Of a stretch of DNA of 47,907 bases, positions 1 through 47,907 are shown piece after piece. Made by a program: the position numbers and the translations under genes. The notes under the pieces were generated by a model. The model saw only the letters and a list, made by a program, of their open reading frames with translations, was not told where the DNA came from and did no database searches. Origin of the DNA: Candidatus Thalassarchaeum sp. (GTDB lineage Archaea; Thermoplasmatota; Poseidoniia; Poseidoniales; Thalassarchaeaceae); contig JAKURM010000006.1 in assembly GCA_022449945.1 (NCBI GenBank), forward strand, positions 1 to 47,907, given 5' to 3'. The number at the start of each line of letters is the position of its first letter. Within the stretch, counting starts at the first letter, position 1.

Positions 1-891
1 GAAGTGGTGCAAATCGACCCGGGGCATTCACAGGCATGGATGGCTGTTGCAGAGTGGGGTCTGCCCGCTCCCTCCAAAGGAGGAAGGTCGATGCCAAACC
101 TCGTGCAAGCATCGAAAGCAATGTCAGCTCTACGTCGTGTGGTCTCTCTTGACCCAGATAATTCGAACGCATGGAATCTTGGAGGACGGATTCTCGTTGA
201 TGATCTGGGAATGCTCGAGAATGCTCTGGAGTGGTGGGAAGATAGGAGGAAGATTGTGCCAAATGACATGGTCCCGCTGATCGAGCAGCTCTCTATTCTC
301 GTTAGACTTGGCTACTTTGAAGAAGGAGAGAGTAGGCTCGAATTACTGGAAAATCTAGAGATTGGGCCGAACAAGTCTGTAGAGAGGAAGATCTTCGGAA
401 TTAGGAGGATGTTCGACAGGGCCAGCAAGTCTGAGGAAGACGGGGTTTTCACCCCTCAGGACGAGAAGGACGAATGGTGGAAGAGGATAAGCGTGAACAA
501 GAACAGGAAACCTATGTCTGAGACATTCTTCCTACTTACTTTCGTAATGCCCATCGTTTTTCTCCTTGGTTCGGTGGCTATGATAGTGATTGGTCCGCTT
601 CCCTTTGGGTCGATCATCGTAATGCTGCTAATCATTGTGTTGTACTTCACGATCCTAACGCTATCGAGGGGTCTGCTGGATAGGCTCAACAAGTTTGCAT
701 ATTTCCTAGATAGGGCAGTCGATGTAGAGACCACGACCGGAAAGACTTGCATCCCGGAAGATATCAGGGGTTCAAAGTTGTACAATCACATACTACGCAA
801 CAGAACCAGCAGCCTGGTTGAGAGGCTCGAACTAATCGATGAGTCCGGGGAGAAGGTCGCGTCAAAATGGGACTTGGAAGTCCCGTTCTGA
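1..891 (+). CDS. TPR-repeat membrane protein, 5' end outside window
   Basis: The reading frame is open from the first base, so the N terminus lies upstream. About 295 residues are visible. The first 130 or so contain TPR-like helical pairs, with phrases such as VVQIDPGHSQAW and VVSLDPDNSNAWNLGG typical of TPR helix A/B boundaries. Two hydrophobic segments follow at about 175-220 (ETFFLLTFVMPIVFLLG and IIVMLLIIVLYFTIL), separated by a short glycine/proline turn, then a mixed-charge C-terminal tail of about 75 residues. TPR domains usually mediate protein-protein contact, so this may be a membrane-anchored scaffold, with the TPR part probably cytosolic. It converges on the giant surface-protein gene with only 3 nt between the stops. 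No catalytic motif is visible and the partner is unknown. Confidence 0.75.
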   Translation, partial: EVVQIDPGHSQAWMAVAEWGLPAPSKGGRSMPNLVQASKAMSALRRVVSLDPDNSNAWNLGGRILVDDLGMLENALEWWEDRRKIVPNDMVPLIEQLSILVRLGYFEEGESRLELLENLEIGPNKSVERKIFGIRRMFDRASKSEEDGVFTPQDEKDEWWKRISVNKNRKPMSETFFLLTFVMPIVFLLGSVAMIVIGPLPFGSIIVMLLIIVLYFTILTLSRGLLDRLNKFAYFLDRAVDVETTTGKTCIPEDIRGSKLYNHILRNRTSSLVERLELIDESGEKVASKWDLEVPF

Positions 892-894
892 AGG

Positions 895-3800
895 TCAGCC
901 TCCGCCCCCTCTCTGCTTCTCATAGTACTGGGCATAGTACTGTGTGGCGTACTGTCTAGCTACCTGCTCGTCGTATCCCTGAGCAACAAGTTGCTGGGTA
1001 TAGGCCTCGATTGGGTCCATCTGCTCCACGCCGCCGAAGGACTCTACTGAGTCCTCTTCTGGGCTTTCCTTTCTTCCTCTTACAACGAGGAGGGTGATTG
1101 CTAGGATTGCAATTAGTACTAGAGCTCCAATACCTGCTAAAACAGTGCCGCTAATCGCGCTCCCACTATTCCCTTCGCACGATGCAGGGTCTATTTCGCA
1201 AGGATCGGTTGGCCTCGGTACGGTGTAGAGTTGGATTTGCTCGTTGACCTGGTATGATCCCTCTGTAACCCTTACGTGAATCATTCCTGCGTTCCCATCA
1301 AGTTCCATGTAAAGGTGTGAGATGTTCAGGGTCAATGTGTAAGTGTCTCCATCACAAAGGTCGGACTGGTAGTCGTAACGACCCAGTTCGTGATTCGTGG
1401 TCTTGACTGCAGGCGAAGCATCCAGTATGGTGATATCGTCAAGTACTGCTTCGACCGTTACGTCGCAGTCGCTACTGACGTCGTTATCGGTAACGATTCC
1501 AGTGATGTTGACTATGTCTACCTCCAGAGCAGAGAAGGAGTGGCCGTCAGCAGTGTTGATGCTGTCCATTTCCACTTGTGGTTCATCATCACCGAATTGC
1601 TCTCCGACTACCTCGAAGAATATCCGGAATGTCGGAGTTGAGTCCTGTCCCCTCATATCCGTTACCTCCAGTTCAATCATGATAGGATTCTGATTTGGGG
1701 TGAGATTCCTGAACGTGTAGTGCCAGTCGACTTGACTACTAGGCAACTGGACAACGTGGTCCTGGTTTCCATCACCACTAATCGTCCATGTGTAGGTCAT
1801 TATTCCAGTTCCGACATCACTGCTGTTCGCAGCCGAGAACTTCAGATCTGTCGTCCCGGTGTCTGAGAGCCTAACCCTGTACTTCGGGGAGTCGATCATT
1901 ATCCAATTTCCTTCCTCGTCTAGTTTCCCCGTTGGTGTCTGCTGGTAGCCTACGAACTCGACGAGCTCCTGGAAAACCGAATCCTGGATAATCTCCACGT
2001 GGGCGATTGGAGGGGTGTTGTCAGCGTTGATGTCGTTTGTGTAGATTGAAATGTTAGTTATCCTAGTATGTCCTTCGGAGTCGTGAAGGAACAACCAAAT
2101 CCTCCACTCTGCGTCAATCTTGCAGCCCAATTCAGCACTCTCGTCTGTTACGCAGAACGTGCTGGAAACTGGTTCGGAAGGGTCTTCTTGGCTGACATGC
2201 CTGTTTTCATCTCCTAGGGTCTCACCGTCCCATCCAGTAATGGTACTCCCATCAGAGGATTCGATTACCCAGTCGGCCACGAGTCCGGTGACGTCTGACT
2301 CGAAGCTGAATTCGAGGGTCGCCCCACTCTTGATGGCAGTCCTCTGGTAGGCCCCAGTTAGGACATCCAGTGGTTGTGTATGCCCATCTATGGTCAGGTG
2401 GAATCCCTCGCCAGCGATCTCGAAGCCGTCAGGATACGGAGTCAGATGGAAGTCTAGCATGTTTGATAGGAGTGGGAATTTTGCGTCCCCGAATGGTTGT
2501 GAGACGGAAGGGTTCTCCACATCTATTGTAGTGACAATCATGCCACCCATCTGGTAGTTGCAAGTCGATATCAGAGACTGGCTGGGATTCTCGCTGTCCC
2601 CGATCAGGGTGTGGAATGTCCCGCCATCACTGATTCTTCCTCCTTCGGTCCCACCAGCAGCACCGTCCCTGCAGACAAGTGGCAGGTTGTACGCGTTTAC
2701 CTGGCTTGTATCAAGGCCAGAGAGTGCCACATGGGTTCCCCCATTGATACCTGCAAAGGCAGATGTGTTTATTCCAGACATCATTGGATGGAATTCGTCA
2801 ATGATTGAGATATTTTCAGAATGGATCCTCTGATCAGTGGTTAGATTGACGTGGTTTCGCATCACTATATCCATGTCGAATGGAAGCTTCTCCAGCTCAT
2901 TGCCCATGCTTAGGTAGTTGCTCCTATAGGGGCCGAGATGCACTTGAAGGGTTCCACCATCTTGCATGAATGCCACCAGGGTCTCAGTTAGGGTAAGTCC
3001 AGAATTATCAGGATTCGGAGTCCCAAGAATCTCGTAGTAGTCACCATACTCGACATTGTAGTCCGTTTGCCAGGGAAGAAGGATCTTGGAATAGTGCTCG
3101 AACCAATCCTGCTTTCCGTATATGTTCCAGTCCTCGACCTCTAGTTGAGTATACGTCTTGTTCATTGCATCCAAATCGCTCTTCACTCTCTGGAGCCTAC
3201 TCTGATCTGTTGGATCTGACAGAATGGCTACGTCAATGTGATCCATGAACGTAATCGAGAAGAATCGTTCGTTCCCTGAGGACTCACCGGACTCAGTCAA
3301 ATTCGCGAAGAAGCTTATGTTGTAAGTATGGCCATCGAACCATTGGTTGTATGGAGAGGTCCAATTCGCTTGCGACCTCTGGTGCGGATCGAGGACGAAT
3401 GGCCCATTGTCGGATTCCTGCTGGTACACAGTCTGTCCGGTGTCCTCGTCCACGATTCTCATTGAAACTTCATAGATGCCCTCAATAACCCCATTCAGCA
3501 TTGGGACTGCGAAGTCATGTGACTCCTGGCCTAGTGGGTTGGTAGCATAAACGCAATTGTAGACGGGGTCTGCCACACAGCCTAGGACGTCGGCCTGAAG
3601 AAGCGTGATGTCCGCATTCGCAATCTCGAAGAGGATTGTGGAGACGTTGTTAGCCTGGCTTATCTCGGGCTTCGCGAACCACTTCGATGTGTTGTCAGTG
3701 TTGTCATACATCGTCATTAGATCGATTCTGTATAGGCCGCTCTCGAAGTCGTGAGTTCCCATTTCTATGGTTCGCCTCTGGGCTGCATCCATCCCAGTTA

Positions 3801-6800
3801 CTGATTCCGTGTAAATGCCATCGTCGGTGAATGTATAGTCATCTACCCTGATGTTGTCAATAGCAAATCCGGCATATCCAGCGTTCCCATTGACTCCGTC
3901 ATCGTTGGAGTAGAATCTCCATGTGAAAGTCACTTCGGCGCCTGCAAGCGAGGTGCACTCTTCGGTCCAGCCGAACGAGTCGTCGCTGGTCTGATTCAGC
4001 AAGTGGACGTGAGTCAGGTCGATTCTAGAGGTTGACACAAGGTTGTCTGAGTCGAACCAAGATACCCATCCGTCTTCTCCAATGTCACCAGAGTGATCGC
4101 CCGCGTACTCGACCTCTTCGTACAGGCCGTTTTGATCGAAGTCCTCACAGTAATTGTATATCGAATCGGTGTAGGGGTTGTATGCATATCGGAGGCCGTT
4201 GTCGTTTAGGTCCGTCCAACTTCCGTAGATTATTCCCTCGTACACCTCCCCTTCCTTGACCCAGGTTATCTCTAGGTAGGAGAAGTCCCTGACGGACTGG
4301 ACGTTTCCATTCCTGTCCGCGATGTGGTCGCCCTCGGCAAAGTAATCGAATGACAAGAATGTGAAGTCGGCCCCACTGTCAGAAATCTCGATCGGCTCGA
4401 TGGTCAGGGTCTCGTTCCAGTTGTCGCCGTACCCGTCTGTTGGATGACCCAGCCAATACGCTTGGTTCTTGAAAACTCCTTGGTTCTGCGGCAGCATGTC
4501 ATTGGAACCCGTGGAGTCGTCGAGCCTGCTTCCGTTCTCGTTCCCGGCGTCTTCCCAGATTGGTTGGAAACCGGAGAAGTCCTCCGCCGCTATGAGCTCT
4601 GGCAGAGCGTTACGAACCTTCGCCTCCACTTCGAAGTCGACGACTGTGTTGCCCCAGTTCTGGACTCCGATGGTAATTGGCATCTGCCCCGAGGCATAGC
4701 GCTCCCCGTTCACTAAATCCAGCCAAGGCTCTTCAATAAGCCCTGGATCGTACAGATTCTTAACGGTAAGTTGGAATTTGACCTCGTCGTTAGTCATATC
4801 CTGGTCAGGTTGATTGCCACCCAGGTCTGCGTTAGACAGTTTAGTCGAAACGTAATAGGTGGTGTTGTCGATGAAATCTGCAGTCAGCTGTACGGTTAAC
4901 GACTCCCCGGCTACAAGATTGAGGCCGGTGAGTTCTTGGCGCTCTATGTTTGAGGCTCCAAAGTTAACGTCTCTCTTCCGAATGGTGATGTTGTCGATGG
5001 CAAAGCCATCCAGTGCCGAATTATCTGCAGAGCCATCGGGACCTACCGAGCCCTCGAGCCCACTCCTGAAGCGGAATCTGATATCGATCATCTGTCCTGC
5101 ATAGGGCGTCAGATCTATTGTGTCGGCCCTCTGGTCAAGTCCTCCATCTTCGTAGCATCCTGCATAGGCGAACCCATATGCAAGATACGGCATGTAACAG
5201 GAGTCCTTGACGCCGCCGCCCTCGGTATAGTTGTTCCAAAGGGTGGAGTGCCAGTCACCGTAGAAGTCACCGTTGTAGTCATTGTACTCTGGATCTGGTG
5301 CGCTAGATACCCGGTCCTCAATCCGGTACTTTCTCTCGTTATCCCAACCGCCGAATCTCCATACTGGCTCCCATCCATTTCCATCGCTCCAGACCTCGAT
5401 GCTGCAGGAGTCCTCATACAGCCACCTCTCTATGACGTCGTACGGTTCTGCTAGGAAGAGCTGGAAGAATCCAGCACTGCAAATTGCATCCATGTCCAAG
5501 AAGGCTGCATCGGCCCCAGAGAGGTCTACATCCTCGAGAATTAGGGCCTCGTCCATGTGGTTGTAATAGCCCGTGACATCCGAAGAGTTTCCATCATCGA
5601 AATCGTAAGTATGACTTACACCGGCCCAATAGTAGTTTGTTGGGTTGGCTTCTGCCTCCCATGGATAGTAGGCAACCTCTTCCCAAGATGAGTTATCCTG
5701 CTCCGGGTTCGTAGTACAGGAAGTGGTGTTGTTGTTTCCACACATGTAGTCTGTGTCATTGTAGTGAACCACATCGTCCTCCTGGTATGTCACTCCTGAC
5801 TCCCAGTAGCGATCCTCATCCAAGTGCCAAGATGAGTTGCCTGTAGAGTATTCACCCGTGTACGAGTACTTGTTGAAGGAAGCTGTCCCGGTGTTTATGT
5901 TTGCAGAAGAGCTTTCGAAGTCGTTGAAGTAAACGATTGTGTCAGTGCCCCCGAGGACTTCGCGGACCTCCAGATCTACATACAGGCTTCCACCTGATAT
6001 TGGCATCAATCCAGTATTCTTGACTGTGACATTGACCCAGCGGTTGCCTTCTCCGACAATGCTCTGGAACGTGGCCGGATCCATTACTGAGGGCTCTATC
6101 TCAACCCTAGTAATGCCTAGGTCGAAGTTGTCGAGCGCAAGAACTGAGAGATAGTCGCCCTGTCCCGCGTAACCCTGTGTATCAAGCCACATTGCATTGT
6201 TGGAGAACCTGTAGGTGTAGTCCGCCTGTCCAATCACTACCTCTAGAGCACTGGAGTCCCCTCCCTGTAGCTGTCCGGGCATTGCCATGGTTGGCCTACG
6301 TCCAACGTCAAACGAAAGCGGGGACAGGTAGCCGTCGCTGTCTGGGTCTGCAAGTAAAATCTGAACAGTGTTAAGGGCCCTTAGGTTTGGCCTAAGGAGG
6401 TAGGTCTGGTTTTGGACAGTAGACTCCTGAGTGTCTAGTAATGTCAAAGATGTAGGGACGAAGAAGTCGACCTCGCCATCTTGGTTGACATCTGCGATCG
6501 TGACCGAGGGTGCTAGGTAATCGCCGAATGGAACGTAGTTCTGCGTGTCCCAATTACCTCCGTTCCTTGTCGCATAGGAGATGTTTCCAGTTATCCCATC
6601 AACCGCAGCAATGAGATTGATGCAGCCAACATCTTCGCACTCGTCGGTATTGTCGTCATCCGTCGTATCTGCGATATCGATGCCGTATAGGGGATAGTCA
6701 TGTTCTGCATCCAGGGAGAAGTCGTGCATCGTCCCTGTCGAGGTTGGGTCCATTGGGTTAGGATATGTTCCCGTAAGGCAGTCGTACTCCAGCACCGTCA

Positions 6801-7689
6801 TGTTGTCGAAGGTCCCAGCAGAGTAACCAACTCCAGCATTGTATGGGGGGGTTCTGAGGAGCCAGATGTCAAGATCGATGCATTCCCCATGAATTGGGTC
6901 TCCAGTAAGTGGGTTGGTCTGAAGGTCCTCCCCCCAGTTACCCAACATTACCGCAGTGTACAGGCCATTTGTCAGTGGAACAGAAATTGGGGCGTGTTGA
7001 TTTACGGGAAGACTGTAGTCCGGTCCCATGTAAATCTGGATGAACTGGTTTGCAAATGTTGAGTCAGTAGACGAGAAAACAACGTCTGCGGTACCATCCC
7101 CATCGATGTCACCTACATCGAATCCCTGCAGATAGGGATTTACGATGGTGATTGTATCAAACATCTCTTCCCACAGGTTTACGCGCTCGTCGCAAACGCC
7201 CTTCAGGACTGTGAGGTTTGCTGGCCTTACGAAAGACTCTCCAACGAACCTTACATTCTGCTGATAGTAGATGATGTCGTTAATGTCGTCCCCATCGACA
7301 TCCGCAATCTCTACTCTGTTTCCATCAGCTACGTCTCGGAAACCTGCCCTGAAGGAGTCATTATTGGAAATCTGGATGTCTTGACGGTCTCCAAATCCGC
7401 CTGAACCATCGTTGTAAAGGAAGCTCAGGAAGTGGCCCATGCCACTCCCAGAGGCAATGTCGTTGTCACCGTCACAGTCCAAATCTCCTATCGAGATATA
7501 CAAAGGGTCTCTCTGGACTCCATACTGCGTCGTGTGAGAAGCGGAAGCATAAGGGGCCATTGAGACAAACAGTGATGTCACCATTAGAAGGACCAGTGAA
7601 ACTGCCTTCCTACCCCTTACAACTCCAACATTGCCTGTCCTACTGTCGTTCATCATGCTCATGCGGACTTTCCGACCACTCTTATGCAT
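895..7689 (-). CDS. Giant secreted FG-GAP/Ig-like surface protein with C-terminal membrane anchor
   Basis: About 2,264 residues from ATG at 7689; an in-frame TTG lies two codons upstream. The N terminus has basic residues and a hydrophobic core (AVSLVLLMVTSLFVSM) ending in ASA, a typical signal peptide. The first 550 residues carry FG-GAP/VCBS-like calcium loops (GDLDCDGDNDIASG, ADVDGDDINDI, GDIDGDGTADVV, ADVNQDGEVDFF), suggesting a beta-propeller. The middle has CARDB-like Ig stretches and two jelly-roll modules ending in FAIDNI. A segment in the C-terminal half (starting near DVAILSDPTDQSRLQ) looks like an alpha/beta fold, followed by more Ig-like domains. A hydrophobic helix near 2183-2205 is followed by RGRK and a 60-residue cytosolic tail rich in Y and Q. 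It is probably an exposed adhesin or substrate-binding protein. No protease or glycosidase motif was recognised. Confidence 0.85.
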   Translation of the reverse strand: MHKSGRKVRMSMMNDSRTGNVGVVRGRKAVSLVLLMVTSLFVSMAPYASASHTTQYGVQRDPLYISIGDLDCDGDNDIASGSGMGHFLSFLYNDGSGGFGDRQDIQISNNDSFRAGFRDVADGNRVEIADVDGDDINDIIYYQQNVRFVGESFVRPANLTVLKGVCDERVNLWEEMFDTITIVNPYLQGFDVGDIDGDGTADVVFSSTDSTFANQFIQIYMGPDYSLPVNQHAPISVPLTNGLYTAVMLGNWGEDLQTNPLTGDPIHGECIDLDIWLLRTPPYNAGVGYSAGTFDNMTVLEYDCLTGTYPNPMDPTSTGTMHDFSLDAEHDYPLYGIDIADTTDDDNTDECEDVGCINLIAAVDGITGNISYATRNGGNWDTQNYVPFGDYLAPSVTIADVNQDGEVDFFVPTSLTLLDTQESTVQNQTYLLRPNLRALNTVQILLADPDSDGYLSPLSFDVGRRPTMAMPGQLQGGDSSALEVVIGQADYTYRFSNNAMWLDTQGYAGQGDYLSVLALDNFDLGITRVEIEPSVMDPATFQSIVGEGNRWVNVTVKNTGLMPISGGSLYVDLEVREVLGGTDTIVYFNDFESSSANINTGTASFNKYSYTGEYSTGNSSWHLDEDRYWESGVTYQEDDVVHYNDTDYMCGNNNTTSCTTNPEQDNSSWEEVAYYPWEAEANPTNYYWAGVSHTYDFDDGNSSDVTGYYNHMDEALILEDVDLSGADAAFLDMDAICSAGFFQLFLAEPYDVIERWLYEDSCSIEVWSDGNGWEPVWRFGGWDNERKYRIEDRVSSAPDPEYNDYNGDFYGDWHSTLWNNYTEGGGVKDSCYMPYLAYGFAYAGCYEDGGLDQRADTIDLTPYAGQMIDIRFRFRSGLEGSVGPDGSADNSALDGFAIDNITIRKRDVNFGASNIERQELTGLNLVAGESLTVQLTADFIDNTTYYVSTKLSNADLGGNQPDQDMTNDEVKFQLTVKNLYDPGLIEEPWLDLVNGERYASGQMPITIGVQNWGNTVVDFEVEAKVRNALPELIAAEDFSGFQPIWEDAGNENGSRLDDSTGSNDMLPQNQGVFKNQAYWLGHPTDGYGDNWNETLTIEPIEISDSGADFTFLSFDYFAEGDHIADRNGNVQSVRDFSYLEITWVKEGEVYEGIIYGSWTDLNDNGLRYAYNPYTDSIYNYCEDFDQNGLYEEVEYAGDHSGDIGEDGWVSWFDSDNLVSTSRIDLTHVHLLNQTSDDSFGWTEECTSLAGAEVTFTWRFYSNDDGVNGNAGYAGFAIDNIRVDDYTFTDDGIYTESVTGMDAAQRRTIEMGTHDFESGLYRIDLMTMYDNTDNTSKWFAKPEISQANNVSTILFEIANADITLLQADVLGCVADPVYNCVYATNPLGQESHDFAVPMLNGVIEGIYEVSMRIVDEDTGQTVYQQESDNGPFVLDPHQRSQANWTSPYNQWFDGHTYNISFFANLTESGESSGNERFFSITFMDHIDVAILSDPTDQSRLQRVKSDLDAMNKTYTQLEVEDWNIYGKQDWFEHYSKILLPWQTDYNVEYGDYYEILGTPNPDNSGLTLTETLVAFMQDGGTLQVHLGPYRSNYLSMGNELEKLPFDMDIVMRNHVNLTTDQRIHSENISIIDEFHPMMSGINTSAFAGINGGTHVALSGLDTSQVNAYNLPLVCRDGAAGGTEGGRISDGGTFHTLIGDSENPSQSLISTCNYQMGGMIVTTIDVENPSVSQPFGDAKFPLLSNMLDFHLTPYPDGFEIAGEGFHLTIDGHTQPLDVLTGAYQRTAIKSGATLEFSFESDVTGLVADWVIESSDGSTITGWDGETLGDENRHVSQEDPSEPVSSTFCVTDESAELGCKIDAEWRIWLFLHDSEGHTRITNISIYTNDINADNTPPIAHVEIIQDSVFQELVEFVGYQQTPTGKLDEEGNWIMIDSPKYRVRLSDTGTTDLKFSAANSSDVGTGIMTYTWTISGDGNQDHVVQLPSSQVDWHYTFRNLTPNQNPIMIELEVTDMRGQDSTPTFRIFFEVVGEQFGDDEPQVEMDSINTADGHSFSALEVDIVNITGIVTDNDVSSDCDVTVEAVLDDITILDASPAVKTTNHELGRYDYQSDLCDGDTYTLTLNISHLYMELDGNAGMIHVRVTEGSYQVNEQIQLYTVPRPTDPCEIDPASCEGNSGSAISGTVLAGIGALVLIAILAITLLVVRGRKESPEEDSVESFGGVEQMDPIEAYTQQLVAQGYDEQVARQYATQYYAQYYEKQRGGGG

Positions 7690-7732
7690 TACCAATGGGT
7701 GTTTTTTTCCTGCATAGTTATCGGGTAGGGTG

Positions 7733-8206
7733 CTATTTCATTTCTAGCCAACTTGGATTGGGCGAGTAACTGACCTCCGAGCCCCCGTAAACCTTCTCGA
7801 GACGCCCCATGATCCAGAGCCTATCCAGGAAAATCCCCATGTCCGTAGAGTCCTTGTTTGTTTTGTCACCGAGTAGGGTTTCGATCATCCCCACCTCAAT
7901 TGACGACTGGCCGTGCTCCCTCACCACGAGTATCATTAGAATTTGCAGCCAGGCCTCTGCCATCGGTTCGCCAGAGAGGTTGTTGCTTAGGGGCTCTAAA
8001 TCTTCAATCTCATCTAAGAATTCTCGTAATTCCCGGATGTCAGGCTCTGATGCCTTTGAAACCCCATGCTCTTCTGAACTGGCTTCAATGTCCATGGTTC
8101 CCACCACCCTGACCACAGATGGAACGCTGGACGGATCAGGAGGGGGGCCGGGCAAGCCTTCCTCAAACTCCGTGTCTTCCTCCAAAGTAATCGCCTTCTC
8201 GTTCAC
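7733..8206 (-). CDS. Small winged-helix-like protein coupled to aconitase
   Basis: 157 residues, GTG start. The GTG overlaps the aconitase stop in a GTGA arrangement (8203-8206), so translation is probably coupled. Residues 1-55 are acidic and proline-rich, likely disordered. Residues 56-75 form an acidic helix. Residues 83-155 have the spacing of a winged helix: helix (AWLQILMILVVREHG), helix (VGMIETLLG), candidate recognition helix (MGIFLDRLWIMGRLEKV), then GGSEVSYSPN, which could be a two-strand wing. I do not recognise a named family. It could be a transcription factor or a partner of the upstream enzyme. The winged-helix reading is inference from the pattern of hydrophobic residues. Confidence 0.7.
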   Translation of the reverse strand: MNEKAITLEEDTEFEEGLPGPPPDPSSVPSVVRVVGTMDIEASSEEHGVSKASEPDIRELREFLDEIEDLEPLSNNLSGEPMAEAWLQILMILVVREHGQSSIEVGMIETLLGDKTNKDSTDMGIFLDRLWIMGRLEKVYGGSEVSYSPNPSWLEMK

Positions 8207-10896
8207 TTTCCTTCCTTGGCCAGGTTCCTCAATACGGTCTGCAGAATTCCCCCGTTCCTGAAATATTCGACTTCAACGGGAGTCTCCAGACGGACTATCG
8301 CAGAAAAGTTAGTCTCCTCCCCGTTTTCCCTTCTTGCAGTGACCGATATCTCCGAAAATGGCTCTAGGTCCCCTGAAACTGGGATGTCGAAGAACTCGGT
8401 TCCGTCTAGTCCGAGTGAGTCTGCATCTTCTCCGTCCGGGAATGCAAGAGGGAGTACCCCCATGCCAACTAGGTTTGACCTATGTATCCTCTCATATGAC
8501 TTAGCAATCACTGCTCTCACACCCAGTAGAAGGGTCCCCTTTGCTGCCCAATCCCTACTGCTTCCGGTCCCATATTGGGATCCGGCTAAGACTACCAGAT
8601 GGCAGCCTTCTCTCAAGTAACGCTCACTTGCCTCGTGAATCGATGTTACGTCACCTGAAGGGAAATGAGTGGTGAAGCCTCCCTCTGTACCTGGGGCTAT
8701 CTGATTCCGCATCCTAACATTAGCGAATGTCCCCCTTACCATTACCTCGTGGTTTCCTCTCCTACTACCAAACGAGTTGAAATCGATTGGGTTTACTCCC
8801 TTGCCGATCAAATACTGCCCTGCGGGACCATTGCTTGGGAATGCTCCAGCTGGACTGATGTGGTCGGTGGTTACGGAGTCGCCCACCTTGACCAAGACTC
8901 TGGCATCCCGTATGGGAACGATGGTTGATGGTTCGGGTGATATTCCCTCGAAGAAGGATGGAAGTCTAACGTAGGTGGATGTCTCGTCCCATGGGTACAA
9001 CTCACTTGGCTCGCTGGGGATTTCGTCCCACCTAGGCTCGCTCAATATGTCAGAATACCGCTTGATGAACATCTCTGGGCCAATGGCCATTTCCACAGTT
9101 GTTCGTATCTCCTCGTCGCTCGGCCAGATGTCTGAAAGCATCACTGGTTCTCCGGAATCGGATATTCCAAGGGGCTCCGAACCGAAGTCGATATCGAGAG
9201 TTCCAGCCAAGGCGTATGCAACAACTAGGGGCGGGCTTGCTAGGTAGTTCGCCTTGATCTTCTGATGTATTCTGCCCTCGAAATTTCTATTTCCCGATAG
9301 TACACTGCTAACCACCAAGTCAGATTTTTCAATTGCATTCTCTATCTCTTGATCTAGTGGTCCGGAGTTCCCGATGCAGGTAGTACAACCATATCCAACT
9401 ACGTTGAATCCCAGTGCATCCAGTTCCTCCGACAATCCTGCCTTGTCATAGTACTCGGTAACGACCCTGCTACCTGGAGCGAGGCTTGGCTTTACCCATG
9501 GCTTGATTGAGAGTCCCTTCGACCTGGCATTCCTGGCTAGAAGCCCTGCAGCGATCATTACGCTAGGGTTACTGGTATTGGTACAACTTGTGATGGCAGC
9601 AATCACTACGTCACCATGGGTGAGTTCGGAATCCCTGCCCTCGATATGTGCAGAGTCATTGTTCCTTGCAGGTTCTATTCCATGTCCATGGTGCCCGATA
9701 GGGGAGTTCAGGCTCCCTCTCCAGTGCTCCTTCATGTTGGAAAGAGCGACTCTATCTTGTGGCCTCTTCGGGCCTGAAAGAGAAGGTTCAACGGAGCTTA
9801 GATCCAATTTCAGAGTAGAAGTGAACAGAGGGGTCGGCGTAGATTTCGAGTAGAATAGACCCTGGGCAGAAAGATACCTCTTGACGTTCTCAACATGCTC
9901 GGGCTCTCGGCCTGAAAGGAGCATGTAATCCAAAGAAGTATTGTCGACTGGGAAGAAGCCGCATGTGGCACCATACTCGGGGGCCATGTTGGCGATTGTT
10001 GCCCTATCCGGGAGGCTTAGGTTTTCCAAACCCGAACCATGGAACTCAACGAACTTGCCCACGCACCCATGCTCTCTTAGCATCTGTACGATTCTAAGCG
10101 TCATGTCAGTTGCCGTGACTCCTGCATTGAGCGAGTCGGTCAATTCGAAGCCCACAACCTCAGGAAGTAGCATGTATATCGGCTGTCCCAGCATTACGGC
10201 TTCGGCCTCTATTCCCCCCACTCCCCATCCCAGCACGCCAAGTCCGTTGATCATCGTGGTGTGAGAATCCGTTCCAACCAATGTATCTGGGATCCATAAA
10301 TCTCCTTCTTCCCTGGCAACACTGGCAATCCACTCCAAGTTGACCTGGTGAACAATTCCTCTTCCGGGAGGGACGGCCCTGAAGTTGTCAAGACTTAGTT
10401 GGCCCCATTTCAGGAACTTGTAGCGCTCGAAATTTCTCTCATACTCAATCTCCAGGTTGCGTTCCTTTGCATCGGGGAAAAGTCCGGAGACGTCAACCTG
10501 TACCGAGTGGTCGATCACAAGATCGACCGGAACCTGCGGATTGACCTTTTTCGGGTCGCCCCCGAGGTCAGTCATGGCATCCCTCAGAGCTGCGATGTCG
10601 ACCAAGGCTGGTACTCCAGTAAAGTCCTGTAAGATTACCCGGCTGGGACTGAATGGAATTTCAGATGGCTCCATTTCGGGAGACCATGATGCTATTCGTC
10701 GGACATCATCCTCTGAAACTAGGAAGCCATCGCACCTCCTCAGGGCAGACTCTAGTAGAATCCTAATCGTGAATGGCAGTTCATCTAGATTGCAATCGCA
10801 ACTTGAACGGAGGGATTTCAGGTTGGCGAATTTGGAAGTCGAGCCGTCGGCTTTCTCAAATTCTGAAATCGCTCCGAATGGTCCCCCTCCGTTCAT
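8203..10896 (-). CDS. acnA: Aconitate hydratase, AcnA/IRP1 type
   Basis: 897 residues, the usual length for bacterial AcnA. It interconverts citrate and isocitrate in the citric-acid cycle using a [4Fe-4S] cluster in the cytosol. Seen: TDSHTTMINGLGVLGWGVGG near the substrate site; the cluster cysteines, one in AITSCTNTSNPS and two in GCTTCIGNSGPL; the swivel domain with VGDSVTTDHISPAG; and the C-terminal YGTGSSRDWAAKG signature. The ATG at 10896 gives the expected N terminus. It is followed by a 157-residue protein with overlapping stop and start, and preceded on the same strand by the cyclophilin gene 67 nt away. The AcnA type is common in bacteria and in aerobic archaea that acquired it, so ancient transfer is plausible. 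Confidence 0.97.
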   Translation of the reverse strand: MNGGGPFGAISEFEKADGSTSKFANLKSLRSSCDCNLDELPFTIRILLESALRRCDGFLVSEDDVRRIASWSPEMEPSEIPFSPSRVILQDFTGVPALVDIAALRDAMTDLGGDPKKVNPQVPVDLVIDHSVQVDVSGLFPDAKERNLEIEYERNFERYKFLKWGQLSLDNFRAVPPGRGIVHQVNLEWIASVAREEGDLWIPDTLVGTDSHTTMINGLGVLGWGVGGIEAEAVMLGQPIYMLLPEVVGFELTDSLNAGVTATDMTLRIVQMLREHGCVGKFVEFHGSGLENLSLPDRATIANMAPEYGATCGFFPVDNTSLDYMLLSGREPEHVENVKRYLSAQGLFYSKSTPTPLFTSTLKLDLSSVEPSLSGPKRPQDRVALSNMKEHWRGSLNSPIGHHGHGIEPARNNDSAHIEGRDSELTHGDVVIAAITSCTNTSNPSVMIAAGLLARNARSKGLSIKPWVKPSLAPGSRVVTEYYDKAGLSEELDALGFNVVGYGCTTCIGNSGPLDQEIENAIEKSDLVVSSVLSGNRNFEGRIHQKIKANYLASPPLVVAYALAGTLDIDFGSEPLGISDSGEPVMLSDIWPSDEEIRTTVEMAIGPEMFIKRYSDILSEPRWDEIPSEPSELYPWDETSTYVRLPSFFEGISPEPSTIVPIRDARVLVKVGDSVTTDHISPAGAFPSNGPAGQYLIGKGVNPIDFNSFGSRRGNHEVMVRGTFANVRMRNQIAPGTEGGFTTHFPSGDVTSIHEASERYLREGCHLVVLAGSQYGTGSSRDWAAKGTLLLGVRAVIAKSYERIHRSNLVGMGVLPLAFPDGEDADSLGLDGTEFFDIPVSGDLEPFSEISVTARRENGEETNFSAIVRLETPVEVEYFRNGGILQTVLRNLAKEGK

Positions 10897-10963
10897 TTCT
10901 TCACCAATTGGAGGCCCAATGAGAGTGGTAAATGAAGTTGCCCTAAGGGGCCGAACTAGGCTA

Positions 10964-12031
10964 TTACCTAGTTTGTGCTGACAGGAGAATTACGTTCTCC
11001 AGAGGAGTGTTGCCTCCTGATTGACCCGATGTCGGTACTTCGCTGATGGAATTGACATGTTCAAGCCCAGAAATTACGTAACCGAAAACGGTGTGGCAAC
11101 TGCCGTCGTCCTTTTCGTCGTTGGGTGTCTCCTGTCCAGTGCAGTCCTTTCCTTCCGACCAATCTAAGTGTTTAGCGGATCCTCCCTCTGGAACGATGTA
11201 GAACTGGCTGCCATCTGTGTTCACTCCTGCATGTGCTGCAGCAACGGCTCCAGCGGTGTGCATGAGTCCGTTCTCATGCTCATGAGGTATCGACCAGTCT
11301 TCCAACGCACACTGGCTTTCTGGCTTCTCAACTCCATTGCATAACCCGTAGTAATGAGCTGAGTAACCACCAGCACCACCTCTTCCTTCAATGTCGCCAC
11401 CTTGAATCATGAAGCCTTCAATCACCCTGTGGAACTCCGACATGTCGTACTGATAGTTCTCTACGTGAGAGAGGAAGCTTTCGACATGCATTGGGGCATC
11501 GTCCTCGTATAGCTCGATCTCTATCTCGCCGACGATTTGCTGATTATCTACAGTGTACTGAACCTCGAAGACTACGACTGGGTTCCCTTGATCGTCAAAG
11601 AGGTCGGAAATCAACTTGAAAGACGAAAGTGCCACGACCATGGCTACTAGGATTACGAGCACCCCAAGTGGGGTTGGATTGCCCTCATCAAATATCTTGA
11701 ATCCGAGCCCCAGAGAAATTGCCCTCTCGTCCATCATCGAGGCGAGCTTGTTCATGCTCCTACGGGTTTCCTTGTTGCTTGAATTCAAGGACAGGGCCTT
11801 GGAGTAGTTCTTGTATGCCTTCTGCCAGTGACTCTTCTGGTTTTGCTCATCGAGCAGCCCCATTTCTGTGCCTGCGTCTGCGGCAAGTCTCAGAGTCCTG
11901 GCTCTCTGGGAGTCGTTTTCTATGCTATTCCACGCTGAACGAAGTGCATCCATGGCCTTCTCTGGGTCTCCGTCGTCCATTTGCTTGGCGGCTTCGTCCC
12001 ATGACGATTGCAGTTCCTCCGGCACAGGCAC
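10964..12031 (-). CDS. Membrane-anchored TPR-cyclophilin peptidyl-prolyl isomerase
   Basis: 355 residues from GTG at 12031. Residues 1-110 are helical with TPR-like pairs (AYKNYSKALSLNSSNKETRRSMNKL). A single membrane helix spans about 121-144 (PLGVLVILVAMVVALSSFKL). The C-terminal 200 residues are a cyclophilin fold: FHRVIEGFMIQGGD carries the catalytic Arg and the Phe/Met/Gln of the active site, and DGSQFYIV and CHTVFGYVISGLEHV follow. Two cysteine pairs sit in loops, including an insertion of about 20 residues just before HTVFG. Disulphides there would fit an extracytoplasmic domain. The inferred topology is TPR inside and isomerase outside, a folding helper for secreted proteins. It precedes aconitase on the same strand but the functions are not obviously linked. 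Confidence 0.92.
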   Translation of the reverse strand: MPVPEELQSSWDEAAKQMDDGDPEKAMDALRSAWNSIENDSQRARTLRLAADAGTEMGLLDEQNQKSHWQKAYKNYSKALSLNSSNKETRRSMNKLASMMDERAISLGLGFKIFDEGNPTPLGVLVILVAMVVALSSFKLISDLFDDQGNPVVVFEVQYTVDNQQIVGEIEIELYEDDAPMHVESFLSHVENYQYDMSEFHRVIEGFMIQGGDIEGRGGAGGYSAHYYGLCNGVEKPESQCALEDWSIPHEHENGLMHTAGAVAAAHAGVNTDGSQFYIVPEGGSAKHLDWSEGKDCTGQETPNDEKDDGSCHTVFGYVISGLEHVNSISEVPTSGQSGGNTPLENVILLSAQTR

Positions 12032-12188
12032 GGGCGGCCGACCCCTCCATCATTGAAAATTGCAGCGGATGTGGATGAGACCCCTAAGTAGAGGGGAACG
12101 GCTATGAAAACGCCTAAGACCCGAAGACTTCGCCGACAATCTGCGAGGTACCGGTTGAGTGGGCTCAGCGCTGGGGAAAAAGAGAGCA

Positions 12189-13976
12189 ATGGGAAGAATC
12201 GCGAACGATTTCGTCATCAACGTCGCTACTGCGAACGGCACAGGTTCGCAGTCATCAAACCTGATTATTCTACACTCGATGTTCGAGATGGGTGTCCCAG
12301 TCAGTGGTAAGAACCTCTTCCCAAGCAACATCTCTGGACTACCGACATGGTTCATCATTAGGGCGAGCGACAGGGGCTACCAGGCACCAGGGGACTCCAC
12401 AAATATCCAGGTGGTCATGAATAAGGACACTTGGGCCGAGGACATTGAGAAGTTGGAACCTGGAACGGTAGTAGTATTCAACGAAGACGTCAGGCTTCCA
12501 GTAGACAGGGAAGACTGCGTTGCTCTCGGTATGCCGATGACGAAGATGGCGAGGGGGGTAGCTCCGAAGTTGGCTAGACTAATGTGCAACATGTACTACG
12601 TAGGGGCTCTGGCGCATCTCCTGGAGATTGAGGAGGGGGCCATCAACAAAGCCGTAGCATCGCAGTTCAAAGGTAAGGAGAAGGCGATAGAGTTGAACAT
12701 CCAGGCAATCTCAGAGGGCAGAGCGTATGCCAAGGAGAACTGGGACTTCGAAAGCCAGTTTTGCGTGGAGGCGCGGGAAAAGGACCCTGCCACATATCTG
12801 ATTGAGGGTAACGAGGCAACTGCTCTGGGGGCAATCTACGGCGGAATCAACATGCTTTCTTGGTACCCAATTACGCCATCCTCATCTCTGGCAGAATCGA
12901 TTATCGGGTGGATACCCGAGCTGCGTAGCGATGACAGTGGGGGTTCCACTTGCGCTGTGATACAAGCAGAAGACGAGCTTGCCGCTGCTGGGATGGTGAT
13001 TGGTGCTGGATGGGCAGGGGGCAGGGGGATGACCTGCACAAGTGGACCTGGGATCTCGCTGATGTCGGAATTCATAGGACTGTCCTACTTCGCCGAGGTC
13101 CCTGGGGTAATTTGGGACGTGAACAGAGTTGGCCCATCTACTGGATTGCCAACCAGGACCCAGCAGGGAGACCTGACACTTCTGTATGAGGCAAGCCACG
13201 GAGACACCCAGCACATCGTGCTAATCCCCGGGACTGTCGATGAGTGCTTTGAGTACGGCTGGAAGGCATTCGACTATGCTGAGCGATTCCAGACGATGGT
13301 GTTCGGTTTCAGCGACTTGGACCTTGGGATGAACAGATGGGAGACTGCAGGATTCCAATACCCCGATTCACCGATGGACAGAGGCAAGGTAATCAGAACT
13401 CAAGAGGAGATGGATTCAATTGAAAACTACGGCAGGTACAGAGACGTTGACGGGGATGGCATCCCCTACAGGACCCTCCCTGGAAGCGGACTGGACCCCA
13501 TTCTATACAGGGGAACGGGGCATGACGAGGATGGGGTGTACTCTGAGAACCCACAAGTATACCACGATGCGATGGCCAGGCTTAGAGTGAAGATCGATGG
13601 GGCCAGATCCCAGCTACCCCCTCCTGTGATTCGAGAAGAGGAGGACAAGGAGGTCGGAGTCATTTTCTACGGTTCCATGGAGAACACTATCGTGGAAATT
13701 GACGACATCCTCGAAGAGACGGGGCTCTCGGTTAGTACTTGCAGAGTCAGGGCCCTACCCCTTCACCCAGAAATAGAGGAGTTCATCAACCGCCACGAGA
13801 AAACCATAGTCCTGGAGATCAATCGGGATGGTCAGATGTACGGGATCCTCAGAAGGGAGGTCCCAGCGGAACTTGTCCCAAAGATGCACAGTGTGGCATA
13901 CAGCGATGGGATGCCCCCACGCGCCCGGGTCTACGCAGAAAAGATACTAGAGGTACTGAACGAGGTAGATGCATGA
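12189..13976 (+). CDS. korA: 2-oxoacid:ferredoxin oxidoreductase, fused gamma-alpha subunit
   Basis: 595 residues from ATG at 12189; a GTG ten codons upstream is a weaker alternative because homology begins at GRIANDFVINVAT. The first 190 residues are the gamma domain and the rest is the alpha domain, with GGINMLSWYPITPSSSLAE, QAEDELAAAGMVIGAGWAG and DVNRVGPSTGLPTRTQQGD, all characteristic of KorA-type proteins. With KorB it oxidatively decarboxylates 2-oxoglutarate or a related 2-oxoacid to the acyl-CoA, reducing ferredoxin. The stop overlaps the korB start in an ATGA junction, so the two subunits are co-translated. No separate ferredoxin-like delta subunit is nearby, typical of the two-subunit type. 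Substrate preference cannot be read from sequence alone. Confidence 0.95.
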   Translation: MGRIANDFVINVATANGTGSQSSNLIILHSMFEMGVPVSGKNLFPSNISGLPTWFIIRASDRGYQAPGDSTNIQVVMNKDTWAEDIEKLEPGTVVVFNEDVRLPVDREDCVALGMPMTKMARGVAPKLARLMCNMYYVGALAHLLEIEEGAINKAVASQFKGKEKAIELNIQAISEGRAYAKENWDFESQFCVEAREKDPATYLIEGNEATALGAIYGGINMLSWYPITPSSSLAESIIGWIPELRSDDSGGSTCAVIQAEDELAAAGMVIGAGWAGGRGMTCTSGPGISLMSEFIGLSYFAEVPGVIWDVNRVGPSTGLPTRTQQGDLTLLYEASHGDTQHIVLIPGTVDECFEYGWKAFDYAERFQTMVFGFSDLDLGMNRWETAGFQYPDSPMDRGKVIRTQEEMDSIENYGRYRDVDGDGIPYRTLPGSGLDPILYRGTGHDEDGVYSENPQVYHDAMARLRVKIDGARSQLPPPVIREEEDKEVGVIFYGSMENTIVEIDDILEETGLSVSTCRVRALPLHPEIEEFINRHEKTIVLEINRDGQMYGILRREVPAELVPKMHSVAYSDGMPPRARVYAEKILEVLNEVDA

Positions 13977-15004
13977 CGGTCTTGAAATTGAACGTCCTCG
14001 AACTGGAGAAGTCGGAATACACTGGAGGAAAGTCCTCGCTTTGCCCTGGATGTGGCCATGACCAGATCTCAAACGTGATCATACAGTCTGCCTGGGAAAA
14101 CGGAATCCCTCCTGAAGGGATAGCGAAGATGAGCGGGATCGGCTGCTCCTCCAAGACCCCTGCATACTTCCTGGGCAAGAGCCATGGATTCAACACCGTT
14201 CACGGAAGGATGCCATCGGTGACCACTGGTGCCAACATGGTGAACAAGGACCTCTCGTTCATCGCAGTCTCGGGTGACGGGGACACTGCGAGCATTGGTA
14301 TCGGGCAGTTCGTTCACGCCATCAGGAGGAACCTGGATATGGTCTACATCATCGAGAACAACGGGGTATACGGGCTAACAAAGGGGCAGTACAGCGCTAC
14401 GGTTGAGAAGGGATCTAAGAAGAAGAAGGGATCCACAAATCAGCAGGCACCGATAGACCTCTGTGCAATGGCGATAAACCTCGGATGCAGTTTCGTAGCG
14501 CGATCTTTCTCTGGCAGTAAGAAGCAGCTTACGGCCTTGATCAGGGCGGCAATGAGCCACAGGGGAATGGCGGTAATCGATGTGATATCCCCCTGTGTGA
14601 CCTTCGCGAACAACGACGAGTCTTACCGCTCTTACAACTACGTGAAGGATAACGACGAGGTATTGCACATCCTCGACTACATCCCGCACTTCTCCCCCTT
14701 GGAGGAAGTCGAGGTCCCAGAGGGCGAGTTCGGGGAAATTTCCCTCTTCGACGGGTCGACCCTGCGGATAGAGACGGTTGGCTCAGACCACGACCACACA
14801 GATGCGGTCTCGGCTCTGACGGCTATCCACAAGGCCGAGAAGGGTGAGAGGCATGTCACGGGACTTCTCTATTATGACCCGGAAGTCCCAACCGCAACCG
14901 ACTCCCTCAATCTCTCCGAGACCCCACTAGTCGGGCTAAGCGAAGAAATGATGCGTCCCAGCGAAGACAGTCTGAAAGGCGTTAATGACAGATTCAGGAC
15001 ATGA
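13973..15004 (+). CDS. korB: 2-oxoacid:ferredoxin oxidoreductase, beta subunit
   Basis: 343 residues from the ATG at 13973, which overlaps the korA stop. The frame is open further upstream but that part lies inside korA and has no family similarity. Seen: SLCPGCGHDQIS near the N terminus, a conserved beta-subunit cysteine motif; GIGCSSKTP; the thiamine-diphosphate region SGDGDTASIGIGQFVHAIRR followed by NNGVYGLTKGQ; and DVISPCVTFAN. These match KorB/PorB, which binds thiamine diphosphate and an iron-sulfur cluster. The last 80 residues are more variable. It works with KorA in the cytosol, linking 2-oxoacid oxidation to the ferredoxin pool, and may replace a 2-oxoglutarate dehydrogenase in the citric-acid cycle. 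Confidence 0.95.
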   Translation: MTVLKLNVLELEKSEYTGGKSSLCPGCGHDQISNVIIQSAWENGIPPEGIAKMSGIGCSSKTPAYFLGKSHGFNTVHGRMPSVTTGANMVNKDLSFIAVSGDGDTASIGIGQFVHAIRRNLDMVYIIENNGVYGLTKGQYSATVEKGSKKKKGSTNQQAPIDLCAMAINLGCSFVARSFSGSKKQLTALIRAAMSHRGMAVIDVISPCVTFANNDESYRSYNYVKDNDEVLHILDYIPHFSPLEEVEVPEGEFGEISLFDGSTLRIETVGSDHDHTDAVSALTAIHKAEKGERHVTGLLYYDPEVPTATDSLNLSETPLVGLSEEMMRPSEDSLKGVNDRFRT

Positions 15005-15030
15005 ATCGCCTGCTCCGGCGCTAGGTTTTC

Positions 15031-15040
15031 TTGAAATATC
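15031..15040 (+). promoter_or_regulatory. TATA-like box of tRNA-Gln
   Basis: The run TTGAAATATC is centred about 26-28 nt before the first base of the mature tRNA, the expected position of an archaeal TATA box. Inferred from position and composition only. Confidence 0.5.
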
Positions 15041-15062
15041 CGTCCCTAGTCCGTCCGCTGCC

Positions 15063-15138
15063 AGTCCCTTGGTGTAGTGGTCCATCATACGAGACTCTGG
15101 ATCTCGTGACCCTGGTTCGAATCCGGGAGGGACTACCA
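15063..15138 (+). tRNA. tRNA-Gln (anticodon CTG)
   Basis: The acceptor stem AGTCCCT/AGGGACT is perfect. The anticodon stem CGAGA/TCTCG closes the seven-base loop CTCTGGA, giving anticodon CTG, which reads CAG. The T arm is CCTGG-TTCGAAT-CCGGG. The discriminator A at 15135 is followed by an encoded CCA (15136-15138). No intron. It lies between korB and a minus-strand miniprotein whose stop begins 4 nt beyond. Confidence 0.95.
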
Positions 15139-15141
15139 GAT

Positions 15142-15324
15142 TCAGTCGATATATCGGTACAGGAGTTGGGAGACCCAACTGACCATCATCACTATCATTA
15201 GCCACCCGAGTGCTAGCTTTGCCCTTCTTGACGGGTCCCTCTTAGGGGGGAATGGATCTATTCCAGCATCCAAAGCCTGAGAGATTATCTCCAGCTCCTC
15301 CTCGATCGTCTCGGGAGGCCGCAT
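15142..15324 (-). CDS. Tail-anchored membrane miniprotein
   Basis: 60 residues from ATG at 15324. The ATG follows the aldo/keto reductase stop by 4 nt, so it probably belongs to the same transcript. The N-terminal 38 residues are hydrophilic, with an acidic helix (ETIEEELEIISQALDAG) and a basic patch (PKRDPSRRAK). One membrane helix fills about 39-56 (LALGWLMIVMMVSWVSQL) and only YRYID follows it. That is a tail-anchored layout with the N terminus probably cytosolic. No family is recognised. Tight spacing and a sensible hydropathy profile argue that it is real. Confidence 0.6.
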   Translation of the reverse strand: MRPPETIEEELEIISQALDAGIDPFPPKRDPSRRAKLALGWLMIVMMVSWVSQLLYRYID

Positions 15325-15328
15325 CGGC

Positions 15329-16177
15329 TCACGGCTCCGAGGTCGGGTCCCATCCTGAAACGTAAGACCCCTCGAGGGAGGCGAAATCCACCTCGGTTCC
15401 TGAGAGGTCTACCTGCAAAGAGCCGAGGTTCTCCTCTATCCTAGCAGGATTACTGGACTTGGGGATGGTGATAGCTCCAGCGTCCACGCACCATTTTATC
15501 GCTGCCTGAGCAGGCGTGCAACCTATGCTTTCGGCTATCCTCCCTAGCAATGGGTCCTCTACCTTGTGGCCCCTGGCCAATGGAGAATAGGCCATAGGAA
15601 CGGCCCCTATGCCGGCGATTGCCGCTCTGAGAGCTGGCCTCTGTAGCCAGGGGCTGATTTCGATTTGGTTTACTGATGGCATTACAGTGGAATATGAGAC
15701 CATTGCATCCAAGTGGTGGGCGCCGTAGTTGCTGACCCCTACCGAACGGGTCCAGCCGCTAGATAGGCACTCCTCCATTCCCTGCCAGACGAAGGGCCTG
15801 GCAGACGGGTCCTTGGGGGGAGCGTGTACTAGGTATAGATCCATGTAATCGAGCCCGAGATTCTCTAGGCTCTGCTGGCACCTCTCCAAGGTCTCCTCGT
15901 GGCTGTTTGCATGTGGTTGCCTTAGCTTGGTGACTACGAACAGTTCCTCTCTTGCTATTCCCGACTCCCTGATTGCCTCGCCCACTTCATGCTCGTTCCC
16001 ATACGCCATTGCCGTATCGATTAGCCTGTACCCCTTTTCCAATGCATGCAGAACCGAAGACTTGCATTCACCGGGCTCTTGCATTAGGTAGACCCCGAGG
16101 CCAAATGTTGGCACTTCGACCTCGTGAGTTCTCTCCCCAGTTGTCGTGTTAGTGTTTGCGATGGGTACGGTCTCCAT
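15329..16177 (-). CDS. Aldo/keto reductase
   Basis: 282 residues, a normal length for the family. It reduces aldehydes or ketones with NAD(P)H in a TIM barrel. Seen: GYRLIDTAMAYGNEHEVGEAI with the catalytic Asp and Tyr; VVTKLRQPHAN with the catalytic Lys; DLYLVHAPP, with the usual active-site His position; SVGVSNYGAHHL; and the nucleotide-binding stretch AGAITIPKSSNPARIEENL. The ATG at 16177 leaves a short N-terminal lead before the barrel. It resembles the 2,5-diketo-gluconate reductase-like group, but the substrate cannot be told. It is divergent from the Nudix-MBL gene, with a 12-bp palindrome in the shared upstream region, and is followed by a tail-anchored miniprotein. Confidence 0.92.
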   Translation of the reverse strand: METVPIANTNTTTGERTHEVEVPTFGLGVYLMQEPGECKSSVLHALEKGYRLIDTAMAYGNEHEVGEAIRESGIAREELFVVTKLRQPHANSHEETLERCQQSLENLGLDYMDLYLVHAPPKDPSARPFVWQGMEECLSSGWTRSVGVSNYGAHHLDAMVSYSTVMPSVNQIEISPWLQRPALRAAIAGIGAVPMAYSPLARGHKVEDPLLGRIAESIGCTPAQAAIKWCVDAGAITIPKSSNPARIEENLGSLQVDLSGTEVDFASLEGSYVSGWDPTSEP

Positions 16178-16191
16178 GGCTTCGAAGCATC

Positions 16192-16203
16192 GAATACGTA
16201 TTC
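16192..16203. promoter_or_regulatory. Perfect 12-bp palindrome between divergent genes
   Basis: GAATACGTATTC is a perfect dyad in the 73-bp space between the aldo/keto reductase start (16177) and the Nudix-MBL start (16251). It lies 15-26 nt before the reductase ATG and thus overlaps the expected TATA position for that gene. It may be an operator or part of the core promoter; chance is possible. Confidence 0.4.
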
Positions 16204-16250
16204 AATAGTTATCGTAGGGAGGTTCAAGCCCCGAATGCCCTCGAACAAAC

Positions 16251-17792
16251 GTGGACGAGTTGCCTGAGGGACTCTCTCTGCCTAGCGCAGAGACCTATTC
16301 TCCGAGGCCATCTGCTTCGGTCATGCTCAGCAAGGTCTCGGTTTCTGGTCATGAGATTCTAATGGGCCATAGGATCTCCGAGCTACCTGCTTTTCCTGAC
16401 CTGTGGTCATTTCCAGGAGGGGGTGTGAGCAGGGTCGACAGGAAAGCTGCTGATTCTCATCCTGAATGGCTCTCTGAGAGGGGGAGGGATAGATTGGCAG
16501 CATTCACACTCCTAAGGGAGATGGTCGAGGAAGTGGGTATCGCCCCAAACGGAGAGGGGGGATTTATCGAGGTAGAGCAGGATGTTAGAGACAAAGTCTG
16601 CAGTGACAAGTCCGCATGGATGGAGGAAGTCGTGTCCGGCGGAATCTCGATCGAAGCCTTCGATTGCCAGGTAATAACCGAGAGGACGACCCCGCCGCAA
16701 TCCCCAGTTAGGTTCCAAAACCTGTTCTTCCACGTATCCCTAGGAGTCTCGGGGGCCGAGCCCTCATTCCCCCCCGGCAGGAGCGAGTTCGACGAATTCC
16801 GGTGGTGGACACCTCACGACCTGATCTCCGCGTGGGAGGGCAACGAGATCCACCTCCCCCCACCCATAGTCACGATCATGAGGGACCTCATCGAGAAAAT
16901 GGAGGATGGCTCAGACCTGCCCTCTGCTTGCGACTCTCTAGCCGAGGACCCGCCTTCGGGCCCGCACCGATTCGAGTACGGGCCAGGGGTTGAGTGCGTG
17001 CTTATCCCTACCGCCACATTGCCACCAGCGACCCATACAAACTGCTTCGTGCTCGGGGAGAGGGGAGGACAGAGGATCGTAGTTGACCCTGCGATCAGGG
17101 ACCAGGGGGGTTTCGAGGAGCTAAAGGCCAAGGTGGAGGAGATAAGAGAGGATGGGAGCGAAATACTGTGCACCGTCTTCACTCACCGGCACCAAGATCA
17201 CCTAGGGGATCTGGACCTAATCTCCCAGATCTACCAAGCGCCAGTCTGGGCTAGCGAGGAGACCCTCCGTGCCCTCCCAGGTGTATCGGTTTCTAGGACC
17301 CTGAGTGGAGGAGACTTGGTTTCGGTCGAGGGTCCTAGCGGGGATTCGGAATGGGAGGTCCTTGAGACGCCCGGCCACTGCCCGGGGCAGATCTGCCTGG
17401 TGGGGGATCCGGGCATAGTGTCCGCGGACAACTGCACCATGGTGGGCACCATACTGGTGCCATCCAGCGATGGGGACATGGGCGCATACATATCTGGTCT
17501 TGAGAGGCTGAGGGACCTGAGGCCCCACACCCTCTTCGCGGGACACGGTCCCTTAATTCCGAATCCAGAGAGGATGCTGACCGAGTACATCGAACATAGA
17601 AAGGCCAGGCACTCCAAGGTTCTAGAGGCAGTAGAATCCGGTTGCGTTTCATTGTCAGAGATTGCCATTACTGCATACTCAGACACCCCTGGGGCCAATG
17701 CGGCTCTAGCGGAGGATCAGGCCCTTTCGCACCTGAATGAACTGGTCCGCACTGGGGCAGTAAGGAAGTCGGGTGAAGGCTTCCATGTCTGA
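16251..17792 (+). CDS. Nudix hydrolase fused to metallo-beta-lactamase fold hydrolase
   Basis: 513 residues from GTG at 16251; an ATG at 16323 would remove part of the first Nudix strand. Residues 22-225 resemble a Nudix domain: LWSFPGGGVS, then LLREMVEEVGI, which fits the second half of the Nudix box. The box is split by an insertion of about 17 residues between the glycines and the Arg-Glu, so the first conserved Glu is not clear. Residues 240-430 are a metallo-beta-lactamase fold: H312, H314, D316 and H317 in THRHQDHLGD, H376 in TPGHCPGQ, an Asp in SADN and a His in FAGHGP. The last 75 residues look like a winged helix, as in LACTB2-like proteins. Possible roles are nucleotide, CoA-ester or RNA-end hydrolysis; the substrate is unknown. 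Confidence 0.88.
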   Translation: MDELPEGLSLPSAETYSPRPSASVMLSKVSVSGHEILMGHRISELPAFPDLWSFPGGGVSRVDRKAADSHPEWLSERGRDRLAAFTLLREMVEEVGIAPNGEGGFIEVEQDVRDKVCSDKSAWMEEVVSGGISIEAFDCQVITERTTPPQSPVRFQNLFFHVSLGVSGAEPSFPPGRSEFDEFRWWTPHDLISAWEGNEIHLPPPIVTIMRDLIEKMEDGSDLPSACDSLAEDPPSGPHRFEYGPGVECVLIPTATLPPATHTNCFVLGERGGQRIVVDPAIRDQGGFEELKAKVEEIREDGSEILCTVFTHRHQDHLGDLDLISQIYQAPVWASEETLRALPGVSVSRTLSGGDLVSVEGPSGDSEWEVLETPGHCPGQICLVGDPGIVSADNCTMVGTILVPSSDGDMGAYISGLERLRDLRPHTLFAGHGPLIPNPERMLTEYIEHRKARHSKVLEAVESGCVSLSEIAITAYSDTPGANAALAEDQALSHLNELVRTGAVRKSGEGFHV

Positions 17793-17849
17793 AAATTTCC
17801 TAGTCAAGGTTCAAATCTCCTTCACGGGTTCATTTGGGATGGTCGGCTC

Positions 17850-19343
17850 ATGCTAAGAAGGGAAGTTGTGCTCAAGCCAGGCAGGCATGGGAAGTATTAC
17901 GTTGATGGTTTCGTCGATGGCCGCGGGCCGATTAGGTTCTGCGTCGACACAGGGGCTAGTATGACCTACATCAGCGACGAGATAGCCGATGCCATTGGTC
18001 TTGAGTGGAGAAGTGGCTTCAAGCGGAAGACTGGAGGAATTATTGGAGAGGGTGATTCTTGGATCGTTCGCGTCCGATCGATTAGAATTGGGGATATAGA
18101 AGTCAAAGATCCTGGGGATCACGACCGTCTTTGGTGTGGTGTCATTCCTGAAATGGATTTGACGGGAATAGATGGGCTCATAGGGATGTCTTTCCTAGAA
18201 AAGATTGAATTCACTCAAGATGATGGTAAACTAATACTACATGACGACTCCGTGGAGACTATGCCGGAGCTGGGCTCAGACAGATGGTGGGGCAAGGACA
18301 AGCCGAAGGATGAGGTCGATGGCCCTCCTCAGGAAGATGGCGATAGCGAAGAGGAGGCTTCTACTAGCGATGATGCTCGCAAGGAGGAGATAGCACAAGC
18401 CGAGCACGAAGCCAAGATGGCCCAAATTGAGTTTGTAGAGTCCGAGGCGAAGAGGAAGCAGGCGTGGTCCGAAAAAACAACCCCCATGGTCTATGACGTG
18501 GACAGAGACGGTGACGGGGAGATCACTCGTGAGGAGAAGATTGCCCATGAGACCGGTGGCGGAGTTTTGGGCCTCTGGTGGCTAAACCCCGAAGAGGCGA
18601 TCACCATTGGAGTATCTGCAATGCTAGTCATATTCACCCTAGGTATGGGGATGCTCATATCCTCTGAAGAGGTTGAGTGGGAGGTTGGCGAAGCAACAGT
18701 ACTCTTGGGGACCTCGTGGTGGGAGGAGGAGTACGAGATGGAGGATTGCCTTTACGACGAGTACAACGACGAGTACTACGACTGCTACTACTACTACGAG
18801 TACGAGTGTGGGTCTGATGTGGACTACGAGTTCACTATTGCCGGGGTGGTGTACTCTGGCGAGGATGGCGTCACACTAGGAACGTGGGATGACTACTGCC
18901 TGGAAGAGGTCGAGTCAAACGTCCTCCCCATAGACAGCACAGTGACTGTCTGGTATGACAAGGAAAAACCGGAAAATAATCAATTGAGTGAGCCCGTTGA
19001 TGCTGGATTTATCGTCTGGTTATGCTGCATGCCGTTTTTCTTAATACTCCTAATTGTCACACTCTTTTACGCTAGGTTCAACAACGTATCCAAGGACTCC
19101 TTCGAGGGAGAAAGCCACATTGTAGAGGGCACCCCTGGGATGTTTCGCCAAGGAGGGGGCGTGCACTACCACTCCCATGGACGCTGGGGTTGGGGCAGTA
19201 GGATGTTCGGAAGGCCTAGACGCATCCATAGGGCCCGATCCAGAAGGAAAACAGGGGGAAGAAGTTCTGGAGGCAGGCGATCCACCGGTGGAAGAAGGTC
19301 GGGTGGCGGAGGAAGAAGGTCCTCCGGCGGCCGCAGAAGGTGA
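17850..19343 (+). CDS. Retropepsin-like aspartic protease with EF-hand, DUF3592-like loop and R/G-rich tail
   Basis: 497 residues. Residues 15-132 look like a single-lobe clan AA aspartic protease: FCVDTGASMTYIS with catalytic D33, and GLIGMSFLEKIEF as the later conserved turn. Residues 140-210 are acidic then helical, likely coiled coil. A canonical 12-residue EF-hand loop is at 218-229 (DRDGDGEITREE). Membrane helices lie at about 250-270 and 385-408. Between them is a loop ending VTVWYDKEKPENNQLSEP, which resembles DUF3592, interrupted at about 290-320 by a run of Tyr, Asp, Glu and Cys. The last 50 residues are Arg/Gly/Ser with repeated GGRRS. With no signal peptide, the protease, EF-hand and tail should be cytosolic and the Tyr-rich loop outside. 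Substrate unknown; active as a dimer if it behaves like retropepsins. Confidence 0.85.
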   Translation: MLRREVVLKPGRHGKYYVDGFVDGRGPIRFCVDTGASMTYISDEIADAIGLEWRSGFKRKTGGIIGEGDSWIVRVRSIRIGDIEVKDPGDHDRLWCGVIPEMDLTGIDGLIGMSFLEKIEFTQDDGKLILHDDSVETMPELGSDRWWGKDKPKDEVDGPPQEDGDSEEEASTSDDARKEEIAQAEHEAKMAQIEFVESEAKRKQAWSEKTTPMVYDVDRDGDGEITREEKIAHETGGGVLGLWWLNPEEAITIGVSAMLVIFTLGMGMLISSEEVEWEVGEATVLLGTSWWEEEYEMEDCLYDEYNDEYYDCYYYYEYECGSDVDYEFTIAGVVYSGEDGVTLGTWDDYCLEEVESNVLPIDSTVTVWYDKEKPENNQLSEPVDAGFIVWLCCMPFFLILLIVTLFYARFNNVSKDSFEGESHIVEGTPGMFRQGGGVHYHSHGRWGWGSRMFGRPRRIHRARSRRKTGGRSSGGRRSTGGRRSGGGGRRSSGGRRR

Positions 19344-19385
19344 TTTCCCCCTTAGAGAAATCGTGATACCAATTAGCCGCTCCAA

Positions 19386-20246
19386 GTGCTCGTGGATGGA
19401 CACTGGGATGGGGCTCCCGAACTAGAGGGAGCCGATGCTGAGGAGCTTTTTGTGGAAGTAGAGCCCAGCGTGTCAATCAGAGTGATTGTCTGGAATCCAA
19501 CGAGTAGAGGGGGGCCATCCGACGGCACGGTCGTCATGGTGCCTGGTTGGGGTTCAATGTTCGAGGGATGGCGGCCCCTGGTCTCCGAGTGGGTGAAGAG
19601 CAGGCATCTGGTATACATCGAGACAAGGGAGAAGGCGAGTGCGAGAATCGATAGGAGAATATCAAAGTCTGACTTCGCCATAGAAAGGCACTCGAGCGAC
19701 ATTGCCACCGTACTGGAATCCTTGGGAATAGCCCACTCCAATGTAGACTGGTACTCCTCTTCCCTGGGGTCGACACTGTTGATTGACGCCTACCAGAGAG
19801 GAGAGCTCGGAGGTAGGAGCTCGGTTCTTCTTGCCCCGAACCCAGACTTCGAATTCCCACTCTGGTCCAAGGCCATAATCTACGCCCCCCTCCCCATGGT
19901 TGTCTACAAGAAGATGGTGGGTTTCGTGGCCTGGGTTGTCGACAGGAGGACCAAGGAGGAAGGACAGAAGATCCGCTACAGGAGGGCTCTACTTGCACAG
20001 GATGTACCAAGGATGCTTCTCTCCGCCAGATGGAACCTAAGCTACAGCCTTCCTGATGACCTGTCGTCCGTCGAAGTGCCATGTGCCGTGATGACGGCCC
20101 ACTCGGACACGCTGCATGACTTCGACAAGGTCCAGGGGGTGGTCGATTCCATCCCGAATTGCAGGCTGATAGAGGTCCCTTCGAACCAGTACGCCCACGA
20201 ACCGGGTGTTCTGAAAGAAATCGATGAATTCCACTCTTCGTTGTGA
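19386..20246 (+). CDS. Alpha/beta hydrolase fold protein
   Basis: 286 residues from GTG at 19386, 42 nt after the aspartic-protease gene. Seen: VVMVPGWGSMFEGWRPLV, the strand-turn carrying the oxyanion hole in alpha/beta hydrolases; DIATVLESLGI, the helix before the nucleophile elbow; and DWYSSSLGSTLL, where S126 would be the nucleophile. The usual Gly before the elbow is replaced by Ser (SxSxG in place of GxSxG). Near the C terminus, AVMTAHSDTLHDF could supply the acid and NQYAHEPGVLKEI the His. It is probably a cytosolic esterase or lipase-like enzyme. The modified elbow leaves room for a non-catalytic role. Confidence 0.8.
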   Translation: MLVDGHWDGAPELEGADAEELFVEVEPSVSIRVIVWNPTSRGGPSDGTVVMVPGWGSMFEGWRPLVSEWVKSRHLVYIETREKASARIDRRISKSDFAIERHSSDIATVLESLGIAHSNVDWYSSSLGSTLLIDAYQRGELGGRSSVLLAPNPDFEFPLWSKAIIYAPLPMVVYKKMVGFVAWVVDRRTKEEGQKIRYRRALLAQDVPRMLLSARWNLSYSLPDDLSSVEVPCAVMTAHSDTLHDFDKVQGVVDSIPNCRLIEVPSNQYAHEPGVLKEIDEFHSSL

Positions 20247-20254
20247 TTTATTAG
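20247..20254 (+). promoter_or_regulatory. TATA-like box of the Rqc2/NEMF gene
   Basis: TTTATTAG begins right after the alpha/beta hydrolase stop and is centred about 27 nt before the ATG at 20278, which would give a leaderless or nearly leaderless transcript from that start. Confidence 0.5.
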
Positions 20255-20277
20255 AAATCTCTTGAGGCGATTCCCTG

Positions 20278-22452
20278 ATGAAGGGTAGCCGGGCGCGGAT
20301 AACTGATAGCATGCGCGAGCAGTCATCCTCGTTCGAGATCGCCCGCATGGTCAGCGAGCTTTCAGAGATGGTCGGAGCGAGGTTGAAGAAGGCATACCAA
20401 CCCCACTACGAGCAGATAGTACTGAGATTGAATCGCAAGGGATTACCCTCCACTGACCTCGTCATTGTGAGAGGGCTCAGGGCCTACACATCCAACAGAG
20501 ACCGTCCGATGCCCTCCAATCCCTCGCAGTTCGCCATGATCCTAAGGAAGCATCTGAACAACTCTAGGTTGGTTGGGGTGGAGCAATTCGGCTTCGATCG
20601 AGTCGTCAAACTAACCTTCGAGCATGGTGGAGGGCAACTGGGACTAGTTATCGAACTCTTCAGAGACGGGAACATCTTGTTACTCGAGGGAGATGGGACG
20701 ATAATTCGACCCCTGACCCATGCGAAGTACGCGAGTCGTTCTCTGAAGAAGGGCGTGAAGTACTCCCCTCCCCCCGAGACTGTGGATCCTCGTTCCATGG
20801 ACGGGGAGTCATTAGACAAGATTCTCGATGGAAGCGATCACGATCTAATCCGTACACTGGCCGCGAGGGCAAATCTAGGCAGGGTGTACGGAAGCGTGGC
20901 TTGTTCAATTGCAGGACTGGATGAAAAGACCCAGGCCTCCTCTCTGAGCAGTGAAGAAAGGGAGTCGCTCGAAGAGGCGATACGAACTATGTCGGATGGC
21001 CTCTCAGATGGTTCCGGGGGAAAAATCTGGATGTCGAGTCCAGAGTCCAAGGTATTGTGGGAAAAATTTGGGAACGAGTCCGAGAGAGATTCGGCTTCGT
21101 CTGGGATAATCGAGTTCTCGCCGATTAATCTACCCAACATGGATGATTCCCTATTGATTCAGCTTCCATCACTATCCTTGGCTTATGACTCAATATTCGG
21201 CTCGCATGACGCAGCAGCCTTCATCCGCAGGGAAGAGGAGAGGTTGGTTGAGTCTGGAGTCAGCGAATCAGAAGAGGGAGGCAGATTGGACAGGAGGGCG
21301 GTCCAGCAGAGATCTGCAATTGATCGTTTCAGGGAAAGAGCGACCATCACACAGGAGCTTGGGAAGTCGATAGAGGGAAACTGGGAGCACGTAGACTCTA
21401 TCTTGGGCCAATTGAGAACTGCGGTCGAAAAGGAGGGGTGGCACGACATTGCTGACCGATCTTACGAGGTCGATTGGATTGACAGCGTTGACCCAGCGAA
21501 GAAGACCGTGGTAGCGTTCCTCCCAGATGAGGACAATGAGCCGGGGGCAAGCGTCACCCTGGAAATAGAAAAGACAGTCCACCAGAATGCCCAGAGATAC
21601 TTCGAAGAGGCCCGAATACAGAAGGGCAAGGCAAAGGGGGCGCAAGAGGCCCTCGAGAAGACCGAGGAATCCAAACAAAGGGCGGAGAAGAAAGCCGCGA
21701 AGGATGCTGCTTCAGGCAAGCTTAGAGGGAAGAAGAGGAGCAGGAGATTCTGGTTCGAGAAGCACCGATGGGCAGTACTTTCCGGTGGAAACCTGATCAT
21801 CGGAGGTAAGGATGCGAAGGGAAACGACATGGTCGTGCGGAAGCACCTGACCTCCAGCGACCTGTACTTCCATGCCGACCTCCATGGTGCCCCATCATGC
21901 TCACTAAAACTCAAGGATGGGCTTATCCGGAACAAGAATCCCTCTGGAAGCGTCCCCGATGGGGTCGCCTCCCTCCAAATAGTCCAGAATCTGGGAGAGG
22001 GGATTGAAGATGCCCGGGAACTTCCAGAGAATGTCCTCAGTGAGGCAGCACAGGTAGCAGTATGCTGGTCTAGGGCCTGGGGTAGCGGAGGGGCTGCAGC
22101 AACTGCTTTCCATGCCAGATCAAGCCAAGTTTCGAAAACCACGGAGACGGGGGAGACGCTTGCTCGTGGCTCATTCGTAGTAAGAGGGAAGAGGAACTGG
22201 CACCGGGATCTGAAACTAGAGTTGGCAATTGGCCTGGCAGTCGTAAATGGGGTGCCTATCCCCATCTCTGGAGTCTCGAGCACAATCTCAGAAATGTGCG
22301 ATAGATGGGCCAAGGTGGTTCCGGGTAGAGAAAAAAAGGAGGGTGTTGCGAATAGAATCGCCAAGTCAACTGGCCTCGCCCAGGAGGACGTTCTATCCTG
22401 CCTACCGCCCGGAGGGTGTTCCCTCGAAGACCATGGCCTGATTCAGCCCTGA
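20278..22452 (+). CDS. Rqc2/NEMF/RqcH-family ribosome quality-control protein
   Basis: 724 residues. The family binds 60S/50S subunits blocked by peptidyl-tRNA and in several organisms adds C-terminal tails to the stalled chain. Seen: the NFACT-N domain (about 15-240), including FGFDRVVKL, where D107-R108 match the Asp-Arg pair needed for tail synthesis in RqcH; long charged helices at about 320-500 (coiled coil); a basic KKRSRRFWFEKHRWAVLSGG start of the NFACT-R domain; then GKDAKGNDMVVRKHL, DLYFHADLHGAPS and VSKTTETGETLARGSFVV. Two starts are possible, ATG 20278 (supported by the TATA position) and ATG 20311 (gives family-like numbering). The end overlaps the convergent GNAT gene by 10 nt. 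Confidence 0.95.
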   Translation: MKGSRARITDSMREQSSSFEIARMVSELSEMVGARLKKAYQPHYEQIVLRLNRKGLPSTDLVIVRGLRAYTSNRDRPMPSNPSQFAMILRKHLNNSRLVGVEQFGFDRVVKLTFEHGGGQLGLVIELFRDGNILLLEGDGTIIRPLTHAKYASRSLKKGVKYSPPPETVDPRSMDGESLDKILDGSDHDLIRTLAARANLGRVYGSVACSIAGLDEKTQASSLSSEERESLEEAIRTMSDGLSDGSGGKIWMSSPESKVLWEKFGNESERDSASSGIIEFSPINLPNMDDSLLIQLPSLSLAYDSIFGSHDAAAFIRREEERLVESGVSESEEGGRLDRRAVQQRSAIDRFRERATITQELGKSIEGNWEHVDSILGQLRTAVEKEGWHDIADRSYEVDWIDSVDPAKKTVVAFLPDEDNEPGASVTLEIEKTVHQNAQRYFEEARIQKGKAKGAQEALEKTEESKQRAEKKAAKDAASGKLRGKKRSRRFWFEKHRWAVLSGGNLIIGGKDAKGNDMVVRKHLTSSDLYFHADLHGAPSCSLKLKDGLIRNKNPSGSVPDGVASLQIVQNLGEGIEDARELPENVLSEAAQVAVCWSRAWGSGGAAATAFHARSSQVSKTTETGETLARGSFVVRGKRNWHRDLKLELAIGLAVVNGVPIPISGVSSTISEMCDRWAKVVPGREKKEGVANRIAKSTGLAQEDVLSCLPPGGCSLEDHGLIQP

Positions 22453-23051
22453 GTTCTTGATTTCCACTCCGGGTATGTGATTGCGTACATCACCGAGTCT
22501 GTGAAATGGTCGTACAACCATTCCCTGTCTTTCGAGATTCCCTCTAGCCTCATCCCCATCCGTTCAGCGACAGCACGGCTAGCATGGTTCTCCACCGCTA
22601 CCTCCAAGACAAATCGGTGCAATCCTAGGTCTTCGAAGCAATGTTCCATTAGGCGGATACAGGACTTTGTCACGTATCCATGTCCGGAATGAGTCTCGGA
22701 CAACCAATAGCCAGCTCCACATCCTTTGTTTGCCCAGTCTATCCAATTCAGGCTAGCTGTTCCAATTATCTTTCCATCGAGGCGAATAGCGTATATCGCC
22801 CCCTCGCGCTTTTCAAAATCCTCTAGGCTCAACGAAATGAAGGAAATCTCGTCCCGCACGCTTTGAATATCATCAAGCCAAGGGAGCCACTCCCTTAGGT
22901 ACCGTCTATTTTCATCTATTTTTAGGAACAAATCCTCAGCGTCTTCCTCAACTATAATTCTGAGTTCCAATCCTTCCTCCACTAGCAACCTAGACTCAAT
23001 ATCCCGTCGGATTGGCCTTGAGTCGTTTGGCAGTTCGCCCGTGCCAGCCAT
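22443..23051 (-). CDS. GNAT-family N-acetyltransferase, RimJ/RimL-like
   Basis: 202 residues from ATG at 23051. The frame is open for 27 more codons, but that extension would overlap the tryptophan dioxygenase start, and the purine-rich GAGGAG just before 23051 favours the shorter form. Seen: an acidic N-terminal helix with DENRRYLREWLPWLD; a core strand IIGTASLNWIDW; GAGYWLSETHSGHGYVTKSCIRL, where the acetyl-CoA pyrophosphate loop is expected; HRFVLEVAVENHASRAVAERMGM; and a terminal strand with LYDHFTDSVMYAI. This is the pattern of ribosomal-protein or aminoglycoside acetyltransferases of the RimJ/RimL group. The acceptor is unknown. Confidence 0.93.
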   Translation of the reverse strand: MAGTGELPNDSRPIRRDIESRLLVEEGLELRIIVEEDAEDLFLKIDENRRYLREWLPWLDDIQSVRDEISFISLSLEDFEKREGAIYAIRLDGKIIGTASLNWIDWANKGCGAGYWLSETHSGHGYVTKSCIRLMEHCFEDLGLHRFVLEVAVENHASRAVAERMGMRLEGISKDREWLYDHFTDSVMYAITYPEWKSRTQG

Positions 23052-23130
23052 ATCTCCTCGGACACATTGCAGCATTTGAGTGGTTCTGGATTGGCGACAA
23101 CCCTTCAAGTGCCATCGTTCTGGATGGCTC

Positions 23131-24213
23131 ATGAGTGGCTACGGTGGATCGGGGAACTGGACCTACGGGGACTACTTGAGTCTACACGAATTATTGAAAT
23201 TGCAAGGTGAAGAGCGGGAGGTCTCTTCAGATGAGATGCACTTCATCATCGTTCACCAGACCTTCGAGCTCTGGTTCAAGCAGATAATCAGGGAGCTTAC
23301 AGAGGCCAGGGAAATATTGGGCCAGGTCCCCGTTCCTGAGGATGACATTCCACGGGCAGTGGACCATCTAGCAAGGACTACCGAGATATTTCGCCTGATG
23401 GCGAGCCAGTGGACCGTCCTCGAGACTCTGACGCCTCAAGGCTTCCTTGCCTTCAGGGATGGATTGGGCACAGCCTCTGGATTCGAGTCCTTCCAGATGC
23501 GAGAGTTCGAGGCACTGCTAGGACTTGAGTCCGGAGACAGGCTGTTCGGCATGGACCCATTGGCGACCTTCAGGAAACTCGCCGAGAGGGGGGGCGAAGA
23601 CGCGGAGGTTCTAGCTAGATTAGAAGCCAGGGTGCAGGAGGAAACTCTCTACGACTCACTGATGAGATGGATTGAGAGGACTCCGATAATGGGGTCAACC
23701 TATGGAAGCGACGGAGACGAAGGAGAAGTGAGTGAATACGTCAGTTCCCATCTAGATGCGCATCGAAGGATATGCAATGAGGCAGTTGAGAAGATGTCCG
23801 CCTTGGGTGACAGGGACCCTGGTTCAGTGAGAGAGAGGATGGATGCCGCCCACGATTCTGCAGTCGCCTTCCTAATCCCGGAGGGGGATGTTAGCCGTGC
23901 GAGGGCTGGGCTGCTGTTCATCGAGTCGTACCGGGAGTTGCCACTGCTGACCTGGCCAAGAAGATTGATTGACGCATTCGTAGAGCTTGAGGAATCGATG
24001 GCGAAGTGGAGGCACGATCACGCACGGATGGTCGAGAGGATAATTGGGAAGAGGACTGGAACGGGCGGGACCAGTGGGGTTGACTACCTGGATGCAACGG
24101 CTAGGTACAGGATCTTCAAGGACCTCTGGGAAGTAAGGACAATCCTGGTAAAACCACAAGATAGGCCCGAATTGAAGAGTTCCGAATTCTACGGATACAA
24201 TGTCGATTCGTGA
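23131..24213 (+). CDS. kynA: Tryptophan 2,3-dioxygenase
   Basis: 360 residues from ATG at 23131. The enzyme uses heme and O2 to open the indole ring of L-tryptophan, giving N-formylkynurenine. Seen: YGDYLSLHELLKLQ; EMHFIIVHQTFELWFKQI, carrying the distal His and substrate contacts; FLAFRDGLGTASGFESFQMR with the carboxylate-binding Arg region; WRHDHARMVERIIG with the likely proximal heme His; and GTGGTSGVDYLDAT, the loop that closes over substrate. All the hallmark motifs are present, so it should be active. The thiolase gene follows after 4 nt. No other kynurenine-pathway gene is in the window. Confidence 0.97.
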   Translation: MSGYGGSGNWTYGDYLSLHELLKLQGEEREVSSDEMHFIIVHQTFELWFKQIIRELTEAREILGQVPVPEDDIPRAVDHLARTTEIFRLMASQWTVLETLTPQGFLAFRDGLGTASGFESFQMREFEALLGLESGDRLFGMDPLATFRKLAERGGEDAEVLARLEARVQEETLYDSLMRWIERTPIMGSTYGSDGDEGEVSEYVSSHLDAHRRICNEAVEKMSALGDRDPGSVRERMDAAHDSAVAFLIPEGDVSRARAGLLFIESYRELPLLTWPRRLIDAFVELEESMAKWRHDHARMVERIIGKRTGTGGTSGVDYLDATARYRIFKDLWEVRTILVKPQDRPELKSSEFYGYNVDS

Positions 24214-24217
24214 GTGA

Positions 24218-25432
24218 ATGGTCACATTATCAATCGTGCCATTGAAGGTGGAGTCACCACTGGATAGGGTCGTGAACCAACCAGTAATCTGTGCCTATGC
24301 AAGAACTCCTGTTGGCAGATACAGAGGTGCTTTGTCGGATTTCAGCGCCGTGGATTTGGGGACAATGGCAGTCACAGAGCTTCTCCTAAGGGCGAAAATC
24401 GACCCGTCAAGTGGTGCAATTGATCAAGTGTACATGGGACAAGTGCTGCAAGCTGGCTCCGGCCAGGCTCCCGCTCGACAGGTTGCAATTTCATCTGGGA
24501 TGCCCTTTAGCACCCCCTGTACTACGATAAACAAGGTGTGCGGATCTAGCCTCAAAGCCGCAATGATTGCCGCCACTGAGATTAGGGCTGGGGTTTCGGA
24601 TATCGTAGTTGCCGGAGGTATGGAGTCAATGAGCAATGCCCCTCACTTCGTACGTAATGCACAGAAGGGCCAGGATGTGTCATTTTCCTCACTGGAGTCA
24701 ATCCTGATGCATGATGGCCTAAGTGATGCCTTCACCGGGGAGTCAATGGGAAACACCGGAGAGACGATAGCCGAAGAACATGGAATCAACAGGCGGGAGT
24801 CTGATGCTTTCGCAGCACGTTCGCACATGCTGGCTGATAGGGCATGGAACGAAGGATGGTTAGACTCGGAGATTTTCCCAGTAGGGGGGCTGGAGAGGGA
24901 CGAGGGGATTCGACCGGATACCAGCGAAGAAGTTCTAGCCGGACTGAGGACAGTCTTCAAGGATGGGGGTCTGGTAACCGCCGGTAACGCCAGTCAGGTT
25001 TCTGATGGGGCTTCGGCCGTCCTAATCGCTTCCGAAGAGGCGGCGGCCGAGCATGGGCTTGCAATACTGGCCAGAATAGTAGGATTCGCAACGTCAGGTG
25101 TCGAGTCGCACAGGGTAATGTCAGCCCCAATTCCGACAGTGAACAAACTACTGGAGCAGACCGGGAGGACCATGGATGAAGTTGACATTCTGGAGCACAA
25201 CGAGGCCTTCGCATCGGCATCATGCGCCATCAGGAATTCTCTCTGTTCTCCAGAAGGAGATTTCAACCCCCACGGTGGTGCCATAGCAATTGGCCATCCC
25301 CTGGGCGCAACCGGAACCAGATGCCTAATGACTCTGGTGAATGCCCTATCTAGAACCGGGGGGGAGAGGGGCGTTGTCACGGTTTGTCTAGGTGGAGGTA
25401 ATGCAGTGGCGATGATGGTTGAGATGCCATAG
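24218..25432 (+). CDS. Acetyl-CoA acetyltransferase (thiolase)
   Basis: 404 residues from ATG at 24218, four bases after the dioxygenase stop, so the two are probably one transcript. The first 20 residues precede the normal thiolase start (PVICAYARTPVGRYRG), so a later start is possible. Seen: TTINKVCGSSLKA with the nucleophilic Cys; GGMESMSNAPH; DILEHNEAFASASCA; GGAIAIGHPLGATGTR with the catalytic His; and VTVCLGGGNAVAM with the second Cys. The enzyme cleaves or forms acetoacetyl-CoA or longer 3-ketoacyl-CoA. Next to a tryptophan-degrading gene it may act in catabolism, but archaeal thiolases also start the mevalonate pathway. A separate HMG-CoA synthase or DUF35 partner is not adjacent. Confidence 0.95.
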   Translation: MVTLSIVPLKVESPLDRVVNQPVICAYARTPVGRYRGALSDFSAVDLGTMAVTELLLRAKIDPSSGAIDQVYMGQVLQAGSGQAPARQVAISSGMPFSTPCTTINKVCGSSLKAAMIAATEIRAGVSDIVVAGGMESMSNAPHFVRNAQKGQDVSFSSLESILMHDGLSDAFTGESMGNTGETIAEEHGINRRESDAFAARSHMLADRAWNEGWLDSEIFPVGGLERDEGIRPDTSEEVLAGLRTVFKDGGLVTAGNASQVSDGASAVLIASEEAAAEHGLAILARIVGFATSGVESHRVMSAPIPTVNKLLEQTGRTMDEVDILEHNEAFASASCAIRNSLCSPEGDFNPHGGAIAIGHPLGATGTRCLMTLVNALSRTGGERGVVTVCLGGGNAVAMMVEMP

Positions 25433-25467
25433 GATGCTTCGGGCTTCATCTATCTCGAGTCATAGAC

Positions 25468-25476
25468 CTTATTTGG
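25468..25476 (+). promoter_or_regulatory. TATA-like box of rpoK
   Basis: CCTTATTTG is centred about 27 nt before the rpoK ATG at 25499, consistent with a leaderless transcript that starts a new unit after the thiolase gene. Confidence 0.45.
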
Positions 25477-25498
25477 GGGTCTCCGGTGGCCCGCCCCG

Positions 25499-25759
25499 AT
25501 GGTTGAACCAGCACGTGCCCATACCCGCTTCGAAAAGGCTAGAATTATCGGGGCTAGGGCCCTTCAAATTAGCATGGGTGCCCCTCTTTTCGTCTCAGAA
25601 GATGAGTTAAGGGAGAAGTTCAGTGAAGAGTTGATTCAGCTTTACGGGGTTGACGACGCTAAGGAGAAGGTGGTTCTGGACCCAATGAAGATAGCTTCAC
25701 TGGAATACGAGCAGAACAGGATTCCAATCGACATAGACCCTCATCTCGAGGAAGAGTGA
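25499..25759 (+). CDS. rpoK: DNA-directed RNA polymerase subunit K (Rpb6 homologue)
   Basis: 86 residues. Seen: [20 protein letters not shown], the near-invariant Rpb6/RpoK core that contacts the clamp of the largest subunit, and later [16 protein letters not shown], the conserved C-terminal strand. RpoK helps assemble and stabilise archaeal RNA polymerase; bacterial omega is the distant counterpart. Between the two halves is an extra acidic helix ([25 protein letters not shown]) that makes it longer than the shortest RpoK proteins of about 55-60 residues. The ATG lies 66 nt after the thiolase stop, with a TATA-like box in between. The heme A synthase gene follows after 45 nt. Confidence 0.95.
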
Positions 25760-25804
25760 AGCGTCATCGTCCCTTACGGGAAGTGATTACCATTGCCTAC
25801 ATGG

Positions 25805-26845
25805 ATGAATTCGAAGAGTGTTACTGTGGCCCTAATTGGCCTAACGTTGGTCGTGATTGCTGTTGGAGGAGTAATCAGGATATACGATGCTGGCGAGTCT
25901 TGTCCGGATTGGCCAACATGCTTCGGAACATGGGGTTTCGACGTTTCCGAATCTCAACAGGAGGCCTGGTACGAAGAAAATCCCAACGAAGTTGACTCTC
26001 GGGGCTCCGGTCATCGATACACAACATTCCAGATCTTCACAGAGTGGTTTCACCGCCTTCTGGCAGGAGTAGTCCTAGGTCCGCTTGTTCTCTTCAACTG
26101 GTGGTTGGTCCGGAAAGAGGATAGTCATGGCACCGAGGCTCTGATGGCATCATCTATCTCGGTTTTCCTAATATTGTGGCAGGGAGCAATTGGATGGTTA
26201 ACCGTGAAACTTGACAATGAGAATTGGAGCGTAGCGCTTCATCTCGGAAGTGCTCTGGCATTCACACTTAGTCTGATTTGGCTTTGGTTGACAGTTTCTA
26301 GGGACGAAGGAAATTCTCCTTCTTTCAAGGGATTCAACTTTAAATTCCCGGGGAAGTGGAGAACGAGGATTGGGTGGTTAGCTATTGGGTCTTTCATTTC
26401 GTTATTCTCCGGCACCTTCGTATCTACATCCCCCGGGGCAAACTTTGGTTGCGGAGTATCAGGATTCCCCGACTCCTGGCCATTCTGTGGTGGAGTCATC
26501 GCCGAACCGGTGGAAGACATCATTGCCCAGTCACAAATGATCCATAGGTGGTTAGTGGCAATAGTTGGGACGTTGCTAATTGCTTTCTCTTACGTCGTTT
26601 GGAATGAATCCAAACAGAACAATAACGGTTTTGGAGCCAGGAACTGGTTGTGGCTGGCAACTGCCATCTACATTTCAAATTCGGTGATTGGGGCAACTTA
26701 CATTCTTTCTTGGGACATTGAAGAAGGGGGATTCGAAGAGTTCCTCTCGTTGATTCACCTAATTCTTGCTTCGTTGACATTCCTAGTTCTCTCTACAGCA
26801 TGGTTGGGATCGGCCACTGAAAAATTGGAGGATGGTGGCCTATGA
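25805..26845 (+). CDS. ctaA: Heme A synthase (CtaA/COX15 family)
   Basis: 346 residues from ATG at 25805; a TTG four codons upstream is less likely. About eight hydrophobic helices are visible. The four heme-ligand histidines of the two four-helix bundles are present in EWFHRLLAGV, ALHLGSALAF, MIHRWLVAIVG and LIHLILASL. The first extracytoplasmic loop has ESCPDWPTCFG, the cysteine pair seen in many CtaA proteins. The enzyme oxidises the methyl group of heme O to the formyl group of heme A for aa3-type cytochrome oxidases. The stop overlaps the heme O synthase start (26842-26845), so the two consecutive steps are co-translated. Confidence 0.95.
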   Translation: MNSKSVTVALIGLTLVVIAVGGVIRIYDAGESCPDWPTCFGTWGFDVSESQQEAWYEENPNEVDSRGSGHRYTTFQIFTEWFHRLLAGVVLGPLVLFNWWLVRKEDSHGTEALMASSISVFLILWQGAIGWLTVKLDNENWSVALHLGSALAFTLSLIWLWLTVSRDEGNSPSFKGFNFKFPGKWRTRIGWLAIGSFISLFSGTFVSTSPGANFGCGVSGFPDSWPFCGGVIAEPVEDIIAQSQMIHRWLVAIVGTLLIAFSYVVWNESKQNNNGFGARNWLWLATAIYISNSVIGATYILSWDIEEGGFEEFLSLIHLILASLTFLVLSTAWLGSATEKLEDGGL

Positions 26846-27879
26846 CAAAGGCATACGACTACATTGCTCTCACTAAACCTCGAGTTGTGGTTCTTCTGCA
26901 GATTACTGCTCTTTGTTCGGTAATAGTGCATGATATGCTGGATTCGGAATTCGGAGTTAGTTCCCTCGAGACTATGATAGTGGTTTTCATTGGTGGTTAC
27001 CTAACTGCTGGAGGGGCGAATGCAATCAATATGTGGTACGACAGAGACATAGATCCCAAAATGAAAAGAACGTCTAGTAGGCCTCTTTCGACAGGTGCAG
27101 TTTCAGCATCTTCTGCACTGTTACTGGGGGTGATCCTATCCATAATCGGTGTGGCCTGGTTCGTTTTTCTATCCAATCAGATCGCAGCATTCTGGGCTGC
27201 TTTCAGTATCCTATTCTACGTGTTCGTATACAGTATGTGGTTGAAGCGAAGCACCCCCCAAAACATAGTGGTGGGCGGAATTGCTGGATCTACGCCCCCG
27301 GTAATCGGTTGGGCGGCATGCGAAGAGGGGTTGCATATTTCGACCGGCTCTCCCTACTCCACAGTTGAGTCCCTAGTTGATCTGGGTAGCCTAATGCCCT
27401 GGTTCATGTTTATCCTAATCTTCCTTTGGACGCCTCCTCATTTCTGGGCACTTGCACTGTATCGTTCTGGAGAGTATTCCCGCGTTGGTGTGCCCATGAT
27501 GCCAAATGTCAAGGGACCAGAAAGGACAATCAAAGAAATGAAGGTTTACTCAATCCTTCTAGTGATTCTGTCATTAGCTGCACCAATGAGCTATGGGGTT
27601 ATGGACGATAGTGAACCGGTATACTACATTCTGGGATGGACGGTGGTAATGTTGAGCATTTGGTACGCTTCGACAATTTGGAGGATTGATATCTCAGAAG
27701 AGCCCGACGAAACGGGCAGAATTGCCAGTGCGGCTAGTTCATTCTTCGCCTCGATGCTATACCTAGCGATGATGTTTGCAGTACTGGTTACCGCTAGTTT
27801 TGGAACCCTTGGTGCTGCGATTGGGGCAATCGCAACTATTTCTTCGATCGGGAAAATCGAGCTGGGTACTGACTCCTAA
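26842..27879 (+). CDS. ctaB: Protoheme IX farnesyltransferase (heme O synthase)
   Basis: 345 residues with nine or so membrane helices. The UbiA-superfamily signature is clear: GGANAINMWYDRDIDPKMKRT, the first Asp-rich motif that binds Mg-diphosphate, followed by RPLSTG. The second conserved stretch is FLWTPPHFWALALYRSGEYSRVGVPMMP, characteristic of CtaB. It transfers a farnesyl (or geranylgeranyl-type) group to heme B, giving heme O for CtaA. The ATG at 26842 overlaps the ctaA stop. An extended loop at about 155-175 contains a Cys and Ser/Tyr-rich sequence. An oxygen-using terminal oxidase elsewhere in the genome is implied. Confidence 0.96.
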   Translation: MTKAYDYIALTKPRVVVLLQITALCSVIVHDMLDSEFGVSSLETMIVVFIGGYLTAGGANAINMWYDRDIDPKMKRTSSRPLSTGAVSASSALLLGVILSIIGVAWFVFLSNQIAAFWAAFSILFYVFVYSMWLKRSTPQNIVVGGIAGSTPPVIGWAACEEGLHISTGSPYSTVESLVDLGSLMPWFMFILIFLWTPPHFWALALYRSGEYSRVGVPMMPNVKGPERTIKEMKVYSILLVILSLAAPMSYGVMDDSEPVYYILGWTVVMLSIWYASTIWRIDISEEPDETGRIASAASSFFASMLYLAMMFAVLVTASFGTLGAAIGAIATISSIGKIELGTDS

Positions 27880-27932
27880 CATCCCGATGGTTTGAAACAC
27901 CGAGCCAACCGTGAAGGGGCACAGGTGAGCCG

Positions 27933-29189
27933 ATGGACGAACAGGACCTCATTTACGATTGGAACGAGATTGATTACGTAATCAATCGAGATGAGTCCCA
28001 ACACCCGCATGAGTTGTGGTTTGATGATGAAACATTGCGTGATGGTTTGCAGAGTCCGAGTGCAAGGAATCCTACAATAGAGCAGAAGATTGAGTTGCTT
28101 GACTACATGGAGAAGCTGGGTATCCAGAAGGTCGACCTGGGACTTCCAGGAGCCGGTCCCTTTCATGTTGATCACATCGATGCTATGCTTGGTCACATGG
28201 GAGATAATGGATACCAAATTAGGCCTGGGTGCGCTGTAAGGACCGTAGTTTCGGATATTGAGCCACTTGTCGAACTGCAGGCAAAGCACGAGCGCCATAT
28301 CCAGGCTAGCGCATTCCTGGGAACGAGTCCGATTAGACAATTTGCCGAAGGATGGGACATGGAAAGGATACTATCAACCGCTGAGGAGGCAGTAACCTTC
28401 GCAGTTGACAACGACATCCCGGTGATGTTTGTGACCGAGGACACCACAAGGAGCAAGCCAGAGGAAATCAAAGAGGTCTACTCAAGAGCCATTGAACTCG
28501 GAGCAGACAGGATCTGCATTTGTGATACCTGCGGGCACGTTACTCCAAACGGGGTTCGAAAACTCCTGCGCTTCATTCAGGAAGAAGTGATTCCAGACTC
28601 TGGAGTGAAAAGAAGGGACATAGAGGTAAACTGGCACGGGCATCAGGACAGAGGTTTAGGCGTTGCAAACAATCTTGCAGCATACGAGGCCGGTGCTGAT
28701 GTGATTCACGGAACAGCACTTGGAGTTGGTGAGCGGGCCGGAAACGCTCCTCTTGACCAGACTTTAGTCAATCTGAGCCTAATGGGAGTGATCAAGAACG
28801 ACCTGACCTCTTTGAACGAGTACATGCAAAAAGCGCACGATTACGTAGAGGTCGCACTACCCCACAACTACCCGGTTTTCGGCGAAGACGCTTTCGAGAC
28901 GGGGACTGGAGTACATGCCTCAGCGGTAATTAAGGCAATGAGAAAGGGTGACAATTGGCTAGCAGATAGGGTTTATTCTGGTGTCCCAGCTGGAGATTTT
29001 GGTCTTCAGCAGGTAATCAGGATCGGGCACATGAGCGGTCGCTCTAACGTAGTTCACTGGCTTGAAAGAAATGGCTACGAATCGGATGACGAGCTCGTAG
29101 AACATATGTTCGAAGTGGCGAAGAGCCAAAGAAGAATGATGACTGACGAAGAGGTGCATGCCGCAATCTCAAACTTCAGGAACGACTAG
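27933..29189 (+). CDS. LeuA/homocitrate synthase-like acyltransferase (DRE-TIM family)
   Basis: 418 residues. It begins with an acidic lead of about 28 residues, then WFDDETLRDGLQSPS, the DRE-TIM catalytic motif; KVDLGLPGAG; EDTTRSKPEEIKEV; CDTCGHVTPNGV; VNWHGHQDRGLGVANNLAAYEAG with the metal-binding HxH; GVGERAGNAPLDQTL; and ETGTGVHASAVIKAM. These place it with 2-isopropylmalate, citramalate and homocitrate synthases, which condense acetyl-CoA with a 2-oxoacid. The C terminus ends soon after the barrel subdomains and lacks a full LeuA allosteric domain, so leucine feedback by that route is unlikely. It stands alone, with no leuB/leuC/leuD neighbours, so the substrate is open. Confidence 0.88.
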   Translation: MDEQDLIYDWNEIDYVINRDESQHPHELWFDDETLRDGLQSPSARNPTIEQKIELLDYMEKLGIQKVDLGLPGAGPFHVDHIDAMLGHMGDNGYQIRPGCAVRTVVSDIEPLVELQAKHERHIQASAFLGTSPIRQFAEGWDMERILSTAEEAVTFAVDNDIPVMFVTEDTTRSKPEEIKEVYSRAIELGADRICICDTCGHVTPNGVRKLLRFIQEEVIPDSGVKRRDIEVNWHGHQDRGLGVANNLAAYEAGADVIHGTALGVGERAGNAPLDQTLVNLSLMGVIKNDLTSLNEYMQKAHDYVEVALPHNYPVFGEDAFETGTGVHASAVIKAMRKGDNWLADRVYSGVPAGDFGLQQVIRIGHMSGRSNVVHWLERNGYESDDELVEHMFEVAKSQRRMMTDEEVHAAISNFRND

Positions 29190-29201
29190 GAAAAAAGCAT
29201 A

Positions 29202-29209
29202 CTTATACG
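29202..29209 (+). promoter_or_regulatory. TATA box of the BASS transporter gene
   Basis: CTTATACG is preceded by a purine-rich A6G stretch (29191-29197) like a BRE. Its centre is about 27 nt before the ATG at 29232, so transcription should start at or next to the start codon (leaderless). This is the clearest archaeal core promoter in the window. Confidence 0.65.
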
Positions 29210-29231
29210 CTGAAAGAATCCTCGCTGGCAC

Positions 29232-30203
29232 ATGAAGAACAGCATAGTGGCGGTTTCCGCAATTTTCGTGATATTACTGTTGGCAACACCGACGCAGGCC
29301 CAAGAAACACAGGTCGAAGAACAATCGGAAGAGGGGAACGTGATTATCGACGTAGTTCTACCCCTATCTCTGGCATTCATAATGTTCTCACTTGGTGTTG
29401 GTCTGACAATCGAGGACTTCTCCTTGGTTTTCAGAGAACCGAAGGCCTTTGGAATCGGATTGGCAAATCAGATGGTGGTCCTTCCGATAGTTGGGTTCGC
29501 GATTGCTACGCTGTCTGGACTCGAGCCCGAATTGGCTGTGGGAGTGATGATCCTATCATGCTGTCCGGGAGGAGTGACTTCAAACATCCTTACCAAACTG
29601 GCCAAGGGGGACACTGCTCTCTCCATCTCTTACACGGCTGTTGTCTCCGTGACAACAGTAGTAACGCTGCCATTGATAGTTGGCTTCTCGATGGACCACT
29701 TCATGGGCGAATCAGCGCCGGAGATAAATATCCTAGAACTGGGAATTACGATGTTTCTCCTTACCACGTTGCCAGTACTGATCGGGATGCTGTTGCGTCA
29801 TCGAAGCCCATCCACGGCAGAACTCTATGGAAAACGGATCAATTTGGTTGCTGCAGTTCTTTTCGTAATCATCGTTCTGGCAGCGATAGGCAGCGAGTGG
29901 GACACTCTGATGGATAACATCGGAACCCTCGGGCCAGCAATAGTGGCCCTGAACGTCCTGATGCTGACAATTGGCTACCAAAGCGCCAAACTCCTCGACC
30001 TAGAGGCAATCAGAGCCACTACTGTTTCGATAGAGAGTGGGATTCAGAACGCCACCGTGGGAATAGCAGTAGGAGGGCTAATCCTAGCCTCTCCTGATGG
30101 TGGGCTATCCACACTTAGCCTACCAGCAGGAGTTTATGGGGTTCTGATGTACCTAGTAATTGCACCATTCCTATATTGGAGAGTCAGCTTGTCAGAAAAC
30201 TAG
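29232..30203 (+). CDS. Bile acid:sodium symporter family (BASS) transporter
   Basis: 323 residues. The N terminus looks like a cleavable signal peptide (IVAVSAIFVILLLATPTQAQ) followed by an acidic linker, then eight to nine membrane helices. Seen: FIMFSLGVGLTIEDFSLVFREPK; MILSCCPGGVTSNILTKLAKGDTALS, the crossover-helix region with Pro-Gly and Ser/Asn residues that bind Na+; and SIESGIQNATVGIAVGG, the second crossover motif with Glu and Gln-Asn. Family members carry organic anions such as bile acids, pyruvate, pantothenate or 2-oxoacids with Na+. A substrate cannot be assigned from sequence. The upstream LeuA-like gene handles 2-oxoacids, but this gene has its own promoter. Confidence 0.94.
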   Translation: MKNSIVAVSAIFVILLLATPTQAQETQVEEQSEEGNVIIDVVLPLSLAFIMFSLGVGLTIEDFSLVFREPKAFGIGLANQMVVLPIVGFAIATLSGLEPELAVGVMILSCCPGGVTSNILTKLAKGDTALSISYTAVVSVTTVVTLPLIVGFSMDHFMGESAPEINILELGITMFLLTTLPVLIGMLLRHRSPSTAELYGKRINLVAAVLFVIIVLAAIGSEWDTLMDNIGTLGPAIVALNVLMLTIGYQSAKLLDLEAIRATTVSIESGIQNATVGIAVGGLILASPDGGLSTLSLPAGVYGVLMYLVIAPFLYWRVSLSEN

Positions 30204-30242
30204 TCAAATGGAGAGATTCTAACTAACAGTACAGACGAACGG

Positions 30243-30250
30243 CTATATCC
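30243..30250 (+). promoter_or_regulatory. TATA box of the subtilase gene; decides its start
   Basis: CTATATCC lies directly before the in-frame TTG at 30251, too close for that codon to be transcribed from it. It is centred about 26 nt before the in-frame GTG at 30272, which then becomes a leaderless start with a compact signal peptide. Confidence 0.55.
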
Positions 30251-30271
30251 TTGAGGTGGTCGAGTTCCTTC

Positions 30272-33200
30272 GTGCGAGATGCGATAGTTGTACTGTTCAT
30301 TCTACTGTCGGCCCCCCTAGGGACCTCTGTTGCCCAATACCCTGAGGAAAGGGCAATTGACGATAATGTTCCCGAAATGATGCCCCAATACTCTCGAGCG
30401 GTACAGCTCGCCTTTGACAGGGCTGCCAACTTGGAAAAATACCCGGAGTACACACTCTCAGAGACTGTTGAGTGGTTGGTCGTAACAGGAATTCCGATAG
30501 AACAGCATTCCATAACGGCAGCGTCTCCTGATGAAACAGAGGATTCGGGACTAATAGGAGCCTACATCTGGACGTTCAATGAACCTTCAAAGGCTCTTGT
30601 TCGTCTTTCAAATTCTGCCGACATAGGACAGATAGAGTCTTTCTCTCCCATTATTGAGAAGCAGCAGTATCTACGCTACGAGCCCAACGACCCTGATTTT
30701 GATGAGCAGTGGCATCTGAATAACACTGGTCAGACAGGTGGTGTATCTGGCGAGGACGCTAACGTTTCGGGGGCATGGGAGAAGTACGATGGAAGTGGAG
30801 TAGTGATCAGTGTAATTGATGATGGTCTTGATCACAATCACTCGGACATAATGCCACATTACACTCCTACATTCTCATATGACTGGTGCAATGATGACCC
30901 CGATCCTAGCCCCTCTTCCTGGAATGGCCATGGGACTGCTGTAGCCGGTGTCGCAGCAGCGGTTGGAAACAATTCCATTGATGTAGCTGGGGCGGCCTTC
31001 GGAGCAACAATTGCTGGTTCAACACTGATTGCTTGTGGAACTTTCGACAGCATGGAGGCTGACGCACTGAGCTTCTACCAGGATGACATAGACATCTATA
31101 CAAATTCGTGGGGCCCTTACGACGATGGAAATCGAGTAGAAGGACCGGGGCCTTTGACAATCGCGGCCATAGAGGACTCGGTCTTCAATGGAAGATCCGG
31201 ACTTGGGAACATCTACACATGGGCAGCAGGAAACGGACTCACCGCCAATGACAACTCAAACTACGATGGATATGCGAATAGCAGATACACGATTGCGGTT
31301 ACTGCAATAAACCACAATGGGGAGCAGTCTTGGTACGCAGAGCCAGGGGCGAACATTCTCGTAGCTGCTCACTCTGACGGTGATGGAGAGGGTATCACTA
31401 CTACGGATATCACTGGCGCGGGCGGATACAGCGGAGGAGACGTCACAGATGACTTTGGAGGAACCTCAAGCGCGACCCCTCTCGCGGCAGGAGTGATCGC
31501 ACTAATTCTCGAGGCCAATCAGAACTTGACATGGAGGGACGTACAGAACATTCTGGTGCACAGTGCAAGAGTTGTGGACTCTAGTGACAATTCCTGGCAA
31601 ATGAACGGTGGGGGACTATTGGTCTCTCACAAATATGGATTCGGTTCAGTTGATGCAGGGGCTGCAGTTTCACTTGCAGAGAACTGGACATCTAGTGGGG
31701 TGGAGGTGAATGCTACTTTTGGCCCATTCCTCCCCAATCAAGTCATTGACAACGGCGCATCGACATGGACAGAGTTCAACCTAACCGTACCAGTTGATCT
31801 CGAATTGGAATCCGTAGACGTAATCCTAGACATCACCCATTCGAGCAGAGGTGACTTGGACATCGTGCTTGAATCCCCCATGGGATACCAGTCCTGGCTA
31901 GCTGAGGAGCATGATGACTCCTCTAATGACTACTCAAACTGGATGTTCAACACTGTGCACCACTGGGACGAGTCATCAATGGGGAACTGGACGTTGAAGA
32001 TTCGTGACACTGACAGTAACAACGCCGCAGGGACACTGAATTCCTGGGAGGTGATTTTCCACGGTGTGGGCAACGTGACTGATTTCGACTCGGATGGCTG
32101 GCCAGACTACAACGACGAGGATGATGACAACGACGGCTGGGATGATGCAAGCGAACAGGACTGCGGGACAGAACAATACAACTCCAGTTCCTACCCCGAT
32201 GACAATGACATGGATGGCATATGCGACATAATCGACGATGACGACGACAATGACGGCTTCGACGACGTGTTTGAGGTGCCATGCGAGACCGACCCCTTTG
32301 ATGCGAGTTCTTACCCAAGCGACTCTGATTCTGATGGAGAATGCGACTATCTAGACGAAGACGATGACAATGACGGACTTAGCGACTACAACGAGACAAA
32401 TGTACACGGAACTGACCCTTTTGATCCCGACACCGACGATGACGGCCTTAGTGACTACGAAGAGATAGTCATCTACGGGACCAGAGCGACGCAAGCGGAT
32501 ACAGATCACGACGGTTTAGGAGATTACGAAGAAATTTTCGAATATGGAACGAGCCCGAATTCATACGACTCAGACATGGATGGACTCAATGACTCGGAGG
32601 AGATTTTCATATGGGGATCAGACCCGCTCTCCTTCGATCCGGATAACGATGAAGATCAATATTACCACTTCCAAGACTGCGATGACGATGATGCTAGCGC
32701 CAATCCGGGCATGACAGAACTACTAAACGGAAAAGACGACGATTGCGATGGTCTAGAAGACGAGGGCTACAATTCAACGGATGCTGACGGCGATGGAATA
32801 TTCGATTGGAACGAGTTCCACATCCACGGAACTAACTATACCAACTCAGACTCGGACGGAGACGGTCTGGAAGACGCTGTCGAAATAGCAGAGCTTGGTA
32901 CAAACCCACTAGTTTTCGACGAAGACGGAGACGGAGACGGATACTATTGGTTCGAAGACTGTGACGAAGAAAACGCAGGAATCTCACCAGGAGCCGATGA
33001 ACTACTGGATGGTTTGGACAACGACTGCGACGAGGAAATAGACGAGGACTTCTATTTCTTGGACTCAGATGGAGACCAGTTGTTTGACTTCGACGAGTAT
33101 CACAACCTAAGCACGAATCCCGAAGACCCTGACTCGGACCAAGACGGTCTGGATGATGGAACAGAGGTCCTGGTGAAGATGTCCGACCCCCTTTCATATG

Positions 33201-33922
33201 ACTACGACAGAGATGAGGATGGTTTCTACGAGTTCGAAGAGTGCAACGACCTGGTCGGAAGCACATATCCCAACGCTTCGGAGCTGTGGAATGGTGTTGA
33301 CGACGATTGCGATGGCGATATTGACGAGGGAGTGAGCAGGTCGTCCATGATCAACGCAAATCCCTCTCAAAGCGGAGCGGTGTGGGACTCGGCGAACGAG
33401 TCATTGCTGATGTCCTTGACAGGTATCCCCAGTGGTGTGGACAGCTCCATCACATGGAAGTTCGGGGAGTACTCGGTTACGTCCAACTCTAGCCAGAATG
33501 GAAAGGAGATGGTTTTGCCCCCAATCGACTGTAGAGAATCCGAGATTGACCTTGAAATACAGCTCTGCGGAGAGGGTTCGTCAATCCAAATTGTGAAGGC
33601 TACAATAGTGGACTCAGGAGTGTCAACCGAGTTCTCATGGAACCTTTACGTTGTAATCTGGATAGAGCCAGAGCCACAAAGCGGACTGGTTTCGACACTA
33701 ATTGATTCAGCAGGAGTAATCGGGATTGTAGTATTTCTAATTGGAATCGCCTGCCTATCTGTTTTCGCTGGCGTCAGGATAGGTCACAACAGAAAGCTGC
33801 AAGACGCTCTCGATGGATATGGGGTAACCCCTGAGAGACTGGGCGTCAGGCCGGAGAACAGGGGCTTGGATCTGCCATCTGCTCCGGAGATTCCTGGGAT
33901 TTTCGATGAAGCAAAAGATTGA
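30272..33922 (+). CDS. Secreted subtilisin-like protease with P-domain, TSP3 and MopE-type repeats, membrane anchor
   Basis: 1,216 residues from GTG at 30272; TTG at 30251 would add seven. The signal peptide is IVVLFILLSAPLGTSVAQ and a propeptide follows to about 130. The S8 catalytic domain shows D183 (VISVIDDGLDHNHSD), H220 (WNGHGTAVAGVAAA), the oxyanion Asn (TWAAGNG) and S399 (GGTSSATPLAAG). A proprotein-convertase P-like domain follows at about 480-600 (SVDVILDITHSSRGDLDIVLESP). Next come about 400 residues of Asp-rich thrombospondin-3-like repeats (DPDTDDDGLSDYEE) with three MopE-like modules containing CDG or NDCD. A membrane helix (about 1145-1170) and a basic/amphipathic tail close the protein. 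It is a cell-surface endopeptidase whose stalk should bind many calcium ions. Confidence 0.95.
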   Translation: MRDAIVVLFILLSAPLGTSVAQYPEERAIDDNVPEMMPQYSRAVQLAFDRAANLEKYPEYTLSETVEWLVVTGIPIEQHSITAASPDETEDSGLIGAYIWTFNEPSKALVRLSNSADIGQIESFSPIIEKQQYLRYEPNDPDFDEQWHLNNTGQTGGVSGEDANVSGAWEKYDGSGVVISVIDDGLDHNHSDIMPHYTPTFSYDWCNDDPDPSPSSWNGHGTAVAGVAAAVGNNSIDVAGAAFGATIAGSTLIACGTFDSMEADALSFYQDDIDIYTNSWGPYDDGNRVEGPGPLTIAAIEDSVFNGRSGLGNIYTWAAGNGLTANDNSNYDGYANSRYTIAVTAINHNGEQSWYAEPGANILVAAHSDGDGEGITTTDITGAGGYSGGDVTDDFGGTSSATPLAAGVIALILEANQNLTWRDVQNILVHSARVVDSSDNSWQMNGGGLLVSHKYGFGSVDAGAAVSLAENWTSSGVEVNATFGPFLPNQVIDNGASTWTEFNLTVPVDLELESVDVILDITHSSRGDLDIVLESPMGYQSWLAEEHDDSSNDYSNWMFNTVHHWDESSMGNWTLKIRDTDSNNAAGTLNSWEVIFHGVGNVTDFDSDGWPDYNDEDDDNDGWDDASEQDCGTEQYNSSSYPDDNDMDGICDIIDDDDDNDGFDDVFEVPCETDPFDASSYPSDSDSDGECDYLDEDDDNDGLSDYNETNVHGTDPFDPDTDDDGLSDYEEIVIYGTRATQADTDHDGLGDYEEIFEYGTSPNSYDSDMDGLNDSEEIFIWGSDPLSFDPDNDEDQYYHFQDCDDDDASANPGMTELLNGKDDDCDGLEDEGYNSTDADGDGIFDWNEFHIHGTNYTNSDSDGDGLEDAVEIAELGTNPLVFDEDGDGDGYYWFEDCDEENAGISPGADELLDGLDNDCDEEIDEDFYFLDSDGDQLFDFDEYHNLSTNPEDPDSDQDGLDDGTEVLVKMSDPLSYDYDRDEDGFYEFEECNDLVGSTYPNASELWNGVDDDCDGDIDEGVSRSSMINANPSQSGAVWDSANESLLMSLTGIPSGVDSSITWKFGEYSVTSNSSQNGKEMVLPPIDCRESEIDLEIQLCGEGSSIQIVKATIVDSGVSTEFSWNLYVVIWIEPEPQSGLVSTLIDSAGVIGIVVFLIGIACLSVFAGVRIGHNRKLQDALDGYGVTPERLGVRPENRGLDLPSAPEIPGIFDEAKD
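32675..33331 (+). repeat. Three MopE-like metal-binding repeats within the subtilase
   Basis: Copies at 32675-32767, 32957-33049 and 33239-33331 each encode 31 residues with the pattern [DE]C[DN]...PG or PN...E-L-x-[DN]-G-x-D-[DN]-D-C-D-x-x-[IL]-[DE]-[DE]. The two copper-type cysteines and the acidic ladder recur in each. The copies are about 282 bases apart and diverged at DNA level, so they are old protein repeats. Confidence 0.8.
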
Positions 33923-33926
33923 GCGG

Positions 33927-35282
33927 CTAGTTGTCTTCCTCTTCGTCCACAGAGTCTGAAGGACCCCACTCAGCATCTGGAGAACCACCAGACCACTCTC
34001 CGAAGATTGCGATGTCTTCGATGTCTTCGTCATCCCTCCAGGGAGGGTCTCCGTCCGAGCCACTGATGATGAGGCATCCCTCATCGTCTAGTCTACTCTT
34101 CAGCGTCGATACACCCCTCTTTACCGGAAGAAGATGTCCAATTGGAGACCCGGAGTTCACGAATGGATGCGTAGCAGTACTAATCAGAAGTCCTTGGACG
34201 GGTGAGAGGATGTCGTGGCTCTCACCAGGAATCTCTGGATCCGTGACAGTAGCAACGATCTCTCCCTCCTCGACGAAGCTTCCTGCAGGGGCTAATACAT
34301 CTAGCAGGCCTCCTTGGTCTGAGCGGATCCAGACTGATCCGGAGGCTAGCATCCTGAAACGTGGTTTGCTGGGGTAACCTGGAAGCATCCTCAGTGTTCG
34401 GAGAATATTGATTATCCCATACATCGAAATCTGGACTGACTCGGGATCCGCCTCATCTGGCCCGCCTCCTTCGAATGTGATGCATGCCATGTCGTTCTCA
34501 TTTGCGGTTCTACGAAGAGATCCCCTCGGCCCCTCGCTGTCAAGGATTGTCTCAATCCCAAAACCCCGAGCGATCCTGTTACTGCTAGGATGGGCCAGAT
34601 TCGCCCTAATTTGGGGAACGTTTGTTCGGCCCTTTGCAGCGCTATGGAAGTCAATGATGTAGTCGCTGCCTAATACTAGATTTTTCCAGACACCGCTTGC
34701 CACTCTAGAAGTGGTGTTGCTGTCTGGGTTTCCTGGAAAGGACCTGTTAAGATCCCTACGATCGGGGAAGTATCTTGTCCGCCTCCTGTAACCTGGGAGG
34801 TTGATGATTGGGATAATCCGGATGGTTCCTGCAATTGCGTTTGGGTCAATTAGCCTGTCCTCCCCCATGAAGTTTGGTCCACATAGGTATGTCAGTGCTA
34901 GGGGCCCAACGAGCTCGTCCCCATGTACCGCGCCCAAGAGAGTCACAACGGGACCGGGCCTTGAACCATGTACGACGCTGACAGGGACCGGCCAAGACTC
35001 TCCGATGTCAACGTCGAGAAGATCATACTCTATGTGTCGAATTGTGCCCGGCTTGATACGCTTCTTCAGAAAATTGTGATTCTTTGTACCACCATTTCTA
35101 GACCACTTAGCAGGAGTCTCAGTGACCTCTCCGAGTGCCTTCTCTATCTCCATCCGTCTCCTCTTCGGGATTTGGTTTGCAATCTTTATCGGAGCATACC
35201 TTCTCCTCTTTGCCCTTGGCGCCGGCTGTGCCGGAACTGGTTGTTCCGAGGATTCTTCATCGGGGGATTTGTCGGTTGCCAC
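33927..35282 (-). CDS. AstE/AspA-family zinc hydrolase (M14-like deacylase)
   Basis: 451 residues from GTG at 35282; a TTG one codon earlier is also possible. The first 110 residues are a basic, probably flexible lead (PKRRRMEIEKAL). Then GAVHGDELVGPLALTYL carries the His and Glu zinc ligands, FPDRRDLNRSFPG the substrate Arg/Asn pattern, and IIDFHSAAKGRTN the third ligand. ITFEGGGPDEAD supplies the likely catalytic Glu. The C terminus is a beta-rich lipoyl-like domain (GGLLDVLAPAGSFVEEGEIVATV), as is usual for the succinylglutamate desuccinylase/aspartoacylase-like group, followed by an acidic tail. It probably removes an acyl group from an N-acyl amino acid. The gene converges on the subtilase with a 4-nt gap. 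Confidence 0.92.
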   Translation of the reverse strand: MATDKSPDEESSEQPVPAQPAPRAKRRRYAPIKIANQIPKRRRMEIEKALGEVTETPAKWSRNGGTKNHNFLKKRIKPGTIRHIEYDLLDVDIGESWPVPVSVVHGSRPGPVVTLLGAVHGDELVGPLALTYLCGPNFMGEDRLIDPNAIAGTIRIIPIINLPGYRRRTRYFPDRRDLNRSFPGNPDSNTTSRVASGVWKNLVLGSDYIIDFHSAAKGRTNVPQIRANLAHPSSNRIARGFGIETILDSEGPRGSLRRTANENDMACITFEGGGPDEADPESVQISMYGIINILRTLRMLPGYPSKPRFRMLASGSVWIRSDQGGLLDVLAPAGSFVEEGEIVATVTDPEIPGESHDILSPVQGLLISTATHPFVNSGSPIGHLLPVKRGVSTLKSRLDDEGCLIISGSDGDPPWRDDEDIEDIAIFGEWSGGSPDAEWGPSDSVDEEEDN

Positions 35283-35362
35283 CAATCTCCGGAAGGATTG
35301 GCGAATTAATACAATGCGGATGGGAATTCTTGGTAATATTCAATTCCCTCTAGCATTCAAAG

Positions 35363-35845
35363 GTGTCCATGGGCCATGGAGAGGGGCAGTCGGTACAAGA
35401 GAAGCATGCACCAAATAGTATCTGCTTCGGCTGTGGTCCGGCAAACCCCGATGGGTTAATGATTCGCTCTTTCAGAAGCGAACGTGGCCTCCATATGGAG
35501 TTCCAGCCAAAAGAGGAACACCAGGCTTTTCCGGGTATGATCAACGGAGGAATAATCGGCACGTTACTCGACTGCCATGGTAACTGGACCGCTGCGATGG
35601 CCCTAATGGAACAGTCCGGAGAAGATGCCCCTCCGTGTACAGTTACTGCTTCCTATAGCATCCAACTCAGGAGGCCTACTCCCTTCGGACCGGTCCTTAC
35701 TGTCAAAGGAGAAGTGGTCAGTATCGAAGAAGACAGGGCTAACGTTAGGATGACTCTGACCTGCGATGGAAACTTGTGCGCAAAGGGTGAAGGTTTGTTC
35801 GTGTCTGTAAAGGAAGGGCATCCTGCTTTCCATAGATGGAGTTGA
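35363..35845 (+). CDS. PaaI-like hotdog-fold thioesterase
   Basis: 160 residues from GTG at 35363; ATG at 35369 is an equally good start. Seen: NSICFGCGPANPDGLMI, a motif typical of archaeal and bacterial hotdog thioesterases; HQAFPGMINGGIIGTLLDCHGNWTA, the central helix whose Asn/Gly and Asp face the active site; and YSIQLRRPTPFGPVLTVKGEV, the strand pair of the hotdog. The fold hydrolyses acyl-CoA thioesters; the acyl chain is not predictable. The end is 42 nt from the helicase start and the N-terminal extension of that frame would overlap it. Confidence 0.88.
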   Translation: MSMGHGEGQSVQEKHAPNSICFGCGPANPDGLMIRSFRSERGLHMEFQPKEEHQAFPGMINGGIIGTLLDCHGNWTAAMALMEQSGEDAPPCTVTASYSIQLRRPTPFGPVLTVKGEVVSIEEDRANVRMTLTCDGNLCAKGEGLFVSVKEGHPAFHRWS

Positions 35846-35857
35846 GTATTCGGCATC

Positions 35858-35865
35858 CTTTAGAA
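35858..35865 (+). promoter_or_regulatory. TATA-like box of the Hel308 gene
   Basis: CTTTAGAA is centred about 25 nt before ATG 35887, supporting that ATG over the upstream in-frame codons. Confidence 0.4.
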
Positions 35866-35886
35866 CGGCCGAATTATTGTCATACC

Positions 35887-38442
35887 ATGGACGATGAGGC
35901 CGTAAGTGCAAACGTTAGTCTCGATAAGTTCGATTTCAATAATAGTTTGAAATCATTCCTAAAGGAAAAATGGGGAATCTCCTCACTTTTCCCTCCTCAG
36001 GCAGAGGCTCTGCCCTACGCATTAGGTGGATCAAATCTGATGCTTGCAATTCCAACAGCGAGCGGCAAGTCACTGATTGCGTACATCACAATGGCAAACA
36101 GGATATCCAACGAATTGAAGGGTCAAAGGGGAATATACATCGTCCCACTAAAGGCTCTTGCATCTGAGAAATTTGAGGAACTGAGGGAGATTGGTAACGA
36201 AGTTGGACTTAGTGTTGGACTTGCCATAGGCGACAGGAGTAGCGAGATGTCATCCATTGAGGACTCGGACATACTTGTCTGCACGAGCGAAAAGCTAGAT
36301 TCTCTGGTTAGGGGGAGGCCGGAACTTCTGGATGACATAGGAATCGTCGTGGCTGACGAATTCCATCTCCTTCAGGATCCCAGCAGAGGTCCAACCCTAG
36401 AGATTCTACTATCAAGAATCAGACATGGTGGACCCGACGTGCAGTTGCTGGCCCTCTCTGCAACAGTGGGTAATGCAGAGGAAATGGCAAAGTGGCTAGG
36501 TGCAGAACTGATTGTTTCAGATTGGAGACCAGTAGCACTGTACTCGGGAACCCTCACTGGCCTTGACATGAGATACCACTCCGTAGAGAGCCCAGTTGGA
36601 AAGGAAGTAAGGTTGCCTGAAGAAAAGAGACTAGAAGGGGGTGTTCAGAAGAATCTCCATGCTGTATTGGAAGATACGATTTCCCAAGAGAAGCAATTAC
36701 TAGTCTTCGTTTCATCCAGATCATCGGCTCAGAAAGAGGCCCGAGAACTGGCCAAGCATGTCAAATCCAGAATCTCATCTGATGAGGGTTTTCCAGCGGA
36801 CACCGTGCAGAGGTTGGAGGCGTGCTCGAGTGAGATTGCAAGCAGCGAAGGAACTTCGGCCACGGTGAAGGCACTTTCAGAATCTGTCAGGGGGGGCGTA
36901 GCTTTCCACCATGCAGGACTAACCTCCTCCCACAGGAAGATGATCGAGAAGGGTTTCAGGGAAGGACATCTGTTTTGCGTAGTAGCCACGCCAACACTGG
37001 CCCAAGGAATCAACCTACCTGCGAGTAGAGTGGTGGTTAGGGATACTAAGAGGTGGAGCACTGCTGCAGCTAGGAGCATGCCACTCCCTGTCATGGAGAT
37101 TAGGCAGATGATGGGGCGGGCTGGCAGGCCTGGATTCGATGACTTTGGAGAGGCTTTCTTGGTATCCAAAAGCGCAGAAGAGGAGGAGAATTTGGTAGAA
37201 CGATACCTCATGGGAGAGACAGAGGAAGTGACATCGAAATTAGCGAACCCGAACGCCATGAGTGCCGAAGAAGACGGAGCGTTACTCACGCACCTACTTT
37301 CGATAATTGCCACCGCAGGAATACAAGACAGGGACTCAATCACAAGATTCCTGAGCAAGACTTTCCTGTCGACTCAGATGGACCCGGAGAATCTAGAGGA
37401 AAGAGTGGATGATGTGTTATGCTGGCTTGCTAACAACGGGATGATCGAGAGGACAGGGGAGTCCGAGGAGGTGAGAAACAGGATTCTGGATGAAGAGTCG
37501 AAAAAACCGGTAGAAGAAGACTGGGAAGATGAGATGCCCGCATGGGTGGACTCCGCAACAGAAATTCCGGGATTGGAAATATTGCCGAAGGATGAGGTAC
37601 GTGGAAGGCGTCTAGCGCCAAGGAGAGGTCCGGCAATATTCGGTTTCCGCAAGGCAAGCCTCTACGAATCGGCCGAAACAACGCTACCGGAGCCTTCTGC
37701 GATGACATACTCATCAACTAGCCTAGGATCTAGAATCGCCCGACTTTATCTAAACCCAATCTCGGGAAAGATTATCCACGACGGACTGAAGAAAGCAATG
37801 TCCATCCTATCAGGTGAAGATGATGTTGGCCAGTTATCCCCACTGAGCCTCCTACATCTGGCTGCATGCACCCCAGACTTCCTACCACTATGGCCAAGAA
37901 AAAACGATTTCGAAGCAATCCAAGAGGCCCTCCATGGGCGTGAGAGGGAGCTTCTAGCTGATTCGATAGACCTCGAAGAAGAGCGCAGGATGAAGGGAGT
38001 ACTTGTGGTCCAATCCTGGATGGAGGAGGAATCCCTAGAGGTCATCGAAGAGCAGTGGGGCGTCCAGCCGGGGGACCTGCGAAGCAGAGTTGAGCTACTC
38101 GAATGGCTACTCTTCGCAATGAGGAGAATACTTGCTGAGGATGATGGTTTCTCAAACGTCGACAGGGGGGCACACAAGACTCTGTATGAGTCTATTGACG
38201 AAGTGCATCGAAGGGTGAGATATGGCTGCAGGGCGGACATCCTAGGACTCGTCGCAATCAAGGGAGTTGGGAGGGTGAGAGCAAGAGAGATGGCAGAGGC
38301 CCTCGGAGTTTCAGACGCATCTGATGTTTCGATGCTGACTGAAAAGGATAGGGGCAGGCTTGCAGACCTTAGAGGATGGAGTCCCAAGTTAGTCGAAAAT
38401 CTGGTGAATTCTGCCAGTAGATATGCAAAACGTAGTCGCTAA
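35887..38442 (+). CDS. hel308: Hel308-type superfamily 2 DNA helicase
   Basis: 851 residues from ATG at 35887; the 17 upstream codons overlap the thioesterase gene and lack conservation. Seen: LFPPQAEALPYALGG (Q motif region), MLAIPTASGKSLIAY (Walker A), VPLKALASEK, VADEFHLLQD (DExH box), LLALSATVGNAEEMAKWLG (SAT), GVAFHHAGLTSSHRKMIEKGF and MMGRAGRPGFDDFGEAFLV (QxxGRxGR-like). The C terminus has an HhH-like segment (LVAIKGVGRVRAREMAEAL), as in Hel308 and Brr2-like enzymes. It unwinds stalled-fork substrates during DNA repair and restart. It is longer than typical Hel308 (about 700 residues) because of acidic insertions at about 535-560. The Cgi121 gene follows on the same strand. Confidence 0.94.
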   Translation: MDDEAVSANVSLDKFDFNNSLKSFLKEKWGISSLFPPQAEALPYALGGSNLMLAIPTASGKSLIAYITMANRISNELKGQRGIYIVPLKALASEKFEELREIGNEVGLSVGLAIGDRSSEMSSIEDSDILVCTSEKLDSLVRGRPELLDDIGIVVADEFHLLQDPSRGPTLEILLSRIRHGGPDVQLLALSATVGNAEEMAKWLGAELIVSDWRPVALYSGTLTGLDMRYHSVESPVGKEVRLPEEKRLEGGVQKNLHAVLEDTISQEKQLLVFVSSRSSAQKEARELAKHVKSRISSDEGFPADTVQRLEACSSEIASSEGTSATVKALSESVRGGVAFHHAGLTSSHRKMIEKGFREGHLFCVVATPTLAQGINLPASRVVVRDTKRWSTAAARSMPLPVMEIRQMMGRAGRPGFDDFGEAFLVSKSAEEEENLVERYLMGETEEVTSKLANPNAMSAEEDGALLTHLLSIIATAGIQDRDSITRFLSKTFLSTQMDPENLEERVDDVLCWLANNGMIERTGESEEVRNRILDEESKKPVEEDWEDEMPAWVDSATEIPGLEILPKDEVRGRRLAPRRGPAIFGFRKASLYESAETTLPEPSAMTYSSTSLGSRIARLYLNPISGKIIHDGLKKAMSILSGEDDVGQLSPLSLLHLAACTPDFLPLWPRKNDFEAIQEALHGRERELLADSIDLEEERRMKGVLVVQSWMEEESLEVIEEQWGVQPGDLRSRVELLEWLLFAMRRILAEDDGFSNVDRGAHKTLYESIDEVHRRVRYGCRADILGLVAIKGVGRVRAREMAEALGVSDASDVSMLTEKDRGRLADLRGWSPKLVENLVNSASRYAKRSR

Positions 38443-38474
38443 TCACATTCTTCAATCAGACGGCATCGCGTTCC

Positions 38475-39044
38475 ATGGACCCCGACCACCCAGTGCCATG
38501 GTTCCCGGCATGGGGAGTTAGGTTTGCCGAGCCGATAGCCAACATTTTCTCCGTTGTCTCGGTTTTCAACGAGTGGCGGCCTAGCAATAGGGGGCTACTG
38601 GCATCCTACGATTCACTGGCGAGTGAGGTTCACCTGTGGTCTGCTTGGTATGCAATGAGGGTAGCCGAGAGTTCGGGCGAGATGGTAGCAAAGACTCCTG
38701 ACGCCGAATTCATCAGATTAGTGTCAGGGACTCATCAGATAAACAAGGCATTCGAAAGAGCAGGGCTAGCAGTCGGCGACGAGAGGGCTTGGGTGGTTTT
38801 TCTTCCAGATTTTGAAATTGGGGAGGGTTTTGCTGAGTTTGAGATCCCAAGAAGCACGTACAATGAGAAGAATGCGGATGCTGAACGGCTGGTCGAGCAA
38901 CTAGGTACGACCTTGATCACAAGGAGGCCGATTCCCACACAAGCTGGTCTGGAAAGAATCGGGGCAGACTATTCAGAAGGCATTTCGTCATCGATGATGG
39001 AAGGTTCATTCATCAGCCATATGGCTCTTTCGAACCTTCGCTGA
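38475..39044 (+). CDS. cgi121: KEOPS complex subunit Cgi121-like protein
   Basis: 189 residues. The key stretch is FIRLVSGTHQINKAFERAGLAVGDERAWVVFL, which follows the Cgi121 pattern (SGxxQIxxAhxxhG, then a charged strand). Upstream, a helical stretch (LWSAWYAMRVAESSGEMVA) corresponds to the expected bundle. In archaea Cgi121 binds Bud32 and the tRNA 3' CCA end in KEOPS, the complex that makes N6-threonylcarbamoyladenosine at position 37. The protein is somewhat longer than family members (about 150 residues), with a Pro/Trp-rich N-terminal lead of 30 residues and an extra C-terminal region with ITRRPIPTQAGLERIG. Assignment rests mainly on one motif region. Confidence 0.68.
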   Translation: MDPDHPVPWFPAWGVRFAEPIANIFSVVSVFNEWRPSNRGLLASYDSLASEVHLWSAWYAMRVAESSGEMVAKTPDAEFIRLVSGTHQINKAFERAGLAVGDERAWVVFLPDFEIGEGFAEFEIPRSTYNEKNADAERLVEQLGTTLITRRPIPTQAGLERIGADYSEGISSSMMEGSFISHMALSNLR

Positions 39045-39090
39045 TGGGTGCAATGTAGTCAAATTGATAGGCGGGCCCTAAGAGCGTAGA

Positions 39091-39345
39091 GTGAGTAATA
39101 TGGCGAAGTTTCACGGATTCGGCTCCTGCACCGATTGCGGAGTCCCATGTACTCCAGGAAATTTCCTCTCTTTCGAGAAGAAGAGATACTGTACTGCCTG
39201 CTGGGTCAGCAAGACCAATCCCAGCCATCCAGAAATTTCCCAGATGAGGGAAAAGGTGGATGCTGCTGCAGTTGAATGGAAATGCGCAAAGTGGAGCAAG
39301 GATGAATACCATCTCCCGAAGGGCCCCAAACCTCATCGGAATTGA
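39091..39345 (+). CDS. Small Cys-rich zinc-ribbon-like protein
   Basis: 84 residues from GTG at 39091; ATG at 39100 is an alternative. Cysteines at 13, 16, 20, 34 and 37 form CTDCGVPC and CTACW knuckles about 18 residues apart, a likely single zinc site. The second half is basic and helical (ISQMREKVDAAAVEWKCAKW) ending in a KGPKPHRN tail. No family is recognised. The gene sits 46 nt after cgi121 and 9 nt before the M3 peptidase start, so it is probably co-transcribed with the peptidase. A nucleic-acid or protein-binding role is only a guess. Confidence 0.75.
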   Translation: MSNMAKFHGFGSCTDCGVPCTPGNFLSFEKKRYCTACWVSKTNPSHPEISQMREKVDAAAVEWKCAKWSKDEYHLPKGPKPHRN

Positions 39346-39354
39346 GGTCTAAGA

Positions 39355-41061
39355 ATGGGTACCAATTTCATTCCAGATGATTTAGATGCGACCAAATGGA
39401 ATAACCTTGAGCCATACGTCTCAAGCCTGCTGGAAAGGGAGCTGAACTGCACATCGTGCCTTGAGTCTTTGATTAGGGACAGTTCGAGCCTTGCAGAGCA
39501 TATCTCAGAAGCAGGAGCGCTTCTATACATCGGAATGACCTGTGACACAGAGAGCGACGAAAAGAAGGCGGACTTCCTAGACTTCTCTAGTAATGTGAGG
39601 CCCAAGCTTTCAGAGTTCTCCGACTCACTGAACAGGAAAATTGCAGAACATCCAGACGTAGGAAATCTTCCAGAAAGATATGACCTCATGATTAGGGCAA
39701 TGAAGACTGATATCGAGATCTTCCGAAAGGAGAACATTCCCCTAGGGGTAAGGCAGACAGAACTCGTTACTGAGGCTCAGGCCATCAATGGGGCCATGAC
39801 AGTGGAATTCGACGGACAAGAGCAGACGATGCCACAAATGAGGGCCTACATGGAGTCCAATAACAGGGAAGAGAGGGGGGCTGCTTGGACTGCTGTAACC
39901 GAGAGGAGGCTGGAGGACAGTGAAAGGCTGTCAGAGATCTTCGACGAACTGGTAGAAATCCGGCACCAAATTGCAACGAACGCAGGATTCGATAGTTTCA
40001 CCGACTACATGTTCTGTGCGATGCACCGATTCGACTACTCTGTGGAAGACTGCATAGAATTCCACGACTCGGTTGAGTCGGTATGTATGCCTATTCTAAG
40101 AGAAATAAACAAGAATAGAATCGATGCCTTAGGGCTTGGGAAACTATCTCCATGGGATGTAAATGAGAAGACTGGTGCAGGACCTGACATCCATGGAAGA
40201 GCACCTCTGAAACCATTCGAGACAGTGGGCGAAATGGTAAGCAAGCTATCCGAGATGTTTCACGAGATGTCGGATGATCTCGGTGGAAAGTTCGACAAAT
40301 TGGTTGAGATGGATACACTCGATCTTGATACTAGGAAGGGAAAGGCCCCGGGAGGATACCAGTACTATCTAGAGAAGAGCGGAGTCCCATTCATCTTCAT
40401 GAACGCAGCAGGGCTTCAGGGTGATCTAGAAACGATGATCCACGAGGCAGGGCACGCGTTCCACTCTCTGTACTGTGGCCATCTGGAATTGATTCACGAT
40501 AGGGATTATCCTATCGAGTTCGCAGAGGTTGCATCGATGTCCATGGAACTTCTGACACAGCCCGGTTGGAACAAGTTCTACGACGATGAGCAAGCGAACC
40601 GAGCAAGGAGGACACATCTGGAGGGAGTGGTATTCCTTTTACCATGGATTGCCACAATAGACTCGTTTCAACACTGGATCTATTCTAATCCGGGTCATTC
40701 ACGTGAGGAAAGGGCACAGGTCTGGCTGTCGATAAGAGACAGGTTTGGATCAGACATGGACTGGGCAGGCCACAGTGACTTCAGAGAGTTATCTTGGCAA
40801 CAGCAAGGACACTTGTTCGGAGTTCCATTCTACTACATCGAATACGGAATCGCACAACTGGGGTCACTGCAACTGTGGAAGACTCATATTTCTGATCCAG
40901 ACAAGGCTTTGGAGGATTATGCCAAGGCTATGACCCTGGGAAACACCAAATCACTTCCTGAGTTATTCTCAGCAGCAGGCCTAAAGCTGGGATTCGACGA
41001 AGGCCATTTCTCATCCCTCCTAGAGGAAGTCGATTCAGCACTGGAAAGGTTACCAGCATAG
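39355..41061 (+). CDS. pepF: M3-family oligoendopeptidase (PepF-like)
   Basis: 568 residues. The zinc site is MIHEAGHAFHSLYCG (HExxH), with the third ligand Glu in EFAEVASMSMELL, 25 or so residues later. The helical N-terminal half (SEFSDSLNRKIAEHPDV, then MRAYMESNNREERGAAW) matches the oligopeptide-binding lid of PepF-type enzymes. C-terminal motifs include YIEYGIAQLGSLQLW, which contains the substrate-binding Tyr region, and FDEGHFSSLL. It cleaves short peptides in the cytosol and would act on peptides released by the secreted proteases encoded nearby. It converges on radA with a 22-nt gap. Confidence 0.94.
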   Translation: MGTNFIPDDLDATKWNNLEPYVSSLLERELNCTSCLESLIRDSSSLAEHISEAGALLYIGMTCDTESDEKKADFLDFSSNVRPKLSEFSDSLNRKIAEHPDVGNLPERYDLMIRAMKTDIEIFRKENIPLGVRQTELVTEAQAINGAMTVEFDGQEQTMPQMRAYMESNNREERGAAWTAVTERRLEDSERLSEIFDELVEIRHQIATNAGFDSFTDYMFCAMHRFDYSVEDCIEFHDSVESVCMPILREINKNRIDALGLGKLSPWDVNEKTGAGPDIHGRAPLKPFETVGEMVSKLSEMFHEMSDDLGGKFDKLVEMDTLDLDTRKGKAPGGYQYYLEKSGVPFIFMNAAGLQGDLETMIHEAGHAFHSLYCGHLELIHDRDYPIEFAEVASMSMELLTQPGWNKFYDDEQANRARRTHLEGVVFLLPWIATIDSFQHWIYSNPGHSREERAQVWLSIRDRFGSDMDWAGHSDFRELSWQQQGHLFGVPFYYIEYGIAQLGSLQLWKTHISDPDKALEDYAKAMTLGNTKSLPELFSAAGLKLGFDEGHFSSLLEEVDSALERLPA

Positions 41062-41083
41062 CCTTCGGACACCGAGGCCCACG

Positions 41084-42085
41084 CTAATCGCGTAGGCCCT
41101 CGGATGTCACGGTAAAGACTGCCTCGCCCTCTGGGAGGTTTGGGCTGTCGATCAGACGGGCTATTCTCCGGCCCCCCTTCGACTTCCTGAGGTAAAGGCG
41201 GAATGTGCTGGCGTGGCCTACTATGTGGCCTCCGATTGGCTTTGTGGGATCTCCCCACATCGCATCTGGTCTGGAGTGGACCTGGTTAGTAACAAGAACA
41301 AGTGCATTCTGAACGTCTGCAACCTGCTTCAGCTCCTTCATGTGTCTGTTTAGCTTCTGCTGCCGGGCTGCGAGCATTCCCCTACCGATGTACTCTGCTC
41401 GGAAGTGGCTAGTCAAGGAGTCTACGATAATGAGCTTCACATCGATATTCTTTGCCATTCTCTTGATCTCGTCCACTAGAAGCATCTGGTGGGCCGAGTT
41501 GTAGGCCCTTGCTACGTGTATCCTGTCTAGTGCATCCTCGGAGGATATGCCGACCGTCTCGGACATCTGAGCAATCCTCTCTGGTCTGAATGTGTCTTCT
41601 GTGTCTATGTAGAATACCTCGCCATTTAGGCCGCCCTGATCATGCGGTAAGATAGTGTTCACAGCTAGTTGGTGGCCTATCTGTGTCTTTCCGCTCCCGA
41701 ACTCTCCGAATACCTCGACTATGGCTTGTGTCTCGAACCCGCCGCCAAGCAAATCGTCTAGCGAAGACGTTCCCGATGTGAGCTTCTCTACCCTACGCCT
41801 CCTGTCAAGCAGTGCTGCACCGCTGACGAATCCTCCGATGTTTGCAAGCTTCTTGGCACCGGCAATGATCTTCGCCGATACTGCTTCGCCCAACTCGGCC
41901 TGCTCGGATAGTTCCGCCGGGCTCATCACGGCTATTGCAAGTAGATCTTCGTATCCAGCCTCTCGCAGCTTCTCGCCGGTTGCCGGTCCTACGCCTGGAA
42001 GGTCCTCTATCGTGGGTTCCGGCTCGTCCACATCAATCACTACCTCTTGTTCCTCTACATTCTCACTAGCTGTCTCCTCTGTCAT
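41084..42085 (-). CDS. radA: DNA repair and recombination protein RadA
   Basis: 333 residues, matching archaeal RadA. The first 22 residues are acidic. A helix-hairpin-helix DNA-binding domain follows ([27 protein letters not shown]). The core has [13 protein letters not shown] (Walker A), [35 protein letters not shown] (Walker B and subsequent loop), [14 protein letters not shown] (L2 region) and [18 protein letters not shown]. It forms the ATP-dependent recombinase filament on single-stranded DNA. It is the only gene here that lies directly downstream of a tRNA on the same strand; the two are 134 nt apart and are probably separate transcripts. Confidence 0.98.
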
Positions 42086-42153
42086 TCTACCACCAATCTA
42101 CCTATTCTCCGTCATCGGAGGTATATGAACAAGTGAATGACCCCCTTTGAATG

Positions 42154-42210
42154 AATGAAAGTATTCACACTTGTCACATTATTGCAATATAGCGTTTTTT
42201 CACTTTCATT
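42154..42210. repeat. 9-bp inverted repeat upstream of radA
   Basis: AATGAAAGT at 42154-42162 and ACTTTCATT at 42202-42210 are perfect complements separated by 39 bases, in the A/T-rich 134-bp gap between radA and tRNA-Met. It could be an operator or a weak structure in the radA leader region. The segment also has a short 5-bp dyad (CTCCG-TCAT-CGGAG, 42106-42119). No other gene is visible in this gap. Confidence 0.35.
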
Positions 42211-42219
42211 ATTGATTCT

Positions 42220-42297
42220 TGGTAGCGGATGGTGGATTTGAACCACCGGTCTCCGGGTTATGAGCCCGACGAGATAACCTGACTACTCCAACCCGCT
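42220..42297 (-). tRNA. Initiator tRNA-Met (anticodon CAT)
   Basis: Read on the minus strand, acceptor AGCGGGT pairs with ATCCGCT (one G-U), giving the A1-U72 end characteristic of archaeal initiators. The anticodon stem TCGGG/CCCGG with loop CTCATAA has three consecutive G-C pairs next to the loop, the hallmark for P-site selection. The T arm is GGTGG-TTCAAAT-CCACC. The discriminator A is followed by an encoded CCA (42220-42222). No intron. Confidence 0.95.
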
Positions 42298-42317
42298 AAC
42301 ATCTCGCTGAGGGATGG

Positions 42318-42327
42318 CATATTTTAC
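42318..42327 (-). promoter_or_regulatory. TATA box of initiator tRNA-Met
   Basis: On the minus strand the sequence is GTAAAATATG, centred about 25 nt before the first base of the mature tRNA (42297), the expected TATA position. Confidence 0.55.
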
Positions 42328-42403
42328 ACATACTGATGTGCATCGGGAACCTTTGCATGCGAATAGTATACAATGCTGGCTCCTTGGCCACTGTATTGAG
42401 GAC

Positions 42404-43777
42404 ATGGACAGGTCACTACTGATTCAGAACGCGGAGATGGTTTTCCAGGGACGTGTGGTTCAAGGAGACCTACGGGCGGAGTCGGGTAGGATCTCCGAAA
42501 TAGCTCCTGGAGGAGGCCTGACCCTTAGGGATGGAGAGGTTTCCATTGAGGCCGAGGGTCTGCACCTGCTACCCGGAGCAATCGACCCCCAAGTCCACTT
42601 CAGAGAGCCTGGTCAGCCAGAGAAGGAAGACATAGGGAGTGGGAGCTGTGCCGCGGCTTCCGGGGGGGTCACTGCATTCCTAGACATGCCGAACAATGTA
42701 CCCTCCGCAGTAAGCATGGAGTCCATCCAAGCAAAGCTAGACTCAGCTTCGAAGAGCTCAGTAACCCATCACGGATTCTTCATTGGGGCCACGCCCGATA
42801 ACCTCAATGAGTTACAGAAGGCGGTTGGGACCCCGGATAGCCCCAAACCTACTGATGGGATATGCGGGATCAAGATATTCATGGGTAGCAGTACGGGGGA
42901 CCTTCTGGTTGACGAGCAAGCCGCATTAGAGGAAATCTTCGCCGGGACTGCTGGTGTAATCGCTGTTCATGCAGAGGACGAAGGCAGGCTCAATCAAAGG
43001 AAGCCTGAGTTCGAAAGTAGGACTGACGTGGCAGCCCATGCTGAGTGGAGAGATAGCGAGACGGCTCTGATTGCAACGAAGAGGGCTTGCAAACTGGCAG
43101 ACGATAGTGGGCACAGGTTGCATGTACTTCACCTGACCAGTGGCCTTGAGGCGGATTGGTTGGCGGAAAACAAGAGTCATTACGTTTCCACTGAGGTCTG
43201 TCCACAGCACCTGACATTCGATCAAGACGACGTAGAAGAAAGGGGGACTCGTCTGGTGATGAATCCTCCAATTCGCTACACGGAGGACAGGGAGACCCTA
43301 TGGAGAAGATTGAGGGACGGGACGATTGACTGCATTGCGACCGATCACGCCCCTCACACATTGGAGAACAAGGAGCTCGGGTTCCCGAAGGCCCACGCTG
43401 GAATGCCTGGCGTAGAGACGTCGCTACCGGTGATGCTGACGCATGCGGCGGATGGGAAATGCTCAATCCCAGATGTCGTTAGATGGATGAGCGAGGGTCC
43501 TGCAGAGGTATACGGCATTCAGAACAAGGGTCGCCTACTGGAGGGTATGGACGCTGACCTTGTGCTAGTGGACATGGAGAATAGAAGGTCGATTAGAGAT
43601 GCTGATACCTGGACAAGGGTTGGCTGGACCCCTTACGAGGGCATGCCTTTGGTGGGTTGGCCTGTTAGGCCCTTCGTCGATGGGAGGACTGTCTTCGGAC
43701 GCAATCCAGATAACCCAGTAAAGGGAGAGGTGTCGGCAGAGCCCAGCTCATCGGGTAGGGCACTGAGCTTCTCCTGA
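42404..43777 (+). CDS. pyrC: Dihydroorotase (PyrC, class I)
   Basis: 457 residues from ATG at 42404; 30 upstream codons are open but look non-coding. The enzyme closes carbamoyl-aspartate to dihydroorotate in pyrimidine synthesis. Seen: PGAIDPQVHFREPGQPEKED, GVTAFLDMPNN, GIKIFMGSSTGDLLVD with the Lys expected to be carbamylated, VHAEDEGR, LHVLHLTSG and DCIATDHAPHT with the catalytic Asp. In the first motif the usual first metal His is Gln (D61-P-Q63-V-H65). The same Gln is found in a group of dihydroorotases from Bacteroidetes and relatives, so it need not mean loss of function. It ends 14 nt from the convergent propeller lipoprotein. Confidence 0.93.
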   Translation: MDRSLLIQNAEMVFQGRVVQGDLRAESGRISEIAPGGGLTLRDGEVSIEAEGLHLLPGAIDPQVHFREPGQPEKEDIGSGSCAAASGGVTAFLDMPNNVPSAVSMESIQAKLDSASKSSVTHHGFFIGATPDNLNELQKAVGTPDSPKPTDGICGIKIFMGSSTGDLLVDEQAALEEIFAGTAGVIAVHAEDEGRLNQRKPEFESRTDVAAHAEWRDSETALIATKRACKLADDSGHRLHVLHLTSGLEADWLAENKSHYVSTEVCPQHLTFDQDDVEERGTRLVMNPPIRYTEDRETLWRRLRDGTIDCIATDHAPHTLENKELGFPKAHAGMPGVETSLPVMLTHAADGKCSIPDVVRWMSEGPAEVYGIQNKGRLLEGMDADLVLVDMENRRSIRDADTWTRVGWTPYEGMPLVGWPVRPFVDGRTVFGRNPDNPVKGEVSAEPSSSGRALSFS

Positions 43778-43791
43778 GGCAAAATACTGGA

Positions 43792-46215
43792 TTAACCGGT
43801 GTCTCCTTCTGTTCCTGGGTCGGAAGCGGCCCCATCTGACTCCACGGCCACCATAGCCTCGTCTTCGTAGTATACCCTAGGCTCATTTCCTGGCAGCTCC
43901 AACTCCACCATCAGTTGCAGATCTTCGGTTTGATGCACTGTTGCTCCCCCGGAGGAGAAGGCATAGACATAGTCGCCCATGAAAATAGAACGACGGATGT
44001 TAGTTGAACCCGACCACCAGGATGACAGGCCCTCCTCATTGTAGAATCCCGAGTGCTCCACTTCTCCATGGCTCGATAGAGTCCCATTCTCCACGTCAAC
44101 GCTGATCATCTTCAGCATGGAGACGAATTGGTATCCTGAGTAGGAGTAGAGCCTACCATCAATCTCCACCTCGTCATACACGTACCTGTGCGTTGACAGT
44201 GGGACTGCTAGTAGTGACTCTGGGGCCCAGTATGTGAACGCCTTGTGCTCGTATGTGGCCTCTGAGTAGGACCATGACCACCCGCACGTTATGACGTCGT
44301 CGCAATTCTCGTCGGTGTATGCGGGGGACACTGGTAGGGTGTCGGAGAGAGTTGGGTTGCTTGTATCAGAGACGTCGAAGAGAGACACCTGGGTCATCGA
44401 CCAGTCCAGTCCTAAGCCATCGGCCCCACCTGCTATGCCGATCGTAAGCAGGGTATTGTCGTCGATTGGGTGAATGTAGGTCGAGACTCCTGGGACTTCC
44501 AACTCGCCCAACACAGTCGGGTTGGTAGGGTCTGACAGGTCCAGGACCCAAAGTGGGTCTATGTTCATGAAAGTGACAAGGTAACCTCTATTTCCGACGA
44601 ATCTGGCACTCCAAATCGTCTCACCTTCCGCTATTCCGCCAACGAACCCTACCTGGGCTAGTTCACCATCTCCGTTATCCTGTAGGATGGAGACTTGGTT
44701 GCTCGGTCCTGTCCAGACCGGTTCACCATCCTCATCTAGCTCTTCTGAGAGCCACCACCTGCCCCATACGTCGGTCGTAGTTGCCACGCGAATCGAGCCA
44801 TCATACTCGCTGATCGAGAATTGGTCCTGGACAGTCCCGTTCACTCGGCCCGATGAAGAGTAGGTAGTGCTATTGGCGTCGCTAATGTCGAAGGAATGGA
44901 TGTTAGTGGCATCCTCCCAACCAGAGTTCCTCCAGAACCACCACCAGTCGTTTGCCGGCTCTGCGAGGACTAGCGTGTCCTTGGAGGAGTAGACATGTGC
45001 CCAGCTAGAGGTGATGTGATCAACTTCGAGAGAGACGTCTTCACCGAGCATCCGGATAGTCATGATTGTCGTAAAGCCGCGACCAGCGCTGTCCGTGCTG
45101 GCTGAGAACTCCCTACACATGTCGTTAGTCATCGGGTGAGATACCAGGTTGCCCTCTCTCATCTCGTAGATGTGAGGGACGAAATCGTCCAGAGTCAGTG
45201 CGGAAATCACCTGTTCGTTGTGGGAGATGGTCTCATTCATGCTTTCATTCCAGATATCCATCCTCTTGTCCATGTCATCCTCTGCCCAGTATCCATCCGG
45301 GAGGTTTACCCATGTTCGAATCCCATCGAAGTATGTCCAGAGGTGTGTCACGGACCTGACAGTTCCGTCTACCATCCTAGCAGTGTGGTAGTTTCCTTCC
45401 ACGTAAAGCTCCCTCTCAACAGTTGGAGAAGTTCGATCCGAGATATCCACAACGGTGTACTTGACTAGGTTCTGAACCCGCGTGTAGGTGTAAGAGTAGT
45501 CTTCCTTGCCATCCCCATTTGTCACTGTGACCTCCTCAGCCATAAGATCCCTGAGTTCGCTATCCTCCGGAAGGCCCCAGTAGTATATCGAAGAGGCGAT
45601 GACCAGTCTGTCTCCTTCTATCATCATCTGGGTAGGGCTGCCCTCGATGGTGAGGTTTGACTCCAAGGTGAGGTTCCCGAACTCAGGTACGCCCATAATC
45701 AGCAGAAGCTGTCCATTTAGCATGTAGATGTGATATCCATCTGTCTTCAGGAAATCGGCCTCGTCTACTCCGGACTCCTGGTTATTGGTTCCTGAGTAGT
45801 CTCCTTCGCGGGACTCTGCTACGGGTGCAGAACTCCCGGTCGCGGAGTCATCTGTGGCAAAGTCAGCCTCAGCAATCTCCGGCTCTCCCCCGAGAGCAAG
45901 TCCGTCTACCATGAAGAGCCATGGTTCGCTGACCCAGTGCCAGTAGCTCTGCTGGTCGAGTGATACCATGGTCTCATCGCGTACCGCCCCCTTGAGGTCT
46001 GATAGTAGTGAGTCGCAAGCGTCGTAGACCCTGAGCTCTGGAGACACACGGATTCTCTCGGGGAGGTCGATCTGGGGATAATCGCCATCTAGAGCTTTGA
46101 TAGTCTGCTCTATCGCATCGTCCACGTCCTCAATGGTATCATCGATTGCCTGCAGACAGCCAGCGCTAAGCAATACGAACAGCATCATCGCCGTCCTGTA
46201 AATATCCTTACTCAT
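43792..46215 (-). CDS. Secreted beta-propeller-domain lipoprotein
   Basis: 807 residues. The N terminus is a lipoprotein signal (MMLFVLLSAGC, Cys at 20), followed by an acidic helical linker. From residue 170 on it matches the secreted beta-propeller domain family PF09826: NNQESGVDEADFLKTDGYHIYML is the family's hallmark entry motif, followed by repeated strands such as FVGNRGYLVTFMNIDPLWVLDLSDPTNPTVLGEL and SLLAVPLSTHRY, a closing-blade-like stretch. The protein is probably fixed outside the membrane. A TATA-like box and a GGAGG-rich leader lie just upstream. The domain's ligand is not known in general; polysaccharide or protein binding is possible. Confidence 0.93.
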   Translation of the reverse strand: MSKDIYRTAMMLFVLLSAGCLQAIDDTIEDVDDAIEQTIKALDGDYPQIDLPERIRVSPELRVYDACDSLLSDLKGAVRDETMVSLDQQSYWHWVSEPWLFMVDGLALGGEPEIAEADFATDDSATGSSAPVAESREGDYSGTNNQESGVDEADFLKTDGYHIYMLNGQLLLIMGVPEFGNLTLESNLTIEGSPTQMMIEGDRLVIASSIYYWGLPEDSELRDLMAEEVTVTNGDGKEDYSYTYTRVQNLVKYTVVDISDRTSPTVERELYVEGNYHTARMVDGTVRSVTHLWTYFDGIRTWVNLPDGYWAEDDMDKRMDIWNESMNETISHNEQVISALTLDDFVPHIYEMREGNLVSHPMTNDMCREFSASTDSAGRGFTTIMTIRMLGEDVSLEVDHITSSWAHVYSSKDTLVLAEPANDWWWFWRNSGWEDATNIHSFDISDANSTTYSSSGRVNGTVQDQFSISEYDGSIRVATTTDVWGRWWLSEELDEDGEPVWTGPSNQVSILQDNGDGELAQVGFVGGIAEGETIWSARFVGNRGYLVTFMNIDPLWVLDLSDPTNPTVLGELEVPGVSTYIHPIDDNTLLTIGIAGGADGLGLDWSMTQVSLFDVSDTSNPTLSDTLPVSPAYTDENCDDVITCGWSWSYSEATYEHKAFTYWAPESLLAVPLSTHRYVYDEVEIDGRLYSYSGYQFVSMLKMISVDVENGTLSSHGEVEHSGFYNEEGLSSWWSGSTNIRRSIFMGDYVYAFSSGGATVHQTEDLQLMVELELPGNEPRVYYEDEAMVAVESDGAASDPGTEGDTG

Positions 46216-46241
46216 GTCCCCTCCTCCTTCCTCCGTCTTTT

Positions 46242-46249
46242 GAATTTAG
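46242..46249 (-). promoter_or_regulatory. TATA-like box of the propeller lipoprotein
   Basis: CTAAATTC on the minus strand is centred about 30 nt before ATG 46215 and overlaps the stop codon of the 72-residue gene upstream. A GGAGGAAGGAGG stretch lies between it and the ATG and could act as a ribosome-binding site. Confidence 0.45.
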
Positions 46250-46464
46250 CAGTATGGTGGTTCACACCAAGTATGGAAGGTAGGGGGATTCGGGGCAATT
46301 GGACAGGGAGAACCCTCGATTAGCGGCTCTGGGGCGGGCTCATCCGATTCCTCCGTGTTTTCGCTCGTCGTCTCAACGTCTCCAGCATGGTCACTGTTGA
46401 CGAGGCATCGCGTGCCGGCCAAGAAAATCAGCGCGGCAACCTGCATGTCCAGCGTTTGGTCCAT
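46246..46464 (-). CDS. Small Cys/Pro-rich secreted protein candidate
   Basis: 72 residues. A short hydrophobic segment (VAALIFLAGTRC) is followed by an acidic linker (DVETTSENTEESDEPAPEP) and a compact Cys/Pro C terminus (CPIAPNPPTFHTWCEPPYC). This fits a small exported protein, possibly lipid-anchored at Cys20, though Arg just before that Cys is not a good lipobox. The ATG at 46464 has a TATA-like box (GCTTAAATC, 46489-46497) about 29 nt upstream, which supports it as a real leaderless gene. It lies 30 nt upstream of the propeller lipoprotein on the same strand. No family is recognised. Confidence 0.5.
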   Translation of the reverse strand: MDQTLDMQVAALIFLAGTRCLVNSDHAGDVETTSENTEESDEPAPEPLIEGSPCPIAPNPPTFHTWCEPPYC

Positions 46465-46488
46465 GAAACTCTAACATCGTCATCTGAG

Positions 46489-46497
46489 ATTTAAGCG
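46489..46497 (-). promoter_or_regulatory. TATA-like box of the 72-residue gene
   Basis: GCTTAAATC on the minus strand is centred 29 nt before ATG 46464. Confidence 0.45.
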
Positions 46498-46544
46498 AAT
46501 TGGCTGCGCGTGTACATATTGCATCGGTGGAAATCAACCGACTG

Positions 46545-46619
46545 TGGTGCGGACACCGGGAGTTGAACCCGGGTTAGCAGGTTGGGAACCTGCTGTCATA
46601 ACCACTAGACCATGCCCGC
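46545..46619 (-). tRNA. tRNA-Gly (anticodon CCC)
   Basis: On the minus strand acceptor GCGGGCA pairs with TGTCCGC (one G-U). The anticodon stem GCAGG/CCTGC closes the loop TTCCCAA, giving anticodon CCC, which reads GGG. The T arm is ACCGGG-type: CCGGG-TTCAACT-CCCGG. The discriminator A is followed by an encoded CCA (46545-46547). No intron. Confidence 0.95.
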
Positions 46620-46641
46620 AGGGACCCGGGGAGTGCGTCTT

Positions 46642-46650
46642 GGTAATTTA
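46642..46650 (-). promoter_or_regulatory. TATA box of tRNA-Gly
   Basis: TAAATTACC on the minus strand is centred about 27-28 nt before the first base of the mature tRNA (46619). Confidence 0.5.
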
Positions 46651-46677
46651 GCGCGACGGTTTCGAAATGGGGAGTTA

Positions 46678-46781
46678 CAGTGCGCTGTCTGTGGGAGAAG
46701 GGCCTGGGCCGGGAAATAACAACAAAACCCGGTCCCCGGAGGACCTCTTCCCCCGGTTACTCCGGGGCGTCCGTCGCACTG
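46678..46781. ncRNA. Candidate structured RNA, three-stem fold
   Basis: In the 265-bp gap between tRNA-Gly and the S15 peptidase gene, CAGTGCG (46678-46684) is a perfect complement of CGCACTG (46775-46781). Inside lie two more stems: GGGCCGGG/CCCGGTCC (46706-46713 with 46728-46735, one G-U, 14-nt A-rich loop) and CCCCGGAG/CTCCGGGG (46734-46741 with 46760-46767). The two inner stems share two bases, so one would be trimmed. The result is a closed three-way-junction-like element of about 104 nt. The strand is unknown. It does not match tRNA, 5S, SRP or RNase P RNA patterns that I can recognise. The rest of the gap (46782-46884) shows no gene, only a possible TATA (GTTTTACT) near 46852-46859. 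Confidence 0.45.
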
Positions 46782-46884
46782 AGTCGTACCTTTGAACGAA
46801 TCGGTAAGTCATTGAAGCAAGAACTATCTGACAGCATCTTAGAAAAGGGCGTGTTTTACTCCAAGGGACGTGGAAACATCACGC

Positions 46885-47907
46885 ATGGCTCTATTATTGT
46901 CTGGATTGGTCCTCCTTGCTGGAAGTTCGGGCTGTATCTCCTCGATATCCAAGGATGGCTCTTCGGGAGGTTCTGAAGTGGCCTATCCGTCTATTTGGGA
47001 ACGTCATACGCTGGAATGGCAAACCAATCACACTCACTCCTTCCTCCTGGAACCTGGTGCCCATGAGGCCCTGGGAGTAATGGAGGCTTTCATCGAGGTG
47101 GATACTAGCGAGATCTGGGATGTGGGGCCCTCCGTCTCCACGGTCCACCTGTCATACTGGCTTCCTAGCAACACCCTGGAGGGAGAAAGGGTCCCGGTGA
47201 TTGCCATAATCAGCCCATACTTCTCCTATGGCCAGCCGGGCGACGAGTCCAGTCCGACGAACGTCGTTAGTGCCGGGCGAGGCGAGTTCATCTTCGACAA
47301 CTTCGTCCCTCATGGGTACGCATTTGCACAGGTCAGCGTCTTCGGGACCGAACTGTCCACTGGATGCTTCGACTACCGGGGGCTCGGTGAGGGACTGGGA
47401 ATCCACCACGCGGTCGAGTGGCTAGGAACCCAGGAATGGAGCAACGGAAACGTCGGCCTGTACGGGAAGTCATACGAGGGAGCGACCCAGTGGGAGGCTG
47501 CGGCCATGGGAAGCGAGTACCTCAAGACCATTGTCCCCATTTCCGGGACCACCGCTCTGCACCCCCTGCTCTACAAGAACGGGAGTGCCGAGGCTAGGAG
47601 CCAGATAATGCACATGAACTACTTCTCTAGTACTGTAGACTACAACGAAGACGATCTGGACAATGTGTGCCCCGACATCGCGGAAGGCCTGTTCGCAGGG
47701 CCCGTGACGTACATCGGAGGCGAGATGGATCCCTACATGCAGAACTACTACAACGACAGGAGCCACATCGACAAGGCGTTCCAGAACTGGAACGGTTCGG
47801 TCTACTGGGTACAGGGGATGCAGGACTGGAACGTCGACCCCCACCAGGTTTTCGGCGGACCGATTGGTATCAACTGGTACCAGGACTACATCGATTCGGG
47901 CTTCGAG
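46885..47907 (+). CDS. S15/CocE-type Xaa-Pro dipeptidyl-peptidase-like lipoprotein, 3' end outside window
   Basis: 341 residues are visible and the frame stays open to the last base. The N terminus is a lipoprotein signal (LLLSGLVLLAGSSGC, Cys at 17) followed by a Ser/Gly linker. The catalytic domain shows PVIAIISPYFSYGQPG (first strand), NFVPHGYAFAQVSVFGTELSTGCFDYRG, the CocE/S15 sequence around the oxyanion Tyr, NVGLYGKSYEGATQWEAA with nucleophile S196 in GxSYxG, and GMQDWNVDPHQ near the end, whose Asp is the expected catalytic acid. The catalytic His lies beyond the window. The family cleaves Xaa-Pro dipeptides or hydrolyses esters and amides. It is probably an extracytoplasmic peptidase that complements the subtilase. 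Confidence 0.92.
   Translation, partial: MALLLSGLVLLAGSSGCISSISKDGSSGGSEVAYPSIWERHTLEWQTNHTHSFLLEPGAHEALGVMEAFIEVDTSEIWDVGPSVSTVHLSYWLPSNTLEGERVPVIAIISPYFSYGQPGDESSPTNVVSAGRGEFIFDNFVPHGYAFAQVSVFGTELSTGCFDYRGLGEGLGIHHAVEWLGTQEWSNGNVGLYGKSYEGATQWEAAAMGSEYLKTIVPISGTTALHPLLYKNGSAEARSQIMHMNYFSSTVDYNEDDLDNVCPDIAEGLFAGPVTYIGGEMDPYMQNYYNDRSHIDKAFQNWNGSVYWVQGMQDWNVDPHQVFGGPIGINWYQDYIDSGFE

Follow-up and report, generated by a model that had tools for sequence, protein, structure and literature searches.

Single-lobe retropepsins must dimerize for activity. DDI1 and DDI2 share this fold and are intracellular, but they have no membrane part and carry ubiquitin-related domains, which are absent in the protein described here. 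Membrane-bound retropepsin-like signaling proteases are few, and the model case is SpoIIGA of Bacillus, an aspartic protease embedded in the membrane and switched on by SpoIIR acting from outside the mother-cell membrane (PMC13174948). In Rickettsia conorii, APRc (RC1339) is a single-lobe retropepsin with a transmembrane (TM) segment, which accumulates as a dimer and autoprocesses by Asp-dependent autolysis; its catalytic domain is C-terminal (residues 87-231 have been used as the soluble domain), and the protein is located in the outer membrane, facing the surface (PMC4140852). In Pseudomonas, RimB and RloA use the single-lobe fold for regulated cleavage, with RloA cleaving glutamate-rich sequences, and both are soluble or secreted proteins with other operon partners (PMC11957791, PMC12239564). 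The TIGR02281/Asp_protease_2 proteins, including short archaeal clan AA peptidases, have known prokaryotic members described as open reading frames of about 120 residues (PMC2642776). The domain analyzed here probably belongs to the same protease subfamily. A different comparator is provided by the DUF3592 proteins (PF12158), in which a small beta-rich loop is flanked by two TM helices; no protease-bearing DUF3592 protein was found in the literature searched, nor was a membrane-bound retropepsin-like signaling protease found described there for archaea.

The window, which is the whole stretch of 47,907 nucleotides of Candidatus Thalassarchaeum sp. that was analyzed, encodes a protein in which a retropepsin-like domain and a DUF3592-like domain are joined. 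By analogy, SpoIIGA may be its closest working counterpart, though the layouts differ: SpoIIGA has five N-terminal TM helices followed by a C-terminal protease, whereas in the window family the protease is N-terminal or internal and is followed by a pair of TM helices enclosing DUF3592 and then by a basic tail. APRc, for its part, is without DUF3592, EF-hand and R/G tail.

Results

Architecture of the window protein

The open reading frame is intact from ATG to stop (Table 1), and its named relatives are found in AG-422-I22 (L002) and the MAG SP88 (L003). A sequence-only reading had listed a protease, a linker, an EF-hand loop, two TM helices, a DUF3592-like loop and a tail as its modules, and this list is correct, including a canonical 12-residue EF-hand loop with conserved ligands at residues 218-229. 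The AF2 model of the full-length protein, with three sequences as input, was poor (pLDDT 40.6), and within it a helix was predicted at residues 170-209 with pLDDT up to 80.

Table 1. Features of the window protein gene and of the slot in which it lies.
Feature	Position	Strand	Description
Whole gene	17850..19343	+	497 aa: retropepsin, WW/acidic helix, EF-hand, TM, DUF3592-like loop, TM, R/G/S tail
Retropepsin-like (clan AA) domain	17859..18251	+	residues 4-134; PF13650/PF13975, TIGR02281, AF2 and Foldseek; mosaic cassette
DTGA motif	17946..17957	+	residues 33-36, predicted catalytic Asp33; invariant in 24/24 aligned domains and four more
DRWW, acidic linker and predicted helix (EEIAQAEHEAK)	18276..18476	+	residues 143-209
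Canonical EF-hand loop DRDGDGEITREE	18501..18536	+	residues 218-229
First transmembrane helix	18594..18668	+	residues ~249-273; hydropathy 2.12
Acidic, cysteine-bearing DUF3592-like loop between helices	18669..18989	+	predicted extracellular
Second transmembrane helix	18990..19082	+	residues ~381-411; hydropathy 2.79
Arg/Gly/Ser-rich tail, GGRRS repeats	19197..19340	+	residues 450-497; predicted cytosolic
c1, left slot border: NUDIX and metallo-beta-lactamase fusion	16251..17792	+	513 aa; Pfam; in 125/148 genomes of the family
c3, right slot border: alpha/beta-hydrolase-like protein	19386..20246	+	assigned by eye; no Pfam match at 0.001
c2, next gene: RqcH/NEMF (NFACT) homologue	20278..22452	+	PF05833 1.6e-48, PF05670 9.8e-26

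The protease domain matches Asp_protease_2 (PF13650) with E = 8.2e-15 over profile positions 3-90 of 90 and gag-asp_proteas with E = 9.5e-14, both above the Pfam cut-off, and it matches TIGR02281 (clan_AA_DTGA) with 3.7e-15 and 56.2 bits, slightly below a cut-off of 57.95 bits that four relatives exceed (L002, L035, L058 and L072). An AF2 model of residues 1-140 (pLDDT 70.7) gave 154 Foldseek matches to the PDB at E ≤ 0.001, and the best 50 of these are all retropepsins, with APRc at the top followed by DDI1 and lentiviral proteases, including that of HIV. APRc (PDB 5c9b, 5c9d and 5c9f) is the closest solved relative, with a value of 4e-4 by sequence and of 7e-8 by fold among the matches listed, and no other convincing solved relative emerged from the sequence search. 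The hydrophobic-hydrophobic-Gly motif is LIGMSFL at residues 110-116; both DTGA and GM.FL are invariant in 24 of 24 aligned protease domains, and none of the 28 protease-bearing sequences examined departs from DTGA. The window copy is without the T-A of the flap motif TAxG, which is nearly invariant among the relatives. By profile, motifs and predicted fold, the domain is thus a retropepsin-like aspartic protease of clan AA, the identity first proposed for it from its DTGAS motif; clan AA similarity is strong in both the profile and the predicted-structure search, and no protease-bearing homologue lacks D33.

In the membrane part, the window match to DUF3592 (E = 0.0026) scores 18.8 bits against a gathering cut-off of 25.3, which is passed by relatives L035 (27.5) and L056 (26.2), and C300, C312, C320 and C350 are invariant across 14 aligned relatives. 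The loop between the TM helices contains 2 basic and 34 acidic residues and the tail 23 basic and 4 acidic, the last 48 residues including 18 Arg and 13 Gly. This charge distribution and the lack of a signal peptide before the protease make an N-in/C-in topology likely, and charge and hydropathy would therefore place the protease and both ends of the chain in the cytosol, in agreement with the same-side arrangement argued for earlier. Homology of the scaffold to a GIDE/MULAN-like TM-BAM-TM family, which was suggested by a partner protein in the same slot, was dropped at an hhalign probability of 3.4%. In SP88, a standalone DUF3592 protein of 192 aa lies directly upstream of the window homologue (L003:4983-5561), and its relatives sit elsewhere in G240 and G138 (L057 and L059, mutually identical).

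Among the fetched loci, all 38 open reading frames with an R/G/S-type tail belong to the scaffold family, and for the loci seen a general sorting function of such tails is thereby rejected. The exact tail pattern, searched across 16 genomes, matched the window-type tail and two other places. The tail goes with the DUF3592 scaffold and not with the protease, and it could equally bind anionic lipid or RNA or another polyanion.

One slot with seven states

The gene lies between c1 and c3, followed by RqcH, and the same slot with the same following gene is found in genera g1, g5, g7 and g9; the identities of c3 and of some neighbors were assigned by eye. After RqcH, the window encodes a GNAT acetyltransferase and a tryptophan 2,3-dioxygenase-family protein (22443-24213), in an order conserved across genera. 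Seven states of the slot were seen: protease-first with EF-hand, protease-first without EF-hand, protease-internal, protease-less, double-DUF3592, LemA and empty. A tally of 66 slots, made by hand and excluding those with other or unreadable contents, gave 3 of the window's form, 2 protease-first without EF-hand, 19 protease-internal (one split over two contigs), 13 protease-less, 6 double-DUF, 11 LemA and 12 empty. LemA occupies the slot in g2, g4, g6, g11 and some g1 and g9 genomes; in G230 and G171 it is accompanied by an opposite-strand GIDE-domain membrane protein (PF12483, slightly below cut-off; L141:235-2326 and L148:60-2196). Different membrane proteins occupy the slot in g8; their loops are acidic and rich in Trp and Cys (WWCKYE...WWYYCEHHDSDWHC; L174:140-1333 and L176:3934-6000), and G150 has them as a tandem pair.

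The core of the window's family (f1) consists of the WW-acidic helix, a TM helix, DUF3592, a second TM helix and the R/G/S tail, with some members having two DUF3592-like units. The segment at residues 143-209 of the window protein forms the N-terminus in both the protease-less and the protease-internal relatives. In the window, L002, L003, L033 and L034 the protease comes ahead of the WW helix; in g5, g7, G122, G099, G013 and G527 it lies between the WW helix and the first TM helix, and g9 and others have no protease. G081 and G062 belong to a protease-bearing clade and have lost the domain, of which a short piece of the C-terminus is left. The survey of homologues thus shows no fixed architecture, with many same-slot orthologues being without protease, two domain orders, and an EF-hand in only three genomes.

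Across the order Poseidoniales (marine group II), to which the archaeon of the window belongs, a relative was found in 75 of 244 genomes with the full-length query and a clan AA protease in 36 of 244 with PF13650. Nearly all PF13650 proteases of f1 are fused to the scaffold, the exceptions being g8, with standalone proteases (L072 and L082), and g4, where one protease at a contig edge (L117) carries an AN1-like zinc finger. In members of the second family (f2), it is DUF3592 that is followed C-terminally by an AN1-like zinc finger (L061, for example; below the Pfam cut-off), and the proteases are mostly short separate proteins. A search of the rest of the phylum found no protease fused to the scaffold, only short separate proteases, and within the order and phylum searched the fusion is found in Poseidoniales only. 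The AN1-like zinc finger is C-terminal to a retropepsin in g4 (L117:2-790) and to DUF3592 in f2 (L061:5449-6780), as if the two domains were exchangeable partners.

A clade-specific EF-hand loop

The EF-hand matches of the window protein fall below the Pfam cut-off (E 0.048; EF-hand_5 13.6 against 25.9 bits), and what was found in the protein is a single loop and not a full paired helix-loop-helix domain. Composition-shuffled versions of the protein yielded a canonical EF-hand loop in 32 of 20,000 cases. The only carriers are the window, AG-422-I22 and SP88, and in these three all 23 residues of V217-V239 are identical despite up to 14 synonymous codon differences. Because the 23 codons differ between the window and AG-422-I22 by 14 synonymous and zero amino acid changes, the loop is under selection within this clade. 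Its confinement to three genomes places it outside the general design of the scaffold family, as judged from the relatives compared, and calcium control therefore cannot be the general mechanism. The calcium-responsive membrane protease with a polyanion- or RNA-binding tail that was proposed from the sequence is supported in part: the canonical loop is invariant in its clade but limited to three genomes, the tail and DUF3592 are features of a broader scaffold family, and the protease itself is facultative. A degenerate EF-hand-like juxtamembrane sequence, YEATKDGELTPEE or YEATKDGELTEEE, occurs at the position of the window EF-hand in a protease-less (L044:2815-3963) and a double-DUF (L153:233-1567) relative.

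Exchange of the protease between genera

Synonymous divergence (pS) was computed for each gene segment and for the flanking genes, with pS above about 0.7 being saturated. Between genera, pairs with pS below 0.45 number 0 of 375 for c1, 0 of 354 for c3, 23 of 157 for the protease and 28 of 375 for DUF3592; these pairs are non-independent, as many share ancestry, and a few exchange events are the safe minimum. G103 (g5) and G113 (g7) have proteases at pS 0.06 with flanks at 0.79-0.81, and G212 (g5) and G140 (g7) have proteases at 0.20 with DUF3592 at 0.84. The reverse is seen in G122 and G099, of one genus, with flanks at 0.19-0.31 and proteases at 0.56, and in the window and SP88, which differ by 0.33 in DUF3592 and 0.67 in the protease. 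In 20-codon windows, the shifts in divergence are located at the edges of the protease domain.

The protease tree rejects the protease-internal forms as one clade (p-AU 0.0005). The G013 protease groups with those of G122 and G099 (97/93; p-AU 0.04 when forced with g5/g7), and its DUF domain groups with g5/g7 (100/100; p-AU 5e-5 when forced with G122/G099). Taken from these trees, G013 is a chimera of a G122/G099-type protease on a g5/g7-type scaffold; since its flanks are fairly close to g5, it is more a chimera than proof of distant transfer, and the g5/g7 pairs appear to be the cleaner cases of exchange. In the genes compared, the protease behaves as an exchangeable cassette that has been joined at two positions, lost, and passed between genera with or without the DUF3592 segment, all within one slot.

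Discussion

We propose, at a probability of roughly 0.55, that the window protein is a membrane-tethered cytosolic retropepsin on a lineage-specific scaffold, activated by dimerization and governed by an outer sensor domain, with its cassettes being shuffled by recombination. In a two-pass protein with the predicted N-in/C-in topology, one retropepsin lobe would be carried on a long cytosolic helix, with the DUF3592-like domain outside and the basic tail inside. Two chains would pair to form the active site, as in all single-lobe retropepsins, with the helix and the membrane, both well suited to control this pairing, confining the partner chains. The outer domain may sense something at the cell surface that changes the pairing, and DUF3592 would be a plausible input domain. 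The substrate cut would be cytosolic or near the membrane, possibly the acidic linker or tail of the protein itself. In the small clade of the window, the juxtamembrane EF-hand may add control by Ca2+ (or Mg2+), and the tail probably tethers the cytosolic portion to nucleic acid or to anionic lipid in the membrane. That the same two domains have been joined repeatedly is standard evidence that protease and scaffold work together, and the fusion at two positions, deletion and exchange suggest that this is a regulated membrane protease on which the pressure to vary is strong. Since protease-less versions persist in the same slot, the scaffold also serves some purpose that does not involve proteolysis.

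Such shuffling suggests that variety itself is selected, as in recognition or conflict genes, though a role in recognition or defense is a guess. Along these lines, the protein could be a variable surface or recognition protein (a virus receptor, or a virus-defense or self/non-self factor) in which contact is made through DUF3592 and the protease represents one among several interchangeable effectors in the cytosol, with selection for rare types driving recombination. The seven states in one fixed slot among related genomes would fit this, as would the within-gene mosaic across genera with unaffected flanks and the alternative cytosolic modules, in that an AN1-like zinc finger follows DUF3592 (in f2, L061 and others) or the protease (in G077). 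We nevertheless consider it unlikely: the flanks are housekeeping genes without a defense island, no relative was found among viral contigs or phage genomes, and ordinary recombination of a niche-adaptive gene fits the exchange too. A weak match to the PADLOC candidate PDC-M08B (4.6e-6) is due to clan AA similarity alone, and PDC-M08 partner genes were not found among the three flanking genes scanned. A viral origin of the gene is likewise unsupported by the search of viral contigs and phages. In its most specific form, which we regard as rather improbable, the slot would hold the membrane receptor of a hypervariable recognition system, whose outer domain and cytosolic effector cassettes (a retropepsin, an EF-hand or neither) are reassorted by recombination among species and genera, and the retropepsin would be an effector against viruses or neighbors.

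A second alternative looks to the neighborhood, where the scaffold could be an envelope-stress or proteostasis factor doing the job of LemA, which replaces it in other genera, in some genomes together with a GIDE-domain protein. LemA does take the same c1-c3 slot, with RqcH next in line, and the secreted retropepsin-like RloA enzymes of Pseudomonas serve osmotic stress tolerance (PMC12239564). This seems improbable to us, however, since LemA and a family member occur together in G226, G190 and G048, many slots are empty, and the scaffold-GIDE homology is absent in profile comparison (probability 3%). Strict mutual exclusion of LemA and scaffold is rejected genome-wide by the same three genomes.

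A narrower doubt concerns the window copy, which could have altered or lost activity in view of its long protease branch (0.77) and the missing flap T-A. That its protease is a relic or pseudoenzyme, the protein now being a scaffold only, would accord with this branch length, compared with 0.15-0.30 for the proteases of L002 and L003 and 0.15-0.25 for the DUF domains, with the changed flap residues, and with the outright deletion of the protease in G081 and G062. Yet the window retains the catalytic DTGA, LIGMSFL and an intact frame, and its excess divergence from SP88 is also synonymous, which cassette replacement fits better than relaxed constraint; we hold a relic to be quite unlikely. That the mosaic is an artefact of metagenome assembly is very improbable, for although most genomes surveyed are MAGs and runs of N (scaffold gaps) stand in place of some tails, each mosaic gene shares one contig with its flanks, both flanks in the g5/g7 cases are saturated against the other genus, two false joins per genome would be needed in many genomes at domain edges, and the protease-first version is also present in AG-422-I22, which we take from its AG-series name to be a single-cell genome.

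Out of reach of the sequence-only reading, and new here, are the single fixed slot, the existence of two domain orders, the losses of the protease and the mosaic exchange between genera. Since joining, relocation, removal and exchange of the protease have all taken place at one locus and on a single scaffold, the coupling of protease and scaffold becomes testable through natural variants, such as G062 without and G113 with the protease, whose c3 genes differ by a pS of 0.07. Within-gene mosaicism between genera in these abundant uncultured marine archaea raises the question of what selects such variation.
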